This document shows, in pieces, positions 1 to 64,000 of a stretch of 64,000 bases of DNA. Positions within the stretch are counted from its first letter, which is position 1; every line of letters starts with the position of its first letter. This DNA comes from Clostridiaceae bacterium (GTDB lineage Bacteria; Bacillota; Clostridia; Peptostreptococcales; Natronincolaceae): NCBI GenBank assembly GCA_020832135.1, contig JAFIFG010000101.1, positions 1-64,000 on the forward strand, in the 5' to 3' direction. The notes beneath the pieces were generated by a model. That model was not told the origin of the DNA, did no database searches, and saw nothing but the letters and a program-made list of their open reading frames with translations. A program made the position numbers and the translations under genes.

Positions 1-695
1 CTACTGACAAAGTAAGTCAATTAAAAGATGAGGGTATGGAAAGTCTAAAAGACCTAGTAGAAAAAACCAATAGCAATAATAGATCCACTAAGGAAATTCA
101 TGAAGTTATTATAAACACAAATGAAAGTGCAGAAAAAATACAAAATTCAAGTCAAATGATTAGAAGTATTGCAGAACAAACAAATTTACTGGCATTGAAT
201 GCAGCTATAGAGGCGGCTAGGGCTGGGGAAGCCGGAAGAGGCTTTGCTGTAGTAGCAGAAGAAATTAGAAAGCTTGCTGAACAATCCAGTCAGTTTACAG
301 AAGAAATTGGAACTATTATCCATGAGTTAATCAGTAAAACTGGACAAGCTGTTAATACCATGCAAGAGGTAAGTAAGTCAGTTGAGTCTCAAACAAAGAG
401 TGTAAAAATCACCAATACTAAATTTGAAGGTATCAACGATGCTATTGAACAAATGAAGGAAGCAATAGCAGCTATTAATACATCGGGAGAAGAAATGGAA
501 AATAAAAAAGATGAAATAATAGCTATTATTGAAAACCTCTCAGCTACTTCAGAACAAAATGCGGCTGGAACGGAAGAAGCTTCAGCATCTATAGAAGAAC
601 AAACTGCTGCTATGGAAGAGATAGCTAATGCTAGTGAAGCTCTAGCAAATTTAGCAGAGGAAATGCAGAAGAGTGTTACAAGATTTAAGTATTAA
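1..695 (+). CDS. Methyl-accepting chemotaxis protein, C-terminal part (5' end outside window)
   Basis: The reading frame is open from the first bases of the window, so the N-terminus (sensor and membrane parts) lies upstream. The visible ~230 residues are a cytoplasmic chemoreceptor signalling domain: long alpha-helical heptads around the highly conserved hairpin tip ([20 protein letters not shown] followed by [18 protein letters not shown]). This tip binds CheW and CheA and controls the flagellar motor. Glu/Gln/Ala-rich segments after the tip ([18 protein letters not shown]) look like methylation helices. It ends at a strong terminator. The sensed ligand cannot be judged because the sensor region is missing. 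Confidence 0.95.
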
Positions 696-729
696 ATCTC
701 TATAAATTTTCTATTATAGTCACTATATA

Positions 730-770
730 ATAAGGAGAGTCTTTGACATTATATCAAAGACTCTCCTTAT
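730..770 (+). terminator. Intrinsic terminator after the chemoreceptor gene
   Basis: A 17-bp perfect inverted repeat (730-746 with 754-770) has a 7-nt loop and is followed by T-rich sequence. It sits 35 bases after the chemoreceptor stop. Confidence 0.9.
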
Positions 771-942
771 TTATAATTATTTTAGAGGATATAGAAGGGT
801 TATAAGAATATTTGTAGAAGTAAGTGTAGGGGGCAATCCTAATAATCATTAAAACCCTATATAAAGCCTTACAATTCTTTAAGAGATACTGTATATATAA
901 TACAGATCAAATAAAACAGCAAATCTATAAGGAGGTATTAGC

Positions 943-2061
943 ATGAATTTCAAGAAAATTGCTATTTTAGGATCAGGGCAAGGCGGATTAGCCTGTGCTG
1001 CTGATATGGTATTACTTGGTGGGTGTGAGGTTAATTTATTTGCACGATCAAATCCAGGGAAAAGTCTTAAAGCTGTCCAGAAAGCAGGGGGCATACACAT
1101 TATAAGAGGTGGAGAGAAGAAGTATGCTAAGCTAAATAAAATAACTTCTAATATTGAAGAGGCAATTGAAGGAGTAGATTTAATCATGCCAGTAGTTCCT
1201 AGCTACGGACATAAATATTTAGCGGAATTATTAGCACCTCATGTAAAAGATGGAACTACAATTATTTTAAATCCTGGCTCTACAGGTGGAGTCTTAGAAT
1301 TTTTAAAAGTATTTAAGGATAAAGGGGTCACCGCAAATTTTAATTTAGCAGAGACCAATACACTACCCTATGCTGTTAGACATGCAGGACCTGCAACAGT
1401 AAACGTTCTTTTGGATGCTGAAAATTTAATGTTTTCAGCATTTCCCGCTGAAAAAACAGATATAATGCTAGAAGCATTTAGAAAATTATATCCAACAACA
1501 GTAAAATCACAAAATATACTAGAAGTAGCCTTAAATAATGGAAATCCCATTAGTCATCCAGCTGCAGCAATTCTAAATGCTGGAAGAATAGAGTACACAA
1601 AAGGTGATTACTATCATTACAAAGAAGGAATTACACCATCTATTGCTAGAATGCTAGAGGCACTGGATCGAGAGAGATTAGCAATATGTAAAGTCATAGG
1701 AGTAAAAGGAATACCAACATCTGAAAGACTAACTACTTTAGGTTATACAGAACCAGGAGAAAATCTATATGAGCAGTACCATACAAGTGAGTTTTTCGCA
1801 CCTATTAAAGCACCAGAAAATCTTGACGGAAGGTTTATTACTGAGGATGTACCTTATGGCTTAGTAACTTGGTGTACTTTAGCGGATACAATCTGTGTAG
1901 AGGTGCCGCTTATGAGATCTTTAGTGCATATTGCTTCTGCATTGCAGGGTGTTGATTATTTCAAAGAAGGCAGATCAATGGAAAATTTAGGATTAAAGGA
2001 TATGAGTTTAGAGGAACTAAAACAATTTGTGACTATAGGAGCAATAAAAGCAGTTAGTTAA
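943..2061 (+). CDS. NAD/NADP octopine/nopaline (opine) dehydrogenase family protein
   Basis: The 372-residue product matches the opine dehydrogenase family, which reductively condenses an amino acid with a 2-oxo acid (or runs in reverse) using NAD(P)H. The N-terminal Rossmann fold begins with ILGSGQGGLACAAD (residues 8-21, the GxGxxG nucleotide loop). The C-terminal helical catalytic domain carries NNGNPISHPAAAILNAG; its His is the family's conserved catalytic histidine. AAGGAGGT at 929-936 sets the ATG start. The gene is monocistronic, with a terminator right after it. The amino acid and keto acid substrates cannot be told from sequence. A role in redox balance or amino-acid fermentation is inference. 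Confidence 0.88.
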   Translation: MNFKKIAILGSGQGGLACAADMVLLGGCEVNLFARSNPGKSLKAVQKAGGIHIIRGGEKKYAKLNKITSNIEEAIEGVDLIMPVVPSYGHKYLAELLAPHVKDGTTIILNPGSTGGVLEFLKVFKDKGVTANFNLAETNTLPYAVRHAGPATVNVLLDAENLMFSAFPAEKTDIMLEAFRKLYPTTVKSQNILEVALNNGNPISHPAAAILNAGRIEYTKGDYYHYKEGITPSIARMLEALDRERLAICKVIGVKGIPTSERLTTLGYTEPGENLYEQYHTSEFFAPIKAPENLDGRFITEDVPYGLVTWCTLADTICVEVPLMRSLVHIASALQGVDYFKEGRSMENLGLKDMSLEELKQFVTIGAIKAVS

Positions 2062-2098
2062 GTATTTTATATTGAAAATTGTATAATATAATGATAAA

Positions 2099-2145
2099 TA
2101 AGAGAGAATGACCATAATTATTCTAATGGGGGTCATTCTCTCTTT
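2099..2145 (+). terminator. Intrinsic terminator after opine dehydrogenase
   Basis: AGAGAGAATGACC (2101-2113) pairs perfectly with GGTCATTCTCTCT (2131-2143). The right arm runs into TTTTTA. Confidence 0.9.
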
Positions 2146-2251
2146 TTATCATCTTTTATAAAAATATAGGGACAGATAAAATTATGTTACAATAGAAGAT
2201 AGGGTAAAAACGAAGAAATAGATTTAAGAAGCTAATGAGAAGGGGTGAAAT

Positions 2252-5200
2252 ATGTTTTATATTGATGAGAAAACTATAATAGAAATTGTTAATAATTCAG
2301 ATATATATAACAAAGGATTTAAGTACTATCTAAATAATAAAGTAATGATGTTAAAACCTGATCATAGCTTTAGAAACTTTAGAGCAAAGGTAGCAGGAAC
2401 ACATATTTATCATGTGGAGGTAAGTTTTAACCTTTATGGAGAAGTTGTAGATAAGGAATGTACTTGTGCTGCCTATGATAGATATTGGGGATATTGTAAG
2501 CACATCGTAGCAGTACTACTTGATATTCATAATAAAGATAAACAAGGAAAATTTCAACATAGCGATAAGAAAAATCAAGCTAAAGGAATCCTAGAGTATT
2601 TTAGGAATCAACAATTTAATCAATATAATGAAAAGAAAGATGTACAATTAGAAATAACCTATGAGTTGGAAAAAGAATTTTATAAAGATAGTTTAGGGAC
2701 CTCCTATTTAACCCTTCGTATAGGGCAGGAGCGACTATATGTTGTTAGAAGCATGAGGGATTTCATGGAAAAAATTTATTATAAAAAGACTATAGATTTT
2801 GGTAAAAATTTCACCTTTGATCCTATAGAGCATAAGTTTAATGAAGAAAATCAAAAAATTATAGATTTAATTCAAGAGGTTTACGAACATGAAGACAATT
2901 TAAGCTCAGGTTTTTATAGTAAAAAGAGAGATTCCTTATTCAAGGGGAAAAGGGTTCAATTAACAAAAAAAATGTTAAAGAGATTTTTAGAGATTGTAGG
3001 TAAGGAATACTTTTCTAAGAAAGGCGTATTGAAGGCAAATATATTCGGACAAGAATATACCAAAATAGATATATATCAAGAAAATTTTCCAATTGAATTT
3101 CAGCTTCATCAAAGGAGAGAGGATGTATATCTTAAGGTAAGTCATAAGGGAACCTTAATTCCTTTAGTGGCAGATGGGGAGTATTTCTTTACTGATAAAG
3201 GAATTTGCAGAGTAGAGGAGGAAACTAGAAAAAACTTTTTACCCTTCTATCAGATTTTATCTAAGGAGCAAGGGTCCCAGATCATGATACCAAAGAAGGA
3301 ACAAGAGGTTTTTTTATCTGAGGTCTACCCCATCATGAAGGAGCTTGGATCAGTAAAAATTGATGAAAAACTTGAAAATATAATGGATACGTCTGCTATA
3401 AGTCCAGAGGTTTATTTAGATAAGTCCGGGGATACCATAACAGCAGATATTCATTTTATTTATGGCAATACTACTATCTATCCGTTTCATACTAAAGAGA
3501 GAGAAATTTTAAAGGCAGAGCAAATTCTCCTCAGGGATACAAAAAGGGAGAGACAGGTAATTAGTTTCTTTGAAGATAGTGATTTTAAGGTAAAAAATGA
3601 TTTGATTTATTTGGATGATGAGGAAGGTATATTTCAACTAATTCATAAAAGGCTAGAAAAATTACAATCATTAGCGGATATCTATTATTCTGAAGCCTTT
3701 AAGTCTATAGAGGTGAAGCATTCATCTAGCTTTAAAGGTGGATTTAATCTAAATACAGAAGAAAATTTATTAGAGTTTCACTTCGATATAGAAGGGATTC
3801 AGGAATCAGAATTAAAGAGATTATTTCACTCCCTTAAAGAAAAGAAAAAATACCATCGACTAAAAGATGGCTCCTTTATTCCTTTAGAAGATAAGGGCTT
3901 AAGTGATATAAATGATTTGATGGAGAGCTTAGATTTAACCGGGGAAAGCTTCAAAGATAAGGTTATCAAAATACCAAAGTTTAATGGGCTTTATATAGAG
4001 GAACTTATAAAAGAGAAAAATTTAGATTTTATTAAAAAAAATAAGGCCTTTAAGAAATTTGTGGAGGATATTAAAGAATTTGAAGATATAGAATATGAAA
4101 TACCACAAGAGTTAAAGAATACTTTAAGAAATTATCAAACTATTGGATTTAGATGGTTAAAATCCTTGAGTCATTATGGACTTGGAGGTATTTTAGCAGA
4201 TGATATGGGATTAGGAAAGACTTTACAGGTGTTAACGTATTTACTGTCTGAAAAACAAGAAAAAGGTGAAATGCCTACCCTGATTGTTGCTCCAACCTCG
4301 TTAGTATATAACTGGTTATCAGAGGTCGAGAAGTTCACACCGCAGTTGAAAGTTATGGTACTTACAGGAAATAAAGATGAAAGAAGAGCTAAATTAGAAA
4401 ATATCAAAGGATATGATATCATTGTAACTTCTTACCCTCTTATACGTAGAGATGATGAATTTTATGAAAATATACATTTTAGATGCTGTATATTAGATGA
4501 AGCACAGCATATTAAAAATCCTCTTTCTCAAAATGCTAAATCTGTAAAAACAATAAAGGCTAATCAATATTTTGCTTTAACAGGAACACCTATTGAGAAT
4601 TCTTTAACAGAGTTATGGTCTATTTTTGATTTTATTATGCCAGGTTATTTACTATCCCATCATAGATTTAGAGGACGTTTTGAAAAGCCTATTACTATGG
4701 AAAATGATCAAAGAGCTTTGTTGGATTTAGGCAGGTTGATCAAGCCATTTATACTAAGAAGGCTGAAAAAAAATGTGCTACAGGAGCTTCCAGAAAAAAT
4801 AGAAAGTAAAATGGTGGCGGAGCTAGATCAAGAACAAAAGAAGGTATATATGGCTTATTTAAGTAAGATAAAAGGAGAAATCGAAGAAGAAATACAAAGC
4901 CAAGGTTTTGAGAAGAGCCATATTAAAATTTTAGCTGCTTTAACTAGGTTAAGGCAAATTTGTTGTCATCCTTCTTTATTTATTGAAAACTATGAAGGTT
5001 CTAGTGGTAAATTAGAATTGCTACAGGAGATCATAGAAAATAATATAGAAAGTGGACATAGGATATTATTATTTTCTCAGTTTACCAGTATGTTAGAAAT
5101 GATTAGAGTCATGTTGAATACAATGAAGCTAGATTATTACTATTTACATGGTGCTACACCGATGGAGGAGAGGGGCCATATGGTGAAGCAATTCAACGAG

Positions 5201-5518
5201 GGAAAGGGTAAGGTATTTTTAATTTCCTTAAAGGCGGGAGGAACTGGGTTAAATTTAACAGGTGCTGACACGGTTATTCACTTTGATCCATGGTGGAATC
5301 CTGCTGTGGAAGATCAAGCAACGGATCGAGCATATAGGATAGGTCAAAAAAACAAAGTTCATGTAATGAAGTTGATTACAAAGGGAACCATTGAAGAAAA
5401 GATATTAAAATTACAAGAAAAGAAAAGAAAAATAATCGAAGCAGTTATTCATCCGGGAGAAACCTTTATTTCTAAAATGAATCAAGAGGAATTGATGGAG
5501 CTTTTCAAAGTAGAATAA
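2252..5518 (+). CDS. SWIM zinc finger plus SNF2-family DEAD/DEAH helicase
   Basis: The product is 1088 residues. An N-terminal SWIM zinc finger (CTCAAYDRYWGYCKHIVAVL, about residues 71-90, C-x-C...C-x-H) is followed by a long bacterial SNF2-associated region (to about residue 620). The SNF2 ATPase core comes last: Walker A in ADDMGLGKT (near 650), Walker B DEAQ (near 749), SALTGTPIEN-type motif III, and C-terminal helicase motifs GGTGLNLTGAD and DRAYRIGQ (near 1025). Such proteins are double-stranded-DNA translocases of Swi2/Snf2 type. The bacterial role is poorly known; remodelling of protein-DNA complexes or a link to transcription or repair is inferred from the family. RBS is AAGGGGTG before the ATG. 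It appears to be transcribed alone. Confidence 0.93.
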   Translation: MFYIDEKTIIEIVNNSDIYNKGFKYYLNNKVMMLKPDHSFRNFRAKVAGTHIYHVEVSFNLYGEVVDKECTCAAYDRYWGYCKHIVAVLLDIHNKDKQGKFQHSDKKNQAKGILEYFRNQQFNQYNEKKDVQLEITYELEKEFYKDSLGTSYLTLRIGQERLYVVRSMRDFMEKIYYKKTIDFGKNFTFDPIEHKFNEENQKIIDLIQEVYEHEDNLSSGFYSKKRDSLFKGKRVQLTKKMLKRFLEIVGKEYFSKKGVLKANIFGQEYTKIDIYQENFPIEFQLHQRREDVYLKVSHKGTLIPLVADGEYFFTDKGICRVEEETRKNFLPFYQILSKEQGSQIMIPKKEQEVFLSEVYPIMKELGSVKIDEKLENIMDTSAISPEVYLDKSGDTITADIHFIYGNTTIYPFHTKEREILKAEQILLRDTKRERQVISFFEDSDFKVKNDLIYLDDEEGIFQLIHKRLEKLQSLADIYYSEAFKSIEVKHSSSFKGGFNLNTEENLLEFHFDIEGIQESELKRLFHSLKEKKKYHRLKDGSFIPLEDKGLSDINDLMESLDLTGESFKDKVIKIPKFNGLYIEELIKEKNLDFIKKNKAFKKFVEDIKEFEDIEYEIPQELKNTLRNYQTIGFRWLKSLSHYGLGGILADDMGLGKTLQVLTYLLSEKQEKGEMPTLIVAPTSLVYNWLSEVEKFTPQLKVMVLTGNKDERRAKLENIKGYDIIVTSYPLIRRDDEFYENIHFRCCILDEAQHIKNPLSQNAKSVKTIKANQYFALTGTPIENSLTELWSIFDFIMPGYLLSHHRFRGRFEKPITMENDQRALLDLGRLIKPFILRRLKKNVLQELPEKIESKMVAELDQEQKKVYMAYLSKIKGEIEEEIQSQGFEKSHIKILAALTRLRQICCHPSLFIENYEGSSGKLELLQEIIENNIESGHRILLFSQFTSMLEMIRVMLNTMKLDYYYLHGATPMEERGHMVKQFNEGKGKVFLISLKAGGTGLNLTGADTVIHFDPWWNPAVEDQATDRAYRIGQKNKVHVMKLITKGTIEEKILKLQEKKRKIIEAVIHPGETFISKMNQEELMELFKVE

Positions 5519-5554
5519 GAGTAGGTCAAAAAAAGATAAAAAATTTAAATTTAA

Positions 5555-5583
5555 TTGACAGTGTACTTTTGAAAATATATAAT
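5555..5583 (+). promoter_or_regulatory. Consensus sigma-A promoter of the TetR-family gene
   Basis: TTGACA (5555-5560), a 17-bp spacer and TATAAT (5578-5583) match the vegetative consensus exactly. Transcription should start near 5590, upstream of the palindrome at 5598-5629. Confidence 0.85.
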
Positions 5584-5597
5584 GCTTTTAGACTAAA

Positions 5598-5629
5598 GTA
5601 CAAATTTCGACATAAACATACATTTGTAC
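5598..5629. promoter_or_regulatory. Candidate autoregulatory operator of the TetR-family gene
   Basis: GTACAAAT (5598-5605) and ATTTGTAC (5622-5629) form a perfect 8-bp inverted repeat separated by 16 bp. It lies between the promoter and the start codon of a TetR-family regulator. Position and symmetry suggest the regulator's own binding site. This is inference. Confidence 0.45.
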
Positions 5630-5644
5630 ACAGGAGGAAATCAT

Positions 5645-6331
5645 ATGCATATGACAGAAAATAAAGGAAAGCTTCCACTGAGGGATTTTAAATTTGCTAA
5701 AACAAGATATAATGTCCTACAATCATTTTTAAAATTAAGTGCCACAAAAGATTATGAAGATATTAGTATAGAGGAAATATGTGAACTAGCAGAGATATCT
5801 AGAGGGACTTTTTTTAATTATTTTCCTTCGAAGGACCATGTTTTCACTTATTATGGTTGGTATTTTTGTGCTGAGCTAAACATTGCTTTGAAAAATAAAG
5901 AAAGTCTTAACACTACAACCTATGAAAAAATTAAATATATTTTTCAATTTACAATAGAACAAGACAAGAAATATGAAAAGTTATTTCCTGTGTTTGTTAG
6001 CCATATATTAAGACGTGAAGTTAATATCATGGATGATATAAAATTTACTAAAGTTGATTTGTTATATTTATTTGGAGACTGTGAAGGTTTTGATACAAAT
6101 GAAGAGGTGGTAAATTTACCTACTGCGGCAGAAATGCTACTTAAATTAGTACGAGAGGGAATAGAAAAAGGGGAGTTTAAACCAGATATAAATGTACGGA
6201 AAGTATTACTAAACTTACTTTCTGTTTACTTCAGCCCTCCAATTAGCTACAAATTTATGAGGGAAATATATTCTCTTCAAGAAGCATATGACCTTTTATT
6301 AGAGGATATATTAGAGCCTATTTTAAAATAA
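5645..6331 (+). CDS. TetR/AcrR family transcriptional regulator
   Basis: This is a 228-residue regulator. Residues about 20-65 form a TetR helix-turn-helix: EDISIEEICELAEISRGTFF then NYFPSKDHVF, the usual tail of the recognition helix. The C-terminal ligand and dimerisation half is divergent, and its inducer is unknown. I chose the ATG at 5645 because AGGAGGA ends 6 bases upstream; the frame extends to a TTG at 5624, but that codon precedes the RBS. It has its own consensus promoter and a palindrome in the leader. No effector gene is transcribed with it, since the next gene is convergent, so its target is either itself or remote. Confidence 0.88.
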   Translation: MHMTENKGKLPLRDFKFAKTRYNVLQSFLKLSATKDYEDISIEEICELAEISRGTFFNYFPSKDHVFTYYGWYFCAELNIALKNKESLNTTTYEKIKYIFQFTIEQDKKYEKLFPVFVSHILRREVNIMDDIKFTKVDLLYLFGDCEGFDTNEEVVNLPTAAEMLLKLVREGIEKGEFKPDINVRKVLLNLLSVYFSPPISYKFMREIYSLQEAYDLLLEDILEPILK

Positions 6332-6335
6332 ATTA

Positions 6336-6381
6336 TAAGAAGCCTAAGGTTGAACTACTTTAAAATACATTAGGCTTCTTA
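6336..6381. terminator. Bidirectional terminator between the TetR gene and the K+ channel gene
   Basis: TAAGAAGCCTAA (6336-6347) pairs with TTAGGCTTCTTA (6370-6381) between convergent stops. The right arm overlaps the channel gene's stop codon. Confidence 0.8.
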
Positions 6382-7203
6382 CAATTTTTCAAACATTTTA
6401 ATCTTCTCTTCTTCTAATTTACACACTTTATTAAAACAATGCCAATTAATATTGCTTCTGCTGTCCCCATACCATTGGTACAAGCCTACATAATCCTTGA
6501 TAAATTCTATATTGTGTTTGGCATAATATCTAGATACAAAAACTAATTCATCCACTTCGACATCTGTACCTATTATAGAAATTCTTATAGAAATATTATC
6601 CTCTTTGAACAATGCAACTTTTAGATAATCTAGCAATTCTTTGTTTGTTTTATCCTGCAAATCGATATCCCAATACAACAGCTTCTCGAAATAATAATAT
6701 TCCTGAGACATATGAAATCTACGTTTTCTAACACCATTTTCATACACAAAAATCTCTAAAACCCTATTAACATTAACTAGTGCCCTGCCTTTATTACCAA
6801 CTCTAACAGAAAAATAAAATTTGTCAGTATCCTCTTTATATCGTATAAAGACTCTATTAGTAATTAAAATATTTTTTGGTCTCTTTACTAAATAATATAA
6901 AAACATACCTGTAAAGGTGGAGTTAATAATTACACCTGAAAAACCTTGAAGTACAGTAAGAAATTTTCCCAATTGATGGACAGCAGTGATATCTCCGTAA
7001 CCAATTGTTAAATAAGTTATGCCACTAAAATAAATAGCATCACTGAAGACAAGGCCGGAACTGGCACTAGAATTTTCTATGGCTCCATTTGAGTAGATAA
7101 TAGAGCCATAGGTGTTGTATAGATAAGCAAAGGCTATTATATTGAGACTTACCACCATTACATAAGTAATTAATAAAACAGAAACTCTTTTTAATATATC
7201 CAT
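6379..7203 (-). CDS. Potassium channel protein with KirBac-like C-terminal domain
   Basis: The 274-residue product has TM1 (about residues 7-29), a pore helix, the K+ selectivity filter TIGYGD (66-71) and TM2 (about 80-108), the two-TM channel fold. The cytoplasmic half resembles the inward-rectifier (IRK/KirBac) immunoglobulin-like domain: FSVRVGNKGRALV matches the family's FRVAN-type strand, and IRISIIGTDVEVDELVFVSRY matches the GxDE...ARH strand, followed by a DYVGLYQW and NINWHCFN tail. I inferred this family assignment by eye. It probably conducts K+ through the cytoplasmic membrane. RBS GGAGCGG precedes the ATG. The gene is downstream of and co-directional with the fusion receptor, separated by 77 bases. 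Confidence 0.85.
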   Translation of the reverse strand: MDILKRVSVLLITYVMVVSLNIIAFAYLYNTYGSIIYSNGAIENSSASSGLVFSDAIYFSGITYLTIGYGDITAVHQLGKFLTVLQGFSGVIINSTFTGMFLYYLVKRPKNILITNRVFIRYKEDTDKFYFSVRVGNKGRALVNVNRVLEIFVYENGVRKRRFHMSQEYYYFEKLLYWDIDLQDKTNKELLDYLKVALFKEDNISIRISIIGTDVEVDELVFVSRYYAKHNIEFIKDYVGLYQWYGDSRSNINWHCFNKVCKLEEEKIKMFEKL

Positions 7204-7280
7204 TTTCTAGTCCGCTCCAACCATGATTGATATGTCATACTGTTCTATATCATTAGTGTGGCTGAAAGGAGAAAAATTTA

Positions 7281-9758
7281 TTATGTATCTAACCAAATAT
7301 TATTGAATCTAAAAAAACCTATAGGATGTATTTTTACACCCTTTATGAAGGAATTAAAAATATAGCTATTACTAGTATGATAGAGAGGAATCCAAGGAGC
7401 ATCCTCTACAATTTGGCTTTGAATATTGCAGTAGGCTTCGTGGCGCCTATCGGGGTTTTTAGTATGAACTGCAGTATTTAGCATTTCCTCTACTTTAGGA
7501 TTATGATATCTTGTAAAATCTGTTACATTGTTAATATTAAACATAGGTTGTAGGAAATTATCTGGATCTCCAGTATCGCCGATCCATCTAAGTATGAAGA
7601 GATCACAGCCTTTGAAGGAGGCTAGCATGTCACTTCGATTTAATTCCTTAGAGACAATCTCTACTGTTACACCAATTGTTTCAAGTTGTTGCTTCACTTC
7701 TATAGCTATATCACTGTAGCTATCTTCCCCTAAATTGTTAAAGTAGTATAACTTTAAATTCTTGTTTTGTGACACTGTTAATCCAGCTTCTGATAGTAAG
7801 GCTTTAGCTTTAGAAAGATTATAAGGATACCCCTGCAAATTATTATCTTGAAGGATAGTAGGTGGGATAGGACCTTTAGCCTTTATACCAAAACCATTGG
7901 TTACATTTTTCACCAGTAGATCTTTATCAATAGAGAGGTTCAAGGCTTGTCTTGCTAATTTACTTTGAACCAGTGGATTTTTACTTTCAAGATTAAAGCC
8001 TACATAGTATGTACCATAGCCATTTTCCACTTTAATATTAGCTTTATAATTAGGATTATTACTCAAAGTATTATAACTATCTTTATTTAAAGTCATTAAA
8101 TGAACTTCATCTACCTCGAAGGAATTAGCACTATCATCTTTGCTATAAATAACTTCTACCTCGTCAATAAAGGCTCTGCCTTCATAATAATTTTCGAAGG
8201 CCTCCAATGTACAACCGTTATCATGACTGCTTTTAATCTTATAAGGACCTGCTCCAATAGAGTAATCTTCACCATCCACAATACTTGCAGCCACCTGGGC
8301 TAAGTTTAGAATAAAGGCAAGATAGGGTTTGGTTAGGGTAATAGACAATCTATAGTCGTCCTTAATTATAATCCCTTTTACTTCGGAGGCTTTGCCCTCC
8401 ATAAATTCTTTAGCACCATCTATCATTTCAAATAGCCAAGTATTAGGTGATTTTTTCTTAGGATCTAAAATCCTTTCAATAGAACTTTTAAAATCTCTAG
8501 ATTTTACTTCTTTTCCACTATGAAATTTGACACCACGTCTTAATAGAAAACTCCAAGTCACGCCGTCATCCTCTAGCTGCCAAGACTGAGCTACTGCGGG
8601 TATAATTTCAGTACCTTTACCAAACTTCACAAGACCTATATGTGTATTTGCGATTAAGTTAATAGAGGCATGTTCATAGGTGATGGCTGGGTCTAGTACG
8701 TTAGGAACACCACTATTTAAAACTTTAATAATAGATTTTTCTGTTGTTACTTTATGACTTATAGAATTTATTACACCAACTGTGGTTTTTGTAATCTCTG
8801 ACAGTGTGGTACTTAGTTCTTTGAGATACTTTACCGAAGATTTTTGATACTCTGTATCCATAGAGGCAGTTTCAGTTAAGTTTAATACTTTTTGAGCTGC
8901 ATTTTCCATACTATCTATAGTTTGAATCAAAGACTCAATGTTCTGAGCTTGTTTGTGGGAGGCTTGGTTTATTTCAGTTGTAACTTTGTTGGAGACATCT
9001 ACCGCTGAGACTATTTCCTCTATAGCTTTTTCTGTTTCTTTTACTGTGGCAACTCCATATTGAACCTGTTGTACACTTTCCTCCATAGCTTTTATAGAGT
9101 CTGAAGTGGACTGTTGAATCTCTCTAATGATGTATTCTATTTCATCTGTTGAAGAAGAACTTTTTTCTGCTAATTTTCGAACCTCTTGAGCCACTACTGC
9201 AAACCCCCTACCATGCTCACCAGCTCGAGCTGCTTCTATAGCAGCATTAAGTGCAAGTAGGTTTGTTTGATCAGCAATATCTTTAATAGCCGCTATAATC
9301 ACTTCAATTTTCTTTGATTTATCATTTAATTCTAAAACAGTTTTTTGAATATTTTCTACAGAGCCCTGGATATAATACATATTTTTAATAGTATTATCTA
9401 CAGTATCCTTACCGTGCTGTGATATGTTTAAAGCATTTGAGGAAACTTCACCTGCTTCATTTGTACTAACAGCTACCTGTTGTGAAAAAGCAGCAGTTTC
9501 ATTTACAACCTCTACGGATTTTTCAAGAAAATTAAATTGTTTCTCTGATTCCTCTGCTATTTTTTTAATGATATAGAGCATTTGATCCATAGTATCCTCT
9601 AATTGATCCACACCTGTTACAACCCTATTGGAAATTAAAGATTGCAATTTCTTTTTATCATCTAGATATTTAACGACTTGAGGGTCTATAGAGTCCCTAT
9701 TAGCATCATGCTGGTTAGCATTTAATATAGTAGTTTTTTTGTTTTTAGAAAAAAACAA
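7281..9758 (-). CDS. Chemoreceptor signalling domain fused to family 5 solute-binding protein
   Basis: The 825-residue fusion has two parts. Residues about 60-335 are a methyl-accepting chemotaxis signalling domain with the conserved hairpin tip ([20 protein letters not shown] then [19 protein letters not shown], residues 162-200). Residues about 340-825 are a full-length SBP_bac_5 domain (oligopeptide/dipeptide/nickel-binding type), beginning [16 protein letters not shown] and including [18 protein letters not shown] see no signal peptide, lipobox or membrane helix, so both parts should be cytoplasmic. Normally the binding protein is extracellular and separate from the receptor. The likely role is a soluble receptor that senses a cytoplasmic peptide-like ligand. 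Ligand and partners are unknown. Confidence 0.9.
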
Positions 9759-9973
9759 GATGTAACACCTCCAAAGTTAATAATATAATTGAATAAATAG
9801 AAAATTGGAATAATTATACAATCTACACAAATTATTATATTTCTACAAAAAATATATAAACCCTTTAAATAGCAACTAATAAATTTTATGATAAAATACA
9901 AAAGATTCCGCAGAATAATAAGTATACTAAAAAACTAGTGTGATTTTGAAGTTACAAAGGGAAGTGATATTCT

Positions 9974-11218
9974 TTGGCTATTCATGATATAGGACATATG
10001 TTGATATTATTACTACTGTTAGTATTTTCTGCCTTCTTTTCAACATCTGAAACAGCATTGATGGCATTGAGTAAAATAAGAGTAAGACATATGATGGAGA
10101 AAAAAAGCAAGGGTGCAGAATTAATCTATAAGCATATAAGAGAGCCAAATAAACTCTTAGGAACCATTCTTGTAGGAAATAATATTGTTAATATAGCTGC
10201 ATCAGCACTAGCAACTTCTTTGGCTCTAAAATTTTACCCTGTTAATGGTGTTATCATTGCTACTGCTGTAATGACCATATTAGTACTTGTATTTGCTGAA
10301 ATAACTCCTAAATCTTTGGCTGCAAGAAATGCAGAAAAGGTATCTCTAATAGTAATAAAACCAATTGCTCTTATTGTAGTACTGCTTTATCCAATTGTTA
10401 TTATCTTTACATTTATAACCAACAAGTTAATGAACATAGTAGGAGGAGGTAGCAACAAAAATAAACCCTCTATTACAGAGGATGAATTAAGGACAGTTGT
10501 TACGGTGAGCCAAGAAGAAGGAGTATTGGAAAAAGAGGAGAAAGATATGATTTATAATGTTTTTGAATTTGGAGACCAGAGAATTAAGGATGTTATGATA
10601 CAAAGAAGAGATATGGTTGCTATAAATGTTATATCTACTTATGAAGGATTTTTAAATATTGTTAGAGATGAAAAATACTCAAGATATCCTATTTATGAAG
10701 AGGGAATTGATAATATCGTAGGTATCTTAAATGTTAAGGATTTACTTTTTATAGATCATATAGAAGAAAATTTTAATATTAAAAGATATATTCGTAAGCC
10801 GTATTATACCTTTGAATACAAAAAGACTACAGAGCTTTTTAAAGAAATGAAAAAAAACAAAATACATATAGCTATTGTACTAGATGAATATGGTGGCACA
10901 GCTGGGATTGTTACATTAGAGGACTTGATTGAAGAAATAGTAGGGGATATTCAAGATGAATATGACGAGTATGAAAAAGATATAGAATTAGTTAAAGAAA
11001 ATGAATATATTGTAAAGGGAAGTACAAAGTTAAATGATATTAATGATGTAATGAAATTAAACTTAGAATCTGAAGATTTTGATTCTATTGGGGGTTTTAT
11101 TACAGGGCGTCTAGGTAGACTTCCAAAATCGGGTGAAGTGATTATTTATAATAATATTAAGATGGTAGTGGAGAATGTTGAAGGTAATAGGATACAGAGA
11201 CTGAGAATGTTCACATAA
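9974..11218 (+). CDS. CNNM/HlyC-CorC family membrane protein (DUF21-CBS-CorC)
   Basis: The 414-residue protein has the full family architecture. A DUF21 transmembrane domain covers residues 1 to about 150, starting with a helix near residues 8-23. Paired CBS domains follow (about 205-325, including MIQRRDMVAINV and IVLDEYGGTAGIVTLEDLIE), then a C-terminal CorC_HlyC domain (about 340-414). Relatives are Mg2+/Co2+ transport or efflux proteins; the old name hemolysin is misleading. The start is TTG at 9974, with GGGAAGTG about 7 bases upstream. An in-frame ATG at 9998 is possible but would trim the first helix. It has its own terminator downstream. Confidence 0.9.
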   Translation: MAIHDIGHMLILLLLLVFSAFFSTSETALMALSKIRVRHMMEKKSKGAELIYKHIREPNKLLGTILVGNNIVNIAASALATSLALKFYPVNGVIIATAVMTILVLVFAEITPKSLAARNAEKVSLIVIKPIALIVVLLYPIVIIFTFITNKLMNIVGGGSNKNKPSITEDELRTVVTVSQEEGVLEKEEKDMIYNVFEFGDQRIKDVMIQRRDMVAINVISTYEGFLNIVRDEKYSRYPIYEEGIDNIVGILNVKDLLFIDHIEENFNIKRYIRKPYYTFEYKKTTELFKEMKKNKIHIAIVLDEYGGTAGIVTLEDLIEEIVGDIQDEYDEYEKDIELVKENEYIVKGSTKLNDINDVMKLNLESEDFDSIGGFITGRLGRLPKSGEVIIYNNIKMVVENVEGNRIQRLRMFT

Positions 11219-11223
11219 AACAA

Positions 11224-11253
11224 AAAAAGATGACTCTAAAAGAGCCATCTTTT
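11224..11253. terminator. Bidirectional terminator between CNNM-type gene and small hypothetical
   Basis: AAAAGATGaCTC and GAGcCATCTTTT form a stem with one mismatch and a 5-nt loop between convergent stops, flanked by A and T runs on both sides. Confidence 0.75.
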
Positions 11254-11260
11254 TCATAAA

Positions 11261-11569
11261 CTATTCTTCAACAAATTCTAGTGTTCCTCCTGCTTCTTCA
11301 ATAGCATGTGTTAAGGTAGAAAAAATATCAGTTTTACGTCCACCTAAAAACGGTAGTCTTACGATAAGGCATATACCAGCAGGAGAAGTAATCTCTATTA
11401 GATTCAATAGATTGATAACTGCTCCAGCAGGAATAAAAATCCTTACTAAAGTACCAGGTAGCTGAGGACATGGTTTTACGGGTTTTGGAGGCTTTGGAGG
11501 TTTGCAAGTAGCTTCCATAGTGTTCTCTGCACCTTCATAATGATTTTTTGTTATTTTTATTCTTGTCAT
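11261..11569 (-). CDS. Hypothetical protein with Pro-Lys-rich N-terminal segment
   Basis: I do not recognise this 102-residue protein. It has a short CKPPKPPKPVKPCP segment (near residues 21-34) bracketed by two cysteines. A compact region follows (LVRIFIPAGAVINLLNLIEI...GICLIVRLPFLGGRKTDIF) that looks like beta-strands rather than membrane helices. There is no signal peptide. The start has GGGAGG 9 bases upstream. It lies upstream of no obvious partner and is flanked by terminators. A structural or spore-surface role is only a guess from its small size and Pro-Lys motif. Confidence 0.6.
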   Translation of the reverse strand: MTRIKITKNHYEGAENTMEATCKPPKPPKPVKPCPQLPGTLVRIFIPAGAVINLLNLIEITSPAGICLIVRLPFLGGRKTDIFSTLTHAIEEAGGTLEFVEE

Positions 11570-11631
11570 TCATTATCCCTCCCTTCTTTTCAATACATGT
11601 TATGAGAAAGGGAGAAAAAGGTGATGAAAAT

Positions 11632-11667
11632 AATAGATTCCCCACTTTGTAAAGTGGGGAATCTATT
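11632..11667 (-). terminator. Terminator of the repeat-protein gene
   Basis: A 17-bp perfect inverted repeat (11632-11648 with 11651-11667) sits just past the stop at 11677. In the minus direction it is followed by TTATTTT. Confidence 0.85.
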
Positions 11668-11676
11668 TAAGTTAAA

Positions 11677-12012
11677 TTATTTAGTTTTATTTTGCATTTT
11701 TTGTTTTGTTTTTTGAACTTCAGCTTGTCCAACAGAAGTAGAGTTATTTAAGCTAGGAGTACCAGTATTTTGCATATTCATTTGTTGACCAGTAGTTTGG
11801 TTTTGGCTATTATTCATATTTTGTTGAACATGTTGCATTTCACCTTGTCCAACAGAAGTAGAGTTGTTTAAGCTAGGAGTACCAGTATTTTGCATATTCA
11901 TTTGTTGACCATTAGTTTGATTTTGCATGTTTTGTTGAACGTTTTGCATTTCGCCTTGTCCTACAGATTTAGAATTCTTTAAGTTAGGGTTTTTTCCATT
12001 GAAGTTATTCAC
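11677..12012 (-). CDS. Asn/Gln/Met-rich tandem-repeat protein, unknown function
   Basis: The 111-residue protein consists almost entirely of about 2.6 copies of a 38-40 residue unit (consensus SLNNSTSVGQGEMQ then VQQNM...GQQMNMQNTGTP). It is rich in Asn, Gln, Ser and Met, with no hydrophobic core, signal peptide or cysteine, so it is probably disordered. The composition recalls gamma-type small acid-soluble spore proteins, which also have Gln/Asn-rich internal repeats, but the TEFASE-type protease site of that family is absent; the resemblance is only in style. It has its own terminator. A role as a spore storage protein is a testable guess. Confidence 0.65.
   Translation of the reverse strand: MNNFNGKNPNLKNSKSVGQGEMQNVQQNMQNQTNGQQMNMQNTGTPSLNNSTSVGQGEMQHVQQNMNNSQNQTTGQQMNMQNTGTPSLNNSTSVGQAEVQKTKQKMQNKTK
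11724..11927. repeat. Two 120-bp tandem repeats inside the Asn/Gln-rich gene
   Basis: About 84 bases at 11724-11807 recur at 11844-11927 with only a few substitutions and exactly 120-bp periodicity. They encode the 40-residue protein repeat. The near identity at DNA level suggests recent duplication. Confidence 0.85.
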
Positions 12013-12132
12013 TAGGCATTCCTCCAGTTATAAATTTAGTAAGTAATAAACTTACCAATACTATTATGAGCAAAAAGAGGATAGATAATAGGTTGTAAAT
12101 AATGAATATTTTAGTGGAAATTGTTAAAAAAT

Positions 12133-13401
12133 TTACTTTAAATAAGCTTCAATAGGCACCGTTGGGTGATTTTCATAGTCAAATACTTCACCCTCCCAAG
12201 TACGGATCTTAATGCTATTTTTACCTCTAGATATTAGATACTGAGGTAGAATAGGAGTTTTACCTTTTCCACCAGGTGCATTGATGATATAGGTAGGAAT
12301 AGCCATTCCGGAAGTATATCCCCTTAGGTATTCCATAATTTCAATACCATCATCAACTGAGGTATGAAAATGGGTTGTACCAATAACATGCTTTGCATGG
12401 AAGATATAATAAGGTCGTACACGACATTTTAATAGCTCATGATTTAACAGCCGCATAACAAATTTATCGTTATTTACACCATTTAATAATACTGCTTGAT
12501 TTCCTAATGGAATACCAACATTAGCCAGCTTATCGCAGGCCGCTTTCGATTCTTCTGTAATCTCCATAGGATGATTAAAGTGGGTATTGATATAAATAGG
12601 TGGATATTTCCTTAAGATATTTACTAAGTTATCACTAACTCTTTGAGGCATAGTAACAAGTGTCCGACTGCCTAGACGAATATAGTCTACTGAAGGTATA
12701 GCATGTAATTCACCTAGTAACCAGTCCAGCATGGAATCAGATAGAGTTAATGCATCTCCACCAGTGATTAATACATCTCTAATTTCAGGATTATTACGAA
12801 CATAATCTATAGATTCCTGAAGTACCTCTCTAGAATTATGAGTATCCTGTGTGCCGATATTTCTTCTACGCTGGCAATGTCTACAGTACATTGCACATTC
12901 ATTTGTAACATTTATAATCAATCGGTCAGGATATCTTCTAGTGATAGATCCAGCTGGATTTGTAAACTCTTCCCCCATAGGATCTTCGTCACCTTTATTA
13001 TGCTCTATTTCATAAATATGAGGAATAGACATAAGCTTAATAGGACAATATTTGTTATTATCGTCTATTAAAGTAGCATAATAAGGAGATATAGACCATC
13101 TAAATTCACTACCTACTTTTTTTATTCCCTCTAGTTCCTTTTCATCAAGCTTAATGATTTGAGCTAAAGTGTCTGCATCAGAAATCCTATTTGTCAACTG
13201 CCATTTCCAATCCTTCCAGTTCTCCTCGGTTGCATTGAAAAGAGTTAGAATTTTATTTTTCTTTTCTTGGATTTCATTTTGTCTGTTTAAGCCTGTAGGA
13301 ATAGTATCCTTTACAGATAAATAATCCTCTATCCTTGACTTTAATTGCTGTGCTCTTTCTAGAGAAATGTCTCTACTGTTTTTATGTCCTAAGCACTCCA
13401 T
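12133..13401 (-). CDS. eam: Glutamate 2,3-aminomutase (KamA-family radical SAM/PLP enzyme)
   Basis: This 422-residue KamA-family enzyme has the radical-SAM cluster motif C169-x3-C173-x2-C176 (CAMYCRHC) and the PLP lysine K381 in GGKGKTP. In lysine 2,3-aminomutase two aspartates 37 residues apart (D293 and D330 in the clostridial enzyme) bind the lysine side-chain amine. Here the aligned positions are K337 (FHAKHVIG) and N374 (IINAPGG), again 37 apart, the Lys/Asn pair described for glutamate 2,3-aminomutase. I therefore call L-glutamate to beta-glutamate. Beta-glutamate is a known compatible solute, so osmoprotection is a plausible role. It has its own consensus promoter and a 170-nt leader. 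Confidence 0.8.
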   Translation of the reverse strand: MECLGHKNSRDISLERAQQLKSRIEDYLSVKDTIPTGLNRQNEIQEKKNKILTLFNATEENWKDWKWQLTNRISDADTLAQIIKLDEKELEGIKKVGSEFRWSISPYYATLIDDNNKYCPIKLMSIPHIYEIEHNKGDEDPMGEEFTNPAGSITRRYPDRLIINVTNECAMYCRHCQRRRNIGTQDTHNSREVLQESIDYVRNNPEIRDVLITGGDALTLSDSMLDWLLGELHAIPSVDYIRLGSRTLVTMPQRVSDNLVNILRKYPPIYINTHFNHPMEITEESKAACDKLANVGIPLGNQAVLLNGVNNDKFVMRLLNHELLKCRVRPYYIFHAKHVIGTTHFHTSVDDGIEIMEYLRGYTSGMAIPTYIINAPGGKGKTPILPQYLISRGKNSIKIRTWEGEVFDYENHPTVPIEAYLK

Positions 13402-13579
13402 CGCATCTCCTCCTTAATTAAGTGTATATATATTTCCAAAAGGGATCATTTAAAATTAATTTAAGTTTTTAATAGTATTTAGTGAAAAGTAGGTACAATA
13501 TACAAAAAAGTAATAAAAAAAATTCAAGAGAGAATTTCAATTAGGAAAAGATCGCAGTTAACAAAAACTACAGTTTAAA

Positions 13580-13608
13580 ATTATAACACATTCGACGTTT
13601 TATGTCAA
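13580..13608 (-). promoter_or_regulatory. Consensus sigma-A promoter of the aminomutase gene
   Basis: On the minus strand TTGACA (13603-13608) and TATAAT (13580-13585) are separated by 17 bp. It lies just after the aspartate kinase stop, so the aminomutase is transcribed from its own promoter with a leader of about 170 nt. I recognise no riboswitch in that leader. Confidence 0.85.
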
Positions 13609-13627
13609 TTTTAAGTTGCAGGAAAAA

Positions 13628-13657
13628 ATTAAAAGCCACTTAAAGTGACTTTTAATT
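13628..13657 (-). terminator. Terminator of the aspartate kinase gene
   Basis: ATTAAAAGcCACTT and AAGTGaCTTTTAAT form a stem with one mismatch. It overlaps the kinase stop codon and is followed in the minus direction by a T-rich tract. Confidence 0.7.
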
Positions 13658-14968
13658 TACAAAAGCATTATAAATAGCTGTGATTGCTGACTCAAAATCA
13701 TCAGTTTCTACACCTATAATGATATTAATTTCACTGGAACCTTGATCAATCATACGTATATTAATTCCCTTATCAGCTAGAGCAGTAAAAAGTTTAGCAG
13801 AGATTCCTGGTGTATAGGCCATACCATGACCAACGGTAGCGATCAAGGCCATATTAGGGTACACTTCAATTAAATCAGGATCACATTGTAATTCTATATC
13901 ATTTATTAATTGATCTAATTTATTCTCCAACTGCTCATCTGTTACTACAATAGATAGACTATCTATTCCAGAGGGTAAATGTTCAAAATAGATATTATTA
14001 ACTTCTAGAATAGTAAGAAGCTTTCTCATGAAACTAATATCAGACTTCATACGATTTTTTTCAATAGCAATGACGGTAAAATTCTTCTTGCCAGCAATAC
14101 CAGTAATATTGCCCTGTGGTGCTATAGGATTAGCAAAACTAACAATCATAGTGCCGGGATCTTTGGGGGTGTTGGTATTTCTTATATTAATAGGAATACC
14201 GGCCTGTAATACAGGGAATATTGTATCCTCATGAAGTACTGATGCACCCATATAGGACAATTCTCTTAGCTCCCGATAGGTAATAGTTTCTATAGGCTTA
14301 GGATCCTGAACGATTCTAGGGTCTGTCATCAACAATCCTGAAACATCAGTCCAATTTTCATAAACCTCTGCGGAAACAGCTCGAGCCACAAGTGCACCTG
14401 TTATGTCAGAGCCTCCTCTGGAAAAAATCTTTATTTCACCATTGGGAAGAGCTCCATAAAATCCTGGGATCACAACATTTTTTCTTGATGATAAGGAATG
14501 TTTCAATTTTTCTTCAGTTAACTCTATATGCAAAGATCCATTTGGATAAAAATAAATGACATCTTTGGCATCAATGAAGCCCCAACCTAAAAGCTCAGCT
14601 AGAATAATACCATTAAGATATTCTCCACGACTTACTACATAGTCAATGGAAGCTCCTGCCTCTATATTTTTCTCTATTTCTTCAAAATAAGTATTAAGAT
14701 TTAAGGATAGTCCTAACTCTTTTAAAATGTTTAAGAATCGTTCCTTTATAATAGTAAAGGTATGTTGAAAGCCTACTTTATGTTGTAGTTGAGCATGGCA
14801 CAGATAAAGGAGATCTGTAATTTTTGTATCCTCCCTATGACACTTACCCGGTGCTGAAGGTATAACGTATTTTCGAGTAGAGTCTTCTAATAGTATAGAT
14901 TTTACCTTTTGAAACTGTCCTGCATCTGCAAGGGAAGTTCCTCCGAATTTTGCTACTTTTATTGACAT
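13652..14968 (-). CDS. lysC: Aspartate kinase
   Basis: The 438-residue enzyme phosphorylates L-aspartate, the first step towards lysine, threonine, methionine and diaminopimelate. The amino-acid-kinase fold has KFGGTSLADAG at residues 7-17 and FSRGGSDITGALVARAV in the middle (aspartate and nucleotide binding). Two C-terminal ACT regulatory domains (about 310-438, including IRMIDQGSSEINIIIGVE) imply allosteric feedback control. It is a monofunctional kinase with no homoserine dehydrogenase part. I looked for a lysine riboswitch in the divergent promoter region and saw none. RBS is a GGGGG-type purine run before the ATG. Confidence 0.92.
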   Translation of the reverse strand: MSIKVAKFGGTSLADAGQFQKVKSILLEDSTRKYVIPSAPGKCHREDTKITDLLYLCHAQLQHKVGFQHTFTIIKERFLNILKELGLSLNLNTYFEEIEKNIEAGASIDYVVSRGEYLNGIILAELLGWGFIDAKDVIYFYPNGSLHIELTEEKLKHSLSSRKNVVIPGFYGALPNGEIKIFSRGGSDITGALVARAVSAEVYENWTDVSGLLMTDPRIVQDPKPIETITYRELRELSYMGASVLHEDTIFPVLQAGIPINIRNTNTPKDPGTMIVSFANPIAPQGNITGIAGKKNFTVIAIEKNRMKSDISFMRKLLTILEVNNIYFEHLPSGIDSLSIVVTDEQLENKLDQLINDIELQCDPDLIEVYPNMALIATVGHGMAYTPGISAKLFTALADKGINIRMIDQGSSEINIIIGVETDDFESAITAIYNAFVN

Positions 14969-15081
14969 GATTTTTCCCCCTTTGGTTCTGCTGTTCTATG
15001 TAAAAATTAGTTATAATTATATATTTATCGTGCACAAATGTCAATGAGACAAATACAAATTTCGTAAATTCATCTATAAAA

Positions 15082-15134
15082 TAGACGATGCTAGAAATTT
15101 CAGGTATAATATATAACTATTAGGAAATTTACGA
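15082..15134 (+). promoter_or_regulatory. Probable promoter of the nucleoside-gate gene, flanked by an inverted repeat
   Basis: TATAAT (15105-15110) has a weak -35 (TAGACG, 15082-15087) 17 bases upstream. TCGTAAATT (15062-15070) and AATTTACGA (15126-15134) are inverted copies bracketing the promoter. They could be regulator half-sites or chance in AT-rich DNA. Confidence 0.4.
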
Positions 15135-15150
15135 CAAGGAGGACTAACTA

Positions 15151-16092
15151 TTGCAAACAGTTGTTGAATTAATTACAAGATCAGGAGAAACAGCAGTTAA
15201 CTTAGCACTATATATATTACTTCCTGTAATGGTGGTGATGATGGCTTTCATGAGGGTTTTAGAAAACAAAGGAATATTGGCGGCAATTGCAATAAAGCTT
15301 TCCCCTATATTAATTGTTTTTGGATTACCCGGTTTAGGGGTATTTGCAATGATGCAAATTTTACTGGTAAGTTTTGCAGCTCCTATATCTACCTTGAAAA
15401 TTATGGAGCATGACGAAACAATATCTAATAGGAAAATCGCCGCTACATTGGGTGCTGTTTTTGTAATGTCTCAAGCTAATGCAACATTTCCACTGGCGGT
15501 GGTAGGTTTAAACTTACCTATCATTATATTAACTTCTATCTTAGGTGCTCTGCTATCTGGATATCTTGCTTATATATTTTATGGTAATGATCCAAAAGAT
15601 AATGAATTAGAAGAAGGTATGAACCTGAAGGGGGAAGTAAAGGAAGAAAAAGAAAAATTTATTCCTCTTCTATTTAAAGGTGGAGGAGAAGGCTTAGAAA
15701 TTGTTAAAAAAGCAGTAGCACCTTTAATATTATCTATATTGATGGTAAACATTTTAAGAGAAGTAGGGGCTATAGATTTTGTTGAAACATTATTGGCACC
15801 TATATTAACTAGAGTAGGTATACCTGGAGTGGCCGTCTTGCCTATGGCTACGAAATATTTAGCTGGAGGAACAGCAATGATGGCAATAACACTAGACTTA
15901 GTGACGGAAGGAAGTATGACAGCATTAGAATTAAATAGAATAGCTGGATTTACCATAAACACATTCGATCCAGTAGGTATAGCACTATTAGTGTCCGCCG
16001 GCTCAAGAGTTGCATCTGTCACTAAACCAGCTATGAAGGCGGCAGTAATAGGTATCTTATTTAGAGGAATTATTCATTTGATTATTTTTTAA
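15151..16092 (+). CDS. Nucleoside recognition (Gate) domain membrane protein
   Basis: The 313-residue polytopic membrane protein has two Gate-type repeats (about residues 15-150 and 185-310) linked by a charged loop (residues about 150-180, rich in Lys and Glu). Conserved pieces include VMSQANATFPLAVVGLNLP and MATKYLAGGTAMMAITLDL. The family is related to nucleoside transporters and to the SpoIIIAE-neighbour proteins SpmA/SpmB, but the transported molecule is unknown. The start is TTG, with AAGGAGGA 7 bases upstream. It reads divergently from aspartate kinase. Confidence 0.85.
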   Translation: MQTVVELITRSGETAVNLALYILLPVMVVMMAFMRVLENKGILAAIAIKLSPILIVFGLPGLGVFAMMQILLVSFAAPISTLKIMEHDETISNRKIAATLGAVFVMSQANATFPLAVVGLNLPIIILTSILGALLSGYLAYIFYGNDPKDNELEEGMNLKGEVKEEKEKFIPLLFKGGGEGLEIVKKAVAPLILSILMVNILREVGAIDFVETLLAPILTRVGIPGVAVLPMATKYLAGGTAMMAITLDLVTEGSMTALELNRIAGFTINTFDPVGIALLVSAGSRVASVTKPAMKAAVIGILFRGIIHLIIF

Positions 16093-16179
16093 GCAGATTA
16101 TTCATAAGTAGCTTATTCTAACATCTCTATAAACCTCATATAATTAAATGTAGAGCTTTACTATGGGGAGGGGATTTTT

Positions 16180-16989
16180 TTGAAGGAGGTAAGCTACGAG
16201 AAGGCAGCATTGTTTGAACACAGGTTTTGGTTACAGGTGTTAGGTGATCATGCAAGATTTATATTTGATAACTTATCACCTAAAGAAACAAAAGAAGTTG
16301 AGAAGGCTAACTACTTCATATACACCTTCGATCAACTATTAAAAGAATCAAGAAAACCTCTAGATGAACAAGCATTAATGAGCTTGAATAACCAAGCCTA
16401 TCATTATGCCCATGAGATAAGACTTTTTAAATTGGACCTAATAAAAAAGCATTTGGTAGATGATATTGAATTAGGATTACCACCTACCTTTATAAATCAT
16501 ATGGTAAACGAAGTCGAAGAATATTTAAGAGTATTGGCTGACTTACTAATGAAGAAGATTCCGACTACCACACCGCTTCATAATCATTTGCTATGGCTGC
16601 TAGATGCAGCGGGGCATGCTTCTGCTATTGCTGGTGACCTAGATATGGTGGAAAAAAAATTAATAGAAGAAAGTCAAAACTTTATGGAAAACTTCGAGGA
16701 CTATTACATCAAAGCAGTGGAAATGATGGGCTACACAAGAACTTGTTTGGCAAACTTCCCTGCACTAGACAGATTTAATTTGCAAGTGGAGTCAGAAATT
16801 AAGATGTTTAAAGTATTTCTAAGGGAATTAGAAAAACTAGAATTAGGAAATAAGTTATTAGGTACCTTGGCACCACTTATACTAGACCATATGGCTAGAG
16901 AAGAATGCTATTACCTTATAAAACTAGCACAAGTGTCAGATATAAGGATGCCTGTTTGTGACCCTACTAAGGAGCGAACGGAGGGCTAA
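16180..16989 (+). CDS. DUF2935 domain-containing protein (predicted metal-binding helical bundle)
   Basis: The 269-residue, all-helical protein has the DUF2935 pattern twice: FEHRFWLQVLGDHARFIFDN (residues 8-27) and a later half ending MAREECYYLIKLAQ. Conserved His and Glu residues (EHRFW, DHARF, LDHMAREE) suggest a di-metal site in a four-helix bundle, but no enzymatic activity is established for the family. The start is TTG, with GGGGAGGGG about 8 bases upstream. It lies 87 bases after the gate-domain gene in the same direction, so the two may be co-transcribed. No membrane segments. Confidence 0.82.
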   Translation: MKEVSYEKAALFEHRFWLQVLGDHARFIFDNLSPKETKEVEKANYFIYTFDQLLKESRKPLDEQALMSLNNQAYHYAHEIRLFKLDLIKKHLVDDIELGLPPTFINHMVNEVEEYLRVLADLLMKKIPTTTPLHNHLLWLLDAAGHASAIAGDLDMVEKKLIEESQNFMENFEDYYIKAVEMMGYTRTCLANFPALDRFNLQVESEIKMFKVFLRELEKLELGNKLLGTLAPLILDHMAREECYYLIKLAQVSDIRMPVCDPTKERTEG

Positions 16990-17121
16990 ATATTAGAGAT
17001 TTTAAAAGTGGTTACTACTGAAATCAAGGTGTAGATGACCGCTTTTTTGTTTTTGAAGGATTTTAAATATAAAAAAAGAATAGGTGAAATATAGTTATTA
17101 ATCAAAAGAGGTGAAAATAAA

Positions 17122-17928
17122 ATGGAGAAAAAATTTAAAATTGCAGTAGTACAAATGAAATCAGAAATGAAGGATACTAAGTACAATTTAAAGAAAGCTA
17201 TAGATTTTATAGAAAAAGCAAAAAATAAAGGAGCAGACATTGTATGTCTACCTGAACTTTTTTATTCAGGATATCATTTACATAGAGAAGAATTTTTAGC
17301 AGCGGCAGAAAAAGCAGATGGACATATGTATCAAGAGTTAAGTAAGGTTGCTAAAGATAAAAATTTATATATTATAGGTGGTTACCCAGAAAAAACAGAG
17401 GTACCAGGTATTGTTTATAATTCTTCTTTAATGATTGACAATAACGGAAGTTTGGTAGGAAATATGCGGAAGGTATATCTATGGGGAAAAGAAAAGCTTT
17501 CCTTTAGAGAAGGTAACAAATTTCCTGTATTTGACACACCTTTTGGTAGGATAGGTATGCTTATCTGCTATGATATAGAATTTCCTGAACCACCTAGAAT
17601 CATGGCTTTAAAAGGAGCGGAAATTATTCTGGCACCTTCGGTTTGGAGTAAGGAGGGAGAGAATAGATGGGACATTGATTTGCCGGCTGCGGCTCTCTAT
17701 AATGTTCTTTTTACTGTAGGGATCAACACCATAGACAATGGTGCATGTGGTAAAAGTAAGATAGTAAATCCTAGAGGTGATGTAATAACGGAGGCATCTA
17801 TAGATAAAGAAGAGATTATATATGCTAATATTGATTTAAATCACATTTTAAAGCATAGAGCAAAGATCCCCTATATGAATGATTTTAAACCAGAAACATT
17901 TAATATAGATGCCATAAAAACTTTTTAA
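17122..17928 (+). CDS. Carbon-nitrogen hydrolase (nitrilase superfamily amidase)
   Basis: The 268-residue enzyme has the complete nitrilase catalytic triad: E45 (LPELFYSG), K117 (MRKVYL) and C149 (LICYDIEFPE). The thioester-forming cysteine hydrolyses C-N bonds of small amides or carbamoyl groups. The length is normal for stand-alone amidases such as omega-amidase or N-carbamoylputrescine amidase; substrate choice cannot be fixed by eye. RBS GAGGTG precedes the ATG. Its stop overlaps by 4 bases that of the convergent alpha/beta hydrolase, and no terminator separates them. Confidence 0.9.
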   Translation: MEKKFKIAVVQMKSEMKDTKYNLKKAIDFIEKAKNKGADIVCLPELFYSGYHLHREEFLAAAEKADGHMYQELSKVAKDKNLYIIGGYPEKTEVPGIVYNSSLMIDNNGSLVGNMRKVYLWGKEKLSFREGNKFPVFDTPFGRIGMLICYDIEFPEPPRIMALKGAEIILAPSVWSKEGENRWDIDLPAAALYNVLFTVGINTIDNGACGKSKIVNPRGDVITEASIDKEEIIYANIDLNHILKHRAKIPYMNDFKPETFNIDAIKTF

Positions 17929-18827
17929 AACCCAATCTCCATCAAAAACTCACCTACTAAAGCATCATACTCTTCTTGATTATGCCAATAGGCTTTAACG
18001 TGACCTGCATTTGGAGCTAAATAAAGTTTTTTAGCTCCTTTTTTTATATTATACATCTTTTTCGTCATATCATAGGGTATATAATCGTCCTGTAACCCAT
18101 GAATGAAAAATATAGGAGTAGCTACCTCTTTAATAGATGCTACTGGAGAAACTTCTCCAAAATAAACACCTGTCCTTAACTTATTCATAAAGCTACATAT
18201 ATATATAAGAGGAAAGGCTGGTAATCTATAGTCTACCTTTAAACGAAACGTCAGAATACCATAAAGGCTGTCGTAGGGGCAATCTGCTATATAAAAGGAG
18301 ATCCTGGGATCAATAGCAGAATTTTGTAAAGCAGTGGCTGCTCCCATAGATTCACCTAGTATGCCAATTTTTATGTCGTTGCCATATGTCTCGAAAAGCC
18401 AGTCACTACATGTCTTTAAATCATACTTTTCATAAAAGCCATAGGTAGTGGTATTTCCACCGCTTTTACCATGATTTCTGTGGTCATAGATTAAAATATT
18501 GTAGCCACGTTTTCTAAAAATTTTTATATATTTTATACATCCGTATAAGGTATAAGTTATACCATGACAGAGAATGATAGTATTTTTAGCTCCTTTAATG
18601 GGAAAATAAAGGCCATAAAGGTTGTAACCATAGGAGGATTTGATAACTACTTCTTCTTTGTATAGAGATTCTAAGTAAGTTTCGTCTAATCTCCCTGCCT
18701 CTGATTCTTTTTCATAGGTTTCTGCATGGGAAAGAGTTTGTGGATAAATAACTTTATTAGAAAAATGAAAGCTTCCTAATAAAATGATACATAGAATGGT
18801 AAGAATAATAATGATAAAGACGTACAA
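17925..18827 (-). CDS. Membrane-anchored alpha/beta hydrolase
   Basis: The 300-residue protein has an N-terminal membrane helix (residues about 2-22) followed by an alpha/beta-hydrolase domain. Visible elements are the oxyanion-region strand TIILCHGITY, the nucleophile elbow GILGESMGAAT (GxSxG), the acid in IFFIHGLQDDYIPYDM and the catalytic His in NAGHVKAYW. It belongs to the BEM46/YqkD-like serine hydrolases, probably facing the outside surface or tethered at the membrane. The substrate is unknown. It is convergent with the nitrilase-family gene. Confidence 0.87.
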   Translation of the reverse strand: MYVFIIIILTILCIILLGSFHFSNKVIYPQTLSHAETYEKESEAGRLDETYLESLYKEEVVIKSSYGYNLYGLYFPIKGAKNTIILCHGITYTLYGCIKYIKIFRKRGYNILIYDHRNHGKSGGNTTTYGFYEKYDLKTCSDWLFETYGNDIKIGILGESMGAATALQNSAIDPRISFYIADCPYDSLYGILTFRLKVDYRLPAFPLIYICSFMNKLRTGVYFGEVSPVASIKEVATPIFFIHGLQDDYIPYDMTKKMYNIKKGAKKLYLAPNAGHVKAYWHNQEEYDALVGEFLMEIGF

Positions 18828-18946
18828 GCTAATAACCTCCTTGTAAATTTACTAATGATTAACAAAATAAGTATATGCAACATGTTATAATAAAACAATG
18901 TAAATAACAATAAAGTTGTGTAAAATAAACTTGGGGGTAAAGTTTT

Positions 18947-19186
18947 ATGAATTATACGTATATATTACAATGTGCAGACGATACACTTTATATTGGTTGG
19001 ACTACTCATTTAGAAAACAGACTTAAAACCCATAACGAAGGAAAGGGAGCTAAGTATACAAGAGGAAGACTTCCGGTGGAACTTATATATTGGGAGACTC
19101 ATGAAACAAGGAGTGAAGCTCAAAAAAGAGAGGCAGCCCTTAGAAGGTTAAGTCGTAAGGAAAAACTATTGTTAATAAAAAAGTAA
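18947..19186 (+). CDS. GIY-YIG nuclease superfamily protein (UPF0213/YhbQ type)
   Basis: The 79-residue single-domain protein starts NYTYILQCADDTLYIGWT (the GIY-YIG pair appears as YIL...YIG). It continues with RLKTHNEGKGAKYTRGRLPV (conserved Arg) and REAALRRLSRKEKLLLI. The length is usual for the YhbQ/UPF0213 group. The fold is shared with homing endonucleases and UvrC, but the small proteins' cellular role is unclear; a DNA-repair or processing function is inferred. Confidence 0.88.
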   Translation: MNYTYILQCADDTLYIGWTTHLENRLKTHNEGKGAKYTRGRLPVELIYWETHETRSEAQKREAALRRLSRKEKLLLIKK

Positions 19187-19325
19187 TGTTATCTAAACGA
19201 AAACTAATATTTTTTCAAAGTTTGTTATTACATGTTTTAAAATGGTAAATTCTGTGATATAATAAAAACGACACGAACATAAGTTCGAGACAGGTAATAC
19301 ACCCTAGAAGAAAGGACTAAAGTAT

Positions 19326-19484
19326 ATGACTAAAAAACAGTGTGAAATGGAAGACTTAAGAAAAAAGTTAAATAAGACATTAGAAGAAAACAAAGGTGTT
19401 ATTACTGAGGACGTCATTAAAATTAGTCAACAATTGGATAAGGTAATAGTTGAAAAAACAAAAAAACAAAAAAATAAAGACTAA
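19326..19484 (+). CDS. Spo0E-like sporulation regulatory aspartyl-phosphatase peptide
   Basis: This 52-residue gene encodes a two-helix peptide (MTKKQCEMEDLRKKLNKTLE...) with VIKISQQLDKVIVEK. That matches the Spo0E signature S-Q-x-L-D-x-(L/V)-I in helix 2 and the LRKKLN pattern in helix 1. Spo0E-family proteins dephosphorylate Spo0A-P and delay sporulation in Bacillus; in clostridia the role is inferred from the family. RBS AGAAAGGA lies about 7 bases before the ATG. A bidirectional terminator follows at once. Confidence 0.75.
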   Translation: MTKKQCEMEDLRKKLNKTLEENKGVITEDVIKISQQLDKVIVEKTKKQKNKD

Positions 19485-19490
19485 AACAAA

Positions 19491-19517
19491 CAAAAATCCT
19501 CTATCAGAGGATTTTTG
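19491..19517. terminator. Bidirectional terminator between Spo0E-like gene and ferritin
   Basis: CAAAAATCCTCT (19491-19502) pairs with AGAGGATTTTTG (19506-19517) around a 3-nt loop, between convergent genes. Confidence 0.85.
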
Positions 19518-19536
19518 TTATTAATGATTCATTATT

Positions 19537-20049
19537 TTATGCTTCACCAGCTGGTGGGGTAAAGGTTCTTTGTGCAAGCTCATTGTCTAGCATATAGATA
19601 GCATGGTTGTTTTCACCAATTCTTTTAAGTTTGTTAATAAGACCAGTCATTGTTGCCTCTTCTTCTACTTGCTCATCAATGAACCAGTTTAAGAAGCTAA
19701 CACATGCATAATTCTTTTCTTGAACAGCGATATCCATCATTTCATTTATTCTACTTGTAACGAATCTTTCATGCTTTAAAGCAGCTGTAAATACATCCTC
19801 TAAAGAACTGAAATCATTTTGAGGATCTCCAAAACCTGAAATCTCAATTCTTCCACCTGTTTCATCAATAAAGTTAAAGAATTTCATTGCATGGAATCTT
19901 TCTTCTTCAGCTTGTACTAAAAAGAAATTAGCAAACCCTTCTAAATCTTGATCTTTACAGTATCCTGCCATTGCTAAATAGTAGTTAGCGGATTCAAATT
20001 CGTATCTTAGTTGATCATTAAATTCTTTTAATAATTTTTCTGACATCAT
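19537..20049 (-). CDS. ftnA: Non-heme ferritin (iron storage)
   Basis: The 170-residue four-helix ferritin should assemble into a 24-subunit cage that oxidises Fe(II) and stores Fe(III). Ferroxidase ligands are recognisable: E17 (YEFESANYYL), E50 and H53 (AEEERFHAMKFF), and the Glu/Gln pair in the second half (LNWFIDEQVEEEATM). There is no haem-binding Met in the bacterioferritin position, so it is the FtnA type. RBS GGAGGG lies 7 bases before the first of two adjacent ATGs. The AT-rich upstream region (20050-20372) carries its promoter and that of the divergent HAD gene; I saw no clear Fur box. Confidence 0.93.
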   Translation of the reverse strand: MMSEKLLKEFNDQLRYEFESANYYLAMAGYCKDQDLEGFANFFLVQAEEERFHAMKFFNFIDETGGRIEISGFGDPQNDFSSLEDVFTAALKHERFVTSRINEMMDIAVQEKNYACVSFLNWFIDEQVEEEATMTGLINKLKRIGENNHAIYMLDNELAQRTFTPPAGEA

Positions 20050-20372
20050 AGGTAATCCCTCCTAAATTTTTAAAAATAAATTAATAAATAGTATCACTAC
20101 TTAGCTAAATAACACTATTTATTATTATTCACTACAATCATTATAAAATATTGCCTAAATAATAACAACAATATCTTCTAAATCTACCAAAATTTATTTA
20201 AAAGCTTTATTTTACTATCTACTATATATTTACACCATATTGTAGAATTTAAACAAGCATTTAGTTATATTTATAACTTTCTTTTGTTTACAAAATAATA
20301 TCCACAAGAGGTTTTTTAAAAACATCAAAAAAGTTATAATATACTTATGTACTAAATACGAGGAGGAAAAAT
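20050..20372. other. Divergent intergenic region, ferritin / HAD phosphatase
   Basis: This AT-rich 323-base gap has no open frame of note. It must hold the promoters for ferritin (leftward) and the HAD gene (rightward; GAGGAGG sits just before 20373). I see no riboswitch or clear operator. Confidence 0.5.
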
Positions 20373-21248
20373 ATGAAGTATAAATTATTAGCAACGGATA
20401 TGGATGGAACGTTATTAATGGATAATAAGGACTTATCTATTAAAAATATAACTTCATTGCAAGAGGCCCATAAAAGAGGAATGGAAATAGCTATTTGTAC
20501 TGGGAGACCTTATTCCAGTGTCAAATCCTATTTAAAACAATTAGGGATTCCCTGCTGGGTGATTACTAATAATGGTGCTGTTATTAGAAATAAAGAAAGA
20601 AAAATTATCTCTGTGACCTATATAAAACAGCAGGCATTAAGAGAGATTGTACAAGTATTAGAAGGAGGAGGGATCTATTATCATATATCCGATGAAAAAT
20701 GTTCTTATATAAAAAATACTGCAGAAAGAATCCAACAACTTCAGGGTTTTATAGAAAAAACTAATTTGCCTAAATGGAAAGCATACCTCTTAGCCTTATG
20801 GGAGGTTAGATTTAGTGGCAATCATGGAAAAGTGGATTTTGTTGACTATGTAGAAAAAGGTAAAAAAGCCGCAAGTATTTTTATTTATACCAAGGATCAA
20901 AAAAAGCTAGAAATTATAAAGACACAGGTGCAGAAGATCAAAGAAATTGATGTTACAAGTTCAGGGGTAGAGAATGTGGAGCTGCTAGATAAAGGTGCTA
21001 CTAAGGGTGATGCTTTGAAGAGATTAACGGAGCTACTTAAGATTCAACAGCATGAAGTTATTGCAGTGGGTGATAATCTTAATGATCTATCTATGATAAA
21101 GTATGCAGGGTTAGGTGTAGCTATGGAAAATGCAGCTCAGGAGACAATTGAGGCAGCCGACTGGGTTACCAAAACAAACCAAGAACATGGCATAGCACAT
21201 TTAATAGAAAAAGTTTTTACTGAATCAAAGGAAGAAATCAAGGTATAA
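20373..21248 (+). CDS. Cof-type HAD-IIB family phosphatase
   Basis: The 291-residue HAD hydrolase has the nucleophile motif DMDGTLL at residues 8-14, an IIB-type cap (middle third), the conserved Lys in LDKGATKGDALKRL, and the terminal metal motif GDNLNDLSMIKYAG. Members dephosphorylate sugar phosphates, flavin or pyridoxal phosphates; the exact substrate cannot be assigned. RBS GAGGAGG precedes the ATG. It is separated from the ECF S-component gene by a long perfect hairpin that may act as its terminator. Confidence 0.9.
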   Translation: MKYKLLATDMDGTLLMDNKDLSIKNITSLQEAHKRGMEIAICTGRPYSSVKSYLKQLGIPCWVITNNGAVIRNKERKIISVTYIKQQALREIVQVLEGGGIYYHISDEKCSYIKNTAERIQQLQGFIEKTNLPKWKAYLLALWEVRFSGNHGKVDFVDYVEKGKKAASIFIYTKDQKKLEIIKTQVQKIKEIDVTSSGVENVELLDKGATKGDALKRLTELLKIQQHEVIAVGDNLNDLSMIKYAGLGVAMENAAQETIEAADWVTKTNQEHGIAHLIEKVFTESKEEIKV

Positions 21249-21267
21249 CAATAATTTTAGACCCTCC

Positions 21268-21310
21268 TTTTTCAATAGATACAATTCTATGAATTGTATC
21301 TATTGAAAAA
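21268..21310. repeat. 20-bp perfect inverted repeat with 3-nt loop, overlapping operator-like boxes
   Basis: The arms 21268-21287 and 21291-21310 are perfect reverse complements around TAT. The hairpin ends in an A run and begins with a T run, so it could terminate the HAD transcript. Its core, GATACAATTC/GAATTGTATC, is also two inverted copies of the ATTGTATCTA box repeated downstream. Confidence 0.85.
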
Positions 21311-21390
21311 ATATTGCATCTAACAAAAACATATTGTATCTATATTGAATCTATTATATAATTATTGTAATGAATAAAATATGATACAAT
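21276..21390. promoter_or_regulatory. Array of six ATTGTATCTA-like boxes before the ECF S component
   Basis: Copies on the plus strand lie at 21293-21302, 21313-21322 (ATTGCATCTA), 21333-21342 and 21344-21353 (ATTGAATCTA). Inverted copies lie at 21276-21285 and 21383-21390. The first three direct copies are spaced exactly 20 bp apart, two helical turns, so a regulator could bind them on one face of the DNA. The last lies next to the RBS. No known motif is assigned. Direct-repeat operators are typical of MocR-family regulators, which is one possibility. Confidence 0.6.
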
Positions 21391-21407
21391 TCAAGGAGGA
21401 GAATCAA

Positions 21408-21944
21408 ATGGAGGAAAAAGTAATTATTGATGCCAAGGGAAGTAATAAAACCAAGGATTTGGTGCTGACGGGACTATTGACAGCATTCGTATTTATTGCT
21501 ACGTTTATTAATTTTCAACTACCTATATCTATTCATGGTGGATTAGTTCATCTAGGCACACCCATGCTGATTATAACATCTGTTGTATTTGGTGCTAAAA
21601 AGGGTGCTATAGCTGGAGCTTTTGGTATGGGTTTATTTGATTTATTCGGTGGATGGGTGGCATGGGCACCATTTACTTTTATTATTAGAGGTGTTATGGG
21701 TTGGGCAATTGGTACGTTAGCTAATGGAAAAGACAGAAATGGCAATAATACTCTATGGAATATTGTAGCTATTGTAGTTAGTGGTATATGGATGATTGTT
21801 GGGTACTATATAGCAGAAGCTATTATTTATGGAAATTGGATCACTCCAATTACATCTGTACCGGGAGATTCTATGCAAATTGTTTTGGGTATTCTTCTAG
21901 GCTTACCTATGATTACTGCTTTAAAGAAAACGAAAATACTGTAA
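21408..21944 (+). CDS. ECF transporter S component (substrate-binding membrane protein)
   Basis: The ~178-residue membrane protein has about five to six helices and resembles ECF S components of the ribofla_trS/COG4720 type: GGLVHLGTPMLIITSVVFG, GAIAGAFGMGLFDLFGGW and WAPFTFIIRGVMGWAIG. It captures a vitamin or precursor and works with a shared EcfA-A'-T energising module encoded elsewhere. The substrate is not known. The neighbouring PLP enzyme and the box array make a B6-type compound or an amino-acid-related molecule plausible, by inference. I chose ATG 21408 because AAGGAGGAG lies 7 bases upstream; an in-frame ATG at 21381 precedes the RBS. Confidence 0.82.
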   Translation: MEEKVIIDAKGSNKTKDLVLTGLLTAFVFIATFINFQLPISIHGGLVHLGTPMLIITSVVFGAKKGAIAGAFGMGLFDLFGGWVAWAPFTFIIRGVMGWAIGTLANGKDRNGNNTLWNIVAIVVSGIWMIVGYYIAEAIIYGNWITPITSVPGDSMQIVLGILLGLPMITALKKTKIL

Positions 21945-21968
21945 ATTTAATTATTGGGAGGGTGTAAA

Positions 21969-23102
21969 ATGAAAAAGTCTTTAATAATGACTCCTGGTCC
22001 CACTTATGTAAATGAAGGAGTTAGAGAAGCTTTAGCTAGTGAAATTACTAACCCTGATTTAGATCCGGCATTTTTTGACTATTACAATGAAACCTGTGGA
22101 AAAATTCAGCAGCTTTTGAACACTAAAAATGATGTGCTTATTTTAAGTGGTGAAGGTATCTTAGGATTAGAGGCTGCATGTGCTTCCTTAATAGAACCAG
22201 GAGATAAAGTATTAAGCATTGATAATGGTATTTTTGGTAATGGATTTGCTGATTTTGTAAAAATGTACGGTGGGGAAGTAGAACTTTTTAAATCTGATTA
22301 TAGAAAAGCTATAGATGTAGAAGGATTAGAAAAATTTTTACAACAAAATAATAATTTCAAAGTAGCTACTTTAGTGCACTGTGAAACTCCCTCTGGCATA
22401 ACAAACCCTATAGATATTATATGTCCTATGTTAAAGAAATACGGTATTATCACTGTTGTAGATGCTGTATCTTCCATAGGGGGAGAACCATTGAAAACGG
22501 ATGCATGGGGTATAGATATCGTATTGGGAGGATCACAAAAAGTGCTATCTGCTCCTCCAGGATTGACTTTACTTAGCATTAGTGAAGATGCTTGGGATAA
22601 AATCTTAAATAGGCAGACCCCTATAGCAGGTTATTATTGTAATCTTTCTATTTGGAAAAATTGGTATAAAGAAAAGTGGTTTCCATATACCCAGCCTATC
22701 AGTGATATTTATGGTCTAAGGGTGGCGGTTGAAAATATATTAGAAGATAAAGCAATCCTGCAAAGACATGTAAAAATAGGTGAAGCCGTACGAGAAACAT
22801 TTATTGAAGCTGGCTTAGAGTTATATCCTGTAGATGGATTTTCTAATACTGTTACAACCGTAATGCTTCCAGATGGAATTGCATTTAAAGATATTTTTGA
22901 TGAAATGCTAAATACTCATGCTGTTCTTATTGCTGGAGCCTTTGGATTTTTAAAGGATAAAGTAATACGAATAGGTCATATGGGGGAAAATTGCTACGAA
23001 GAAAAACTATACACTGCTTTAAAAGCACTAGATGCAACCTTCACAAAGTATGGTATAGAGCTTAAAGGAGAATTACATAAATTGTTTCAAGAAAAGATGT
23101 AA
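21969..23102 (+). CDS. Class V PLP-dependent aminotransferase (alanine-glyoxylate aminotransferase family)
   Basis: The 377-residue fold-type I aminotransferase starts MKKSLIMTPGPTYVNEGVREAL, as usual for the serine-pyruvate / alanine-glyoxylate group. The PLP lysine lies in VLGGSQKVLSAPPGLTLL, preceded by the cofactor aspartate in TVVDAVSSIGGEPL. It probably transfers the amino group of a small amino acid to glyoxylate, pyruvate or an aldehyde. The start is ATG at 21969, with GGGAGGGTG upstream. It begins 24 bases after the ECF S-component stop, so the two form an operon and may handle the same nutrient. Confidence 0.88.
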   Translation: MKKSLIMTPGPTYVNEGVREALASEITNPDLDPAFFDYYNETCGKIQQLLNTKNDVLILSGEGILGLEAACASLIEPGDKVLSIDNGIFGNGFADFVKMYGGEVELFKSDYRKAIDVEGLEKFLQQNNNFKVATLVHCETPSGITNPIDIICPMLKKYGIITVVDAVSSIGGEPLKTDAWGIDIVLGGSQKVLSAPPGLTLLSISEDAWDKILNRQTPIAGYYCNLSIWKNWYKEKWFPYTQPISDIYGLRVAVENILEDKAILQRHVKIGEAVRETFIEAGLELYPVDGFSNTVTTVMLPDGIAFKDIFDEMLNTHAVLIAGAFGFLKDKVIRIGHMGENCYEEKLYTALKALDATFTKYGIELKGELHKLFQEKM

Positions 23103-23141
23103 AATAAATTTCAAAAAATTACATGAATTTTTTGAAATTAT

Positions 23142-23170
23142 ATTGACATACTATATTTTATACTTTATAA
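23142..23170 (+). promoter_or_regulatory. Consensus promoter of the T-box/asnA transcript
   Basis: TTGACA (23142-23147) and TATAAT (23165-23170) are separated by exactly 17 bp. Transcription should start near 23177, just upstream of the T-box leader. Confidence 0.88.
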
Positions 23171-23199
23171 TTAATAAAAATTAAGAAATATTAAAAATA

Positions 23200-23478
23200 T
23201 TAAAAACTATGAAGAGAAGAGTATATATAGGAAGTAGTTTTAGCGAGTTGGTGATGGTGAGAGACCAATACGAAGCCTGTATAGAAAAACATCTCTGAGT
23301 TCCTAACCGAAATACGTAAGTAAAGTAGACTTAGGCGGAGCCAAACCGTTATCTTTTGGACAGTATCGAATACTATTATTCCGTACTGGTTAAGATGAGC
23401 AATACGCTAATTAAGGTGGTACCGCGGAGACAATGATGTCCTTCGTCCTTTTCAATAGGATGAAGGGCTTTTTTTAAT
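23200..23478 (+). ncRNA. T-box riboswitch leader of asnA
   Basis: The leader carries the diagnostic T-box sequence AAGGTGGTACCGCG (23413-23426), which forms the antiterminator bulge that binds the tRNA acceptor end. A terminator hairpin follows (CCTTCGTCC...GGATGAAGG plus a T7 run, 23440-23475). The AGTAGTTTTAGCGAG region near 23230 fits Stem I. A candidate specifier codon is AAC (Asn) at 23305-23307 in CCTAACCGA, fitting the downstream asparagine synthetase; the codon choice is inferred. Uncharged tRNA-Asn would stabilise the antiterminator and switch the gene on. Confidence 0.93.
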
Positions 23479-23561
23479 TTCCTTAAAATAACATGGCCAT
23501 GTTAATGCTGAAGGAAAAGATAAATTTATTGGTGAAGTACTTAATATAAGGAGGCTAAATA

Positions 23562-24617
23562 ATGGAAACTGTAAAAAAGGTAGTAATAATGGAGGAATAT
23601 GAAACAAAAAACACATTAATGATACCAGAAGGCTATAAGCCAGCTTTAAATATTAGAGAAACAGAAGTTGCTATAAAACAAATAAAAGACTTTTTTGAAA
23701 GAAGGTTAGCAGAAGCATTAAATCTTACAAGGGTATCAGCACCGCTTTTTGTAAGACCTGAAACAGGATTAAACGATAACTTAAATGGTGTGGAACGTCC
23801 TGTTACCTTTGGTGTAAAGGGGATAGGGGAGAAAAAAGTAGAAGTGGTACATTCCTTAGCAAAATGGAAGCGTATGGCTCTTCATAAATATGGGTTTGAT
23901 CAAGGTGAAGGATTGTATACAGATATGGATGCCATTCGAAGAGATGAGGACCTAGACAACTTACATTCTATTTATGTAGATCAATGGGATTGGGAAAAAA
24001 TTATTAAAAAAGAGGATAGAACTGTAGATACACTAAAAACTATTGTTAAAAGTATATATCAGGTTTTTAAAGATACAGAAAAACATATGACAGGTTTATA
24101 TGCTCATTTACAACCCTTTTTACCGGAGGAGATTACCTTCATTACAACCCAAGAATTAGAGGATAAATATCCACATCTTACGGGAAAAGAAAGAGAAGAT
24201 GCCATTGCAAAGGAAACAGGTGCTGTCTTTATTATGGAAATAGGAGATATACTAAAATCTGGCGAAAAACATGATGGAAGGGCACCAGACTATGATGATT
24301 GGAAACTAAACGGTGATATTATATTCTGGTATCCTGTATTAGATATGGCGGTTGAACTATCCTCTATGGGGATTAGAGTAGATGAAGAAGCTCTAGAAAG
24401 ACAATTGTCATTAGCAGGGTGTGAAGAGCGTAAAAAATTAGAATTTCATCGTCTGATTTTAGAAAAAAAGCTACCTTATACGGTAGGTGGTGGCATAGGT
24501 CAATCAAGAATTTGTATGTTCTTCTTAGGGAAAGCCCATGTAGGAGAAGTACAATCAGCTATATGGCCACAGGAAATGATAGATGCATGTGAAGAAGCAC
24601 AGATCAACTTATTATAA
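23562..24617 (+). CDS. asnA: Aspartate--ammonia ligase (asparagine synthetase A)
   Basis: The 351-residue enzyme makes L-asparagine from aspartate, ammonia and ATP. Its fold is class II aminoacyl-tRNA-synthetase-like. Recognisable stretches are [68 protein letters not shown] and the motif-3-like [13 protein letters not shown]. It is about 15 residues longer at the N-terminus than typical AsnA ([10 protein letters not shown]...); AAGGAGG is correctly placed for the ATG at 23562. Regulation by the T-box just upstream ties expression to tRNA-Asn charging. Confidence 0.96.
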
Positions 24618-24619
24618 AA

Positions 24620-24661
24620 CATGAGAAAAGGGACCTGCATATACGGGTCCTATTTCTCATG
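24620..24661. terminator. Bidirectional terminator between asnA and the TPR protein
   Basis: CATGAGAAA-AGGGACC and GGGTCCTA-TTTCTCATG form an interrupted stem with a 9-nt loop between convergent stops. Confidence 0.75.
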
Positions 24662-24669
24662 GTAAATTT

Positions 24670-26985
24670 TTATATAAAAATCATAAACAATCCCTTAACT
24701 ATATCTGATAAGATAGGATCTATTTCTCCATATTCTTTTATGAAGTCTTTTACTTCTTCATACTCATTAATTGATATACTAGGTTCCACAGCTTTAAGAG
24801 CTATCTGTAATAGTGCCTCATGAGGTGTTAAGTCTCTTTTAGAAAATAAATCTAAAGCTTCAAGAGGTGGCTTTGTATTGATAGCCTCTTTTAGTTCACT
24901 ATCTATGAAAGCATAATTTTCTTCATATTGCTTTAATGCTTCTAGCCATTTTTCTTCTGTCAAACCAAGTATTGATGGATTTAATCCTTCAAAATTATTT
25001 GTGATAACTCTTAAAAGAGCTTCCAGTTGATAGCTAGTATCATCTATTTCTAAGAGAGTCTTTAATGCTTTTTCATAATTTCCTTGATGATTATAAATCA
25101 TAGCCAATTGATTTATATGCCATGGATGTAGAGCATTATTTTCTTCTAGAATTTTAAGAATTTCTAGTGTCTTATCATAGTCTTTTTTATCTCTATATAC
25201 TATACCATTAATATTATTTAGGAAAGTTATATCCTCTGTAATAGTATAGAGTCTCTCATAATATGCTATAGCTTTATCTAAATCTGTATAAGGATAGATA
25301 TCATGGTTGCCATAGGCAAGACCATACAATTTTCCCAGCATACTTAAGGCATAAATATCCTCAGGATTGTTAATTAAATCTTCTTCATAGGCTTCAATGG
25401 CTTCTTCGAAATTTCTTTCTAATATGAAGTAATCGCCCTGTCTTAAATCTCTATCTGTAAAATGAAAATCCGTATTTTCTCCTTTTAAATAACCTCTAGA
25501 AGAGGTTAAGGCATTACCTTCCTTATCGCGGGCCACTACACCCCAAAAGTATTTGCCCTTAGGATGGGCAAATCCAAAAAAGGAGCCGGGGTCAGGTCCT
25601 TCATCGGTAAACATCATACCTCGAGGGGTATAGGTTAATTCTTCAATAGTAAGAATCGCTTCATTTGTATAGAATTTTTTACCAGAATAAGGTGTAGAAG
25701 AAGCACCTCCACTATTTAAATCATAGGAGCCAAGCTCCAAAGTATAATAGGCAGCCTCTTCAAAGGGTTCCCATTGAAAATGCACCTTATCTCCAGTGAT
25801 TTTTTCGTTATTCAAAGGATAAGTTACTGTTATTGTATCCACTAATTGGAAATCCCAATGACTGGTCTCATCCTCTACCACCATGATGGTAGACTGAGGA
25901 AAAAATCCTCCCTTTAGTACAACATCTCCTACCTCCTCTAAATCAAGGACAAAACCAAGACTATACCTCCCTGGAGTTAAATAATCAAAGAAAAAGGAAC
26001 CATCTTCATTACTCATAGTCCAAATAGCTTCGCCCTTAACAGCACCCATTATAGTGATATTATGTTGGTCTTGAGGTTGGGGTTGTAGAAATATATTTAC
26101 TTCCTTAAAGGGTATATCTCTAAGGGATATGCTACCGGCTACACTGCCATGGCTTAAGGATTCATTAGATAGTTGCTTTATCTTTCTAAGCAAAGCTTCT
26201 GCTTGTGTATCAAAACCCCTCGTCACTGTAGCCGTATTATAATGGCTTTCATCGTAAAGAACTTCCCTCTCTGCATTTTTCTCATATGCCTCCAAAACTG
26301 TCTTATAATACTCCATAGCTTCTTCTTTATTCCCTAGAAAAGCATGTAGATCTCCAGCAGCTTCATATAAATTTAAGTTGATGGAAGTAGCTTGATAGTT
26401 ATCCATATAAAGATCTAAAAATTGCAATCCTTCTTCATATAATCCCTTCCCTCTTAAAAAAGTTAAGGTTTCCATGACTAAAGTAGCATCAGCATAATGG
26501 GTAGGGGCATTAGCATGGAGGTCTTCATAATGCTTTTGCATAATAGAAAAAGCTTCATGAATTTTATTTTGATTGATTTTATTTTTAATTTTTTGTGTAG
26601 CAAGTTTGTTTCTAGCTCTTCTTCCTTGCCATGTATCAGGAAATCTTTCTACTAATCTTTCATAATAGGGTTGTGCCTCTTTAGTGATGATCATATCATT
26701 TAAGAAAAAACCACTGCCCACACCATTGGTGGATACCACTAACAGATTATTAGAAGAAATGATGTCTGATGCTCTTTCTAAAGCTTGGGCTGTTGCACTA
26801 CGATTGGGAAAGAATCTATCCATTCTATCATAATACACCTTAGCTGCTACTTCATTACCCTTATTTTCATATCTTTGACCTATAAATAGCATTGCAGAAG
26901 GTAAAAAGATATACACCATCAAAAGTATAGAAAGAAACACTGCTACTTTATTGAATGGATGCTTTGGTTTGATATTTTTTTCCAT
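24670..26985 (-). CDS. Membrane-anchored TPR protein with carboxypeptidase-regulatory-like domain
   Basis: The 771-residue protein has one N-terminal membrane helix (about residues 12-32). TPR-type helical repeats follow (about 35-280), then a beta-sandwich resembling carboxypeptidase regulatory domains (about 288-365, GSVAGSISLRDIPFKEVNIF and PGRYSLGFVLDL). Next is an Ig/fibronectin-like stretch (VHFQWEPFEEAAYYTLELGS), and a second TPR block completes the protein (about 500-680). The topology suggests a large extracytoplasmic scaffold, presumably for protein-protein or cell-wall interactions. No enzyme motif is visible. RBS TAGGAGGA precedes the ATG. It is a single gene with no informative partner. 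Confidence 0.8.
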   Translation of the reverse strand: MEKNIKPKHPFNKVAVFLSILLMVYIFLPSAMLFIGQRYENKGNEVAAKVYYDRMDRFFPNRSATAQALERASDIISSNNLLVVSTNGVGSGFFLNDMIITKEAQPYYERLVERFPDTWQGRRARNKLATQKIKNKINQNKIHEAFSIMQKHYEDLHANAPTHYADATLVMETLTFLRGKGLYEEGLQFLDLYMDNYQATSINLNLYEAAGDLHAFLGNKEEAMEYYKTVLEAYEKNAEREVLYDESHYNTATVTRGFDTQAEALLRKIKQLSNESLSHGSVAGSISLRDIPFKEVNIFLQPQPQDQHNITIMGAVKGEAIWTMSNEDGSFFFDYLTPGRYSLGFVLDLEEVGDVVLKGGFFPQSTIMVVEDETSHWDFQLVDTITVTYPLNNEKITGDKVHFQWEPFEEAAYYTLELGSYDLNSGGASSTPYSGKKFYTNEAILTIEELTYTPRGMMFTDEGPDPGSFFGFAHPKGKYFWGVVARDKEGNALTSSRGYLKGENTDFHFTDRDLRQGDYFILERNFEEAIEAYEEDLINNPEDIYALSMLGKLYGLAYGNHDIYPYTDLDKAIAYYERLYTITEDITFLNNINGIVYRDKKDYDKTLEILKILEENNALHPWHINQLAMIYNHQGNYEKALKTLLEIDDTSYQLEALLRVITNNFEGLNPSILGLTEEKWLEALKQYEENYAFIDSELKEAINTKPPLEALDLFSKRDLTPHEALLQIALKAVEPSISINEYEEVKDFIKEYGEIDPILSDIVKGLFMIFI

Positions 26986-27088
26986 ATTGTCCTCCTAAAA
27001 AAATTCTCATCTTCATCTATAATAGTCTCATAAAACAGAAACTTTCACAAATGTTTTTTAAAAGAGTGCTAAGAAAATTTTTAAGTAC

Positions 27089-27124
27089 AAAAAAGGTATA
27101 GTTCCTAGGAACTATACCTTTTTT
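27089..27124 (-). terminator. Palindromic terminator after typA
   Basis: A 36-bp perfect palindrome (arms 27089-27106 and 27107-27124) is flanked by A and T runs, 14 bases beyond the typA stop. Confidence 0.9.
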
Positions 27125-27137
27125 CATAGTATCTTAT

Positions 27138-28955
27138 TTAAGCTTGATTTCTACGCTGTGTTCTTTCTCGGGTAGTTTTATCTAATATTTTTTTACGTAA
27201 ACGTATACTTTTAGGTGTTATTTCAACTAATTCATCATCAGCAATAAATTCTAGTGCTTGTTCTAAAGAGAATATAACCGGTGGTACAAGCTTCAGAGAA
27301 TCATCAGCTCCTGAAGATCTTATATTGGTTAATTGCTTTTTCTTACATACATTAACAGGAATATCTTCTAATCGTGAACTTTCTCCTACAACCATACCTT
27401 CGTACACTTCTATCCCAGCAGGTATAAAGATTCTTCCTCTTTCTTGAGCATGATAGATACCATAGGCAACAGCTGGACCAGTTTCAAAGGCAATAAGAGA
27501 ACCTCTTGTACGGGATCTGATTTCTCCTTTATAATGATCATAACCGTCAAATAGATGATGGAAGATACCATATCCTTTTGTATCTGTTAAGAACTCTGAA
27601 CGATAACCAATTAATCCACGGGCAGGAACTCTAAATTCTAATTTCATCATACCGGTTCCTGTTGGCATCATATTCAACATTTCACCTTTTCTTTGACCAA
27701 TTTTTTCTATAACAGGACTGGCATTTTCCTCTGGAGCTTCTACGAAAAGTTTTTCCATAGGTTCCATTAAGCCTTCCTCTGTCTTCTTCATAATAACCTG
27801 AGGTCTTGAAACGGCAAATTCATATCCTTCACGACGCATAGTTTCAATAAGAATAGAAAGGTGTAATTCTCCTCTTCCTAGAACTTTAAAGGAATCAGCA
27901 GACAGTTCCTCCATACGCATTGCTACATTAGATAACATTTCTTTTTCCAAACGATCCTTTAAGTGTCGACTGGTAACAAAATCACCTTCACGTCCAGCGA
28001 AGGGACTGTCATTCACCATGAAGGTCATGGAAATAGTAGGGTCATCAATCTTAATAAAAGGTAATGGCTCTACTTTATCTACTGAGCAAATGGTGTCACC
28101 AATATTAAGATCAGAAATTCCAGATACAGCTACAATTTCTCCAACGGTGGCATTTTCTATATCTACTCTTTTTAATCCTTGGAAGTTATAAAGGTTGCTG
28201 ACCTTTACATTAAGAAAATCTCCTTTTGTAGTTGCATGAACAGTAGTTTGTCCCTTTTGAACTCTACCACGAACGATTTTACCGATACCAATTCTTCCAA
28301 TGTATTTATCATAATCAATAGAAGAAATTAATAATTGTAATCCATCTGTATCATCCCCTTCTGGAACAGGGATATTTTCTAAAATACTTTCAAATAAAGG
28401 TATAAAGTTTTCTCTTGAATCTTCTTCATCCACCATAGCATAACCACCTATAGCTGAAGCATAAACCACTGGGAAGTCTAATTGATCATCATTTGCTCCT
28501 AAGTCGATAAATAAATCTAGAACTTCATCAATGACTTCTGCAGGTCTAGCAGCAGGTCTATCTACTTTATTTATTACAACGATAGGTGTTAAGCCAGATT
28601 TCAATGCTTTTTGTAAAACAAAGCGAGTTTGTGGCATTGGTCCTTCAAAAGCATCTACCAATAATAAAACACCATCAACCATTCCCATGATACGTTCTAC
28701 TTCGCCACCAAAGTCAGCATGGCCTGGGGTATCTATAATATTGATTTTTACATCTTTATAGGCAACAGCTGTATTTTTAGATAAGATAGTAATACCTCTT
28801 TCCCTTTCTAAAGAGTTAGAGTCCATTACTCTTTCCTCTACAGTTTCATTATCTCTAAAGGTACCACTTTGTCTTAACATTTGATCTACTAAAGTTGTCT
28901 TTCCATGATCAACGTGGGCAATAATTGCCACGTTTCTAATATCTGTTCTTCTCAT
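27138..28955 (-). CDS. typA: Translational GTPase TypA/BipA
   Basis: The 605-residue ribosome-binding GTPase of the EF-G/LepA class has G1 AHVDHGKTTLVDQM (residues 13-26), the switch-1 region RERGITI, G3 DTPGHADFGG and G4 NKVDRPAA. EF-Tu-like beta-barrel, EF-G-like domains and the BipA-specific C-terminal domain follow (GYRSEFLTDTKGYGIFHHLF). Length and motifs are typical. It acts in ribosome assembly and in stress or low-temperature translation, by family knowledge. It is monocistronic with a terminator. Confidence 0.97.
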   Translation of the reverse strand: MRRTDIRNVAIIAHVDHGKTTLVDQMLRQSGTFRDNETVEERVMDSNSLERERGITILSKNTAVAYKDVKINIIDTPGHADFGGEVERIMGMVDGVLLLVDAFEGPMPQTRFVLQKALKSGLTPIVVINKVDRPAARPAEVIDEVLDLFIDLGANDDQLDFPVVYASAIGGYAMVDEEDSRENFIPLFESILENIPVPEGDDTDGLQLLISSIDYDKYIGRIGIGKIVRGRVQKGQTTVHATTKGDFLNVKVSNLYNFQGLKRVDIENATVGEIVAVSGISDLNIGDTICSVDKVEPLPFIKIDDPTISMTFMVNDSPFAGREGDFVTSRHLKDRLEKEMLSNVAMRMEELSADSFKVLGRGELHLSILIETMRREGYEFAVSRPQVIMKKTEEGLMEPMEKLFVEAPEENASPVIEKIGQRKGEMLNMMPTGTGMMKLEFRVPARGLIGYRSEFLTDTKGYGIFHHLFDGYDHYKGEIRSRTRGSLIAFETGPAVAYGIYHAQERGRIFIPAGIEVYEGMVVGESSRLEDIPVNVCKKKQLTNIRSSGADDSLKLVPPVIFSLEQALEFIADDELVEITPKSIRLRKKILDKTTRERTQRRNQA

Positions 28956-29357
28956 TTACTTCTCTCAACTTCTTTCTTTATTTAAATTTAATCTTTACAA
29001 AATCCGACAAATACTCTAACTACACGATTTTATCACAAACTTACTATTACTACAATAAAAAGAATAACTATTTTTAATTTAATTGTCCTGATAACGTTTT
29101 CAATATACTGCAATAAATGATGCTGATGATTCTCTATTAGTATGGACTAATTTATAAAATTCATAAAAACATTTAATGGAGGATAAAGAAAAAGATTATT
29201 TTCTAATAAGTCACAAAATTGCGAAATAAAATATTTTAAAAGAAGATGGCATAAAAAACCATAAAGGTAAATAGTATGAAAACAGCAGAATCTTTTAACC
29301 TAATCAAAGTGTTAATCAAGAGAAAATCAATGTAGTATGTGGGAGGCTAATGAAGGA
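28956..29357. other. AT-rich intergenic region between typA and the glycogen operon
   Basis: About 400 bases without a credible gene. The two flanking genes diverge, so promoters for typA and glgB must lie here. I see no riboswitch motif and no strong consensus promoter; a 17-codon frame at 29177 has no support. Confidence 0.5.
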
Positions 29358-31295
29358 ATGAAGGAATATCTAAAGGACAACTACGATACATATTTATTCC
29401 ATGAAGGTACACATTATCAAAGCTATAAAATAATGGGGGCTCATTTAATAGAAGAAGAAGATAAAAAAGGTGTGAGGTTTACAGTATGGGCACCAAATGC
29501 TAAGGATGTAAGGGTGGTGGGAGACTTTAATAGGTGGCAGGGTGAAAATCATCCCATGAAAAAAGTAAAAAATTCTTCACTTTGGTGGATTTTTATAGAG
29601 GGTTTGAAGGAGGGAGATCTATATAAGTATGAAATACATACCTATGATCATAGGGTTTGTATGAAGAGTGATCCCTATGGATTTTATGCAGAATTAAGGC
29701 CCAATACTGCTTCCATTATTTATTCCTTAGAGGGTTATAAGTGGAGAGATACAATGTGGAGAAATAGAAAAAATAGGAAAAATCACCTTCATGAGGCTAT
29801 GGCTATTTATGAAGTACACTTAGGCTCATGGAGACGGAAGGAAGATGGTAGTTTTTACTCCTATCGTGAAATAGCAGATGAGTTGGTAGACTATGTATGT
29901 GAAATAGGTTATACCCATATAGAATTGATGCCGGTGATGGAGCATCCCCTTGATGGCTCTTGGGGATATCAAACAGTCGGCTACTATGCAGTTACTAGTC
30001 GATATGGTACTCCTCATGATTTTATGTATTTAGTGGATAAATTCCATGAAAAGGGAATTGGAGTTATTTTAGACTGGGTTCCAGGCCATTTCTGCAAGGA
30101 CCAACATGGATTAATGGAGTTTGATGGTCATCCTCTTTATGAATACCAAGATCCTCAGAAGGCATATAACAAAGGGTGGGGTACATGCAACTTTGATTTA
30201 GGAAGACCTGAAGTTCAAAGTTTTTTAATATCTAATGCTTTATTTTGGCTAGATATATACCATATTGATGGACTAAGGGTAGATGCTGTAGCCAATATGC
30301 TGTACTTAAACTATGGAAAAGAGGAGGGTGAATGGCATCCTAATCAATATGGTGGAAAAGAAAATTTGGAGGCAATGGAGTTTATAAAAAAATTAAATAA
30401 AACAGTATTCAAAACCTTTCCTAATGCTCTTATGATGGCGGAGGAATCAACTCAATGGCCTTTAGTAACTTCCCCCACATATATTGGAGGGTTAGGGTTT
30501 AACTATAAATGGAATATGGGATGGATGAACGATACATTGAAATATATGGAGATGGATCCCATATATAGAAAATCCCATCATCACAATCTAACTTTTTCAC
30601 TGGTTTACGCCTTTAGTGAAAATTTCCTTTTACCTTTATCTCATGATGAAGTAGTTCATGGGAAAAAAAATTTATTGGATAAAATGCCTGGGGACTATTG
30701 GCAAAAATTTGCTAATTTAAGATGCTACTATAGCTATATGATGGCTCATCCTGGGAAGAAACTTATGTTTATGGGAACTGAATTTGGTCAATTTTCTGAA
30801 TGGAATTTTGATAAAAGTTTAGATTGGGAACTATTAAACTACCCTATGCATCATAAATTTAAATATTATGTAAAGGATCTTCTTGAGTTTTATAAGAAAG
30901 AGCATAGTCTATGGGAAAAGGACCATACTTCACAAGGCTTTGAATGGATTGATCCCCATGACTATAGCCAAAGTATTATTACCTTCATGAGGAAAGCAAA
31001 GGAGAGTTTTATGATTGTTCTCTGTAACTTCACACCAATAGCAAGACATAAATACCGAATTGGTGTTCCTGTGGAGGGAGAGTATAGGGAAGAATTTAAT
31101 AGTGATTTAGAAGTATATGGAGGCACAGGAATAAGAAATAAGCATAATATAAAATCTGAGAAAAAACAATGGCATAATCATCAATATTCGATAGAAGTTG
31201 AGGTGCCCCCTTTGGCTACCATATTTATTAAATGGCAGAAGGAGGATGAAGTCTTTAAAAACCTCAATAGAGGTAGTAGGGAAGAAAAGTTTTGA
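29358..31295 (+). CDS. glgB: 1,4-alpha-glucan branching enzyme
   Basis: The product is 645 residues from the chosen start. It forms alpha-1,6 branches in glycogen. An N-terminal CBM48 ([20 protein letters not shown]) precedes the GH13 barrel: conserved [20 protein letters not shown], nucleophile D309 in [11 protein letters not shown], acid Glu in MMAEEST and the third Asp in [14 protein letters not shown]. The C-terminal all-beta domain is intact. I prefer ATG 29358 because GGGAGG lies 11 bases upstream; an in-frame ATG at 29337 has no RBS. It is the first gene of the glycogen operon, and its stop overlaps or abuts the glgC region. Confidence 0.95.
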
Positions 31296-31345
31296 ATATA
31301 AGGATAAAGGTTGATTTTATTAAAGAATTAAAGGAGGAGATATTA

Positions 31346-32536
31346 TTGAAACAGGAATGTGTTGCCATGCTTTTAGCGGGTGGTCAGGGAAGCAGATTAG
31401 GTTTATTGACAAAAAACATAGCTAAGCCTGCTATACCCTTTGGAGGCAAGTATAGAATTATTGACTTTACATTGAGTAATTGTTCCAATTCAGGGATTTA
31501 CACAGTGGGGGTTTTGACACAGTATGAACCACTAATCCTAAATTCCTATATAGGAGTAGGTAGCCCTTGGGACTTAGATAAGAAGGATGCAGGGATTACC
31601 GTATTACCACCCTATGTAAAAAATGATGGTGGAGAATGGTACAAAGGCACAGCAAATGCTGTATATCAGAACATGGACTTTATAGATCATCATGAACCTA
31701 AATATGTTATCGTGCTGTCAGGAGATCATATTTATAAAATGGATTATTCCCTCATGTTAGATTATCACAAAGAAAAAAATGCTGATGTTACCATTTCAGT
31801 CATCCAAGTACCATGGAAAGAAACTAGTCGATTTGGCATTATGAATACAAATGAAGAGGGAAGAATTGTAGAGTTTCAAGAAAAGCCTGAAAAAGCAATA
31901 AGTAACCTAGCTTCTATGGGTGTATATATTTTTAACTGGGAGAAATTAAAGAAACATTTAATAGAGGATGAAAAAGACAAAAATTCCAGTAATGACTTTG
32001 GCAAAAATGTAATTCCTAAAATGTTAAGAGAAGAAGAAAGACTTTTTGCATATGCCTTTGATGGATATTGGAAGGATGTAGGAACAATAGAAAGCTTTTG
32101 GGAAGCAAACATGGATTTGCTTTTAGAAGAACCTCCATTAGATGTTTTTGATAGGGATTGGGTTTTTTATTCTGTAAATCCAAGTCAACCTCCTCAATAC
32201 ATTGGTGGAAGCGGAAGTATTGATAATTCACTAATTAGTGATGGGTGTCAAATATTTGGAGAAGTCAACAATACTGTTGTGTTTCCTGGTGTCCATGTAG
32301 AAAAAGGTGCCATAATCAAGGATTCCATTATTATGTCTAATGTACATGTTGGTGCAGGGGCATTCATTGAAAAAGCAATTGTTGGAGAGGATAGCACCAT
32401 TGAAGCTGATGTTATGATTGAAAGAAGTGAAGAAAATGAAAAGAAAATTACTGTTATTGAAGAGAAGATGCATATTAAGAAAGATAGCTATTCTAGGGAA
32501 AGGTCCTCTAGAGTTCTATCTAAAGAGGGGGTCTAG
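31346..32536 (+). CDS. glgC: Glucose-1-phosphate adenylyltransferase, catalytic subunit
   Basis: The product is 396 residues from the TTG start. It makes ADP-glucose from ATP and glucose-1-phosphate, the committed glycogen step. The N-terminus [18 protein letters not shown] contains the nucleotide-binding GGxGxRL loop, followed by [20 protein letters not shown] and [10 protein letters not shown]. The C-terminal half is a left-handed beta-helix. I chose TTG 31346 because AAGGAGGAG lies 8 bases upstream and the protein then starts exactly like other GlgC proteins. It is coupled closely to glgB upstream and glgD 3 bases downstream. Confidence 0.95.
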
Positions 32537-32539
32537 TCT

Positions 32540-33586
32540 ATGAAGGATGTCATGGGTGTTATTAATGATATTGAGATAAAACAAGGCTTAGAGAAAATAG
32601 TAGAGCATAGATCTACAGCAGCTGTCCCCTTTGGAGGAAGGTATAGGGTGATAGATTTTGTCTTATCTAACATGGTGAATTCAGGAATAAAAAATATAGG
32701 TATTTTTACTGAGAACAATAGTAGATCTTTAATAGATCATGTTAATGCAGGAAAAGAATGGGGGTTGTTCAGTAGGAGGGACGGTCTTTTTATTTTGCCT
32801 CCTAAGCTTCGTTATCACTATGGAGCAAAAAAAACCGGGGATATAGATTGTTTTTATAGTCATATAGATTATTTTAAAAGAAGTAGACAGAATTATGTTT
32901 TACTTAGCAGCAGCAACATGCTATATAACATAAACTATAAAAAAATAAAGGATTATTATGAAGACAAAAAAGCAGATATAGTGTTTTTACATAGTAAGGA
33001 TAAAGGAAAGTTGAAATCACAACAAAATATAAACAATTCATTAGAAATGGTCTTTATGAAAAAGTCACTATTTTTGGAGATCATAGAAGAGTGTATTTTG
33101 AAGGGATATAGTGATTTTATAAAGGAGGGTATTATTAAAAATGTTGATAAATACAATATGTATGGATACAGATACGATGGTTATGTAGCCAATATAGATT
33201 GTGTGTCTAGCTACTTTAGTCATAGTATGGACCTATTGAAACCTGAGGTTTGGAGGGATTTGTTTTTCAAAGAAGGTAACATCAATACTAAAATAAATGA
33301 TGAAGCACCTGCAAAGTACATGAAAAACAGTGAAGTGAAGAATTCACTAGTGACAGAGGGGTGTATTATTGAAGGGAAAGTAATCAATAGTATTCTTTTC
33401 AGAGGAGTAAAAGTTCATAAAAATGCCGTTATTAGAAATAGTATTATTATGCAAAAAAGTGTTGTAGAAGAAAATGCTATTATAGAAAATGCTATCTTAG
33501 ATAAGGATGTGAAGATTACCGCAGGAAAAGTAGTAAAGGGTGAAGGGGATAGCCCTATAATTATTGGGAAAACACAGATCGTATGA
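32540..33586 (+). CDS. glgD: Glucose-1-phosphate adenylyltransferase, regulatory subunit GlgD
   Basis: The 348-residue paralogue of GlgC retains PFGGRYRVIDFVLSNMVNSG and the C-terminal beta-helix but lacks the N-terminal GGxGxRL nucleotide loop; the protein instead starts MKDVMGVINDIEIKQGLE. Firmicute GlgD partners are known to be catalytically weak or inactive and to modulate GlgC in a heterotetramer, which fits the missing loop. It follows glgC by 3 bases. Confidence 0.93.
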   Translation: MKDVMGVINDIEIKQGLEKIVEHRSTAAVPFGGRYRVIDFVLSNMVNSGIKNIGIFTENNSRSLIDHVNAGKEWGLFSRRDGLFILPPKLRYHYGAKKTGDIDCFYSHIDYFKRSRQNYVLLSSSNMLYNINYKKIKDYYEDKKADIVFLHSKDKGKLKSQQNINNSLEMVFMKKSLFLEIIEECILKGYSDFIKEGIIKNVDKYNMYGYRYDGYVANIDCVSSYFSHSMDLLKPEVWRDLFFKEGNINTKINDEAPAKYMKNSEVKNSLVTEGCIIEGKVINSILFRGVKVHKNAVIRNSIIMQKSVVEENAIIENAILDKDVKITAGKVVKGEGDSPIIIGKTQIV

Positions 33587-33605
33587 AGAGGGGGAAATTG
33601 ATACT

Positions 33606-35036
33606 ATGAAGATTCTCTTTGTCTCATCAGAGGCAACACCCTTTGCGAAAACAGGAGGGCTAGGTGATGTGATTGGCTCTTTACCACCATCGTTAAAGGA
33701 AAAAAATGTGGAGGTACGAGTAGTAGTTCCAAAATACAAAGATATCCCAGAAAAGTACAAAAAAGAAATGCAGTGGATTAAAAGTATAAACGTAGCTTTA
33801 GGATGGCGTAATCAATTCTGTGGTATTGAGATGCTGAAGCATAAAGGCATTATCTTTTATTTTATAGATAATGAGTACTATTTTAAGCGACAAGGGCACT
33901 ATGGATATGATGATGATGCAGAGAGATATGCATTTTTTTCCAAGAGCATATTAGATATTTTACCCCATATTAATTTTAAACCAGATATTATTCATTGTCA
34001 TGATTGGCAGGCAGGCATGGTGGGGACTCTTTTACATGCCCACTACCGACACAATCCCTTTTATGAAAAAATCAAGACCATATTTACTATCCACAACCTA
34101 AAGTATCAAGGACTATTCCCACATGTTATATTGGGAGACCTACTGGGCCTAGGGCCTGAATATTTTACTAAAGAAGGGGTGGAATATTATTATAATGTAA
34201 GTTATATGAAGGGGGGACTAAACTTTTCCGACTATATAACTACTGTTAGTCCCACCTATGCTGAAGAAATTCAATGTTCTTACTATGGAGAGGGCTTAGA
34301 AGGGGTATTATCTGCCAAGAAAAATAAGTTAATAGGAATCATCAATGGTATTGATTATGAAGAATATAACCCAGAAACTGACAAGCATATCTTTAAAAAA
34401 TATACTATAAAAAATTTAGAAGATAAAATATTTAATAAAGTGCAATTACAAAAACAATTGAATTTACCTACGATAAAAACAGTACCCATGCTAGCTATTG
34501 TTTCGAGACTAGTAGAACAGAAGGGATTAGACTTAGTAGAACATGTGCTGGAGGAAATAGTACAGCTTAATGTGCAGCTGGTGATTCTAGGAACGGGGGA
34601 TCATAAGTATGAAGAACTATTTAGAAATTTGGCTGCTAAATACCCCGATAAAGTTAGCATTAATTTATCCTTTGACAATGGATTAGCTCATGGAATTTAT
34701 GCTGCCTCAGATCTTTTTTTAATGCCTTCTTTATTTGAGCCTTGTGGATTAGGACAGTTGATAGCACTACGTTATGGTAGCCTGCCTATCGTTAGAGAAA
34801 CCGGAGGATTAAAGGATACTATAAAATCCTATAATGAAGCTACTGAAGAAGGTAATGGGTTTAGTTTCAGTAATTATAATGCTCATGATATGCTACATAC
34901 CATAAAAAGAGCTTTAGGCTTTTACGAAAATAAAGAGGTATGGAACAAGATCGTGAAAGATGCTATGGGAAGTGATGTAAGCTGGCAACAATCAGCAGAG
35001 AAATATAAAAAATTATATAGGAAATTGGTGGAATAA
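33606..35036 (+). CDS. glgA: Glycogen synthase (GT5)
   Basis: The product is 476 residues. It transfers glucose from ADP-glucose to the glycogen chain end. It begins MKILFVSSEATPFAKTGGLG; the KTGGLGDV motif binds ADP-glucose. The C-terminal domain has the GT5 motifs FEPCGLGQLIALRYGSLPIV and ETGGLKDT. I chose ATG 33606: GAGGGGGA is upstream and the start matches the family. The frame extends to 33564, but that overlaps glgD. Confidence 0.95.
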   Translation: MKILFVSSEATPFAKTGGLGDVIGSLPPSLKEKNVEVRVVVPKYKDIPEKYKKEMQWIKSINVALGWRNQFCGIEMLKHKGIIFYFIDNEYYFKRQGHYGYDDDAERYAFFSKSILDILPHINFKPDIIHCHDWQAGMVGTLLHAHYRHNPFYEKIKTIFTIHNLKYQGLFPHVILGDLLGLGPEYFTKEGVEYYYNVSYMKGGLNFSDYITTVSPTYAEEIQCSYYGEGLEGVLSAKKNKLIGIINGIDYEEYNPETDKHIFKKYTIKNLEDKIFNKVQLQKQLNLPTIKTVPMLAIVSRLVEQKGLDLVEHVLEEIVQLNVQLVILGTGDHKYEELFRNLAAKYPDKVSINLSFDNGLAHGIYAASDLFLMPSLFEPCGLGQLIALRYGSLPIVRETGGLKDTIKSYNEATEEGNGFSFSNYNAHDMLHTIKRALGFYENKEVWNKIVKDAMGSDVSWQQSAEKYKKLYRKLVE

Positions 35037-35058
35037 GAAGGGTATAGGTGGTAAAACA

Positions 35059-37506
35059 ATGCTAAAAAAAGAAATTCAAGTAGAAGATATTAAAAATGCA
35101 ATAGAGTTAAAATTACAAACCCTTTTCGGGAGAACCTTAAAAAATGCCTCTAAACCACAGCTATATAAGGCGGTTGCCACTGCCTTAAGGGATGATATTA
35201 TGAAAACCTGGGCTTATTCTAAAGAAAAATCCTTAGAAGAAAACGGAAAACAACTATATTATCTATCCATGGAATTTCTGATGGGGCGATTTTTCCATAA
35301 TAATCTAACGAATTTAATATTGGAGGAGAAGGCGGAGATTGCCTGTAATGAACTAGGAATTGACCTTGAGGAAATTAGGGAAATAGAGCCGGATGCAGGC
35401 CTAGGAAATGGCGGTTTGGGAAGATTAGCTGCTTGTTTTCTAGATTCTTTAGCCACATTGGGTCTATCAGGACATGGTAACGGTATAAGATATGAATATG
35501 GATTATTTAAACAGAAGATTCTTGATGGATATCAAGTAGAAATGCCGGACTCTTGGTTAGAGGATGGGAACGTCTGGGAGGTTGCGAAATTAGAGGAGCC
35601 GGAAATGGTATATTTTGGTGGGATAGTTGAAAAAACAATGGAAAATGGCAAATTAGTGGTTTGGCAGAAAAACTGTCAATGTGTTAAAGCTATTCCCTAT
35701 GATGTTCCTATTGTAGGCTATAAATCTGATGTAGTGAACACCTTAAGACTTTGGGGGGCAAGGGCCATAAAACCATTAGATATGGGGCTTTTTGGAAAAG
35801 GCCAATATGTAGATGCATTGGCGGAGAAAGAATTGGCAGAGGTAATATCGAAGGTGCTATATCCAGAGGATAATCATGAAGAAGGTAAGTACTTAAGGCT
35901 AAAACAACAATATTTCTTTGTTTCTGCCAGTATACAAAGCATCATAAGAAAATTTAAAAATGCCGGGAACGATATTCATGACCTACATGAAAAAGCAGTG
36001 ATTCATATTAATGATACCCACCCTGCCTTAGGAATTCCTGAACTTATGAGGATTTTGATTGATCAAGAAGGGTTAGGTTGGGAGGAAGCTTGGGATATTA
36101 CTACAAAAACCTTTGCCTATACCAATCATACAACCTTACCAGAAGCCTTAGAAAAATGGCCAGAAGAGCTGATTAAACAGCTTTTACCTAGAATTTACGA
36201 TATTATTCATGAAATCAATGAAAGGTTTTGCAGAAAACTATGGGATGCACATCCATATGATTGGGATACAATTGGTAAAATGGCCATCATAAGTCACGGT
36301 GAAATCCATATGGCAAAGCTTTGTATCGTAGGCTCCTTTTCTGTAAATGGGGTTGCAAAGCTTCACAGCGAAATATTAAAGAAGGATATATTTAGGGATT
36401 TTTATAAGATTTATCCAAAGAAGTTCATAAATGTTACCAATGGTGTTACCCATAGAAGATTTTTATTAAGAGCCAATCCTGACTTAGCAAAGTCCATCAC
36501 CAAAAGAATCGGAGATGGTTGGGTTACTGATTCATTTCAGTTGAAAAAGCTAGAAGATTTCTGCCAGGATACAACACTCCAAGAGGAAATTTACAAGACA
36601 AGAAAACATAATAAAGAGGAATTGGCAAAATATATTTTGAATAAAACCAATATCAAAGTAGATCCTACCTCTATATTCGATACCCATATAAAACGACTAC
36701 ATGAGTACAAAAGACAGCTATTAAATGTTTTACACATTATGTATCTTTACAATAAGCTATTGGATAATCCTAATTACACTATGCATCCTAGAACCTTTGT
36801 TTTTGCAGCTAAAGCAGCTCCGGGCTATCATAAAGCTAAACTCATCATTAAGTTAATCCACTCAGTGGCGGATAAAATTAATAACGATAGTACCATCAAC
36901 GATCAACTAAAGGTTGTTTTTTTAGAAAACTATAGGGTGTCATTAGCGGAAAAAATCATCCCTGCTACAGATATAAGCAAACAAATCTCCACTGCCGGAA
37001 AGGAGGCATCTGGAACCGGTAATATGAAATTTATGCTGAATGGGGCTCTGACTATTGGAACATTAGATGGTGCAAATATTGAAATAAAAGAGGCGGTTGG
37101 GTCGGATAACATATTTATATTTGGGTTAACAGCAGAAGAAATCGCCAATTATACCAAAGAAAATAACTATAATCCCTATGAGATATATCAAAGAGATTCG
37201 GAGTTGAAACAAGTACTGGATCAATTAATTAACGGATTTATAGAACCAGAGCATCCAGATGTGTTTAGAGAATTATATAATGATCTAGTTTATGGTCATG
37301 GGGGATGCATAGATCAATACTTTGTTCTAAAGGATTTTGAATCTTACTGCTATATTAATGCTAAAGCAGATGAAATCTATAAAAACCCTAAGAAATGGTG
37401 GAGAAAGTCTATTATAAATATAGCCAATGCCGGCTACTTCTCCAGTGATAGAACAGTGGAGGAGTACAATGAAAAAGTTTGGAACTTAAAGAAATATACA
37501 TTCTAA
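35059..37506 (+). CDS. glgP: Glycogen/starch/maltodextrin phosphorylase
   Basis: The 815-residue GT35 phosphorylase releases glucose-1-phosphate from glycogen or maltodextrin. The cofactor PLP forms a Schiff base with K657 in EASGTGNMKFMLNGA, the family signature. Other conserved parts are LEDGNVWEVAKLEEP and FIFGLTAEEI. It starts 22 bases after glgA. Having synthesis and breakdown enzymes in one operon is common in Clostridia. Confidence 0.96.
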   Translation: MLKKEIQVEDIKNAIELKLQTLFGRTLKNASKPQLYKAVATALRDDIMKTWAYSKEKSLEENGKQLYYLSMEFLMGRFFHNNLTNLILEEKAEIACNELGIDLEEIREIEPDAGLGNGGLGRLAACFLDSLATLGLSGHGNGIRYEYGLFKQKILDGYQVEMPDSWLEDGNVWEVAKLEEPEMVYFGGIVEKTMENGKLVVWQKNCQCVKAIPYDVPIVGYKSDVVNTLRLWGARAIKPLDMGLFGKGQYVDALAEKELAEVISKVLYPEDNHEEGKYLRLKQQYFFVSASIQSIIRKFKNAGNDIHDLHEKAVIHINDTHPALGIPELMRILIDQEGLGWEEAWDITTKTFAYTNHTTLPEALEKWPEELIKQLLPRIYDIIHEINERFCRKLWDAHPYDWDTIGKMAIISHGEIHMAKLCIVGSFSVNGVAKLHSEILKKDIFRDFYKIYPKKFINVTNGVTHRRFLLRANPDLAKSITKRIGDGWVTDSFQLKKLEDFCQDTTLQEEIYKTRKHNKEELAKYILNKTNIKVDPTSIFDTHIKRLHEYKRQLLNVLHIMYLYNKLLDNPNYTMHPRTFVFAAKAAPGYHKAKLIIKLIHSVADKINNDSTINDQLKVVFLENYRVSLAEKIIPATDISKQISTAGKEASGTGNMKFMLNGALTIGTLDGANIEIKEAVGSDNIFIFGLTAEEIANYTKENNYNPYEIYQRDSELKQVLDQLINGFIEPEHPDVFRELYNDLVYGHGGCIDQYFVLKDFESYCYINAKADEIYKNPKKWWRKSIINIANAGYFSSDRTVEEYNEKVWNLKKYTF

Positions 37507-37527
37507 ATTTCAAAAGTAGGTGGTTTT

Positions 37528-39456
37528 ATGAAGAAAATAAAGGTATATCATAATTCTTATGAAAATTTTTATCGCAGCCCCTTTGGGGCTGTTACTTGTA
37601 ATAGAGAGATTACTCTGCGAATAGAAGTATTAGGAACAGAAGAGATTAAAAATGTTTATATAAAACTAATGAATAGCAAAGAGAGAGAAGAAATTTTTTC
37701 TATGTGTATTAAAGAAGAAATAGAGGAAAAGAGTATTTATGAGGTAAAAATCACCACACCCCTCTTTCCTTGTTTACTACATTATTATTTTATAATAGAA
37801 ACTCCTTGTAAAACCTATTACTATGGTAATAATGAAGAGGGATTAGGGGGCGAGGGGTTACTAAAAGAAGAAGACCCCTCTAGTTACCAGATCACCATTT
37901 ATAAAGAAGGTGTTTCTGTACCTGAATGGTTTAAAGATGCTGTAATCTATCAAATTTTCCCTGATAGATTTTATAATGAGAGGAACGAGGAGGAGCTATT
38001 AGGAGTAAAGGAGAATAGCTTTATTTATAGTAGCTGGAGAGATACTCCAATGTATATTAAAGACAATATAACCCAGGAGATTATAAGATGGGATTTTTTT
38101 GGTGGCAATCTATCAGGAATCATAAAAAAACTATCTTATTTAAAGGAATTAGGCATAAGTGCTATTTATTTAAATCCTATTTTCCTGTCCCCCAGTAATC
38201 ATAGATACGATATAGCTGATTATAAGGTAATTGATCCCTTGTTAGGGGATAATGAAACCTTTTGTTTTCTTTGTGAAGAAGCAAATAAAAAAGGTATAGC
38301 TATTATATTGGATGGGGTTTTTAGTCATACAGGAAGTGATAGTATTTACTTTAATAAAGAAGGAAACTTTCCTACCCTAGGGGCTTATCAATCCCAACAA
38401 TCTCATTATTATCCATGGTATAGGTTTGATGAATTTCCTAATAAATATGATTGTTGGTGGGGAATTGGAACCATGCCTAATGTTAATGAAATGGAAATAT
38501 CCTACTTAGATTTCATCATAGAGGGTGAAAATAGTGTATTAAAGCATTGGATAAAAATGGGTACTAAAGGATGGAGGCTAGATGTAGCAGATGAGCTGCC
38601 GGATGCATTCATTAAGAGGTTTAAAAAAACCATGAAGGAAGTATACCCTGACTCCATATTGATTGGGGAAGTGTGGGAGGATGCCAGTAACAAATATAGC
38701 CATGGTGAAAAAAGAGAGTATTTGTTTGGAGAAGAATTGGACTCCGTAATGAATTACCCTTTTAGAGGAGCTCTGTTGGATTTTTTCATAGGAAAAATTC
38801 CTGGAGAAGGTCTAAATAAAAGATTGATGTCCCTTTACGAAAACTATCCTAGAGAATATTTTTATAGCATGATGAATTTAATCGGCAGCCATGATGTCCC
38901 AAGAATTTTGACATTATTAGGAGAATTACACGTGGAGCATCACTTAACCCAGAGGGGAAGAGAAAAACTTAGACTCCACAAGGAACAAAGAAATTTGGCT
39001 ATCAAACGATTAAAACTCTTGGCTTTATTTCAAATGACTTTTCCTGGTGTGCCTACTATTTATTATGGTGATGAAGTGGGCATGGAGGGTTTAGAGGACC
39101 CCTTAAATAGAGGAACTTATCCATGGGGGAGAGAGGATCAGGATCTACTACAATGGTATAAAAAAATGATTTCTCTACGAAATAAATATGATTTGTTTAA
39201 AGGTGGAGAGTGGTTTCCTCTTTATACACAAGGAGATATCTATAGCTTTGTAAGAAAAAATCAAAATAAGGAAGCTATCATTGTATTCAATAGAAATAGT
39301 AAAGAAGAATATACAGTGGTTCTGGAAGTAGGTAATAAAATAAAAAGTAACAAGATAAAAAATATCCTCCACAATCATGAGGAAATTCATATCCAAGAGA
39401 ACACTGTAGAAGTATCACTTAAACCATTAGAGGGAAAGATATTTTTATATGATTAA
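37528..39456 (+). CDS. Glycoside hydrolase family 13 amylase (neopullulanase/cyclomaltodextrinase-like)
   Basis: The 642-residue protein has an N-terminal Ig-like domain (about 1-120) and a GH13 barrel: PEWFKDAVIYQIFPDRF opens the barrel, and ISAIYLNPIFLSPSNHRYD follows. The catalytic residues are D352 (GWRLDVADELPD), E381 (ILIGEVWED) and D456 (LIGSHDVPR). This arrangement is typical of maltogenic amylase, neopullulanase or intracellular maltodextrin glucosidase; there is no signal peptide, so it acts in the cytoplasm on short maltodextrins from GlgP. It is the last gene of the operon and is followed by a terminator. Confidence 0.9.
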   Translation: MKKIKVYHNSYENFYRSPFGAVTCNREITLRIEVLGTEEIKNVYIKLMNSKEREEIFSMCIKEEIEEKSIYEVKITTPLFPCLLHYYFIIETPCKTYYYGNNEEGLGGEGLLKEEDPSSYQITIYKEGVSVPEWFKDAVIYQIFPDRFYNERNEEELLGVKENSFIYSSWRDTPMYIKDNITQEIIRWDFFGGNLSGIIKKLSYLKELGISAIYLNPIFLSPSNHRYDIADYKVIDPLLGDNETFCFLCEEANKKGIAIILDGVFSHTGSDSIYFNKEGNFPTLGAYQSQQSHYYPWYRFDEFPNKYDCWWGIGTMPNVNEMEISYLDFIIEGENSVLKHWIKMGTKGWRLDVADELPDAFIKRFKKTMKEVYPDSILIGEVWEDASNKYSHGEKREYLFGEELDSVMNYPFRGALLDFFIGKIPGEGLNKRLMSLYENYPREYFYSMMNLIGSHDVPRILTLLGELHVEHHLTQRGREKLRLHKEQRNLAIKRLKLLALFQMTFPGVPTIYYGDEVGMEGLEDPLNRGTYPWGREDQDLLQWYKKMISLRNKYDLFKGGEWFPLYTQGDIYSFVRKNQNKEAIIVFNRNSKEEYTVVLEVGNKIKSNKIKNILHNHEEIHIQENTVEVSLKPLEGKIFLYD

Positions 39457-39475
39457 TGAATAATCAAAAAATATA

Positions 39476-39509
39476 AAGGAAGCTTTGGAATTGCACCTAA
39501 AGCTTCCTT
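39476..39509. terminator. Terminator of the glycogen operon (bidirectional)
   Basis: AAGGAAGCTTT (39476-39486) pairs with AAAGCTTCCTT (39499-39509), between convergent genes. Confidence 0.88.
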
Positions 39510-39528
39510 CTATGTTTTATTCCCTAAA

Positions 39529-39954
39529 TTATACTGGAACTTGCTTTCCACTATTCTTTTTGTTGCGTACAAAAAAGACACAGGAAAGGATTACAAAAAA
39601 TAATATAACACCACCAACTTTCAACCACTTAGAAATACCACCGCCATAACTTATGGGATCTCCTACATTCCAAGATACCCTATGACCCATGCCATCATCG
39701 GCTACAATACGTGCAGCATCAGAATCAGCATCATAGTAGAAATAACCTTCTTCATCTACAGCACCTGTGAAAATTTCTTCTCCTTCGGAATCATATACAA
39801 TTACATTTGTGCCTTCAGAAAAACTACCATCCTCATAACCGACTTTAATCATTCCTGACTCTATAGGTTCGATAACCATTCTATGGGCATATACAGCAGT
39901 GGTGGATAAAGTGAGTAACAAAACAATCAATAATGTCCTATGGATCAGTTTCAT
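39529..39954 (-). CDS. Small two-helix membrane protein with extracytoplasmic domain, accessory to the cobalt transporter
   Basis: The 141-residue protein has an N-terminal signal or membrane helix (residues 5-23), then an extracytoplasmic acidic beta-rich domain of about 85 residues (MVIEPIESGMIKVGYEDGSF, GAVDEEGYFYYDAD). A C-terminal membrane helix (about 112-130) ends in Lys/Arg residues. It is the last gene of the cbiMQO operon, 35 bases after cbiO. The two-helix topology equals that of CbiN, but the loop is much larger and resembles the NikL-type accessory proteins. It probably helps metal delivery to CbiM. The function is inferred from context. Confidence 0.72.
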   Translation of the reverse strand: MKLIHRTLLIVLLLTLSTTAVYAHRMVIEPIESGMIKVGYEDGSFSEGTNVIVYDSEGEEIFTGAVDEEGYFYYDADSDAARIVADDGMGHRVSWNVGDPISYGGGISKWLKVGGVILFFVILSCVFFVRNKKNSGKQVPV

Positions 39955-39989
39955 ATCTATTCCTCCTTGAAATTTTTGATATTAGTCAT

Positions 39990-40820
39990 TTATTTTAAAA
40001 GGTCATAATCTTTTAATAGTGCATCTAAGAGAGATTTTGCTTCTCTTACACTATGGGGTTTTAAAGAAGTTTTTTCAAAAATTGAATATAAGCTAGGTAG
40101 CTTTAATTTTGCTTTCTTCATAAGCTCTTTATTCTCCAATAGAGTAGTAGGGCCTTGAGCTAACACTTTTCCTTGATTTAAAATAATACATTCATCCCCC
40201 CACCTATAGGCCATATCGACATCATGAGTAGTAATAATTAAGGTATGTCCCTGTTGGTGTAGTGTTTTTAATATAACTAAAAACTGGTGATGGGAATAAG
40301 GATCTAATCCTGAAAATGGTTCATCAAATATCAAAACGTTAGGTTCCATGGCAAGAACACCAGCAATAGCGGCCTTCTTTTTTTGACCAAGGCTCAAATT
40401 GTAAGGTGGACGATGCTGTAAATCCTCTATACCAACCAAATTCATTGCTTTTTCTACTAAAGCCTGTACATCTTTCTCACAATAACCTAAGTTCCTTGGT
40501 CCAAATGCGATATCATCATATACGGTGGTAGAAAATAATTGATCCTCAGGGTTATCAAAAACAATGCCCACAGATTTACGTATTTTTTCTATATTTTTTT
40601 TAGTAACTGGAGAACCCATGATTTCAACAAGCCCTGTCTGCGGAAGAATAAGACCGTTTAAATGCTGTAATAAAGTGGATTTACCACTACCATTATGGCC
40701 TAAAATTGCAACTTTCTTCTTTTCAGGTATAGATAGGGATATATTGTCTAAGGCAAGTGTATCATCAGGGTAAGCATATTTTAAGCCTTCAATATGAATT
40801 GCATTCATGACAATCACCAC
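39990..40820 (-). CDS. cbiO: Cobalt ECF transporter ATPase
   Basis: The 276-residue ABC ATPase has Walker A GHNGSGKSTLLQHL, Q-loop NPEDQLFST, signature LSLGQKKKAAIAGVLAME, Walker B VLIFDEPFSGLDP and the switch His in IITTHDVDMA, all intact. It energises CbiM-driven metal uptake. The start is the GTG at 40820, overlapping the cbiQ stop by 7 bases; the ATG at 40808 is an alternative. The overlap suggests translational coupling. Confidence 0.9.
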   Translation of the reverse strand: MVIVMNAIHIEGLKYAYPDDTLALDNISLSIPEKKKVAILGHNGSGKSTLLQHLNGLILPQTGLVEIMGSPVTKKNIEKIRKSVGIVFDNPEDQLFSTTVYDDIAFGPRNLGYCEKDVQALVEKAMNLVGIEDLQHRPPYNLSLGQKKKAAIAGVLAMEPNVLIFDEPFSGLDPYSHHQFLVILKTLHQQGHTLIITTHDVDMAYRWGDECIILNQGKVLAQGPTTLLENKELMKKAKLKLPSLYSIFEKTSLKPHSVREAKSLLDALLKDYDLLK

Positions 40821-41563
40821 TTTTCAATAATATGTAGTACAATGATCATACCTATGAAGGAAGAAGCTTTTATAAGATCCAACTTTGTCATAGGCTGAGG
40901 ATTTGAAGCAGGTATTCTTCCAGTAAATCCTCGTGAAATCATGGCTCTATGGACTTTTTCTGATCGATCGATAGATTTAATAAGCATTCCTCCAACCACC
41001 TCACCATAGGTTTTAAAGGAATTTTTGTGTAAAGAGCTTCGGAATAACCTGGATAGTAAGGCTCTTTGGATTTTTTTAAGGTTTTCCCACAATAAAAAAG
41101 TGTATCTATAGGATAAAAAGAAAATCGAAACAACAAATGGTGGTAAATGCATATGGGATAAAGCACTTAATAGCTGCTGCAAGGGTTGACTCAAAATCAT
41201 AATCATCATGATTAAAGAAACAGATAAAGCCTTAAGTATCAACAATAGAGCAAATTGATATCTTTCAAAAGTAGGCGGAAAACCTCCTCCAAAAACAAGT
41301 GGTATACTCATAAGAGTTAAAAAAGGAAGCAATAATGCTAGCTTAGAGACTATAAACTTAAAAGAAAAGCCCATGGTAAGTACAGTCAATAATAATAGAT
41401 TAAAAGATAAAAATAATAACCACGATGTATTTAAAGCAATTAAACCAAAGGCAGTAACAAAGCAAGTGATTACTTTAGTTCTAGCTTCCCAATGAGCACC
41501 CCATGAAGTAATTTCTTTTGTAGCATGTATATAGTTATCTTCGTTTAAGAATTTTGTTGTCAA
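40814..41563 (-). CDS. cbiQ: Cobalt ECF transporter transmembrane T component
   Basis: The 249-residue integral membrane protein has about five helices and carries the T-component coupling motifs with small-residue/Arg patterns near RALLSRLFRSSL and KVHRAMISRGFTGRIP (the Ala-Arg-Gly ATPase-contact motif). It couples CbiO to the substrate-capturing CbiM. It lies 28 bases downstream of cbiM. Confidence 0.9.
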   Translation of the reverse strand: MTTKFLNEDNYIHATKEITSWGAHWEARTKVITCFVTAFGLIALNTSWLLFLSFNLLLLTVLTMGFSFKFIVSKLALLLPFLTLMSIPLVFGGGFPPTFERYQFALLLILKALSVSLIMMIMILSQPLQQLLSALSHMHLPPFVVSIFFLSYRYTFLLWENLKKIQRALLSRLFRSSLHKNSFKTYGEVVGGMLIKSIDRSEKVHRAMISRGFTGRIPASNPQPMTKLDLIKASSFIGMIIVLHIIEKW

Positions 41564-41590
41564 AATAAAAGACCCCTTTTAGGAACAACT

Positions 41591-42202
41591 TTAAGAAGTT
41601 GTCTCTAGTATATTTGGACGAACACGTTGTATAAAGGTTATAGTAAAGGCGGTAATCAAAGCTTCTATAAAAATTAAAGGCAAGTAACTTATTGCCAATA
41701 TATTTACAACAGAAAAAAAGCCTTGGTGATAATAACTATCTGTTATAAAAAGAACAAGGACCAGTAATAGAACACAGGTGAAAACTGCAAAGCCTCCTGT
41801 AAAACCAGCTAGAATAGCAGGAGACTTGTTGTCAGTTTTAAACCTAGTAAAGATTCTATAAGAAGCTAAAGCAGGTATACTAACAAGTAATGTATTAATA
41901 CCTAAAGTAGTAAGTCCACCATGTTGGAAAATCATGGCTTGTAATAAAAGTCCTATAAAAATAGCAATAGGGCTGCGCCTTCCCAACATAATTCCTAGTA
42001 AACCACCTAGTAGAGGATGAACAGAACTTGGTCCAATTGGAACACTGATTAAGGAACAGGTAAAAAAAGTAGCAGTCATAAGGCTTATTTTAGGAATCTC
42101 TTCTTCCTTTATATTTTTAATAGAATAGGTCAATACAGCACCAGCAGCTACAGAAGTAGTGACAGCCATAGGTAAATTAAGAACGCCGTCGGATAAATGC
42201 AT
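41591..42202 (-). CDS. cbiM: Cobalt ECF transporter S component (energy-coupling factor CbiM)
   Basis: The 203-residue membrane protein starts MHLSDGVLNLPMAV, the metal-binding N-terminus (Met1-His2) of CbiM/NikM. It has IGPSSVHPLLGGLLGIMLGRRSPIAIFIGLLLQA, shown here as two pieces of the conserved core, with His residues for Co2+/Ni2+. Cobalt is preferred over nickel because a cobalamin riboswitch lies upstream. It is the first gene of the operon. RBS GGAGGG lies upstream of the ATG. Confidence 0.93.
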   Translation of the reverse strand: MHLSDGVLNLPMAVTTSVAAGAVLTYSIKNIKEEEIPKISLMTATFFTCSLISVPIGPSSVHPLLGGLLGIMLGRRSPIAIFIGLLLQAMIFQHGGLTTLGINTLLVSIPALASYRIFTRFKTDNKSPAILAGFTGGFAVFTCVLLLVLVLFITDSYYHQGFFSVVNILAISYLPLIFIEALITAFTITFIQRVRPNILETTS

Positions 42203-42230
42203 GTTAATCCCTCCATAAAATAAATTTTAA

Positions 42231-42311
42231 GGGTGCTTCAGATGCAGGGAAGGCACCTGAAGCTATGAAAATATAATATACCATTCAGCATTTCGTAAGG
42301 GAGAACGCTGA
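42231..42311 (-). other. Structured leader between riboswitch terminator and cbiM
   Basis: Three inverted repeats lie in 80 bases: TTCAGC/GCTGAA (42284-42289 and 42306-42311), GCTTCAG/CTGAAGC (42235-42241 and 42257-42263) and GGTGC/GCACC (42232-42236 and 42253-42257). The last two overlap and so exclude one another. Function unknown. Confidence 0.45.
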
Positions 42312-42330
42312 AGGGGGCGCAAAATAAAAA

Positions 42331-42355
42331 GCCTACACTTTGTTAGGGTGCAGGC
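42331..42355 (-). terminator. Terminator of the cobalamin riboswitch expression platform
   Basis: On the minus strand GCCTGCAC...GTGTAGGC (one G-U pair) is followed by TTTTTATTTT. This is the expected off-state hairpin of the upstream riboswitch. Confidence 0.8.
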
Positions 42356-42472
42356 ATAAAAGACTATTTAAATTCAGTATGCTTAGTACATTTAAAATAA
42401 TAGAATCATGTAAGCATAACCGACTAGTCTTTAAATCCATACACCGTGAATTTAAAAAGTATTAAGCTAAAT

Positions 42473-42630
42473 AAGCAGGTCTCCTGGCTTAGGTTCATCG
42501 TCTTTTTACGTCTTCCCGGTAAAAACCAGTGACATATATTGTAAAAGACTCACCATTACAGTGGCGGGACCGCGTTGGACTTTCACCAACTTCCCTTATT
42601 ATTTCCTTTCGGAAACTTATTCAACATAAT
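42473..42630 (-). ncRNA. Cobalamin (B12) riboswitch controlling cbiM-cbiQ-cbiO
   Basis: Read on the minus strand, the order is AAGGGAAGTTGGTGAAAGTC, a CCAACGCGGTCCCGCCACTG stretch with the B12-box GCCACTG (42559-42565), TCACTGG, CCGGGAAGACG and finally AAGCCAGGAGACCTGC (about 42472-42487). These are the conserved blocks of the cobalamin aptamer. A terminator hairpin follows. Binding of adenosylcobalamin would repress the cobalt transporter. Confidence 0.95.
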
Positions 42631-42645
42631 ATTCAGTTTAATTGA

Positions 42646-42674
42646 AGTATAGCATAAAGAAAAAATGAAAGCAA
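42646..42674 (-). promoter_or_regulatory. Promoter of the riboswitch-cbiM transcript
   Basis: On the minus strand TTGCTT (42669-42674) and TATACT (42646-42651) have a 17-bp spacer, placed just upstream of the riboswitch. Confidence 0.7.
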
Positions 42675-42793
42675 TTGTTTTTTGTAAGTAATTTAACAAA
42701 GTAATGACTAAATCTTACCAACAGAAAAAAGGGATTCACATAATTTTAGAGAATATATAATTCTATAACTATTATAAAAATGTAGGTGATGAA

Positions 42794-43648
42794 ATGAAAA
42801 AAAGAAGACCAAGAGGCATGGAAACAATGCCTTTAGCAATAAAGTTTGACTACTTGAAGGTTCTTTTTTCCATGGCAAATGTAGATGGAGACATCAATCA
42901 ATTGGAGATGATGGAACTTTATAGGTTAATGGGGAAATTAAAATGCACCTCCAAAGAGAGAATAGCACTTTTAAAATCCACAGGAGAAAACAATGATATT
43001 AAAAATACATTGGATAATCTCTTGTCTCATGATTTAGAACAACAGGAGAAAAATATTGTGCGTTTTTCCCTAATAAAGGATTTGCTTATTGTAATGGGTG
43101 CCGATTATGATGAAACACTAGAAGAAGTAGTGTTATTTAATACAATAAAGGAAGAACTTTATATAACAGATGAACAATTACATCTTACTAGATCAGAATA
43201 TGAAGAGGATAAGCAGTATTTCAAAAAAAACATAGAGATCTATGATATAAAAGGAAAAGCTAAAAAAACAGCTTACCAAGTGGCGGGAATAAGTATTCCG
43301 TTAGCATTCATGTATGCAAATAACTATTTTAATAATCCTAAAAAAAGGTGTGCAAGAAAACATTTAACTGTCAGTTCATTAGGAAAGCATGTATTACTAG
43401 GAGTTGTCTCCTTAAAGTCTATAGAATGGTTACTACAGAAAGAAGATAGAAAGAAATCAAATTTAGATAAAAAACTTTTTTTAGAGTGTAACAAAATTCA
43501 TGAAACAGCTAAGTTATACGTAACAAGAGATATAATTCATATACAAAAAATATTAAGCAGCAACCAAGACCAGTTCTTACTACAACAAATAAAATTATTG
43601 AAAAAAACTGTTGGCACATTAGAAAAAACAGAACCCAAAATAGTTTAA
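42794..43648 (+). CDS. TerB-like domain protein, unknown function
   Basis: The 284-residue protein has an N-terminal TerB-type helical region: FSMANVDGDINQLEMMELYR (near residue 22) has the acidic calcium-binding-like DGDIN pattern. A central hydrophobic segment (about 160-178) could be one membrane helix, and a charged C-terminus follows. TerB domains bind divalent metals in stress-response systems; its partner is not known here. The start is ATG with AGGTGATGAA upstream. A weak terminator (AAGCCTCC...GGAGGTTTT, about 43650-43680) follows. Confidence 0.6.
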   Translation: MKKRRPRGMETMPLAIKFDYLKVLFSMANVDGDINQLEMMELYRLMGKLKCTSKERIALLKSTGENNDIKNTLDNLLSHDLEQQEKNIVRFSLIKDLLIVMGADYDETLEEVVLFNTIKEELYITDEQLHLTRSEYEEDKQYFKKNIEIYDIKGKAKKTAYQVAGISIPLAFMYANNYFNNPKKRCARKHLTVSSLGKHVLLGVVSLKSIEWLLQKEDRKKSNLDKKLFLECNKIHETAKLYVTRDIIHIQKILSSNQDQFLLQQIKLLKKTVGTLEKTEPKIV

Positions 43649-43850
43649 AAAAGCCTCCTCTTTAACTGGAGGTTTTCTAGTATTTAAATTTTTCATTTTT
43701 AAAATATTCAACAGGAAAAAAAGTATTTTTGTTGAATATTCTAATATAATAAATTTACATATTGCAGGAAAGAGGGGATTAAGGACAATTACTATCATAT
43801 TCTTAATATAGAGAAATATATATTAGTTATAAGGACAGGAGGGTAAAGCT

Positions 43851-44855
43851 ATGAAGATAGGAATTCCACAAAGCTTACTTTATGAGTATTACTATCTCTT
43901 TTGGAAAACTTATTTTGAGGAATTAGGGTTTGAAGTAGTTACAACTCCCCCTACTACAAAAGGAATTATTGATAAGGGTGTGAAGTTATCGGTACCTGAA
44001 ATTTGCGTACCTATAAAAGTGTATATAGGACATGTTGCTACTTTATTAGAAGAAGATGTTGATTATATTTTTGTTCCAAGGTTCGTATCTATAAAAAAAG
44101 GTCAATTTTTTTGTCCTAAATTTATGGGGCTACCAGATATGTTACGGTATTCTATTGAAGGGATTGAAGAAAAGCTGTTGATGCCTTCTATAAGTACTAA
44201 AAGTGATAATATTGCAGAGGCCTTTAAAGATCCTAAACTTTTTCAAGGAAAGCTTAATATCGGCATGAAAGACAATAAAAGAGCTGTAGAAAAAGCAGAG
44301 AAAATATGGTTAGACTTTAGGACTAATAGTAAAAAAGGATATTCTTGCAAAGAAGCTGCTGAAATAACTGTAGGTAATGTTGGAAAAGAAGAATGTGTAC
44401 CATTAAATAAAGAAGAAGTAAATCTAACCATAGGGTTAATAGGCTATGTATATAATGTATATGATGCTTTTATAAGTATGGATATAGTAAATAAATTAAG
44501 AAATATGGGAGTAAGCATAAAAACCTTTGAGATGTTAGAAGATGATGAAATTAATAAGGAATTGAAGGATATGTCAAAAACTTTATTCTGGACCTTTAGT
44601 GATAAGTTGTTGGCGGCAGGATACCATTTTTATAAGAATGAAGAAGTAGATGGTTTAATCCATGTAACAGCTTTTGGTTGTGGCCCTGATTCTATGTTGG
44701 GAAAGCTATTGGAATTAGATTCTCCACTATATAACAAGCCATTTATGACAGTAAGGATTGATGAGCATTCAGGAGAAAATCATTTGCAAACAAGAATAGA
44801 AGCCTTTGTAGATATGCTTAAAAGAAAAAAAATCAATGTACAAAGAGGTGCATAG
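43851..44855 (+). CDS. DUF2229 / 2-hydroxyacyl-CoA dehydratase-like protein, first copy
   Basis: The 334-residue protein belongs to the COG3580/COG3581 group associated with 2-hydroxyglutaryl-CoA dehydratase activases. Conserved Cys-containing patches are KLSVPEICVPIKVYIGHV, FFCPKFMGLPDMLRY and HVTAFGCGPDSMLGKLLE. The Cys residues could bind an Fe-S cluster shared with the paralogue. It starts MKIGIPQSLLYEYY, with AGGAGGGTAAAG upstream. The stop is 2 bases before the next gene, so the three genes form one operon. Confidence 0.8.
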   Translation: MKIGIPQSLLYEYYYLFWKTYFEELGFEVVTTPPTTKGIIDKGVKLSVPEICVPIKVYIGHVATLLEEDVDYIFVPRFVSIKKGQFFCPKFMGLPDMLRYSIEGIEEKLLMPSISTKSDNIAEAFKDPKLFQGKLNIGMKDNKRAVEKAEKIWLDFRTNSKKGYSCKEAAEITVGNVGKEECVPLNKEEVNLTIGLIGYVYNVYDAFISMDIVNKLRNMGVSIKTFEMLEDDEINKELKDMSKTLFWTFSDKLLAAGYHFYKNEEVDGLIHVTAFGCGPDSMLGKLLELDSPLYNKPFMTVRIDEHSGENHLQTRIEAFVDMLKRKKINVQRGA

Positions 44856-44857
44856 AG

Positions 44858-45949
44858 ATGAAGGTGTCATTTCCTTATATGGGAACCACTGTAGTATATA
44901 AAAAGCTATTAGAGTTATTAGGACACGAGGTTATTGTACCGCCAAAACCTAGTCAAAGGACTATAAACTTAGGTGTTAAATATAGTCCAGAGTTTGCCTG
45001 CTTTCCTTTAAAAGTTATTATGGGTAGTTATATAGAAGCCATCGAAAAGGGTGCTGAAGTAATTATTACATCAGGTGGGCATGGTCCCTGCAGAGCTGGT
45101 TTTTATGAAAAAGTTCACAGTAAAATTTTGCAGGCGGAAAATCATGATGTGGAGTTTATTGTTTTTGACTCTATGTTCAGAAATTTCAAAGGGTTTTTTC
45201 GAAATATTTATAGAATAAAACAAAACAACTCTTGGTATAAGGTAAGTCAATCACTTTTATTTGTATATAACATGATAAAAAAATTAGATATACTGGAGAA
45301 GGAAGTTGAAACTATTCGAGCCTATGAAATAAGAAAAGGCGAAACCACTAGAGCATGGGAAAAGATACAGGATTTGTTTGACAAGGCCTCCACTAAAAAA
45401 GAATTGGAGGGGGCTTTTAATAAAGGGACACAACTATTAAGAGAGATAAAACAGGAGAAGGTTCATGATTCTAACAAAATAAGAATTGGTATAGTAGGTG
45501 AGATTTACGTTGTTATGGAGGCATCTATCAATATGAAAATCGAGGAAATACTAGGCTCCTTAGGTGCAGAGGTGGAGCGTTCTCAATATCTATCCCAATG
45601 GATAAACTATAATGTGACACCTAAGTTTATAAACCGAACCCATGAAATGGAAATTCTTAAAAAAGGGGAAAAATATATACCGATTCCAATAGGTGGTCAT
45701 GCTAAGCAAACTGTAGGGCATATAGTAGACTTTAATGAAAGAGGATTTGATGGTGTAATCCATCTAATGCCCTTTGCATGTTTACCGGAATTAGTATCCC
45801 AAAGTATTATCCCTAAAATTACAGAAGAGTTAGGTATACCCGTTTTGACTCTAGCTATAGATGAGCAAGCAGGAACTGCCAATAGTTTAACTAGAATTGA
45901 AGCCTTCTTAGATCTTATACAGGGAAAAAAGTCAAAAAAAATATCATGA
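44858..45949 (+). CDS. DUF2229 / 2-hydroxyacyl-CoA dehydratase-like protein, second copy
   Basis: The 363-residue paralogue of the preceding gene has YSPEFACFPLKVIMGSYIEA, TSGGHGPCRAGFYEKVH and HLMPFACLPELVSQSIIPKI. It pairs with the preceding gene and the activase that follows. In many clostridia these domains and the ATPase are one large protein; here they are separate. RBS GAGGTGCATAGAG overlaps the preceding stop region. Substrate unknown. Confidence 0.8.
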   Translation: MKVSFPYMGTTVVYKKLLELLGHEVIVPPKPSQRTINLGVKYSPEFACFPLKVIMGSYIEAIEKGAEVIITSGGHGPCRAGFYEKVHSKILQAENHDVEFIVFDSMFRNFKGFFRNIYRIKQNNSWYKVSQSLLFVYNMIKKLDILEKEVETIRAYEIRKGETTRAWEKIQDLFDKASTKKELEGAFNKGTQLLREIKQEKVHDSNKIRIGIVGEIYVVMEASINMKIEEILGSLGAEVERSQYLSQWINYNVTPKFINRTHEMEILKKGEKYIPIPIGGHAKQTVGHIVDFNERGFDGVIHLMPFACLPELVSQSIIPKITEELGIPVLTLAIDEQAGTANSLTRIEAFLDLIQGKKSKKIS

Positions 45950-45962
45950 GGGGATGAAGCCA

Positions 45963-46925
45963 GTGCAGGAAATATATTTAGGAATAGATGTTGGATCCGT
46001 AAGTACAAATATTATTGCTATAGATGATAAAAATAAAGTAGTACATAGCCAGTATATAAGAACCAATGGTCAGCCACTGGATTCAGTGAAGAATGGACTT
46101 AAGGAACTTAAAAAAAATCTGCCACAGGATATGAAGGTGAGGGGCGTAGGCACCACCGGTAGTGGTCGACAATTAATAGGAGTGATGGTGGGAGCGGATG
46201 TTGTTAAAAACGAAATAACAGCCCATGCAACTGCTACATCCCAATTGGTCCCTAATGTAAAAACCATATTCGAAATAGGTGGTCAGGATTCAAAAATAAT
46301 TATTATAGAAGATCAAATGGTTGTGGATTTTGCCATGAATACCGTGTGTGCTGCAGGAACAGGTTCCTTTTTAGATCATCAGGCGGAAAGGTTAGGGGTG
46401 CCTATAGAAAAATTTGGAGACTTAGCTTTAACTGCTGAAAGAGATGTTAGAATTGCTGGAAGATGTACAGTCTTTGCAGAGTCGGACATGATAGCAAAAC
46501 AGCAATTTGGCTTTTCAAAAGCGGAAATCATTAAGGGTCTTTGTGAGGCATTGGTAAGAAATTATATTAATAACCTAGGGAGAGGAAAAAAATTAGAACC
46601 ACCCTTTGTATTTCAAGGGGGAGTAGCTGCAAATAAAGGTATTAAAGCTGCTTTTGAAAAGGAAATCAATGAAGAAGTTATTATACCAAAGCATTATAAT
46701 ATTATGGGAGCCTTAGGCAGTGCTATTTTAGCTAAAGAACACTTGGAGGCAAATGGTAATCCTACTAGTTTTAGAGGCTTTGAAGCAGCAGACCTAGATT
46801 TTGTTCCCTCCACCTTTGAGTGTGGTGATTGTTCTAATAAATGCGAAGTTATTAAGGTAGAACTAAATAAAGAAGTTGTTGCCATGTGGGGAGATCGTTG
46901 TGGTAAATGGGTTGGTAGCCTGTAA
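45963..46925 (+). CDS. Acyl-CoA dehydratase activase (BadF/BadG/BcrA/BcrD ATPase family)
   Basis: The product is ~320 residues. It has an actin-like ATPase fold with GIDVGSVSTNIIAID and VGTTGSGRQLIGV (phosphate loops). The two Cys of the dimer-bridging [4Fe-4S] cluster lie in NTVCAAGTGSFLDHQ and RIAGRCTVFAESDM. It uses ATP hydrolysis to inject one electron into a 2-hydroxyacyl-CoA dehydratase. A Cys-rich tail (FECGDCSNKCE...WGDRCGKW) is added. I favour the GTG at 45963, which lies 9-10 bases after GAGGGG; the ATG at 45954 is too close to it. Confidence 0.88.
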   Translation: MQEIYLGIDVGSVSTNIIAIDDKNKVVHSQYIRTNGQPLDSVKNGLKELKKNLPQDMKVRGVGTTGSGRQLIGVMVGADVVKNEITAHATATSQLVPNVKTIFEIGGQDSKIIIIEDQMVVDFAMNTVCAAGTGSFLDHQAERLGVPIEKFGDLALTAERDVRIAGRCTVFAESDMIAKQQFGFSKAEIIKGLCEALVRNYINNLGRGKKLEPPFVFQGGVAANKGIKAAFEKEINEEVIIPKHYNIMGALGSAILAKEHLEANGNPTSFRGFEAADLDFVPSTFECGDCSNKCEVIKVELNKEVVAMWGDRCGKWVGSL

Positions 46926-46930
46926 AATAA

Positions 46931-46956
46931 AAAGGAGAGAACTAATTCTCTCCTTT
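46931..46956 (+). terminator. Terminator after the activase operon
   Basis: AAAGGAGAGAA (46931-46941) pairs with TTCTCTCCTTT (46946-46956) around CTAA, followed by GATTTTTT. Confidence 0.9.
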
Positions 46957-47013
46957 GATTTTTTAGAAAAACAAATAATGGTGTATAATGATAATAAAAC
47001 TGGAGGTGAAGTG

Positions 47014-47757
47014 GTGAAGTTAGGTGGATATGCCCATAGCAATGGAGTTACCTTTTTTTGTGATGTTTTAAAGATACGGGGTATTAAAAGCAAAAGAGAA
47101 ATTAACTACAAAATTGATTGGATTTTACCTAAAGGTTGGTTGAGAAGACTAGAGGGGAAATTTTTTTTAAATGGATTATTGGTAATGTATTATCAATGGA
47201 GGGTAATAAACAATAAATTCAAAGCTTTATTTGTTGGTTTAATAAGCTTGTTATTGCTGGAGGACTTTTTCAATATTGTTATTTTAGATAAGATTCTTCC
47301 TCTACATATAGGTAGAAGATGGATAGCATTAGGTATTATTTTCGCAGTATTAATAAATAGCAAAAAAATAATAAGAACCCTGCAATATCATGGTGCAGAA
47401 CATAAAGTAATTAATTGTTATATAAAATATGGATATTTAGATAAATACTTAGTTCAGAAGTCTTCAAGATTTAACAAACGATGTGGTTCAAATCTAGGCC
47501 TTATTATGTTAATACTCTATGGTATTGCTTGGGCTTTAAATCTATACTCTCTTACCTTGATTTTTTTTATTTTTTTAATATCCATACAAATAATGAAAAA
47601 AGTAGCTACTAAAAAAAGTAAATGGGATAAATATATAAATGTACTACAATGGATTACAGTTTTAGAGCCAAAAGAAGAAGACATTGATTTAGCCATCAAT
47701 GCCTTCCATAAATTACAACAGGCTTACGATCTATATAAAAAACAAATATCTACTTAA
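47014..47757 (+). CDS. DUF1385 membrane protein (YqhQ-like)
   Basis: The ~247-residue integral membrane protein with several helices carries the DUF1385 signature YHGAEHKVINCYIKYG and SRFNKRCGSNLGL. Its conserved HGAEHK and Cys/Asn residues suggest metal binding, but no activity is known. The frame is open further upstream but crosses a terminator; I chose the GTG at 47014, 7 bases after GGAGG, giving the start MKLGGYAHSNGVTFF. Its stop overlaps the convergent MFS gene's stop by 4 bases. Confidence 0.82.
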   Translation: MKLGGYAHSNGVTFFCDVLKIRGIKSKREINYKIDWILPKGWLRRLEGKFFLNGLLVMYYQWRVINNKFKALFVGLISLLLLEDFFNIVILDKILPLHIGRRWIALGIIFAVLINSKKIIRTLQYHGAEHKVINCYIKYGYLDKYLVQKSSRFNKRCGSNLGLIMLILYGIAWALNLYSLTLIFFIFLISIQIMKKVATKKSKWDKYINVLQWITVLEPKEEDIDLAINAFHKLQQAYDLYKKQIST

Positions 47758-48929
47758 TTAAAGGCTTCTTGTACAACTTCAGCTACTCTCTTCTCTTTAG
47801 AAAGCGAATAAAGTGTAATAACAGCTATGATTCCAGCAGCACCACCTATAAAGTTTAGTAGTCTATACCCCCCAAGATTATATAACATGGGACCTAGCAC
47901 CACAAAAATCAAACTGCATAAAGAGTGGGAGAAGGAAATAAGTGTCATGAACATTGTTCTTCTCTTTGGATATACTTCTGATGCTAATGTTTGAAATGCT
48001 AAAAATCCTCCATCTAAACCAATGGCATTAATCATAACTACAAGGATGATTACAGGTATAGAACTTAAGAAGGAAAGAGGAAACATAGTTATAGCCATTA
48101 GAATAAATCCTATTTTGGCAGTTCTTAATTTTCCTAATTTATCGCTTAATAGAGTGGCTATGCCAACGCCTACTAAGGTACCAGAATTGGCTATAGAGTA
48201 AATAGAGCCTATATCACTTTGACTTAAAGTAAAGCTTTGGTCTAACCATATGGAAAAAAAGCTAAAAAGAGTCAAGGGTGCTGCTATCATCATAAAAGAA
48301 GCTAGGACAAATTTTTGTGTTGTTCTATTTTTTAACATATCTCCTAATTCATAAAGGTTTACCTTGGAATCAGCTTCAGTTTGCTGATCATTAGGCAGTT
48401 TTAATAAAATTACGAGAGCTAAAGTAGCTACAGAGGATAATATCCAATAGAGGGTCTTTAGTCCAAAATTTTCAACCATATAGGATGCTACAGCTGGACC
48501 TGTTAATATTGCTATTGCAAAGGATATCCGTAGAACTCCGGCGGCTTTTCCCCTTTGTCTATAGGATACAAAATCACTAATATAGGCAATAACTGTTGCT
48601 CCAATAGTTAAAGAACCTATTCCAATAATAATTCTTGATATAGCAAACATATAATGGTGAGTAGATAAACCACTGAAGAAGGTACCAGTTATATAGAATA
48701 TGGTGGCAATAACTAAGCCGTGTTTCTTTCCAATTTTATCCGTCAACATACCAAAAAAAGGAGTTAGGAGCCCTATGAAAGAAAAGCCAATACTTAAGTA
48801 TATTACACTGCTTTTATCTATACCAAAATAGGCAGATAAATAAGGAATAATAGGGTTAATAAAGTTCATTTCAAAGCTTACTAAAAACTGTAATAAGAAA
48901 CAGATCAAGAAAATTAAAAGATAACCCAT
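47754..48929 (-). CDS. Major facilitator superfamily transporter
   Basis: The 391-residue, 12-helix protein has the MFS motif A-like loop FFGMLTDKIGKKHGLVIATIF between helices 2 and 3, and a second half-repeat with LLSDKLGKLRTAKIGF. It is an efflux or uptake carrier of the drug:H+ antiporter-like group. No substrate can be assigned. The gene stands alone; RBS AGGAGGTG precedes the ATG. Confidence 0.88.
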   Translation of the reverse strand: MGYLLIFLICFLLQFLVSFEMNFINPIIPYLSAYFGIDKSSVIYLSIGFSFIGLLTPFFGMLTDKIGKKHGLVIATIFYITGTFFSGLSTHHYMFAISRIIIGIGSLTIGATVIAYISDFVSYRQRGKAAGVLRISFAIAILTGPAVASYMVENFGLKTLYWILSSVATLALVILLKLPNDQQTEADSKVNLYELGDMLKNRTTQKFVLASFMMIAAPLTLFSFFSIWLDQSFTLSQSDIGSIYSIANSGTLVGVGIATLLSDKLGKLRTAKIGFILMAITMFPLSFLSSIPVIILVVMINAIGLDGGFLAFQTLASEVYPKRRTMFMTLISFSHSLCSLIFVVLGPMLYNLGGYRLLNFIGGAAGIIAVITLYSLSKEKRVAEVVQEAFN

Positions 48930-49043
48930 GATGGCACCTCCTTTTTATATATTTACACACCATCTTATTATGTAATATAAACATTAATCTGTAAACACTT
49001 TTAAGGTAAGAAGAAAAAAATTTAAGTTAGGCGGTGATATGCA

Positions 49044-49577
49044 ATGAAGAGAAAAATGATCGTTATGTTGATAATTGCACTTCTTATTATTTCTAGATAT
49101 ACGATATTTGATGATAAGAACAAAGATGCTGTATTACCCCCAGTAGTAGAGGATCAAAATAAAGTATTGCAGGAAGAAAATGTTTTAGTAGATAAAGAAG
49201 AACCTGTTATAGGTGTTAAAGTAGGAAATATAGCTCCTGATTTTATATTGACGGATTTAGATGGAGTAGAAAGAAATTTAGCGGACTATAAAGGCAAAGA
49301 TGTAATGTTGTATTTTTGGGTCTCCACATGACCTCCCTGTAGAAGGCAAATGCCTCAGCTTGATGAGTTTCATCAGCAAAATAAAGAAGATATAGTTATC
49401 CTTACCATCAATATTGGAGAAGATGTAGATACAGTGAAGGAATTTATGGAGGAAGGAAATTATGAAGTGGCAGTATTAATGGACCATGATCTTAAAGTCG
49501 GTATGGGCTATCAAATTATGTATACACCTACTACGATTTTTATCGATAAGGAAGGAATCATTAGAGAAAGACAGTAA
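49044..49577 (+). CDS. TlpA/ResA-like thiol oxidoreductase, probable selenoprotein (UGA = Sec96)
   Basis: The 177-residue protein is membrane-anchored (helix about residues 4-18). A thioredoxin-like fold follows from residue 60 (VGNIAPDFILTDLDGVERNL). In-frame TGA at 49329-49331 lies exactly where family members have the first Cys of WCPPC: the context is YFWVST-(UGA)-PPCRRQMPQ, so the motif is U-P-P-C (Sec96, Cys99). The frame runs on without shift to DEFHQQNKEDIVILTINIGE and a normal C-terminus with the cis-Pro strand MYTPTTIFIDKEG. A hairpin starts 6 bases after the UGA, a possible bSECIS. It is either a disulfide reductase selenoprotein or, less likely, a nonsense mutant. Confidence 0.8.
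49337..49358 (+). promoter_or_regulatory. Candidate bacterial SECIS hairpin
   Basis: Six bases after the UGA, CTG-TAGA-AGGC-AAAT-GCCT-CAG folds into a stem with an internal bulge: 49337-49339 pairs with 49356-49358, and 49344-49347 with 49352-49355. Bacterial SECIS elements lie just downstream of UGA inside the coding sequence. Structural fit to SelB is not tested. Confidence 0.5.
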
Positions 49578-49597
49578 ATATAAATGAAGTATTTAAG

Positions 49598-49622
49598 TGG
49601 AGGTTATATTATATAACCTCCA
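49598..49622. terminator. Bidirectional terminator between selenoprotein gene and DUF1657 gene
   Basis: TGGAGGTTATAT (49598-49609) pairs with ATATAACCTCCA (49611-49622) with almost no loop. Confidence 0.75.
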
Positions 49623-49638
49623 TTTTATATCTCTTAAA

Positions 49639-49908
49639 TTATTGTAACTTATTTTGCTTATTTTTATTTTGTTGTTGTTGTTTTTGTTGATCCATTCCCA
49701 TAGATTGTTGTAAATATTGAGGTTCTTCACTGTTTACAAAATCAGTTCTTGATTGAAGCATTTGAACAGTATTTTCTAAGTTAGTAGCTAATTGATTAAA
49801 CATTTGTTTAGCTTGTTGATCTTCTGTATCCATAGAAAATGTTTTTAAATCTGATTGTAAACCTTTTGCACTATTAAGAGCCTGCTGAAGCTTGTTTATA
49901 GTTGTCAT
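49639..49908 (-). CDS. DUF1657 protein (spore-associated)
   Basis: The 89-residue protein has the DUF1657 pattern: LQSDLKTFSMDTEDQQAKQM, a helical pair, then EEPQYLQQ. A Gln/Lys-rich tail QQKQQQQNKNKQNKLQ follows. Members lie near spoVA genes in sporulating Firmicutes. The function is unknown; a spore role is inferred from family and neighbouring genes. RBS GGAGG lies 11 bases before the ATG. Confidence 0.82.
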   Translation of the reverse strand: MTTINKLQQALNSAKGLQSDLKTFSMDTEDQQAKQMFNQLATNLENTVQMLQSRTDFVNSEEPQYLQQSMGMDQQKQQQQNKNKQNKLQ

Positions 49909-50123
49909 AATGTAAATACCTCCATATATTTTTTATTTAAAAATCCTTGTTTTTTGACAGAGGATTTTTCTTTCACCCTATATTCTGCACATAAAAAAAG
50001 ATAAATTTCATTGAAAAATTACCCAAGCTTAAAAAAATAAACAATATTTTAATCACATCTTTAAGGGAAAAACATATTATGAAATAAGAATGTGATTTTA
50101 TTATAAATGGAGGAGTGAAGATA

Positions 50124-50339
50124 ATGACAGAAGCTAATAAAAATGATATGTTAAGTAATTTGTTTGGAGGATTTGGAGGATTTGGAGGAAAACATAGTCC
50201 TATTCTTATTTGTTTAGTACTTTTATTACTATTTAGCGGTGGAAAAGGATTCCATGGATTCTGGGGTAAATTTGATGAGAACTTAATTTTAGTGCTTGTA
50301 GTAGTATTCTTACTATTTGGTGGATCTTTTAGATTCTAA
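50124..50339 (+). CDS. Small Gly/Phe-rich membrane protein, unknown
   Basis: The 71-residue protein has a Gly-Phe-rich stretch LFGGFGGFGGKH (residues about 13-24), two hydrophobic helices (about 28-39 and 52-66, LVLVVVFLLFGG) and no catalytic motif. It looks like one of the small sporulation or cell-envelope peptides of Clostridia. I chose ATG 50124 because GGAGGA lies 9 bases upstream; the GTG at 50115 is less likely. A strong terminator follows. Confidence 0.6.
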   Translation: MTEANKNDMLSNLFGGFGGFGGKHSPILICLVLLLLFSGGKGFHGFWGKFDENLILVLVVVFLLFGGSFRF

Positions 50340-50360
50340 AAATTATATAACAATATGAGT

Positions 50361-50392
50361 AAAGATAGGTGCTTTATAAAGCACCTATCTTT
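50361..50392 (+). terminator. Terminator after the small Gly-rich gene
   Basis: AAAGATAGGTGCTTT pairs perfectly with AAAGCACCTATCTTT (50361-50375 and 50378-50392), then TTT. Confidence 0.9.
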
Positions 50393-50531
50393 TTTATCCA
50401 AAATATTACATTAATTCAAAATATTAGATACGATTCTATAATTTACAATGATTAAAAGCATTCATTCTACAGATAATAGTACTGTAGTTAAACACTACAA
50501 ATATACACTCGTGAAAGGAGGCAGACAGAAA

Positions 50532-50753
50532 ATGACTAACAACAATAATAACACAGGAAGAAACCAATTAGTAGTACCTGAAGCACGTCAAGCATTAAAC
50601 CAAATGAAAACAGAAATAGCTAATGAACTTGGTTTATCAAACTATGAGCAAACTGATAAGGGTAACTTAACAGCTAGACAAAATGGTTATGTAGGAGGAT
50701 ACATGACTAAAAGATTAGTTGAGCAAGCTCAAAGAAATATGAGTGGTAAATAA
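50532..50753 (+). CDS. Alpha/beta-type small acid-soluble spore protein
   Basis: The 73-residue protein has the alpha/beta SASP pattern: VPEARQALNQMKTEIANELG contains the GPR protease site (TEIA/NELG), followed by GNLTARQNGYVGGYMTKRLVEQA. It coats spore DNA against UV and chemicals and is degraded at germination. RBS AAAGGAGG lies upstream. It confirms that the organism forms endospores. Confidence 0.94.
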   Translation: MTNNNNNTGRNQLVVPEARQALNQMKTEIANELGLSNYEQTDKGNLTARQNGYVGGYMTKRLVEQAQRNMSGK

Positions 50754-50780
50754 GGTTAATTATATTGAAATAGTAAAAAC

Positions 50781-50826
50781 AACAACAAACAAAGCGAAGC
50801 CTTAGGCTTCGCTTTTGTTTGTTGTT
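50781..50826 (+). terminator. Terminator after the SASP gene
   Basis: A long stem (50781-50801 with 50805-50826, one bulged base) has a TTA loop, with GC-rich top pairs GCGAAGCC/GGCTTCGC. Confidence 0.9.
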
Positions 50827-50958
50827 ATAAATTTAGGTTGAAAAACAATGGCTATTAAAGTAAACTAATTATGTAATCTAATAAATTAAGGCTTAGTTCA
50901 GGGGTATGTACATTCCCGCTGAAAGATAAAATTCATAACTTGTGGGGGATGAAGATCT

Positions 50959-52065
50959 TTGAGGATTGAAAATAAATTAATTAAAAAAATTGATTTTGGT
51001 TTAATAGCCGTTGTTTTGCTTATTTGTATTTTGGGTATTGTAATGGTAGGTAGTGCAACTCATAATATAGGTTATGAAAGATTTATAAGGACACAAATTG
51101 CATCTATCATTATGGGATTTATAGCAATTGGCTTTATATTGTTTTTCGACTATGATATGTTAGGTAGGCTATATGTACCTATATATATTTTTTCTAATAT
51201 TTTATTGGTTGCAGTTTTATTATTTGGAACTGGGGCGGAGGTATGGGGTGCTAATAGATGGCTTCGTATAGGTGGTTTTCAATTCCAACCATCTGACTTT
51301 GCTAAAATTGGAATTATTATTTGTCTAGCTAAGATGTTGGATAATCATAAGGATAGCCTGTATAAATTATCGACCATAGGTAAGATATTAGCTTTTGTGG
51401 GCTTTCCAATGGCACTTATTTCACGACAACCAGACCTTGGTACTACAATGGCCTTTGCTTTTTTTTCATTTGGCATGATCTTTATTGCTGGATTAAAGTA
51501 TAAATATATCTTTATGACTGGGTTAATTAGTATATTAACTTTTCCATTACTTTGGATAGGTATACTAAAGGATTATCAAAAAACTAGAATAATTACTTTC
51601 TTAAATCCAGATTTAGATCCATTAGGAACCGGCTACCATGCTATACAATCTAGAATGGCGGTAGGTAATGGTATGATTTTCGGGAAAGGCTTATTGAATG
51701 GAACACAAAGTCAGTTTGGATTCTTACCAGAAAAACATACAGACTTTATTTTTTCTGTCCTAGCTGAAGAATTAGGATTTATAGGGGCAGGCATATTAAT
51801 TTTACTGTACTGTATTATGATTTATAAGTGTATAAATATAGCAAGGGATGCCAAAGATGATTTTGGTGCTTATCTAGCTACAGGTGTTGCCTGTATGTTG
51901 GCTTTTCATATTTTTTCTAATATAGGTATGACCATTGGATTAATGCCTGTTACAGGAAAGCCTTTGCCATTTATAAGTTATGGTGGAACCTTTATGTTAT
52001 CTAATATGATGGCATTGGGACTAGTGCTAAATGTCAATATGAGGAGAGACAAAATTAATTTTTAG
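50959..52065 (+). CDS. rodA: SEDS peptidoglycan polymerase RodA
   Basis: The 368-residue, ten-helix SEDS protein polymerises peptidoglycan with a class B PBP in cell elongation. Family motifs are GANRWLRIGGFQFQPSDFAKI, SRQPDLGTTMAFAF, ATGVACMLAFHIFSNIGMTIG and TGKPLPFISYGGTFML. The Asp in PEKHTDFIFSVLAEELGF is conserved. RodA is favoured over FtsW because of length and GKPLPFIS. The start is TTG at 50959, 9 bases after GGGGGA. No mre genes are adjacent. Confidence 0.9.
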   Translation: MRIENKLIKKIDFGLIAVVLLICILGIVMVGSATHNIGYERFIRTQIASIIMGFIAIGFILFFDYDMLGRLYVPIYIFSNILLVAVLLFGTGAEVWGANRWLRIGGFQFQPSDFAKIGIIICLAKMLDNHKDSLYKLSTIGKILAFVGFPMALISRQPDLGTTMAFAFFSFGMIFIAGLKYKYIFMTGLISILTFPLLWIGILKDYQKTRIITFLNPDLDPLGTGYHAIQSRMAVGNGMIFGKGLLNGTQSQFGFLPEKHTDFIFSVLAEELGFIGAGILILLYCIMIYKCINIARDAKDDFGAYLATGVACMLAFHIFSNIGMTIGLMPVTGKPLPFISYGGTFMLSNMMALGLVLNVNMRRDKINF

Positions 52066-52116
52066 TAGTAAAGCATCAAGTTTTAAGGAAACATATCAAA
52101 ACAGGAGGTGGTGAAA

Positions 52117-52221
52117 GTGGAGGTTATTCCCGATAGGCAGGGGATCACTTTGTTCAAATCAGTAAAATCAAATCAAGAAGAAGCTTTCATCGCTACAGGT
52201 GAGTTACCTTCTTCTTCATAG
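52117..52221 (+). CDS. Putative 34-codon leader ORF upstream of mgtE
   Basis: A short frame (MEVIPDRQGITLFKSV...) starts at GTG 52117, 8 bases after AGGAGG. It ends 13 bases before the mgtE ATG. Its last codons overlap a hairpin (AAGAAGAAG with CTTCTTCTT, about 52174-52217) close to the mgtE RBS. It could be a translated leader controlling mgtE, or a chance frame. Confidence 0.35.
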   Translation: MEVIPDRQGITLFKSVKSNQEEAFIATGELPSSS

Positions 52222-52234
52222 GAGAGGTGAAAAA

Positions 52235-53569
52235 ATGCAGGACAAAATTATACAATTATTGGAGGAAAAAAAATTTGCACTCCTTAAGCAAGAGTTGAAA
52301 GAGATGAGGGCTGCAGATATAGCAGAGGTTTTTGATGAATTAGATAAAAAAAATAGTGTGATCTTGTTTCGTTTATTAGCAAAGGATGAGGCTGCAGATG
52401 TTTTCTCTCATTTAGCATCCCACCAACAAAGAGATATTGTAGAAGCTATACATGAAACACATCTTGATGAAATTATAGAAGAACTATTTTTTGATGATAT
52501 GATAGACTTCTTAGAAGAAATGCCGGCTAATGTTGTAAAGCGGGTTTTAGCATCTTCTACTGAAGAAGAGAGAAAACTAATCAATCAGTTTTTAAATTAT
52601 CCTGAAAATGCAGCCGGCAGCTGGATGACAATAGAATATGTAGACTTAAGAAAAGAAATGACCGTTAAACAAGCTATGAATCATATTAAAAAAATAGGAT
52701 TAGATAAAGAAACTATTTATACCTGTTATGTATTAAATAATAAGCGAAAGTTAGAGGGAATTGTTTCTTTAAGGAAGTTGGTCTTGTTTGATGATGATCT
52801 TCTCATAGCTGATGTAATGAATGACGATTTTATTGCGGGGCATACCCTAGATGATCAAGAGGAAGTAGCCAGCTTATTTAAAAAGTATGATTTATTGACT
52901 TTACCTATTGTGGATAAGGAAGATAGATTAGTTGGGATTATTACTATTGATGATATTATCGATGTTATCGACCAGGAAACAACAGAGGATTTCCAAAAAA
53001 TGGCAGCCATGGAACCCAGTGAAGAAGAATATCTTTACTCAGGAACATTTGCTTTAGCCAGAAGAAGAATTCCTTGGTTATTATTATTGATGGTTTCAGC
53101 TACTTTTACAGAGGGAATCATCGGTCGCTTTGAAGATATTCTACAGGCGGTAGCTATTCTAGCAGCATCTATCCCTATGTTAATGGATACCGCTGGTAAT
53201 GCCGGCTCTCAGTCCTCTACTCTTATCATCAGGGGGATGGCCCTAGGTGAAATAGAGCTAGAGGATTATTTGAAAGTATTTTGGAGTGAGCTAAGGGTAA
53301 GTTTTGTGGTGGGGGCTGCTTTAGGTTTATTGAACTTCCTGCGAATGATGATCTTTGTAAGGGCAGAAATAGGCTTTGCCATTACTGTATCTGTTACATT
53401 GGTGTTAACAATTATGATGGCGAAGGTTGTTGGTGGAACTTTACCAATAGCAGCTAAAAAGATGAAGCTTGACCCTGCTATTATGGCGGGACCTATGATT
53501 ACTACTATTGTAGATGCTTTGGCATTGATCGTATATTTCAATATAGCTAGTGCATTATTAGGACTGTAA
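52235..53569 (+). CDS. mgtE: Magnesium transporter MgtE
   Basis: The 444-residue Mg2+ channel has an N-domain (residues 1-130, LKEMRAADIAEVFDELDKKN and FLEEMPANVVKRVL), two CBS domains (about 135-255) as the Mg2+ sensor, and five membrane helices. The pore motif is near PMLMDTAGNAGSQSSTLIIRG. Length and motifs are typical. I chose ATG 52235 (AGGAGAGGTG upstream); the frame extends to 52199 but that lacks an RBS. It follows rodA by 169 bases. Confidence 0.95.
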   Translation: MQDKIIQLLEEKKFALLKQELKEMRAADIAEVFDELDKKNSVILFRLLAKDEAADVFSHLASHQQRDIVEAIHETHLDEIIEELFFDDMIDFLEEMPANVVKRVLASSTEEERKLINQFLNYPENAAGSWMTIEYVDLRKEMTVKQAMNHIKKIGLDKETIYTCYVLNNKRKLEGIVSLRKLVLFDDDLLIADVMNDDFIAGHTLDDQEEVASLFKKYDLLTLPIVDKEDRLVGIITIDDIIDVIDQETTEDFQKMAAMEPSEEEYLYSGTFALARRRIPWLLLLMVSATFTEGIIGRFEDILQAVAILAASIPMLMDTAGNAGSQSSTLIIRGMALGEIELEDYLKVFWSELRVSFVVGAALGLLNFLRMMIFVRAEIGFAITVSVTLVLTIMMAKVVGGTLPIAAKKMKLDPAIMAGPMITTIVDALALIVYFNIASALLGL

Positions 53570-53591
53570 ACTAAGTTTATAAATTTTGAGG

Positions 53592-53617
53592 AGAAGACGA
53601 TTATTTAATCGTCTTCT
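53592..53617 (+). terminator. Terminator after mgtE
   Basis: AGAAGACGATTA (53592-53603) pairs with TAATCGTCTTCT (53606-53617), followed by TTATTTTTTT. Confidence 0.92.
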
Positions 53618-53695
53618 TTATTTTTTTGGATAATTTACATGTCTTCAGATAAAAATATATAGTAGTTCAATGAAAAAAAGTAAAGGAGGTAAAAC

Positions 53696-54379
53696 ATGAA
53701 GAGGAAAATTGCTATTCCTTTGGTAACAATACTAATAATAGGATTATTTGCAGTAGTATTTTTTGAAAACACCCATGCACAAAATCTTTCCTGGGGCTCT
53801 AGTGGAGAAGAGGTAAGTGAACTACAACGACGATTAACTAGATGGGATTATTATGATGGGCCTATTAGTGGAACTTTTGGTCCCCAAACCTATGAAGCCG
53901 TTAGGCTATTTCAAAGAAGGAATGGATTGACAGTGGATGGTGTTGTAGGACCCCAAACTAGATCTGCACTTGGAATGCCAACAACAACACCTGCACCAAC
54001 TGCCCCTGTCAGCAGAGGGGTATCTAGAAGTGATGACGTTAACTTATTAGCTAGAACCATATATGCAGAATCGAGAGGGGAACCCTATGAAGGTCAAGTG
54101 GCGGTAGGGGCTGTAATCTTAAACAGAATAAGAAGTCAAGACTTCCCTAATACGATGGCTGGGGTAGTATACCAACCATGTGCATTTGAGCCAGTCAAAA
54201 GAGGTACTATTAATGATACTCCTGATGATTCAGCCTATAGAGCAGCTAGAGATGCTTTAAATGGATGGGATCCTACTGGAGGTGCACTTTATTTTTGGAA
54301 TCCAGCAACTGCTACCAGTAGATGGATATGGACTAGAACCATTACATTAAGAATAGGAAGACACGTATTTGGTGTTTAG
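53696..54379 (+). CDS. sleB: Spore cortex-lytic enzyme SleB
   Basis: The 227-residue protein has a signal peptide or helix (about residues 4-28), a PG-binding domain (about 33-93, GSSGEEVSELQRRLTRWDYY) and a Hydrolase_2 domain (about 110-227) with catalytic Glu in RTIYAESRGEPYEGQVAVGA. It degrades spore cortex peptidoglycan at germination. RBS AAAGGAGGT lies 6-7 bases before the ATG. It is followed 14 bases later by ypeB, the normal pair. Confidence 0.94.
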   Translation: MKRKIAIPLVTILIIGLFAVVFFENTHAQNLSWGSSGEEVSELQRRLTRWDYYDGPISGTFGPQTYEAVRLFQRRNGLTVDGVVGPQTRSALGMPTTTPAPTAPVSRGVSRSDDVNLLARTIYAESRGEPYEGQVAVGAVILNRIRSQDFPNTMAGVVYQPCAFEPVKRGTINDTPDDSAYRAARDALNGWDPTGGALYFWNPATATSRWIWTRTITLRIGRHVFGV

Positions 54380-54393
54380 GAAGGAGTGATGAT

Positions 54394-55743
54394 ATGAGGA
54401 GATATACACTTCCTATTGTATTGGCTGTGGCCTTAGTGGCAACCAGTATTTGGGGTTATTATCAATACAATGAAAAAAATGATTACCATACATATTTAGA
54501 TATACAATTTCAACGACAATTTTATGATTTAATAGGACACGTAGAAAATGCTCAGGTGGAATTAGCTAAGGCAATGGTATCTGGGTCAACAAAGGATTTA
54601 TCAAAACATTTAAATGATGTTGTATTTCAGTCCTATATGGCACAGGAAAAATTAACACAACTTCCACTATACCATGGTGCTATACGTAGTACAGAAAGAT
54701 TTTTAAATCAACTGGGAGACTATTCTACCGCCATGGTAAATAAGAGTCTAGAAGGTATACTTTTAGATGAAGATGAAATGACTACACTTAGTGAACTTCA
54801 CACTTATGCCAATATGCTTTCACAACAATTAATAGAGCTGCAACAGGATATTGTGAAGGGTGGTATTAATTTTGGTGATCTTAGAAGGGAAGCCAATAGA
54901 GATTTGAGTAGAGTAAGTGACCAAATGGAAGACCTGGGTTTAATTAATATCGAAGAGAGAATGGTAGACTATCCAGAATTAATCTATGATGGACCATTTT
55001 CAGAGCACCTACAAGACATTAAACCAAGGTTAGAGGGAGAAAATATTACTGAAGAAGAAGCGGTTACCATTGCTAGAGAGACCTTTCAAGAGGAAAATAT
55101 TGGTAACATACAGGTGGTTGGTGATATCGAGAACACACCTATACCAAGCTACTACTTAAGTGGAGTTAGAGATGGTAGACTTAATGGGCAAAATGTTTCC
55201 ATGGCTATTAGTAAAACAGGTGGAAAGGTTGTTTGGTATTTAAATCCTAGAGAAACAGGGGAAAGTACTCTAGGTGCAGACGAAGCAATCGATAGAGCTG
55301 AAGAATTCTTAAACAATATAGGCTATGAGAATATGACCTCCACCTATACAAGTGCCTATGAAGGGCAGATTGTTATTAATTTTGCCTATGAAGAAGATGA
55401 TGTTATTGTTTATACAGACTTAATAAAGGTTAAGGTAGCTCTGGATAATGGGGAAATAATAGGTCTGGAAACAGAAGGCTTCTTAATCAATCATCATGCT
55501 AGAGATATTGAAGAGCCAGAAATAACTGAAGAAGAAGCGAGGGAAAGGTTATCTAGTGGTGTTGAAGTAGAAAGTACTAGGTTAGCTATTATACCAACAG
55601 CAGGAAAAAAAGAAATATTGTGCTATGAATTTAAAGTTAAATTTGGAGAAGATCATTATCTGATTTATATTGATGCTAAAGATGGCATTCAAAGAGAGAT
55701 ATTGCTACTGGTTGATCAAGAGGATGGAACATTAGTTATATAA
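54394..55743 (+). CDS. ypeB: Germination protein YpeB
   Basis: The 449-residue protein has an N-terminal membrane helix (about 5-22), a helical region and C-terminal PepSY-like domains (e.g. ITEEEAVTIARETFQEENIG and LGADEAIDRAEEFLNNIG). YpeB keeps SleB in place and inactive in the spore. Its gene follows sleB by 14 bases, as in Bacillus and Clostridia. Confidence 0.92.
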   Translation: MRRYTLPIVLAVALVATSIWGYYQYNEKNDYHTYLDIQFQRQFYDLIGHVENAQVELAKAMVSGSTKDLSKHLNDVVFQSYMAQEKLTQLPLYHGAIRSTERFLNQLGDYSTAMVNKSLEGILLDEDEMTTLSELHTYANMLSQQLIELQQDIVKGGINFGDLRREANRDLSRVSDQMEDLGLINIEERMVDYPELIYDGPFSEHLQDIKPRLEGENITEEEAVTIARETFQEENIGNIQVVGDIENTPIPSYYLSGVRDGRLNGQNVSMAISKTGGKVVWYLNPRETGESTLGADEAIDRAEEFLNNIGYENMTSTYTSAYEGQIVINFAYEEDDVIVYTDLIKVKVALDNGEIIGLETEGFLINHHARDIEEPEITEEEARERLSSGVEVESTRLAIIPTAGKKEILCYEFKVKFGEDHYLIYIDAKDGIQREILLLVDQEDGTLVI

Positions 55744-55832
55744 TTAAAATATTTATAAAATTGAAACTTGAATTTGGTGAATAGCTAATGTAGAATAAAT
55801 GTAATTTTAAAAAATAAAAGGGGGACCATAAC

Positions 55833-56726
55833 ATGTATTTTGCTACCTACCTGGAAAATAAGGTGGAGAAAGTAGGTGTACTGAAGGATGATGGAAGTAG
55901 AATTATTGATCTAGCTATCATTTTTAATAAAGCTACAATTACAACAATGTTAAACTTTATTGCTTACTGTACTGACGATAAATTAAAAGAAATAGAGGGA
56001 TACTTAGAGAATGCAAATAGTAATGATGGTATAGCTATAGAGGATGTGAAAATTATAGCACCTATACCTGAGCCTCGAAGAAATGTTATATGTTTAGGAT
56101 TAAACTATAAGGATCATGCAGAAGAATTGAAAAATTCCTTAGGAGAGCAGGCTCAAATACCTAAGGTGCCTGTATACTTTACTAAAATGACTTCCTATAT
56201 TATCGGCAATAATGATAAAATCAATCGTCATGTAGGGATAACAAATGAAATTGATTATGAGGTGGAATTGGCGGTCATTATAGGAAAAGAAGGTACCAAT
56301 ATACCAAAAGAAAATGCAGAAGAATATATATTTGGATATACTATATTAAATGATGTTTCTGCTAGAGATTTACAAAAAAGTCATAGTCAATGGATACGAG
56401 GAAAAAGTTTAGACACATTTACGTCTATGGGACCTTATATAGTACACAAGAGTCAACTTCCTTTGCCATTGACATTAAATTTAACTTGTAAAGTGAATGA
56501 TGAATTAAGACAGAGCTCAAATACGAAAAATTTAATATTTGATATACCTTATATTATCAGTGACTTATCCCGTGGAACTACATTAAAGCCAGGAGACATT
56601 ATAGCCACTGGAACACCAGCGGGAGTAGGGATGGGCTTTAATCCTCCTAAGTATTTAGGGACGGGAGATAGTATAGTCTGTACTATAGAAGGTATTGGAA
56701 CATTGATAAATAAAGTTAGTGATTAA
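55833..56726 (+). CDS. Fumarylacetoacetate hydrolase family protein
   Basis: The 297-residue FAH-fold enzyme has CLGLNYKDHAEELKN, KMTSYIIGNNDKI, EIDYEVELAVIIGKEG (metal-binding Glu) and NDVSARDLQK. It continues with GKSLDTFTSMGPYIV and DIIATGTPAGVGMGF. Members hydrolyse acylpyruvates or decarboxylate oxaloacetate or related keto acids with a divalent metal. Substrate unknown. RBS GGGGG precedes the ATG. Its own terminator follows. Confidence 0.9.
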   Translation: MYFATYLENKVEKVGVLKDDGSRIIDLAIIFNKATITTMLNFIAYCTDDKLKEIEGYLENANSNDGIAIEDVKIIAPIPEPRRNVICLGLNYKDHAEELKNSLGEQAQIPKVPVYFTKMTSYIIGNNDKINRHVGITNEIDYEVELAVIIGKEGTNIPKENAEEYIFGYTILNDVSARDLQKSHSQWIRGKSLDTFTSMGPYIVHKSQLPLPLTLNLTCKVNDELRQSSNTKNLIFDIPYIISDLSRGTTLKPGDIIATGTPAGVGMGFNPPKYLGTGDSIVCTIEGIGTLINKVSD

Positions 56727-56761
56727 AAGGAGTCAAGGGAAGTGCTATCCCTTGACTCTTT
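56727..56761 (+). terminator. Terminator after the FAH-family gene
   Basis: GAGTCAAGGGA and TCCCTTGACTC form the core of a 14-bp stem (56727-56740 with 56748-56761), with T-rich sequence beyond. Confidence 0.88.
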
Positions 56762-56886
56762 ATTTTGTGCTCCTTAGACTTTCGCACCAGAATAATATAT
56801 AATTAAGGCATAATATATTTAATAAATAGGTTGTGAGGACACTGACGCAGAGGAAATTAATAGCTATATTAATTATTGGAGGTATT

Positions 56887-56940
56887 ATGGTGGACATACT
56901 TATATATAGTAAAAGAAAGAGAAGAAAGAAAAATGAATAG
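56887..56940 (+). CDS. Putative 17-codon leader ORF overlapping the NhaC-type gene
   Basis: TTGGAGG lies 4-5 bases before ATG 56887, which opens MVDILIYSKRKRRKKNE. It stops at 56940, overlapping the antiporter ATG at 56933 by 8 bases. The antiporter has only a weak purine run as RBS, so translation of this leader could bring ribosomes to it. Confidence 0.4.
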   Translation: MVDILIYSKRKRRKKNE

Positions 56941-58309
56941 TAGTATGGTAAATAAAGTTCCTTCAAAGTGGGGGTTATTAATTGCTATATTCTTTATTGT
57001 CAGTATTATATTTTGCCTTTTTTTAGGATTGCCTTTATTTATCGGGATAGGAATCACTTTGTTTTTTACCTTAGGGGTACTGAGATTTCACAGTGTACCT
57101 TTAGGAGAGGGTTTTTCTTTAGTATATCAAGGAATAAAAAGTGGCAAAAACATATATGGACTAATATTACTGATAGGATTAAATGTTTCTATGTGGATTT
57201 CTTCTGGGATTGTACCAACGTTAATTTATTATGGACTTGATCTTGTTCATAGAGTAAATTATTTACCCCTTGCATTCATAATTAGTGCTGTATTAGCATT
57301 TTTTCTCGGCACTGGATTGGGAACCATTAGTACCATTGGCATAGCCTTATTGACATTGGGAGAAAGCATTAATATTCCTTCAAGTATATTGGTTGGAGCA
57401 TTAATTTCTGGTGCATACATTGCGGATAGATTGTCTCCTATTTCAGCTCTTGTGAACTTCACATTAGAAACAGTCGGAGTATCTTTTAAAAGTTATTTTA
57501 AAAAAGTAGTAAAGGTAATGATACCTTCCTTTTTTATAGCAATCATATTTTATACAATTTTGGGATTACAACAATCTGGCACATTATCCTCTGATGATGT
57601 TTTGTATTATAAGGAGGCTATATTAGATGCTTTTTTTATATCTCCATTCTTAATTATTATGCCTATTGTAGTCTTGATTATAAGCTTTATAGGAGTGAAA
57701 TCCAGTGGTGTTTTAGGATTTGGAATTGTATCTGGCTTTTTCATTTCTCTAGTTTTTCAAGAGGCAACTTTATATGAAGGTATTAAGTTTTTATTTTTTG
57801 GATTTGAAACTTCTAGCAAAGAAGCCTTTATCCAAACCCTTGAAATTGGAGGAGGGCTGCCAATGCTTGAAGTGGTATTAGTAGTCATGGGAGGAATTGC
57901 ATTAAGTAGGCTTTATGAAGAATTTGGTTGGATTTACCTTATTACTGACTTCGTCAACGAAAAAAACAAAAGTTCAAGACATACTATAGGGAATACTGGA
58001 TTTTTATCTATTTTTTTAAATGCTTTAACCTGTGACCAAACAGTGGGAATCTTGTTACCAGGAAAATATTTAAAGGAAACATATTATTCTAATGGAATGA
58101 GTGATGAAGACCTTGCACAAACCATAGCAAATAGTGGAACTGCCTTAGCACCACTTATGCCTTGGAATGTAAATGCCATTATTATCTTCGCTATAACAGG
58201 GGTATCAGCTCTTCACTATGCACCATTCGCCATTTTAAACTGGATAGCCTTTCCTATAGCAGTTTTTTTAACAAATAATATTTCATCTAAAGACATAAAA
58301 AAATTTTAA
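56933..58309 (+). CDS. NhaC family Na+/H+ antiporter-like transporter
   Basis: The ~458-residue membrane protein of the NhaC/ArcD-like superfamily has about 12 helices. SGAYIADRLSPISALVNFTL corresponds to the family's GDKxSPLSDTT motif. LNALTCDQTVGILLPGKYL and IANSGTALAPLMPWNVNAI are the second signature. It exchanges Na+ and H+ or possibly an organic acid. I chose ATG 56933; a longer frame begins 56876 with TTG. A bidirectional terminator follows. Confidence 0.85.
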   Translation: MNSSMVNKVPSKWGLLIAIFFIVSIIFCLFLGLPLFIGIGITLFFTLGVLRFHSVPLGEGFSLVYQGIKSGKNIYGLILLIGLNVSMWISSGIVPTLIYYGLDLVHRVNYLPLAFIISAVLAFFLGTGLGTISTIGIALLTLGESINIPSSILVGALISGAYIADRLSPISALVNFTLETVGVSFKSYFKKVVKVMIPSFFIAIIFYTILGLQQSGTLSSDDVLYYKEAILDAFFISPFLIIMPIVVLIISFIGVKSSGVLGFGIVSGFFISLVFQEATLYEGIKFLFFGFETSSKEAFIQTLEIGGGLPMLEVVLVVMGGIALSRLYEEFGWIYLITDFVNEKNKSSRHTIGNTGFLSIFLNALTCDQTVGILLPGKYLKETYYSNGMSDEDLAQTIANSGTALAPLMPWNVNAIIIFAITGVSALHYAPFAILNWIAFPIAVFLTNNISSKDIKKF

Positions 58310-58341
58310 AATTGGGATATTAATAAGTAAAATTAGTGACC

Positions 58342-58383
58342 AAAAAGCATCAAGAGAAATATTGATTTCCCTTGATGCTTTTT
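58342..58383. terminator. Bidirectional terminator between NhaC-type gene and PTS-IIC-like gene
   Basis: AAAAAGCATCAAG and CTTGATGCTTTTT close a stem with inner pairs GAAA/TTTC between convergent genes. Confidence 0.9.
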
Positions 58384-58405
58384 AGTCGTTTTATAGTAAG
58401 TGTAT

Positions 58406-59416
58406 TTAGGCATTACTAGTAACTAATATTTTTCTGCTTAATTTATAAAGTGTAGAGCCCACAAGACCTCCAATAATTCCTCCAACAATAGCAAATATAA
58501 CTGCTCCTATAACATTTAAAGGGCTATTAAAACCAAAAGGTGCAATTAAACCTGGAATAGGTGAAGCGGTACCGGGAGCATTGTTAATAATCTTAAAATA
58601 GGCTGCTGCCAGCCCAGCTAAGCCGCCACCTAAAAAGTTAGAAGCATAAACTGGAAGAGCATTTGCAGTAATAATATGGGCTTGAGTTAAAGGCTCTAGC
58701 ATAACAGCTACAACATTACTGGAATCCCCTAATTTCAATCTTTTAAATAAAATTCCATTGGTAAAGGAACCACCAACACAAGCAATAGAGGCGATACCCA
58801 TAGCCAGTCCCTGTAGTCCCAACATAGCCGTTAAGGCCATAGAGCTAAGGGGAGATGTACACATTACCTTCATAATGCCACCTAATAAAAACCCCATTAA
58901 ATAAGGAGATTGTTCTGCTGCAATAGCAATCATATTACCAATACTGAGCAAGGTAGAATTTACAATTGGATCAGCTGCTAATGCGGCTATCCTGGCGATA
59001 GGGGCTATTAACAATACTCCTAAAATCATATCCAGCCCCTTCGGGAGTTTGCTCTCTAATATAGGACTTAACAAACCTATAACATATCCTGCAATAAAAC
59101 CTGGCAGTATACCATATCCAGCTACTGCAGCTGCAGCTGCCACTGCATAAATTGGGTTAGCCTTCATATTTAAGGCAACTAAAACAGCAGCAGCTACACC
59201 ACCCATACCTCCAGAAGTACTTCCTACCTCTTCTAAAATTCCGATACCTACAAAATCTCCTAAAATGTACTTGTGTATTGCCTCAACTAAAAATGTCGCC
59301 ACTGCAGCCCCAGCCAAACCGGACATAGCCTCCTGTCCTTTAGGTGCTTTTAAACTGAAACCTGAAAAAATAATCAAAGTTAAAACAAGTAAACTTAAAC
59401 CTACCATCATTTCCAT
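58406..59416 (-). CDS. PTS EIIC type 2-like membrane protein (PfoR-like), glycine-riboswitch controlled
   Basis: The 336-residue, Ala/Gly-rich protein with about ten helices resembles the PTS_EIIC_2/PfoS-PfoR group. Examples are GSTSGGMGGVAAAVLVALNM, GFLLGGIMKVMCTSPLSSMA and IASIACVGGSFTNGILFKRL. There are no EIIA or EIIB domains or partners nearby, so sugar PTS function is not supported. The gene lies directly behind a tandem glycine riboswitch, which suggests transport of glycine or a related compound, or response to glycine excess. RBS AAGGAGG lies 11 bases before the ATG. Annotation as sugar transporter may therefore be wrong. Confidence 0.8.
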   Translation of the reverse strand: MEMMVGLSLLVLTLIIFSGFSLKAPKGQEAMSGLAGAAVATFLVEAIHKYILGDFVGIGILEEVGSTSGGMGGVAAAVLVALNMKANPIYAVAAAAAVAGYGILPGFIAGYVIGLLSPILESKLPKGLDMILGVLLIAPIARIAALAADPIVNSTLLSIGNMIAIAAEQSPYLMGFLLGGIMKVMCTSPLSSMALTAMLGLQGLAMGIASIACVGGSFTNGILFKRLKLGDSSNVVAVMLEPLTQAHIITANALPVYASNFLGGGLAGLAAAYFKIINNAPGTASPIPGLIAPFGFNSPLNVIGAVIFAIVGGIIGGLVGSTLYKLSRKILVTSNA

Positions 59417-59460
59417 ATTATACTGACCTCCTTAAGATGTTCTAAAACAAAAAAATAAAA

Positions 59461-59508
59461 ACAGAGAACAAAAAAGCATATAAAGAAAACATGCTAATTG
59501 TTCCCTGT
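59461..59508 (-). terminator. Terminator of the glycine riboswitch expression platform
   Basis: On the minus strand ACAGGGAACAA (59498-59508) pairs with TTGTTCTCTGT (59461-59471, one G-U). An inner AGCAT/ATGCT stem and a T-rich run follow. The left arm overlaps the aptamer's GGACAGGG tail, so glycine binding should prevent termination. Confidence 0.85.
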
Positions 59509-59692
59509 CCTTTTATCTGAAAGTTTCCCTACATAGAATATAGGTTTCTTCGTCGATGCCCTAATGAAAGGGTCTCTCCAGGGGTGTGTCAGATTATTGT
59601 ATAAGACCTGAAAGCTTCGAAATAAGCCTTTAGCAAACTTATTTCTTTCTTCTACGGTTACCCTTGAAAAGGATATCTCCAACAATCTTCAA
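59503..59692 (-). ncRNA. Tandem glycine riboswitch
   Basis: On the minus strand two aptamers follow one another. First: GTTGGAGATATCC (59671-59683), CCGTAGAAGAAAG and CTTTCAGGTCTTA (59602-59614). Second: CCTGGAGAGACCC (59570-59582), ATCGACGAAGAAAC, CTTTCAGATAAAAGGACAGG (about 59504-59523). These match the GGAGA...CACCGAAG...TCAGG(N)AAAGGACAG pattern of glycine aptamers. The terminator that follows overlaps the last block. Confidence 0.9.
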
Positions 59693-59739
59693 CCACATAT
59701 GTATTTTAAAATCATTTATATAAAATCTTTACTAAAAAA

Positions 59740-59768
59740 ATATTAAAGGAAATTTATATAAAAGTCAA
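59740..59768 (-). promoter_or_regulatory. Promoter of the glycine riboswitch transcript
   Basis: On the minus strand TTGACT (59763-59768) and TAATAT (59740-59745) have a 17-bp spacer, about 45 bases upstream of the first aptamer. Confidence 0.65.
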
Positions 59769-59899
59769 TACCTATTCATACTTTTAAAATTTCTATCTGT
59801 AATATATCTATTATTTCATTAATATTGTTGATCAATTTTAAGTTGCAAGTTATAGAGTTTTGAATAAATATATAATAAAGGGAAAAAGGAGGGAAAGTC

Positions 59900-60265
59900 T
59901 TGAGTTTCTTTGATAAATTATCTAGTTCACTCTCAAAGTCAGCATATAATATAGGGAAAAAATCGTCTGAAATGATAGAGATTAATAAACTGAATTTAAG
60001 TATAGGAAAACAGGAACGGGAAATGGAAGAACTGTACCTAGAATTAGGTTATCGTGTATATTTACATTTTAAAAAATTTCACTCTATTACTAGAGAAGAC
60101 ATAGATAGGTATATAAATGAAATAAATAGATTAGCGGAAAACATTGATACTCTCGAAAAATTATCATTAAGTATAAAAGGTGTTAAACATTGCAAAGGTT
60201 GCAAGGTAGAGTTTGAGGAGGATGTAAATTATTGTCCATATTGTGGCGATTCAGTGAGGAATTAA
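59900..60265 (+). CDS. Coiled-coil protein with C-terminal zinc ribbon
   Basis: The 121-residue protein has helices with coiled-coil character (about 30-90, LSIGKQEREMEELYLELGYR) and a C-terminal zinc ribbon (CKGCKVEFEEDVNYCPYCG, C-x2-C...C-x2-C). The start is TTG at 59900 with GGAGGG upstream. Role unknown; such small zinc-ribbon proteins often bind nucleic acids or serve as adaptors. Confidence 0.7.
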   Translation: MSFFDKLSSSLSKSAYNIGKKSSEMIEINKLNLSIGKQEREMEELYLELGYRVYLHFKKFHSITREDIDRYINEINRLAENIDTLEKLSLSIKGVKHCKGCKVEFEEDVNYCPYCGDSVRN

Positions 60266-60363
60266 AAACTATTCTGAAGTTAATTTGTGAGAAACATCAC
60301 AGACGATAAAAAAAATGTATAGTAAAATAACAATAAAGAAAAAAATGCAAAGGAGAGATCGTG

Positions 60364-61167
60364 ATGGATATTAGAAAAATTATTGAGATAAATGAAGAAA
60401 AATGTGATGGTTGTGGCTTATGTGTGCCTAACTGTGCAGAGGGTGCCATAAAGATAATTGATGGTAAGGCAAAGTTAATTGATGACATCTATTGTGATGG
60501 TTTAGGGGAATGTCTTGGACACTGCCCTCAGGATGCATTAAAAGTTATAGAAAGAGAAGCTCCTGCATTTGATGAAGCAGCAGTAGAAGAACTTTTAGCT
60601 AGTCAGGGCAAAACCCTTAAGTCTCAATTGAAAGAGGAAGATTGTGGATGTAATCATGGTGGACATCAGTACCATCAACATCATCAACACCATCAACAGC
60701 GTGGAGGAGGATGTCCAGGAAGTAGAATGATGAATCTTCATGATGAAGAAACCAAAACAGAAGCTACAGTGGTAAATAATGGAGATGTTGAAGTGAAAAT
60801 CAAATCACAATTAAAGCAATGGCCAGTACAGTTAAAGTTGCTTCCTCCTAATGCACCATACTTTGAAAATGCAGACTTATTAGTAACAGCTGATTGTGTG
60901 CCTTTTGCTTATCCAAATTATCATTTAGATCTACTGAAGGGGAAGGCTGTTGTAATAGGATGTCCTAAATTAGATGATGTAGAATCTTATATAGAAAAAC
61001 TAGAACAAATTATTTCTCTTAATAATCTAAAATCCATAACGGTAGCATTTATGGAGGTGCCTTGTTGTCAAGGTATGGTTAGAGCAGTAGAGATGGCTGT
61101 TTCTAATTCCAATAAGAGTGTACCTATCAATAAAGTTAAAATAAGCCTACGTGGTGAAAGATTATAA
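60364..61167 (+). CDS. Ferredoxin-like 4Fe-4S protein with His-rich linker
   Basis: The 267-residue protein begins with a full cluster motif C14-x2-C17-x2-C20-x3-C24 (CDGCGLCVPNC). A second ferredoxin motif lacks one Cys (C44...C50-x3-C54, CDGLGECLGHC), a known variant. A His/Gln-rich linker HGGHQYHQHHQHHQQ lies near residues 97-112. The C-terminal domain (VTADCVPFAYPNYHLDLL, VFMEVPCCQGM) has further Cys residues. A cytoplasmic electron-transfer or metal-sensing role is inferred. I chose ATG 60364 (GGAGAG upstream); an in-frame GTG precedes it. Confidence 0.8.
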   Translation: MDIRKIIEINEEKCDGCGLCVPNCAEGAIKIIDGKAKLIDDIYCDGLGECLGHCPQDALKVIEREAPAFDEAAVEELLASQGKTLKSQLKEEDCGCNHGGHQYHQHHQHHQQRGGGCPGSRMMNLHDEETKTEATVVNNGDVEVKIKSQLKQWPVQLKLLPPNAPYFENADLLVTADCVPFAYPNYHLDLLKGKAVVIGCPKLDDVESYIEKLEQIISLNNLKSITVAFMEVPCCQGMVRAVEMAVSNSNKSVPINKVKISLRGERL

Positions 61168-61190
61168 ATAAAGCCATATGTGCACGAAAG

Positions 61191-61217
61191 ATCCTGTGAA
61201 GATAAATTTCATGGGAT
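61191..61217 (+). terminator. Terminator after the ferredoxin-like gene
   Basis: ATCCTGTGAA and TTCATGGGAT form a stem with two G-U pairs, followed by TTTTTTTT. Confidence 0.85.
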
Positions 61218-61306
61218 TTTTTTTTGTTATAGGTTAATGAGAAAGTATATTTTTGTTATAATAATACTATTACTTAGTAAATTTAACAAATATAGGGGGT
61301 AGAGTG

Positions 61307-62653
61307 ATGTCCAAAATTACTTTTGATTATTCGAAAGCAGTAGGTTTTATTAAGAATCATGAAATAGCATATTTAAGAGAAAACATACATATAGCCCATA
61401 AGAAACTACATGAAAAAAATGGTGCCGGTAATGATTTTTTAGGATGGGTGGATTTGCCAAAAAATTATGATAAAGAAGAATTCAACAGAATAAAGGCTGC
61501 AGCAAAAAAAATTCAAGATAACTCAGAGGTTCTGATTGTAGTAGGAATTGGTGGCTCTTATTTAGGTGCTAGAGCTGCAATAGAAATGCTAAGTCATAGT
61601 TTTTATAACCTCTTGCCGAAGGAAGGTAGAAAAACTCCGGAAATTTATTTTGCAGGACATAATATGAGTGCAAAGTATTTGAAGGATTTATTAGACGTTG
61701 TTAAAGACAAAGATATATGTATCAATGTAATATCTAAATCTGGAACAACAACAGAACCTGCTGTTGCTTTTAGGGTATTAAAAGAGTTTATGGAAAATAA
61801 ATATGGTAGAGAAGGAATGAAGGATAGAATCTATGCCACCACCGATATAGAAAAAGGAGCATTGAAGCAATTAGCAACAGAAGAGGGTTATGAAACTTTT
61901 GTTATTCCCGATGATGTGGGGGGACGATATTCTGTATTAACAGCAGTTGGTTTATTGCCCATAGCTGTAGCAGGAATAGATATAGATGAAATGATGGAGG
62001 GTGCAGCTTCAGCCTACGAGGATTTGAAGCAAGAAAAACTAGAGGAAAACTATTGTTATCAATATGCTGCCATGAGAAACATCCTATACAATAAGGGGAA
62101 AATGGTGGAGATTTTAGTGAATTATGAACCTAATCTACATTTTATGGGGGAATGGTTCAAGCAATTATTTGGAGAGAGTGAGGGAAAAGATCAAAAAGGA
62201 ATCTTTCCAGCATCTGTAAGCTTTTCTACAGATCTTCACTCCATGGGACAATATATACAGGAGGGAAGACGAGATATTTTTGAAACTGTGCTGCATGTAG
62301 AAAATATTGATGCAGAAGTCTACATAAAACAACAGCAAAGAGACTTGGATGGCTTGAACTACTTAGTTGGTAAAACTGTAGATGATGTTAATAAAAATAT
62401 ATTTGAGGCTACACTATTAGCACATAATGATGGCGGTGTACCTAATCTTATTATAAATATTCCTGAAATTACACCCTATTATTTTGGATACTTAGTATAT
62501 TTCTTTGAAAAGGCATGTGGTATAAGTGGATACCTATTAGGTGTAAATCCTTTCGATCAGCCAGGCGTAGAGGAATATAAGAAAAACATGTTTGCTCTTT
62601 TAGGTAAAAAAGGTTACGAAGAAAAGAAAGCAGCTATGTTAAAAAGATTATAA
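61307..62653 (+). CDS. pgi: Glucose-6-phosphate isomerase
   Basis: The 448-residue enzyme interconverts glucose-6-phosphate and fructose-6-phosphate. Bacillus/Clostridium-type Pgi motifs are [58 protein letters not shown] and [19 protein letters not shown]. It links the glycogen operon to glycolysis. I chose ATG 61307, with GGGGG upstream; GTG 61304 is in frame too. Confidence 0.96.
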
Positions 62654-62742
62654 AATCTATCTTAAAATAAATTCGGCTACAATTCAGAAGAAGCAAAGCT
62701 CCTTCTAAATTAAGTCTCATTTTATAGAAGCAGGTGATAAAA

Positions 62743-63564
62743 TTGATAAATATAGAAAAGGACTTGGCGATTGGAGTTTTTGATTCAGGAGTAGGAGGAA
62801 TTAGTGTCTTAGCAGAGCTTGTCAAATCATTGCCTAACGAAAAATTTATTTATTATGGTGATTCTCAAAATGCCCCCTATGGCACTAGATCAACAGAAGA
62901 AGTGAAGACATTGTCTTTTAATGTGGTGGATAGATTATTAGAGCATGGAATAAAAGCTTTGGTGGTGGCTTGTAATACCGCCACCAGCGGAGCAATTGAA
63001 GATTTAAGACAAACTTTTAATATCCCTATTGTTGGTATGGAGCCAGCATTAAAACCAGCGGTAGAGTTGAATAAAAAGGGAATCATTATAGTAATGGCAA
63101 CCCCAGTTACCCTAAGGGAACAAAAGTTTAATAATTTAATTAAAAATTTTAGTAATGATGTTGAAGTAGTGAAATTACCTTGTCCTGGTTTGGTAGAAAT
63201 CATAGAAACGAAAGGTGGAAGGGGAAAAGAAATACAACAATATATAAAGAAGGCCTTCTCCTCCATTGATATGTCCAAAGTATCTTCTATTGTATTGGGA
63301 TGTACACATTATATTTTTATTAAGGAAGAAATTATAGATTTTATCGGGGATAAGGATATTACCTTAATAGATGGGAATAAGGGAACTGCGAACCAATTAC
63401 AGCGTCTATTGGCCCAGGAGAAACTTCTAAACCCTACAGAAAGTAAAGGAGATACAAAAGTTAAGATGATCAATTCTAATAATACTATGATGCCTTTAAG
63501 TAAGAAACTGTTTCAAGAGCATTTAGAAACTATAGATTTCAAAGGTAATATAGTATATAGATAG
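62743..63564 (+). CDS. murI: Glutamate racemase
   Basis: The ~273-residue enzyme makes D-glutamate for peptidoglycan. Motifs are IGVFDSGVGGISVLAELVK, catalytic Cys in VVACNTATSGA and the second Cys in IVLGCTHYIF. The start is TTG at 62743 with AGGTGAT upstream (GTG 62734 is in frame but less well placed). Length is normal. Confidence 0.93.
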   Translation: MINIEKDLAIGVFDSGVGGISVLAELVKSLPNEKFIYYGDSQNAPYGTRSTEEVKTLSFNVVDRLLEHGIKALVVACNTATSGAIEDLRQTFNIPIVGMEPALKPAVELNKKGIIIVMATPVTLREQKFNNLIKNFSNDVEVVKLPCPGLVEIIETKGGRGKEIQQYIKKAFSSIDMSKVSSIVLGCTHYIFIKEEIIDFIGDKDITLIDGNKGTANQLQRLLAQEKLLNPTESKGDTKVKMINSNNTMMPLSKKLFQEHLETIDFKGNIVYR

Positions 63565-63595
63565 CCTTAACCAATGCAGCAGATCATTAGTAGAT

Positions 63596-63628
63596 AAAAG
63601 GTATGTCATAGATGATGACATACCTTTT
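63596..63628. terminator. Bidirectional terminator between murI and the dipeptidase gene
   Basis: AAAAGGTATGTCAT (63596-63609) pairs with ATGACATACCTTTT (63615-63628). Confidence 0.88.
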
Positions 63629-63634
63629 TGTAAG

Positions 63635-64000
63635 TTACTTTTCTCTATTTTCCACCAAATGTACTATGGCATTAGCATAGATTAATGTACTTTTCATTAA
63701 ACTATCAATGGCAATATATTCATTTGATTTATGGGCAGTTTTTTCCTCCCCTGGAAAAAGAGATCCAAAGGCTACACAATTTTCAATCGCCCTAGCATAG
63801 GTTGCACCCCCCGTAGCTATAGGTGCACCATTCATTCCCGTAGTTTCTTCATATACTTTTCTTAAAGTCTTTATTAAGTAGTGATCTTCAGGAACATATA
63901 GAGCCGGTAGTGAATCTAGTTCTTCTAAGGAAATATTGTAAGGAGACAAACCCTTTGTTAAAATATCCAATACTTCTTGTTTTTGCTTGGTAACTGGAAG
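63635..64000 (-). CDS. PepV-like dipeptidase (M20 family), C-terminal part; 5' end outside window
   Basis: The frame is open to the window end on the minus strand. The visible ~120 residues match the C-terminus of Sapep/PepV-type M20 dipeptidases: GGATYARAIENCVAFGSLFP and TAHKSNEYIAIDSLMKST. The His in KTAHKSNEY is the conserved late metal ligand. It cleaves dipeptides with an unblocked N-terminus and uses zinc. The catalytic core lies beyond the window. Confidence 0.9.
   Translation of the reverse strand, partial: LPVTKQKQEVLDILTKGLSPYNISLEELDSLPALYVPEDHYLIKTLRKVYEETTGMNGAPIATGGATYARAIENCVAFGSLFPGEEKTAHKSNEYIAIDSLMKSTLIYANAIVHLVENREK

Follow-up and report, generated by a model that had tools for sequence, protein, structure and literature searches.

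The locus described here lies in a 64,000-nucleotide stretch of DNA (the window) from a bacterium that is related to Alkaliphilus and Natronincola, and it raises two questions: does the TGA codon inside a thioredoxin-like reading frame specify selenocysteine (Sec), and what might the encoded protein still do in this host? At 49044-49577 on the forward strand, a single open frame of 177 residues (counting Sec96) extends to a TAA with TGA 49329-49331 as its sole interruption, an arrangement that an earlier sequence-only reading had described and that both the open reading frames and the translation bear out. The TGA stands in the context LYFWVST-U-PPCRRQMPQ, at the first cysteine position of a CPPC motif as that reading had claimed, and orthologues display either TGA or TGT at this place. 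A plausible ribosome site (AGGCGGTGATATGCA) lies 5' of the ATG, and the readthrough product matched the Pfam models AhpC-TSA (2.8e-25) and Redoxin (3.6e-23). We consider TGA 49329-49331 most likely to be a selenocysteine codon in the active site of a thioredoxin-like protein, a conclusion drawn from comparative sequence evidence. Standard-code lists of open reading frames break the gene in two at the TGA, and such a reductase is therefore easily missed here and in relatives.

Identity and fold of the encoded protein

The principal features of the gene, all on the forward strand, are as follows.
49044..49577 (+): putative resA-like selenoprotein gene (open frame, Pfam and orthologues)
49047..49100 (+): N-terminal hydrophobic helix, residues 2-19, presumed membrane anchor (from sequence; model pLDDT only 64-70)
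49329..49331 (+): in-frame TGA, probable Sec96, first position of UPPC (TGA or TGT in orthologues at the same codon)
49338..49340 (+): Cys99, presumed resolving cysteine of UPPC (invariant in 7 aligned rows)
49527..49529 (+): Pro162 in YTPTT, presumed cis-proline (invariant in 7 aligned rows)
49599..49626 (+): inverted repeat resembling a terminator, GGAGGTTATA...TATAACCTCC, with a T-rich stretch behind it (read directly); similar repeats lie 3' of the gene in L054 and L055

An AlphaFold2 model of the protein (mean pLDDT 82.7) consists of one N-terminal helix, a linker (34-40) and a thioredoxin-fold domain that holds U96-P-P-C99 and YTPTT, with the blocks from residue 61 onward at 95-98; it ends in a strand, with no helix after the last strand. 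The cis-proline strand of the sequence-only reading is present as YTPTT, in which we take Pro162 to be in the cis form by analogy with the thioredoxin fold. The nearest folds are ResA crystal structures within a ResA/TlpA-like fold group, and the fold, the profile matches and the single N-terminal helix together uphold the TlpA/ResA-like identity originally proposed. ResA of Bacillus (PDB 1st9, 2h19 and 4nmu) superimposes with an rmsd of 0.8-1.1 across 114-122 columns, at 32-34% identity for the ResA rows, gives the best profile matches and shares the CxxC place and the TPT motif. ResA possesses an N-terminal anchor. Unlike ResA, the window protein has Sec in place of the first cysteine and lacks the last helix. 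Its best NCBIfam model is ResA (NF002854), with 103.3 bits, below the curated cut-off of 170. Gln102 aligns with a glutamate of ResA 4nmu (the Glu80 place, three residues after the second Cys), a position at which the six orthologues carry Glu and Etrx2 carries Ser.

StoA of B. subtilis and the pneumococcal Etrx lipoproteins belong to the same fold group, and Etrx2 is the best single-sequence PDB match of the window protein. The protein differs from StoA in reaching only 69.2 of the 210 bits asked by the StoA model, and from both StoA and Etrx in that its host genome has no detectable CcdA. The selenoprotein gene sits among genes that we judged by eye to be spore genes; a StoA-like action in spore formation would be a guess from these surroundings. 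Two further NCBIfam models describe thioredoxin-fold (seleno)proteins, NF041054 (ResA-like WAxxUGC) and NF053656 (TUGYCR redoxin), and the window protein stays far short of both, with 48.7 of the 300 and 19.9 of the 100 bits that they require.

UxxC selenoproteins of ResA-like fold are already catalogued, and the window protein would add another. The passages available from the catalogue list a 'Prx-like thiol:disulfide oxidoreductase' (PF00578), a 'Thiol-disulfide isomerase-like protein' (cd02966) and a 'Redoxin family protein' (PF08534) as predicted UxxC selenoproteins (PMC13188914), and the PF00578, PF08534 and cd02966/PF13905 domains recur as predicted UxxC families in the available parts of this and earlier reports (PMC13188914, PMC9312934, PMC2398784, PMC1088965). 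At the level of domain family and UxxC motif, the window protein resembles them. The same catalogue passages contain no link to CcdA and name no Natronincolaceae (PMC13188914), and in the available portion of a 2006 list, no protein of this type is given for Alkaliphilus metalliredigens (PMC1794560). A literature search by title, covering few subscription journals, retrieved no CcdA-linked Sec ResA among the matches listed.

Selenocysteine machinery and Sec/Cys alternation

Results of a genome search for selA, selB, selC and selD demonstrated all four at C50:94387-101793 of the host genome, with scores of 552.7 bits for selA, 385.3 for selB, 72.2 for tRNA-Sec and 394.7 for selD. The host's own selD (G000:C50:100870-101793; L048, L052) also carries an inner TGA, reading SGG-U-AAKIG, and two hairpins lie 3' of its UGA, of which the second bears a GUA loop at a distance of 33 nt.

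Close orthologues of the window gene were sought in 98 genomes (its own included) and in 20 genomes of the host's family, and were present in seven, the window's included. In favour of the sequence-only reading, the orthologues carry TGA or Cys at the UGA position, and their stops are not scattered: TGA occupies the identical codon in the window, Anaerovirgula multivorans (G001), Natronincola peptidivorans (G012) and G010, the latter three representing three other genera (loci L004/L060, L006/L061 and L008). TGT occupies the Sec96 codon in Alkaliphilus peptidifermentans, A. pronyensis and A. transvaalensis (G017, G008 and G002; loci L058, L059 and L062). Downstream of the UGA, the window differs from the three TGA orthologues at 0.21-0.27 of second and 0.48-0.57 of third codon positions; taken over the entire divergence, the alignment shows the codon-position pattern of a coding sequence there.

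TGA also takes the first position of UxxC in at least 12 other ResA-like genes. L030 and L162-L167 came from the matches listed in 393 genomes of the order, and L072, L080, L081 and L092 (Krumholzibacteria MAGs) and L095 (an unplaced MAG) came from a scan of named genomes. An inner TGA in G049 was not counted, as it sits elsewhere than the first position of UxxC. Among the matches listed for a class-level sample of 391 genomes, an inner TGA occurred only in the window's own gene. A quick tree of 95 rows, from which rows below 88 bits and without TGA were left out, needs 6 Sec/Cys changes, of which strongly supported branches force only 2; several branches are long, and no count or direction of changes is claimed. 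SelA was also considered as a marker that might separate Sec from Cys carriers and was set aside, being present in 24 of 26 genomes tested, the three Cys carriers included.

Several of these genes have individual peculiarities. L162 and L163 (G187 and G169) encode ResA-like proteins with WUPYC and adjoin CcdA; they have no bSECIS hairpin of the usual model within 60 nt and could perhaps use another class of element. L072, L080, L081 and L092 are TlpA-like with SPTUPxC, and a strong hairpin with an AGUUG or AGUUA loop follows 16 nt after the UGA. The host genome's only other match to the protein, L112 (G000:C148:23151-23699), is devoid of CxxC and has SWNEASKE instead; L106, L107 and L108 of relatives resemble it, while for L110 and L111 the motif filter is the only indication.

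A candidate bSECIS hairpin downstream of the UGA

Two hairpins were recognised 3' of the UGA.
49344..49355 (+): proximal hairpin AGGC-AAAU-GCCU, the inner stem of the hairpin first proposed (minimum-energy fold)
49358..49377 (+): distal hairpin, candidate bSECIS, GCU(U)GAUGA-GUU-UCAUCAGC, with a G-first 3-nt loop at 49367-49369 (fold and covariation)

The sequence-only reading had placed a hairpin 6 bases after the UGA (CTG..CAG around AGGC-AAAU-GCCU). Its inner stem does fold, but it is weak and its loop is without G. The 40-nt fold of this proximal hairpin is no better than that of shuffles (z = 0.11). A proximal stem of different sequence also folds in L004, L006, L008, L165, L166, L167 and the host's own selD, and the proximal hairpin can be regarded as no more than a weak adjunct to the distal one.

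In the available passages of its description, the bSECIS model has a loop of 3-9 nt with G in the first two positions, a stem of 4-16 bp, a distance of 16-37 nt from the UGA and an energy of -7.5 kcal/mol or lower (PMC13188914). The distal hairpin has this form, with the loop GUU, a spacing of 35 nt after the UGA and 7 pairs including one wobble. Its energy is -4.3 kcal/mol for the isolated stem and -12.3 kcal/mol for the UGA plus 57 nt, and the passages do not give the stretch meant by the -7.5 limit. Testing the region for a bSECIS, as initially suggested, thus had a mixed outcome: the form fits and the stem covaries, but the isolated stem at -4.3 is weaker than the published -7.5.

For a hairpin scan we required G in the first two loop positions and a distance of 16-37 nt from the UGA, and took the energy of the stem alone. 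Stems of -4 kcal/mol or lower, a cut chosen after seeing the table, were present in 14 of 16 TGA genes (near-copies included, namely L165/L167 and the four Krumholzibacteria genes) and in none of 83 Cys homologues; the background at this cut is 3.8% of the 2078 TGA triplets on both strands of the window. The two misses are L162 and L163, which have no model hairpin at -4 kcal/mol. Cut-offs of -2 and -3 again gave 14 of 16 TGA genes versus 4 and 1 of the 83 Cys homologues, -5 and -6 gave 12 of 16 versus 0 of 83, and -7.5 gave 3 of 16 (the window's gene not among them) versus 0 of 83. Not included in this comparison were 17 frames in which no [C/U]xxC motif was recognised (L112 among these), frames above the E-value cut and loci longer than 14 kb.

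The 14 hairpins are not one element. Eight lie at a spacing of 35, comprising the window's clade of four together with L030, L165, L166 and L167, and the others lie at 16-20. Over the eight spacing-35 genes, 62 of the 64 cells of an 8-bp stem pair, and 4 pairs and 13 cells show a double change. None of 500 shuffles attained the observed covariation score or the observed numbers of paired or double-change cells, and slid controls of the stem were 28-50% paired; pairs with double changes (reached by 101/500 shuffles) and pair types (498/500) did not go beyond the shuffles. The eight sequences form two groups, so the independent events are few. To judge from this alignment, compensatory changes have preserved the stem in four more TGA genes, which belong to three other families of the order.

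The contribution of the encoded peptide was gauged by random synonymous codons, drawn with the codon usage of eight window genes for every genome. For L008, L030 and L165-L167, 0.1-0.9% of draws produced a stem as long. The figure was about 7% for the window (p about 0.07) and likewise about 7% for Anaerovirgula and Natronincola, and the window's hairpin barely exceeds what random synonymous coding of its peptide yields. A possible 'fossil bSECIS' in the Alkaliphilus Cys orthologues was rejected: 8 positions pair there, but they also do so in 11-30% of random synonymous draws, and the pairing is therefore no evidence of former Sec. A tandem fold of two hairpins was observed in the window, Anaerovirgula, Natronincola, L165-L167 and the host's own selD, and the tandem hairpins of selD and of G010 are enclosed in a further helix. 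The 57-nt minimum-energy fold of L030 is a different structure that leaves the stem out. An Rfam search of 49250-49450 returned no SECIS among the nine matches listed.

Within one bacterial order, ResA-like proteins have Cys in some lineages and probably Sec in others, with an equidistant hairpin in eight TGA genes and a stem apparently kept by compensatory changes. They form a good set for testing what an extracytoplasmic thiol reductase gains from Sec.

A shortened copy in a host without detectable CcdA

Two flanking regions are of importance for the present state of the gene.
48930..49043 (+): 114-nt gap between an MFS-like gene on the minus strand and the selenoprotein gene (G010 has its CcdA gene here)
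49578..49598 (+): region after the stop, where the orthologues encode 13-17 more residues (alignment)

The downstream half had initially been regarded as intact, which proved wrong, as the 13-17 C-terminal residues of 6/6 orthologues are missing. The stretch from EGxII to the terminator-like repeat, counted by eye, is longer in Natronincola by about 50 nt, a difference that favours a deletion in the window. A remnant of the lost C-terminus was sought in 48700-49900 with five queries, and no significant hit fell outside the part already known to be coding. At columns where the remaining six rows agree, the window has 7 changes plus 2 gaps of 37, against 0-3 of 28-31 for the other rows; a larger count of this kind is expected of a row that, like the window's, lacks a close sister. 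With the three Cys orthologues as outgroup, relative-rate counts of window-only versus other-only changes were 9:10, 10:9 and 11:10, and branch lengths summed from the clade's fork give 0.91 for the window versus about 1.07-1.19 for the six others. An accelerated decay, first considered from the conserved-column excess and the end branch of 0.91, was accordingly dropped; the substitution rate of the window copy is not raised.

The CcdA/DsbD family (PF02683, E 0.001) was searched in 14 genomes, namely the host's own, the six orthologue carriers and seven other TGA carriers. A match was found in 12 of the 14, in 11 of them at 62-216 nt from the ResA-like match and in G116 on a different contig. 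The window's genome (G000) and Natronincola (G012) gave 0 matches at this threshold; the Natronincola genome is 96% complete and retains a full-length ResA-like protein. A ccdA remnant was sought in 48700-49900 and none was found (best E 0.18). In other respects, the gene neighbourhood is for the most part like that in Anaerovirgula, G010 and Natronincola (by eye, first 70 residues).

With a probability of roughly 0.88, we interpret the gene as encoding a membrane-anchored ResA/StoA/Etrx-like thiol-disulfide oxidoreductase with an attacking Sec96-Pro-Pro-Cys99 site and hairpin-aided reading of UGA, in a shortened copy whose host has apparently lost CcdA. The membrane-anchored U-P-P-C reductase originally suggested thus finds support in the Sec machinery, the TGA/Cys alternation and the ResA-like fold, but not in its intact downstream half, and its anchoring is presumed from the N-terminal helix. 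SelB and Sec-tRNA would read UGA 49329-49331 with the aid of the hairpin at 49358-49377. In this lineage the protein would normally work beside CcdA, which would supply the UxxC site with electrons from across the membrane; Sec would attack a disulfide of an exported protein and Cys99 would resolve the mixed selenenylsulfide, the usual chemistry of the family. In the host, CcdA is apparently gone and the C-terminal end apparently deleted, so that this copy is either supplied with electrons by a different donor or an early relict.

It is very improbable that the TGA never specified Sec here and acts as a normal stop, or arose from TGY by point mutation, so that the gene yields a truncated protein of 95 residues or is a simple pseudogene. 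A single step separates TGA from TGT/TGC, and the downstream part contains its own ATG (49350), but three other genera carry TGA at this codon and have complete frames downstream of it, the Sec machinery is full, and the hairpin is tied to TGA genes, all of which contradict this explanation. A sequencing or assembly error at the TGA is hardly credible: the assembly is a draft of 155 contigs, yet the separate assemblies of three other genera bear the same TGA.

A more serious rival accepts a working selenoprotein gene in the ancestor and regards the window's copy as an early relict, its UGA maybe still read but without a role since the loss of CcdA. This is possible, though we incline against it. 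The 13-17 residues missing relative to all six orthologues, the lack of a PF02683 match where 12 of 14 genomes have one, and Gln where ResA and the six orthologues carry Glu speak for it. Against it, the gene has neither a frameshift nor a second stop and retains UxxC, TPTT and the hairpin, its rate is not raised by either the relative-rate or the path-length measure, and the excess at invariant columns is expected of a row without a near sister. Natronincola, moreover, also lacks CcdA and yet has the full-length protein, and Etrx2 has Ser at the Glu80 place. Returning to the Sec-containing reductase, we propose only tentatively that it still works after the host's CcdA loss, given the full-length protein of Natronincola and a window copy that is shortened and evolves no faster. 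If true, an extracytoplasmic UxxC protein would have a CcdA-independent source of electrons, a change that Sec perhaps enabled. The loss of CcdA with retention of the Sec partner offers a natural test of the CcdA dependence of such proteins.

Elsewhere in the window, Rfam detected a T-box leader at 23200-23453 (+), a cobalamin riboswitch at 42457-42635 (-) and a glycine riboswitch at 59495-59591 (-).
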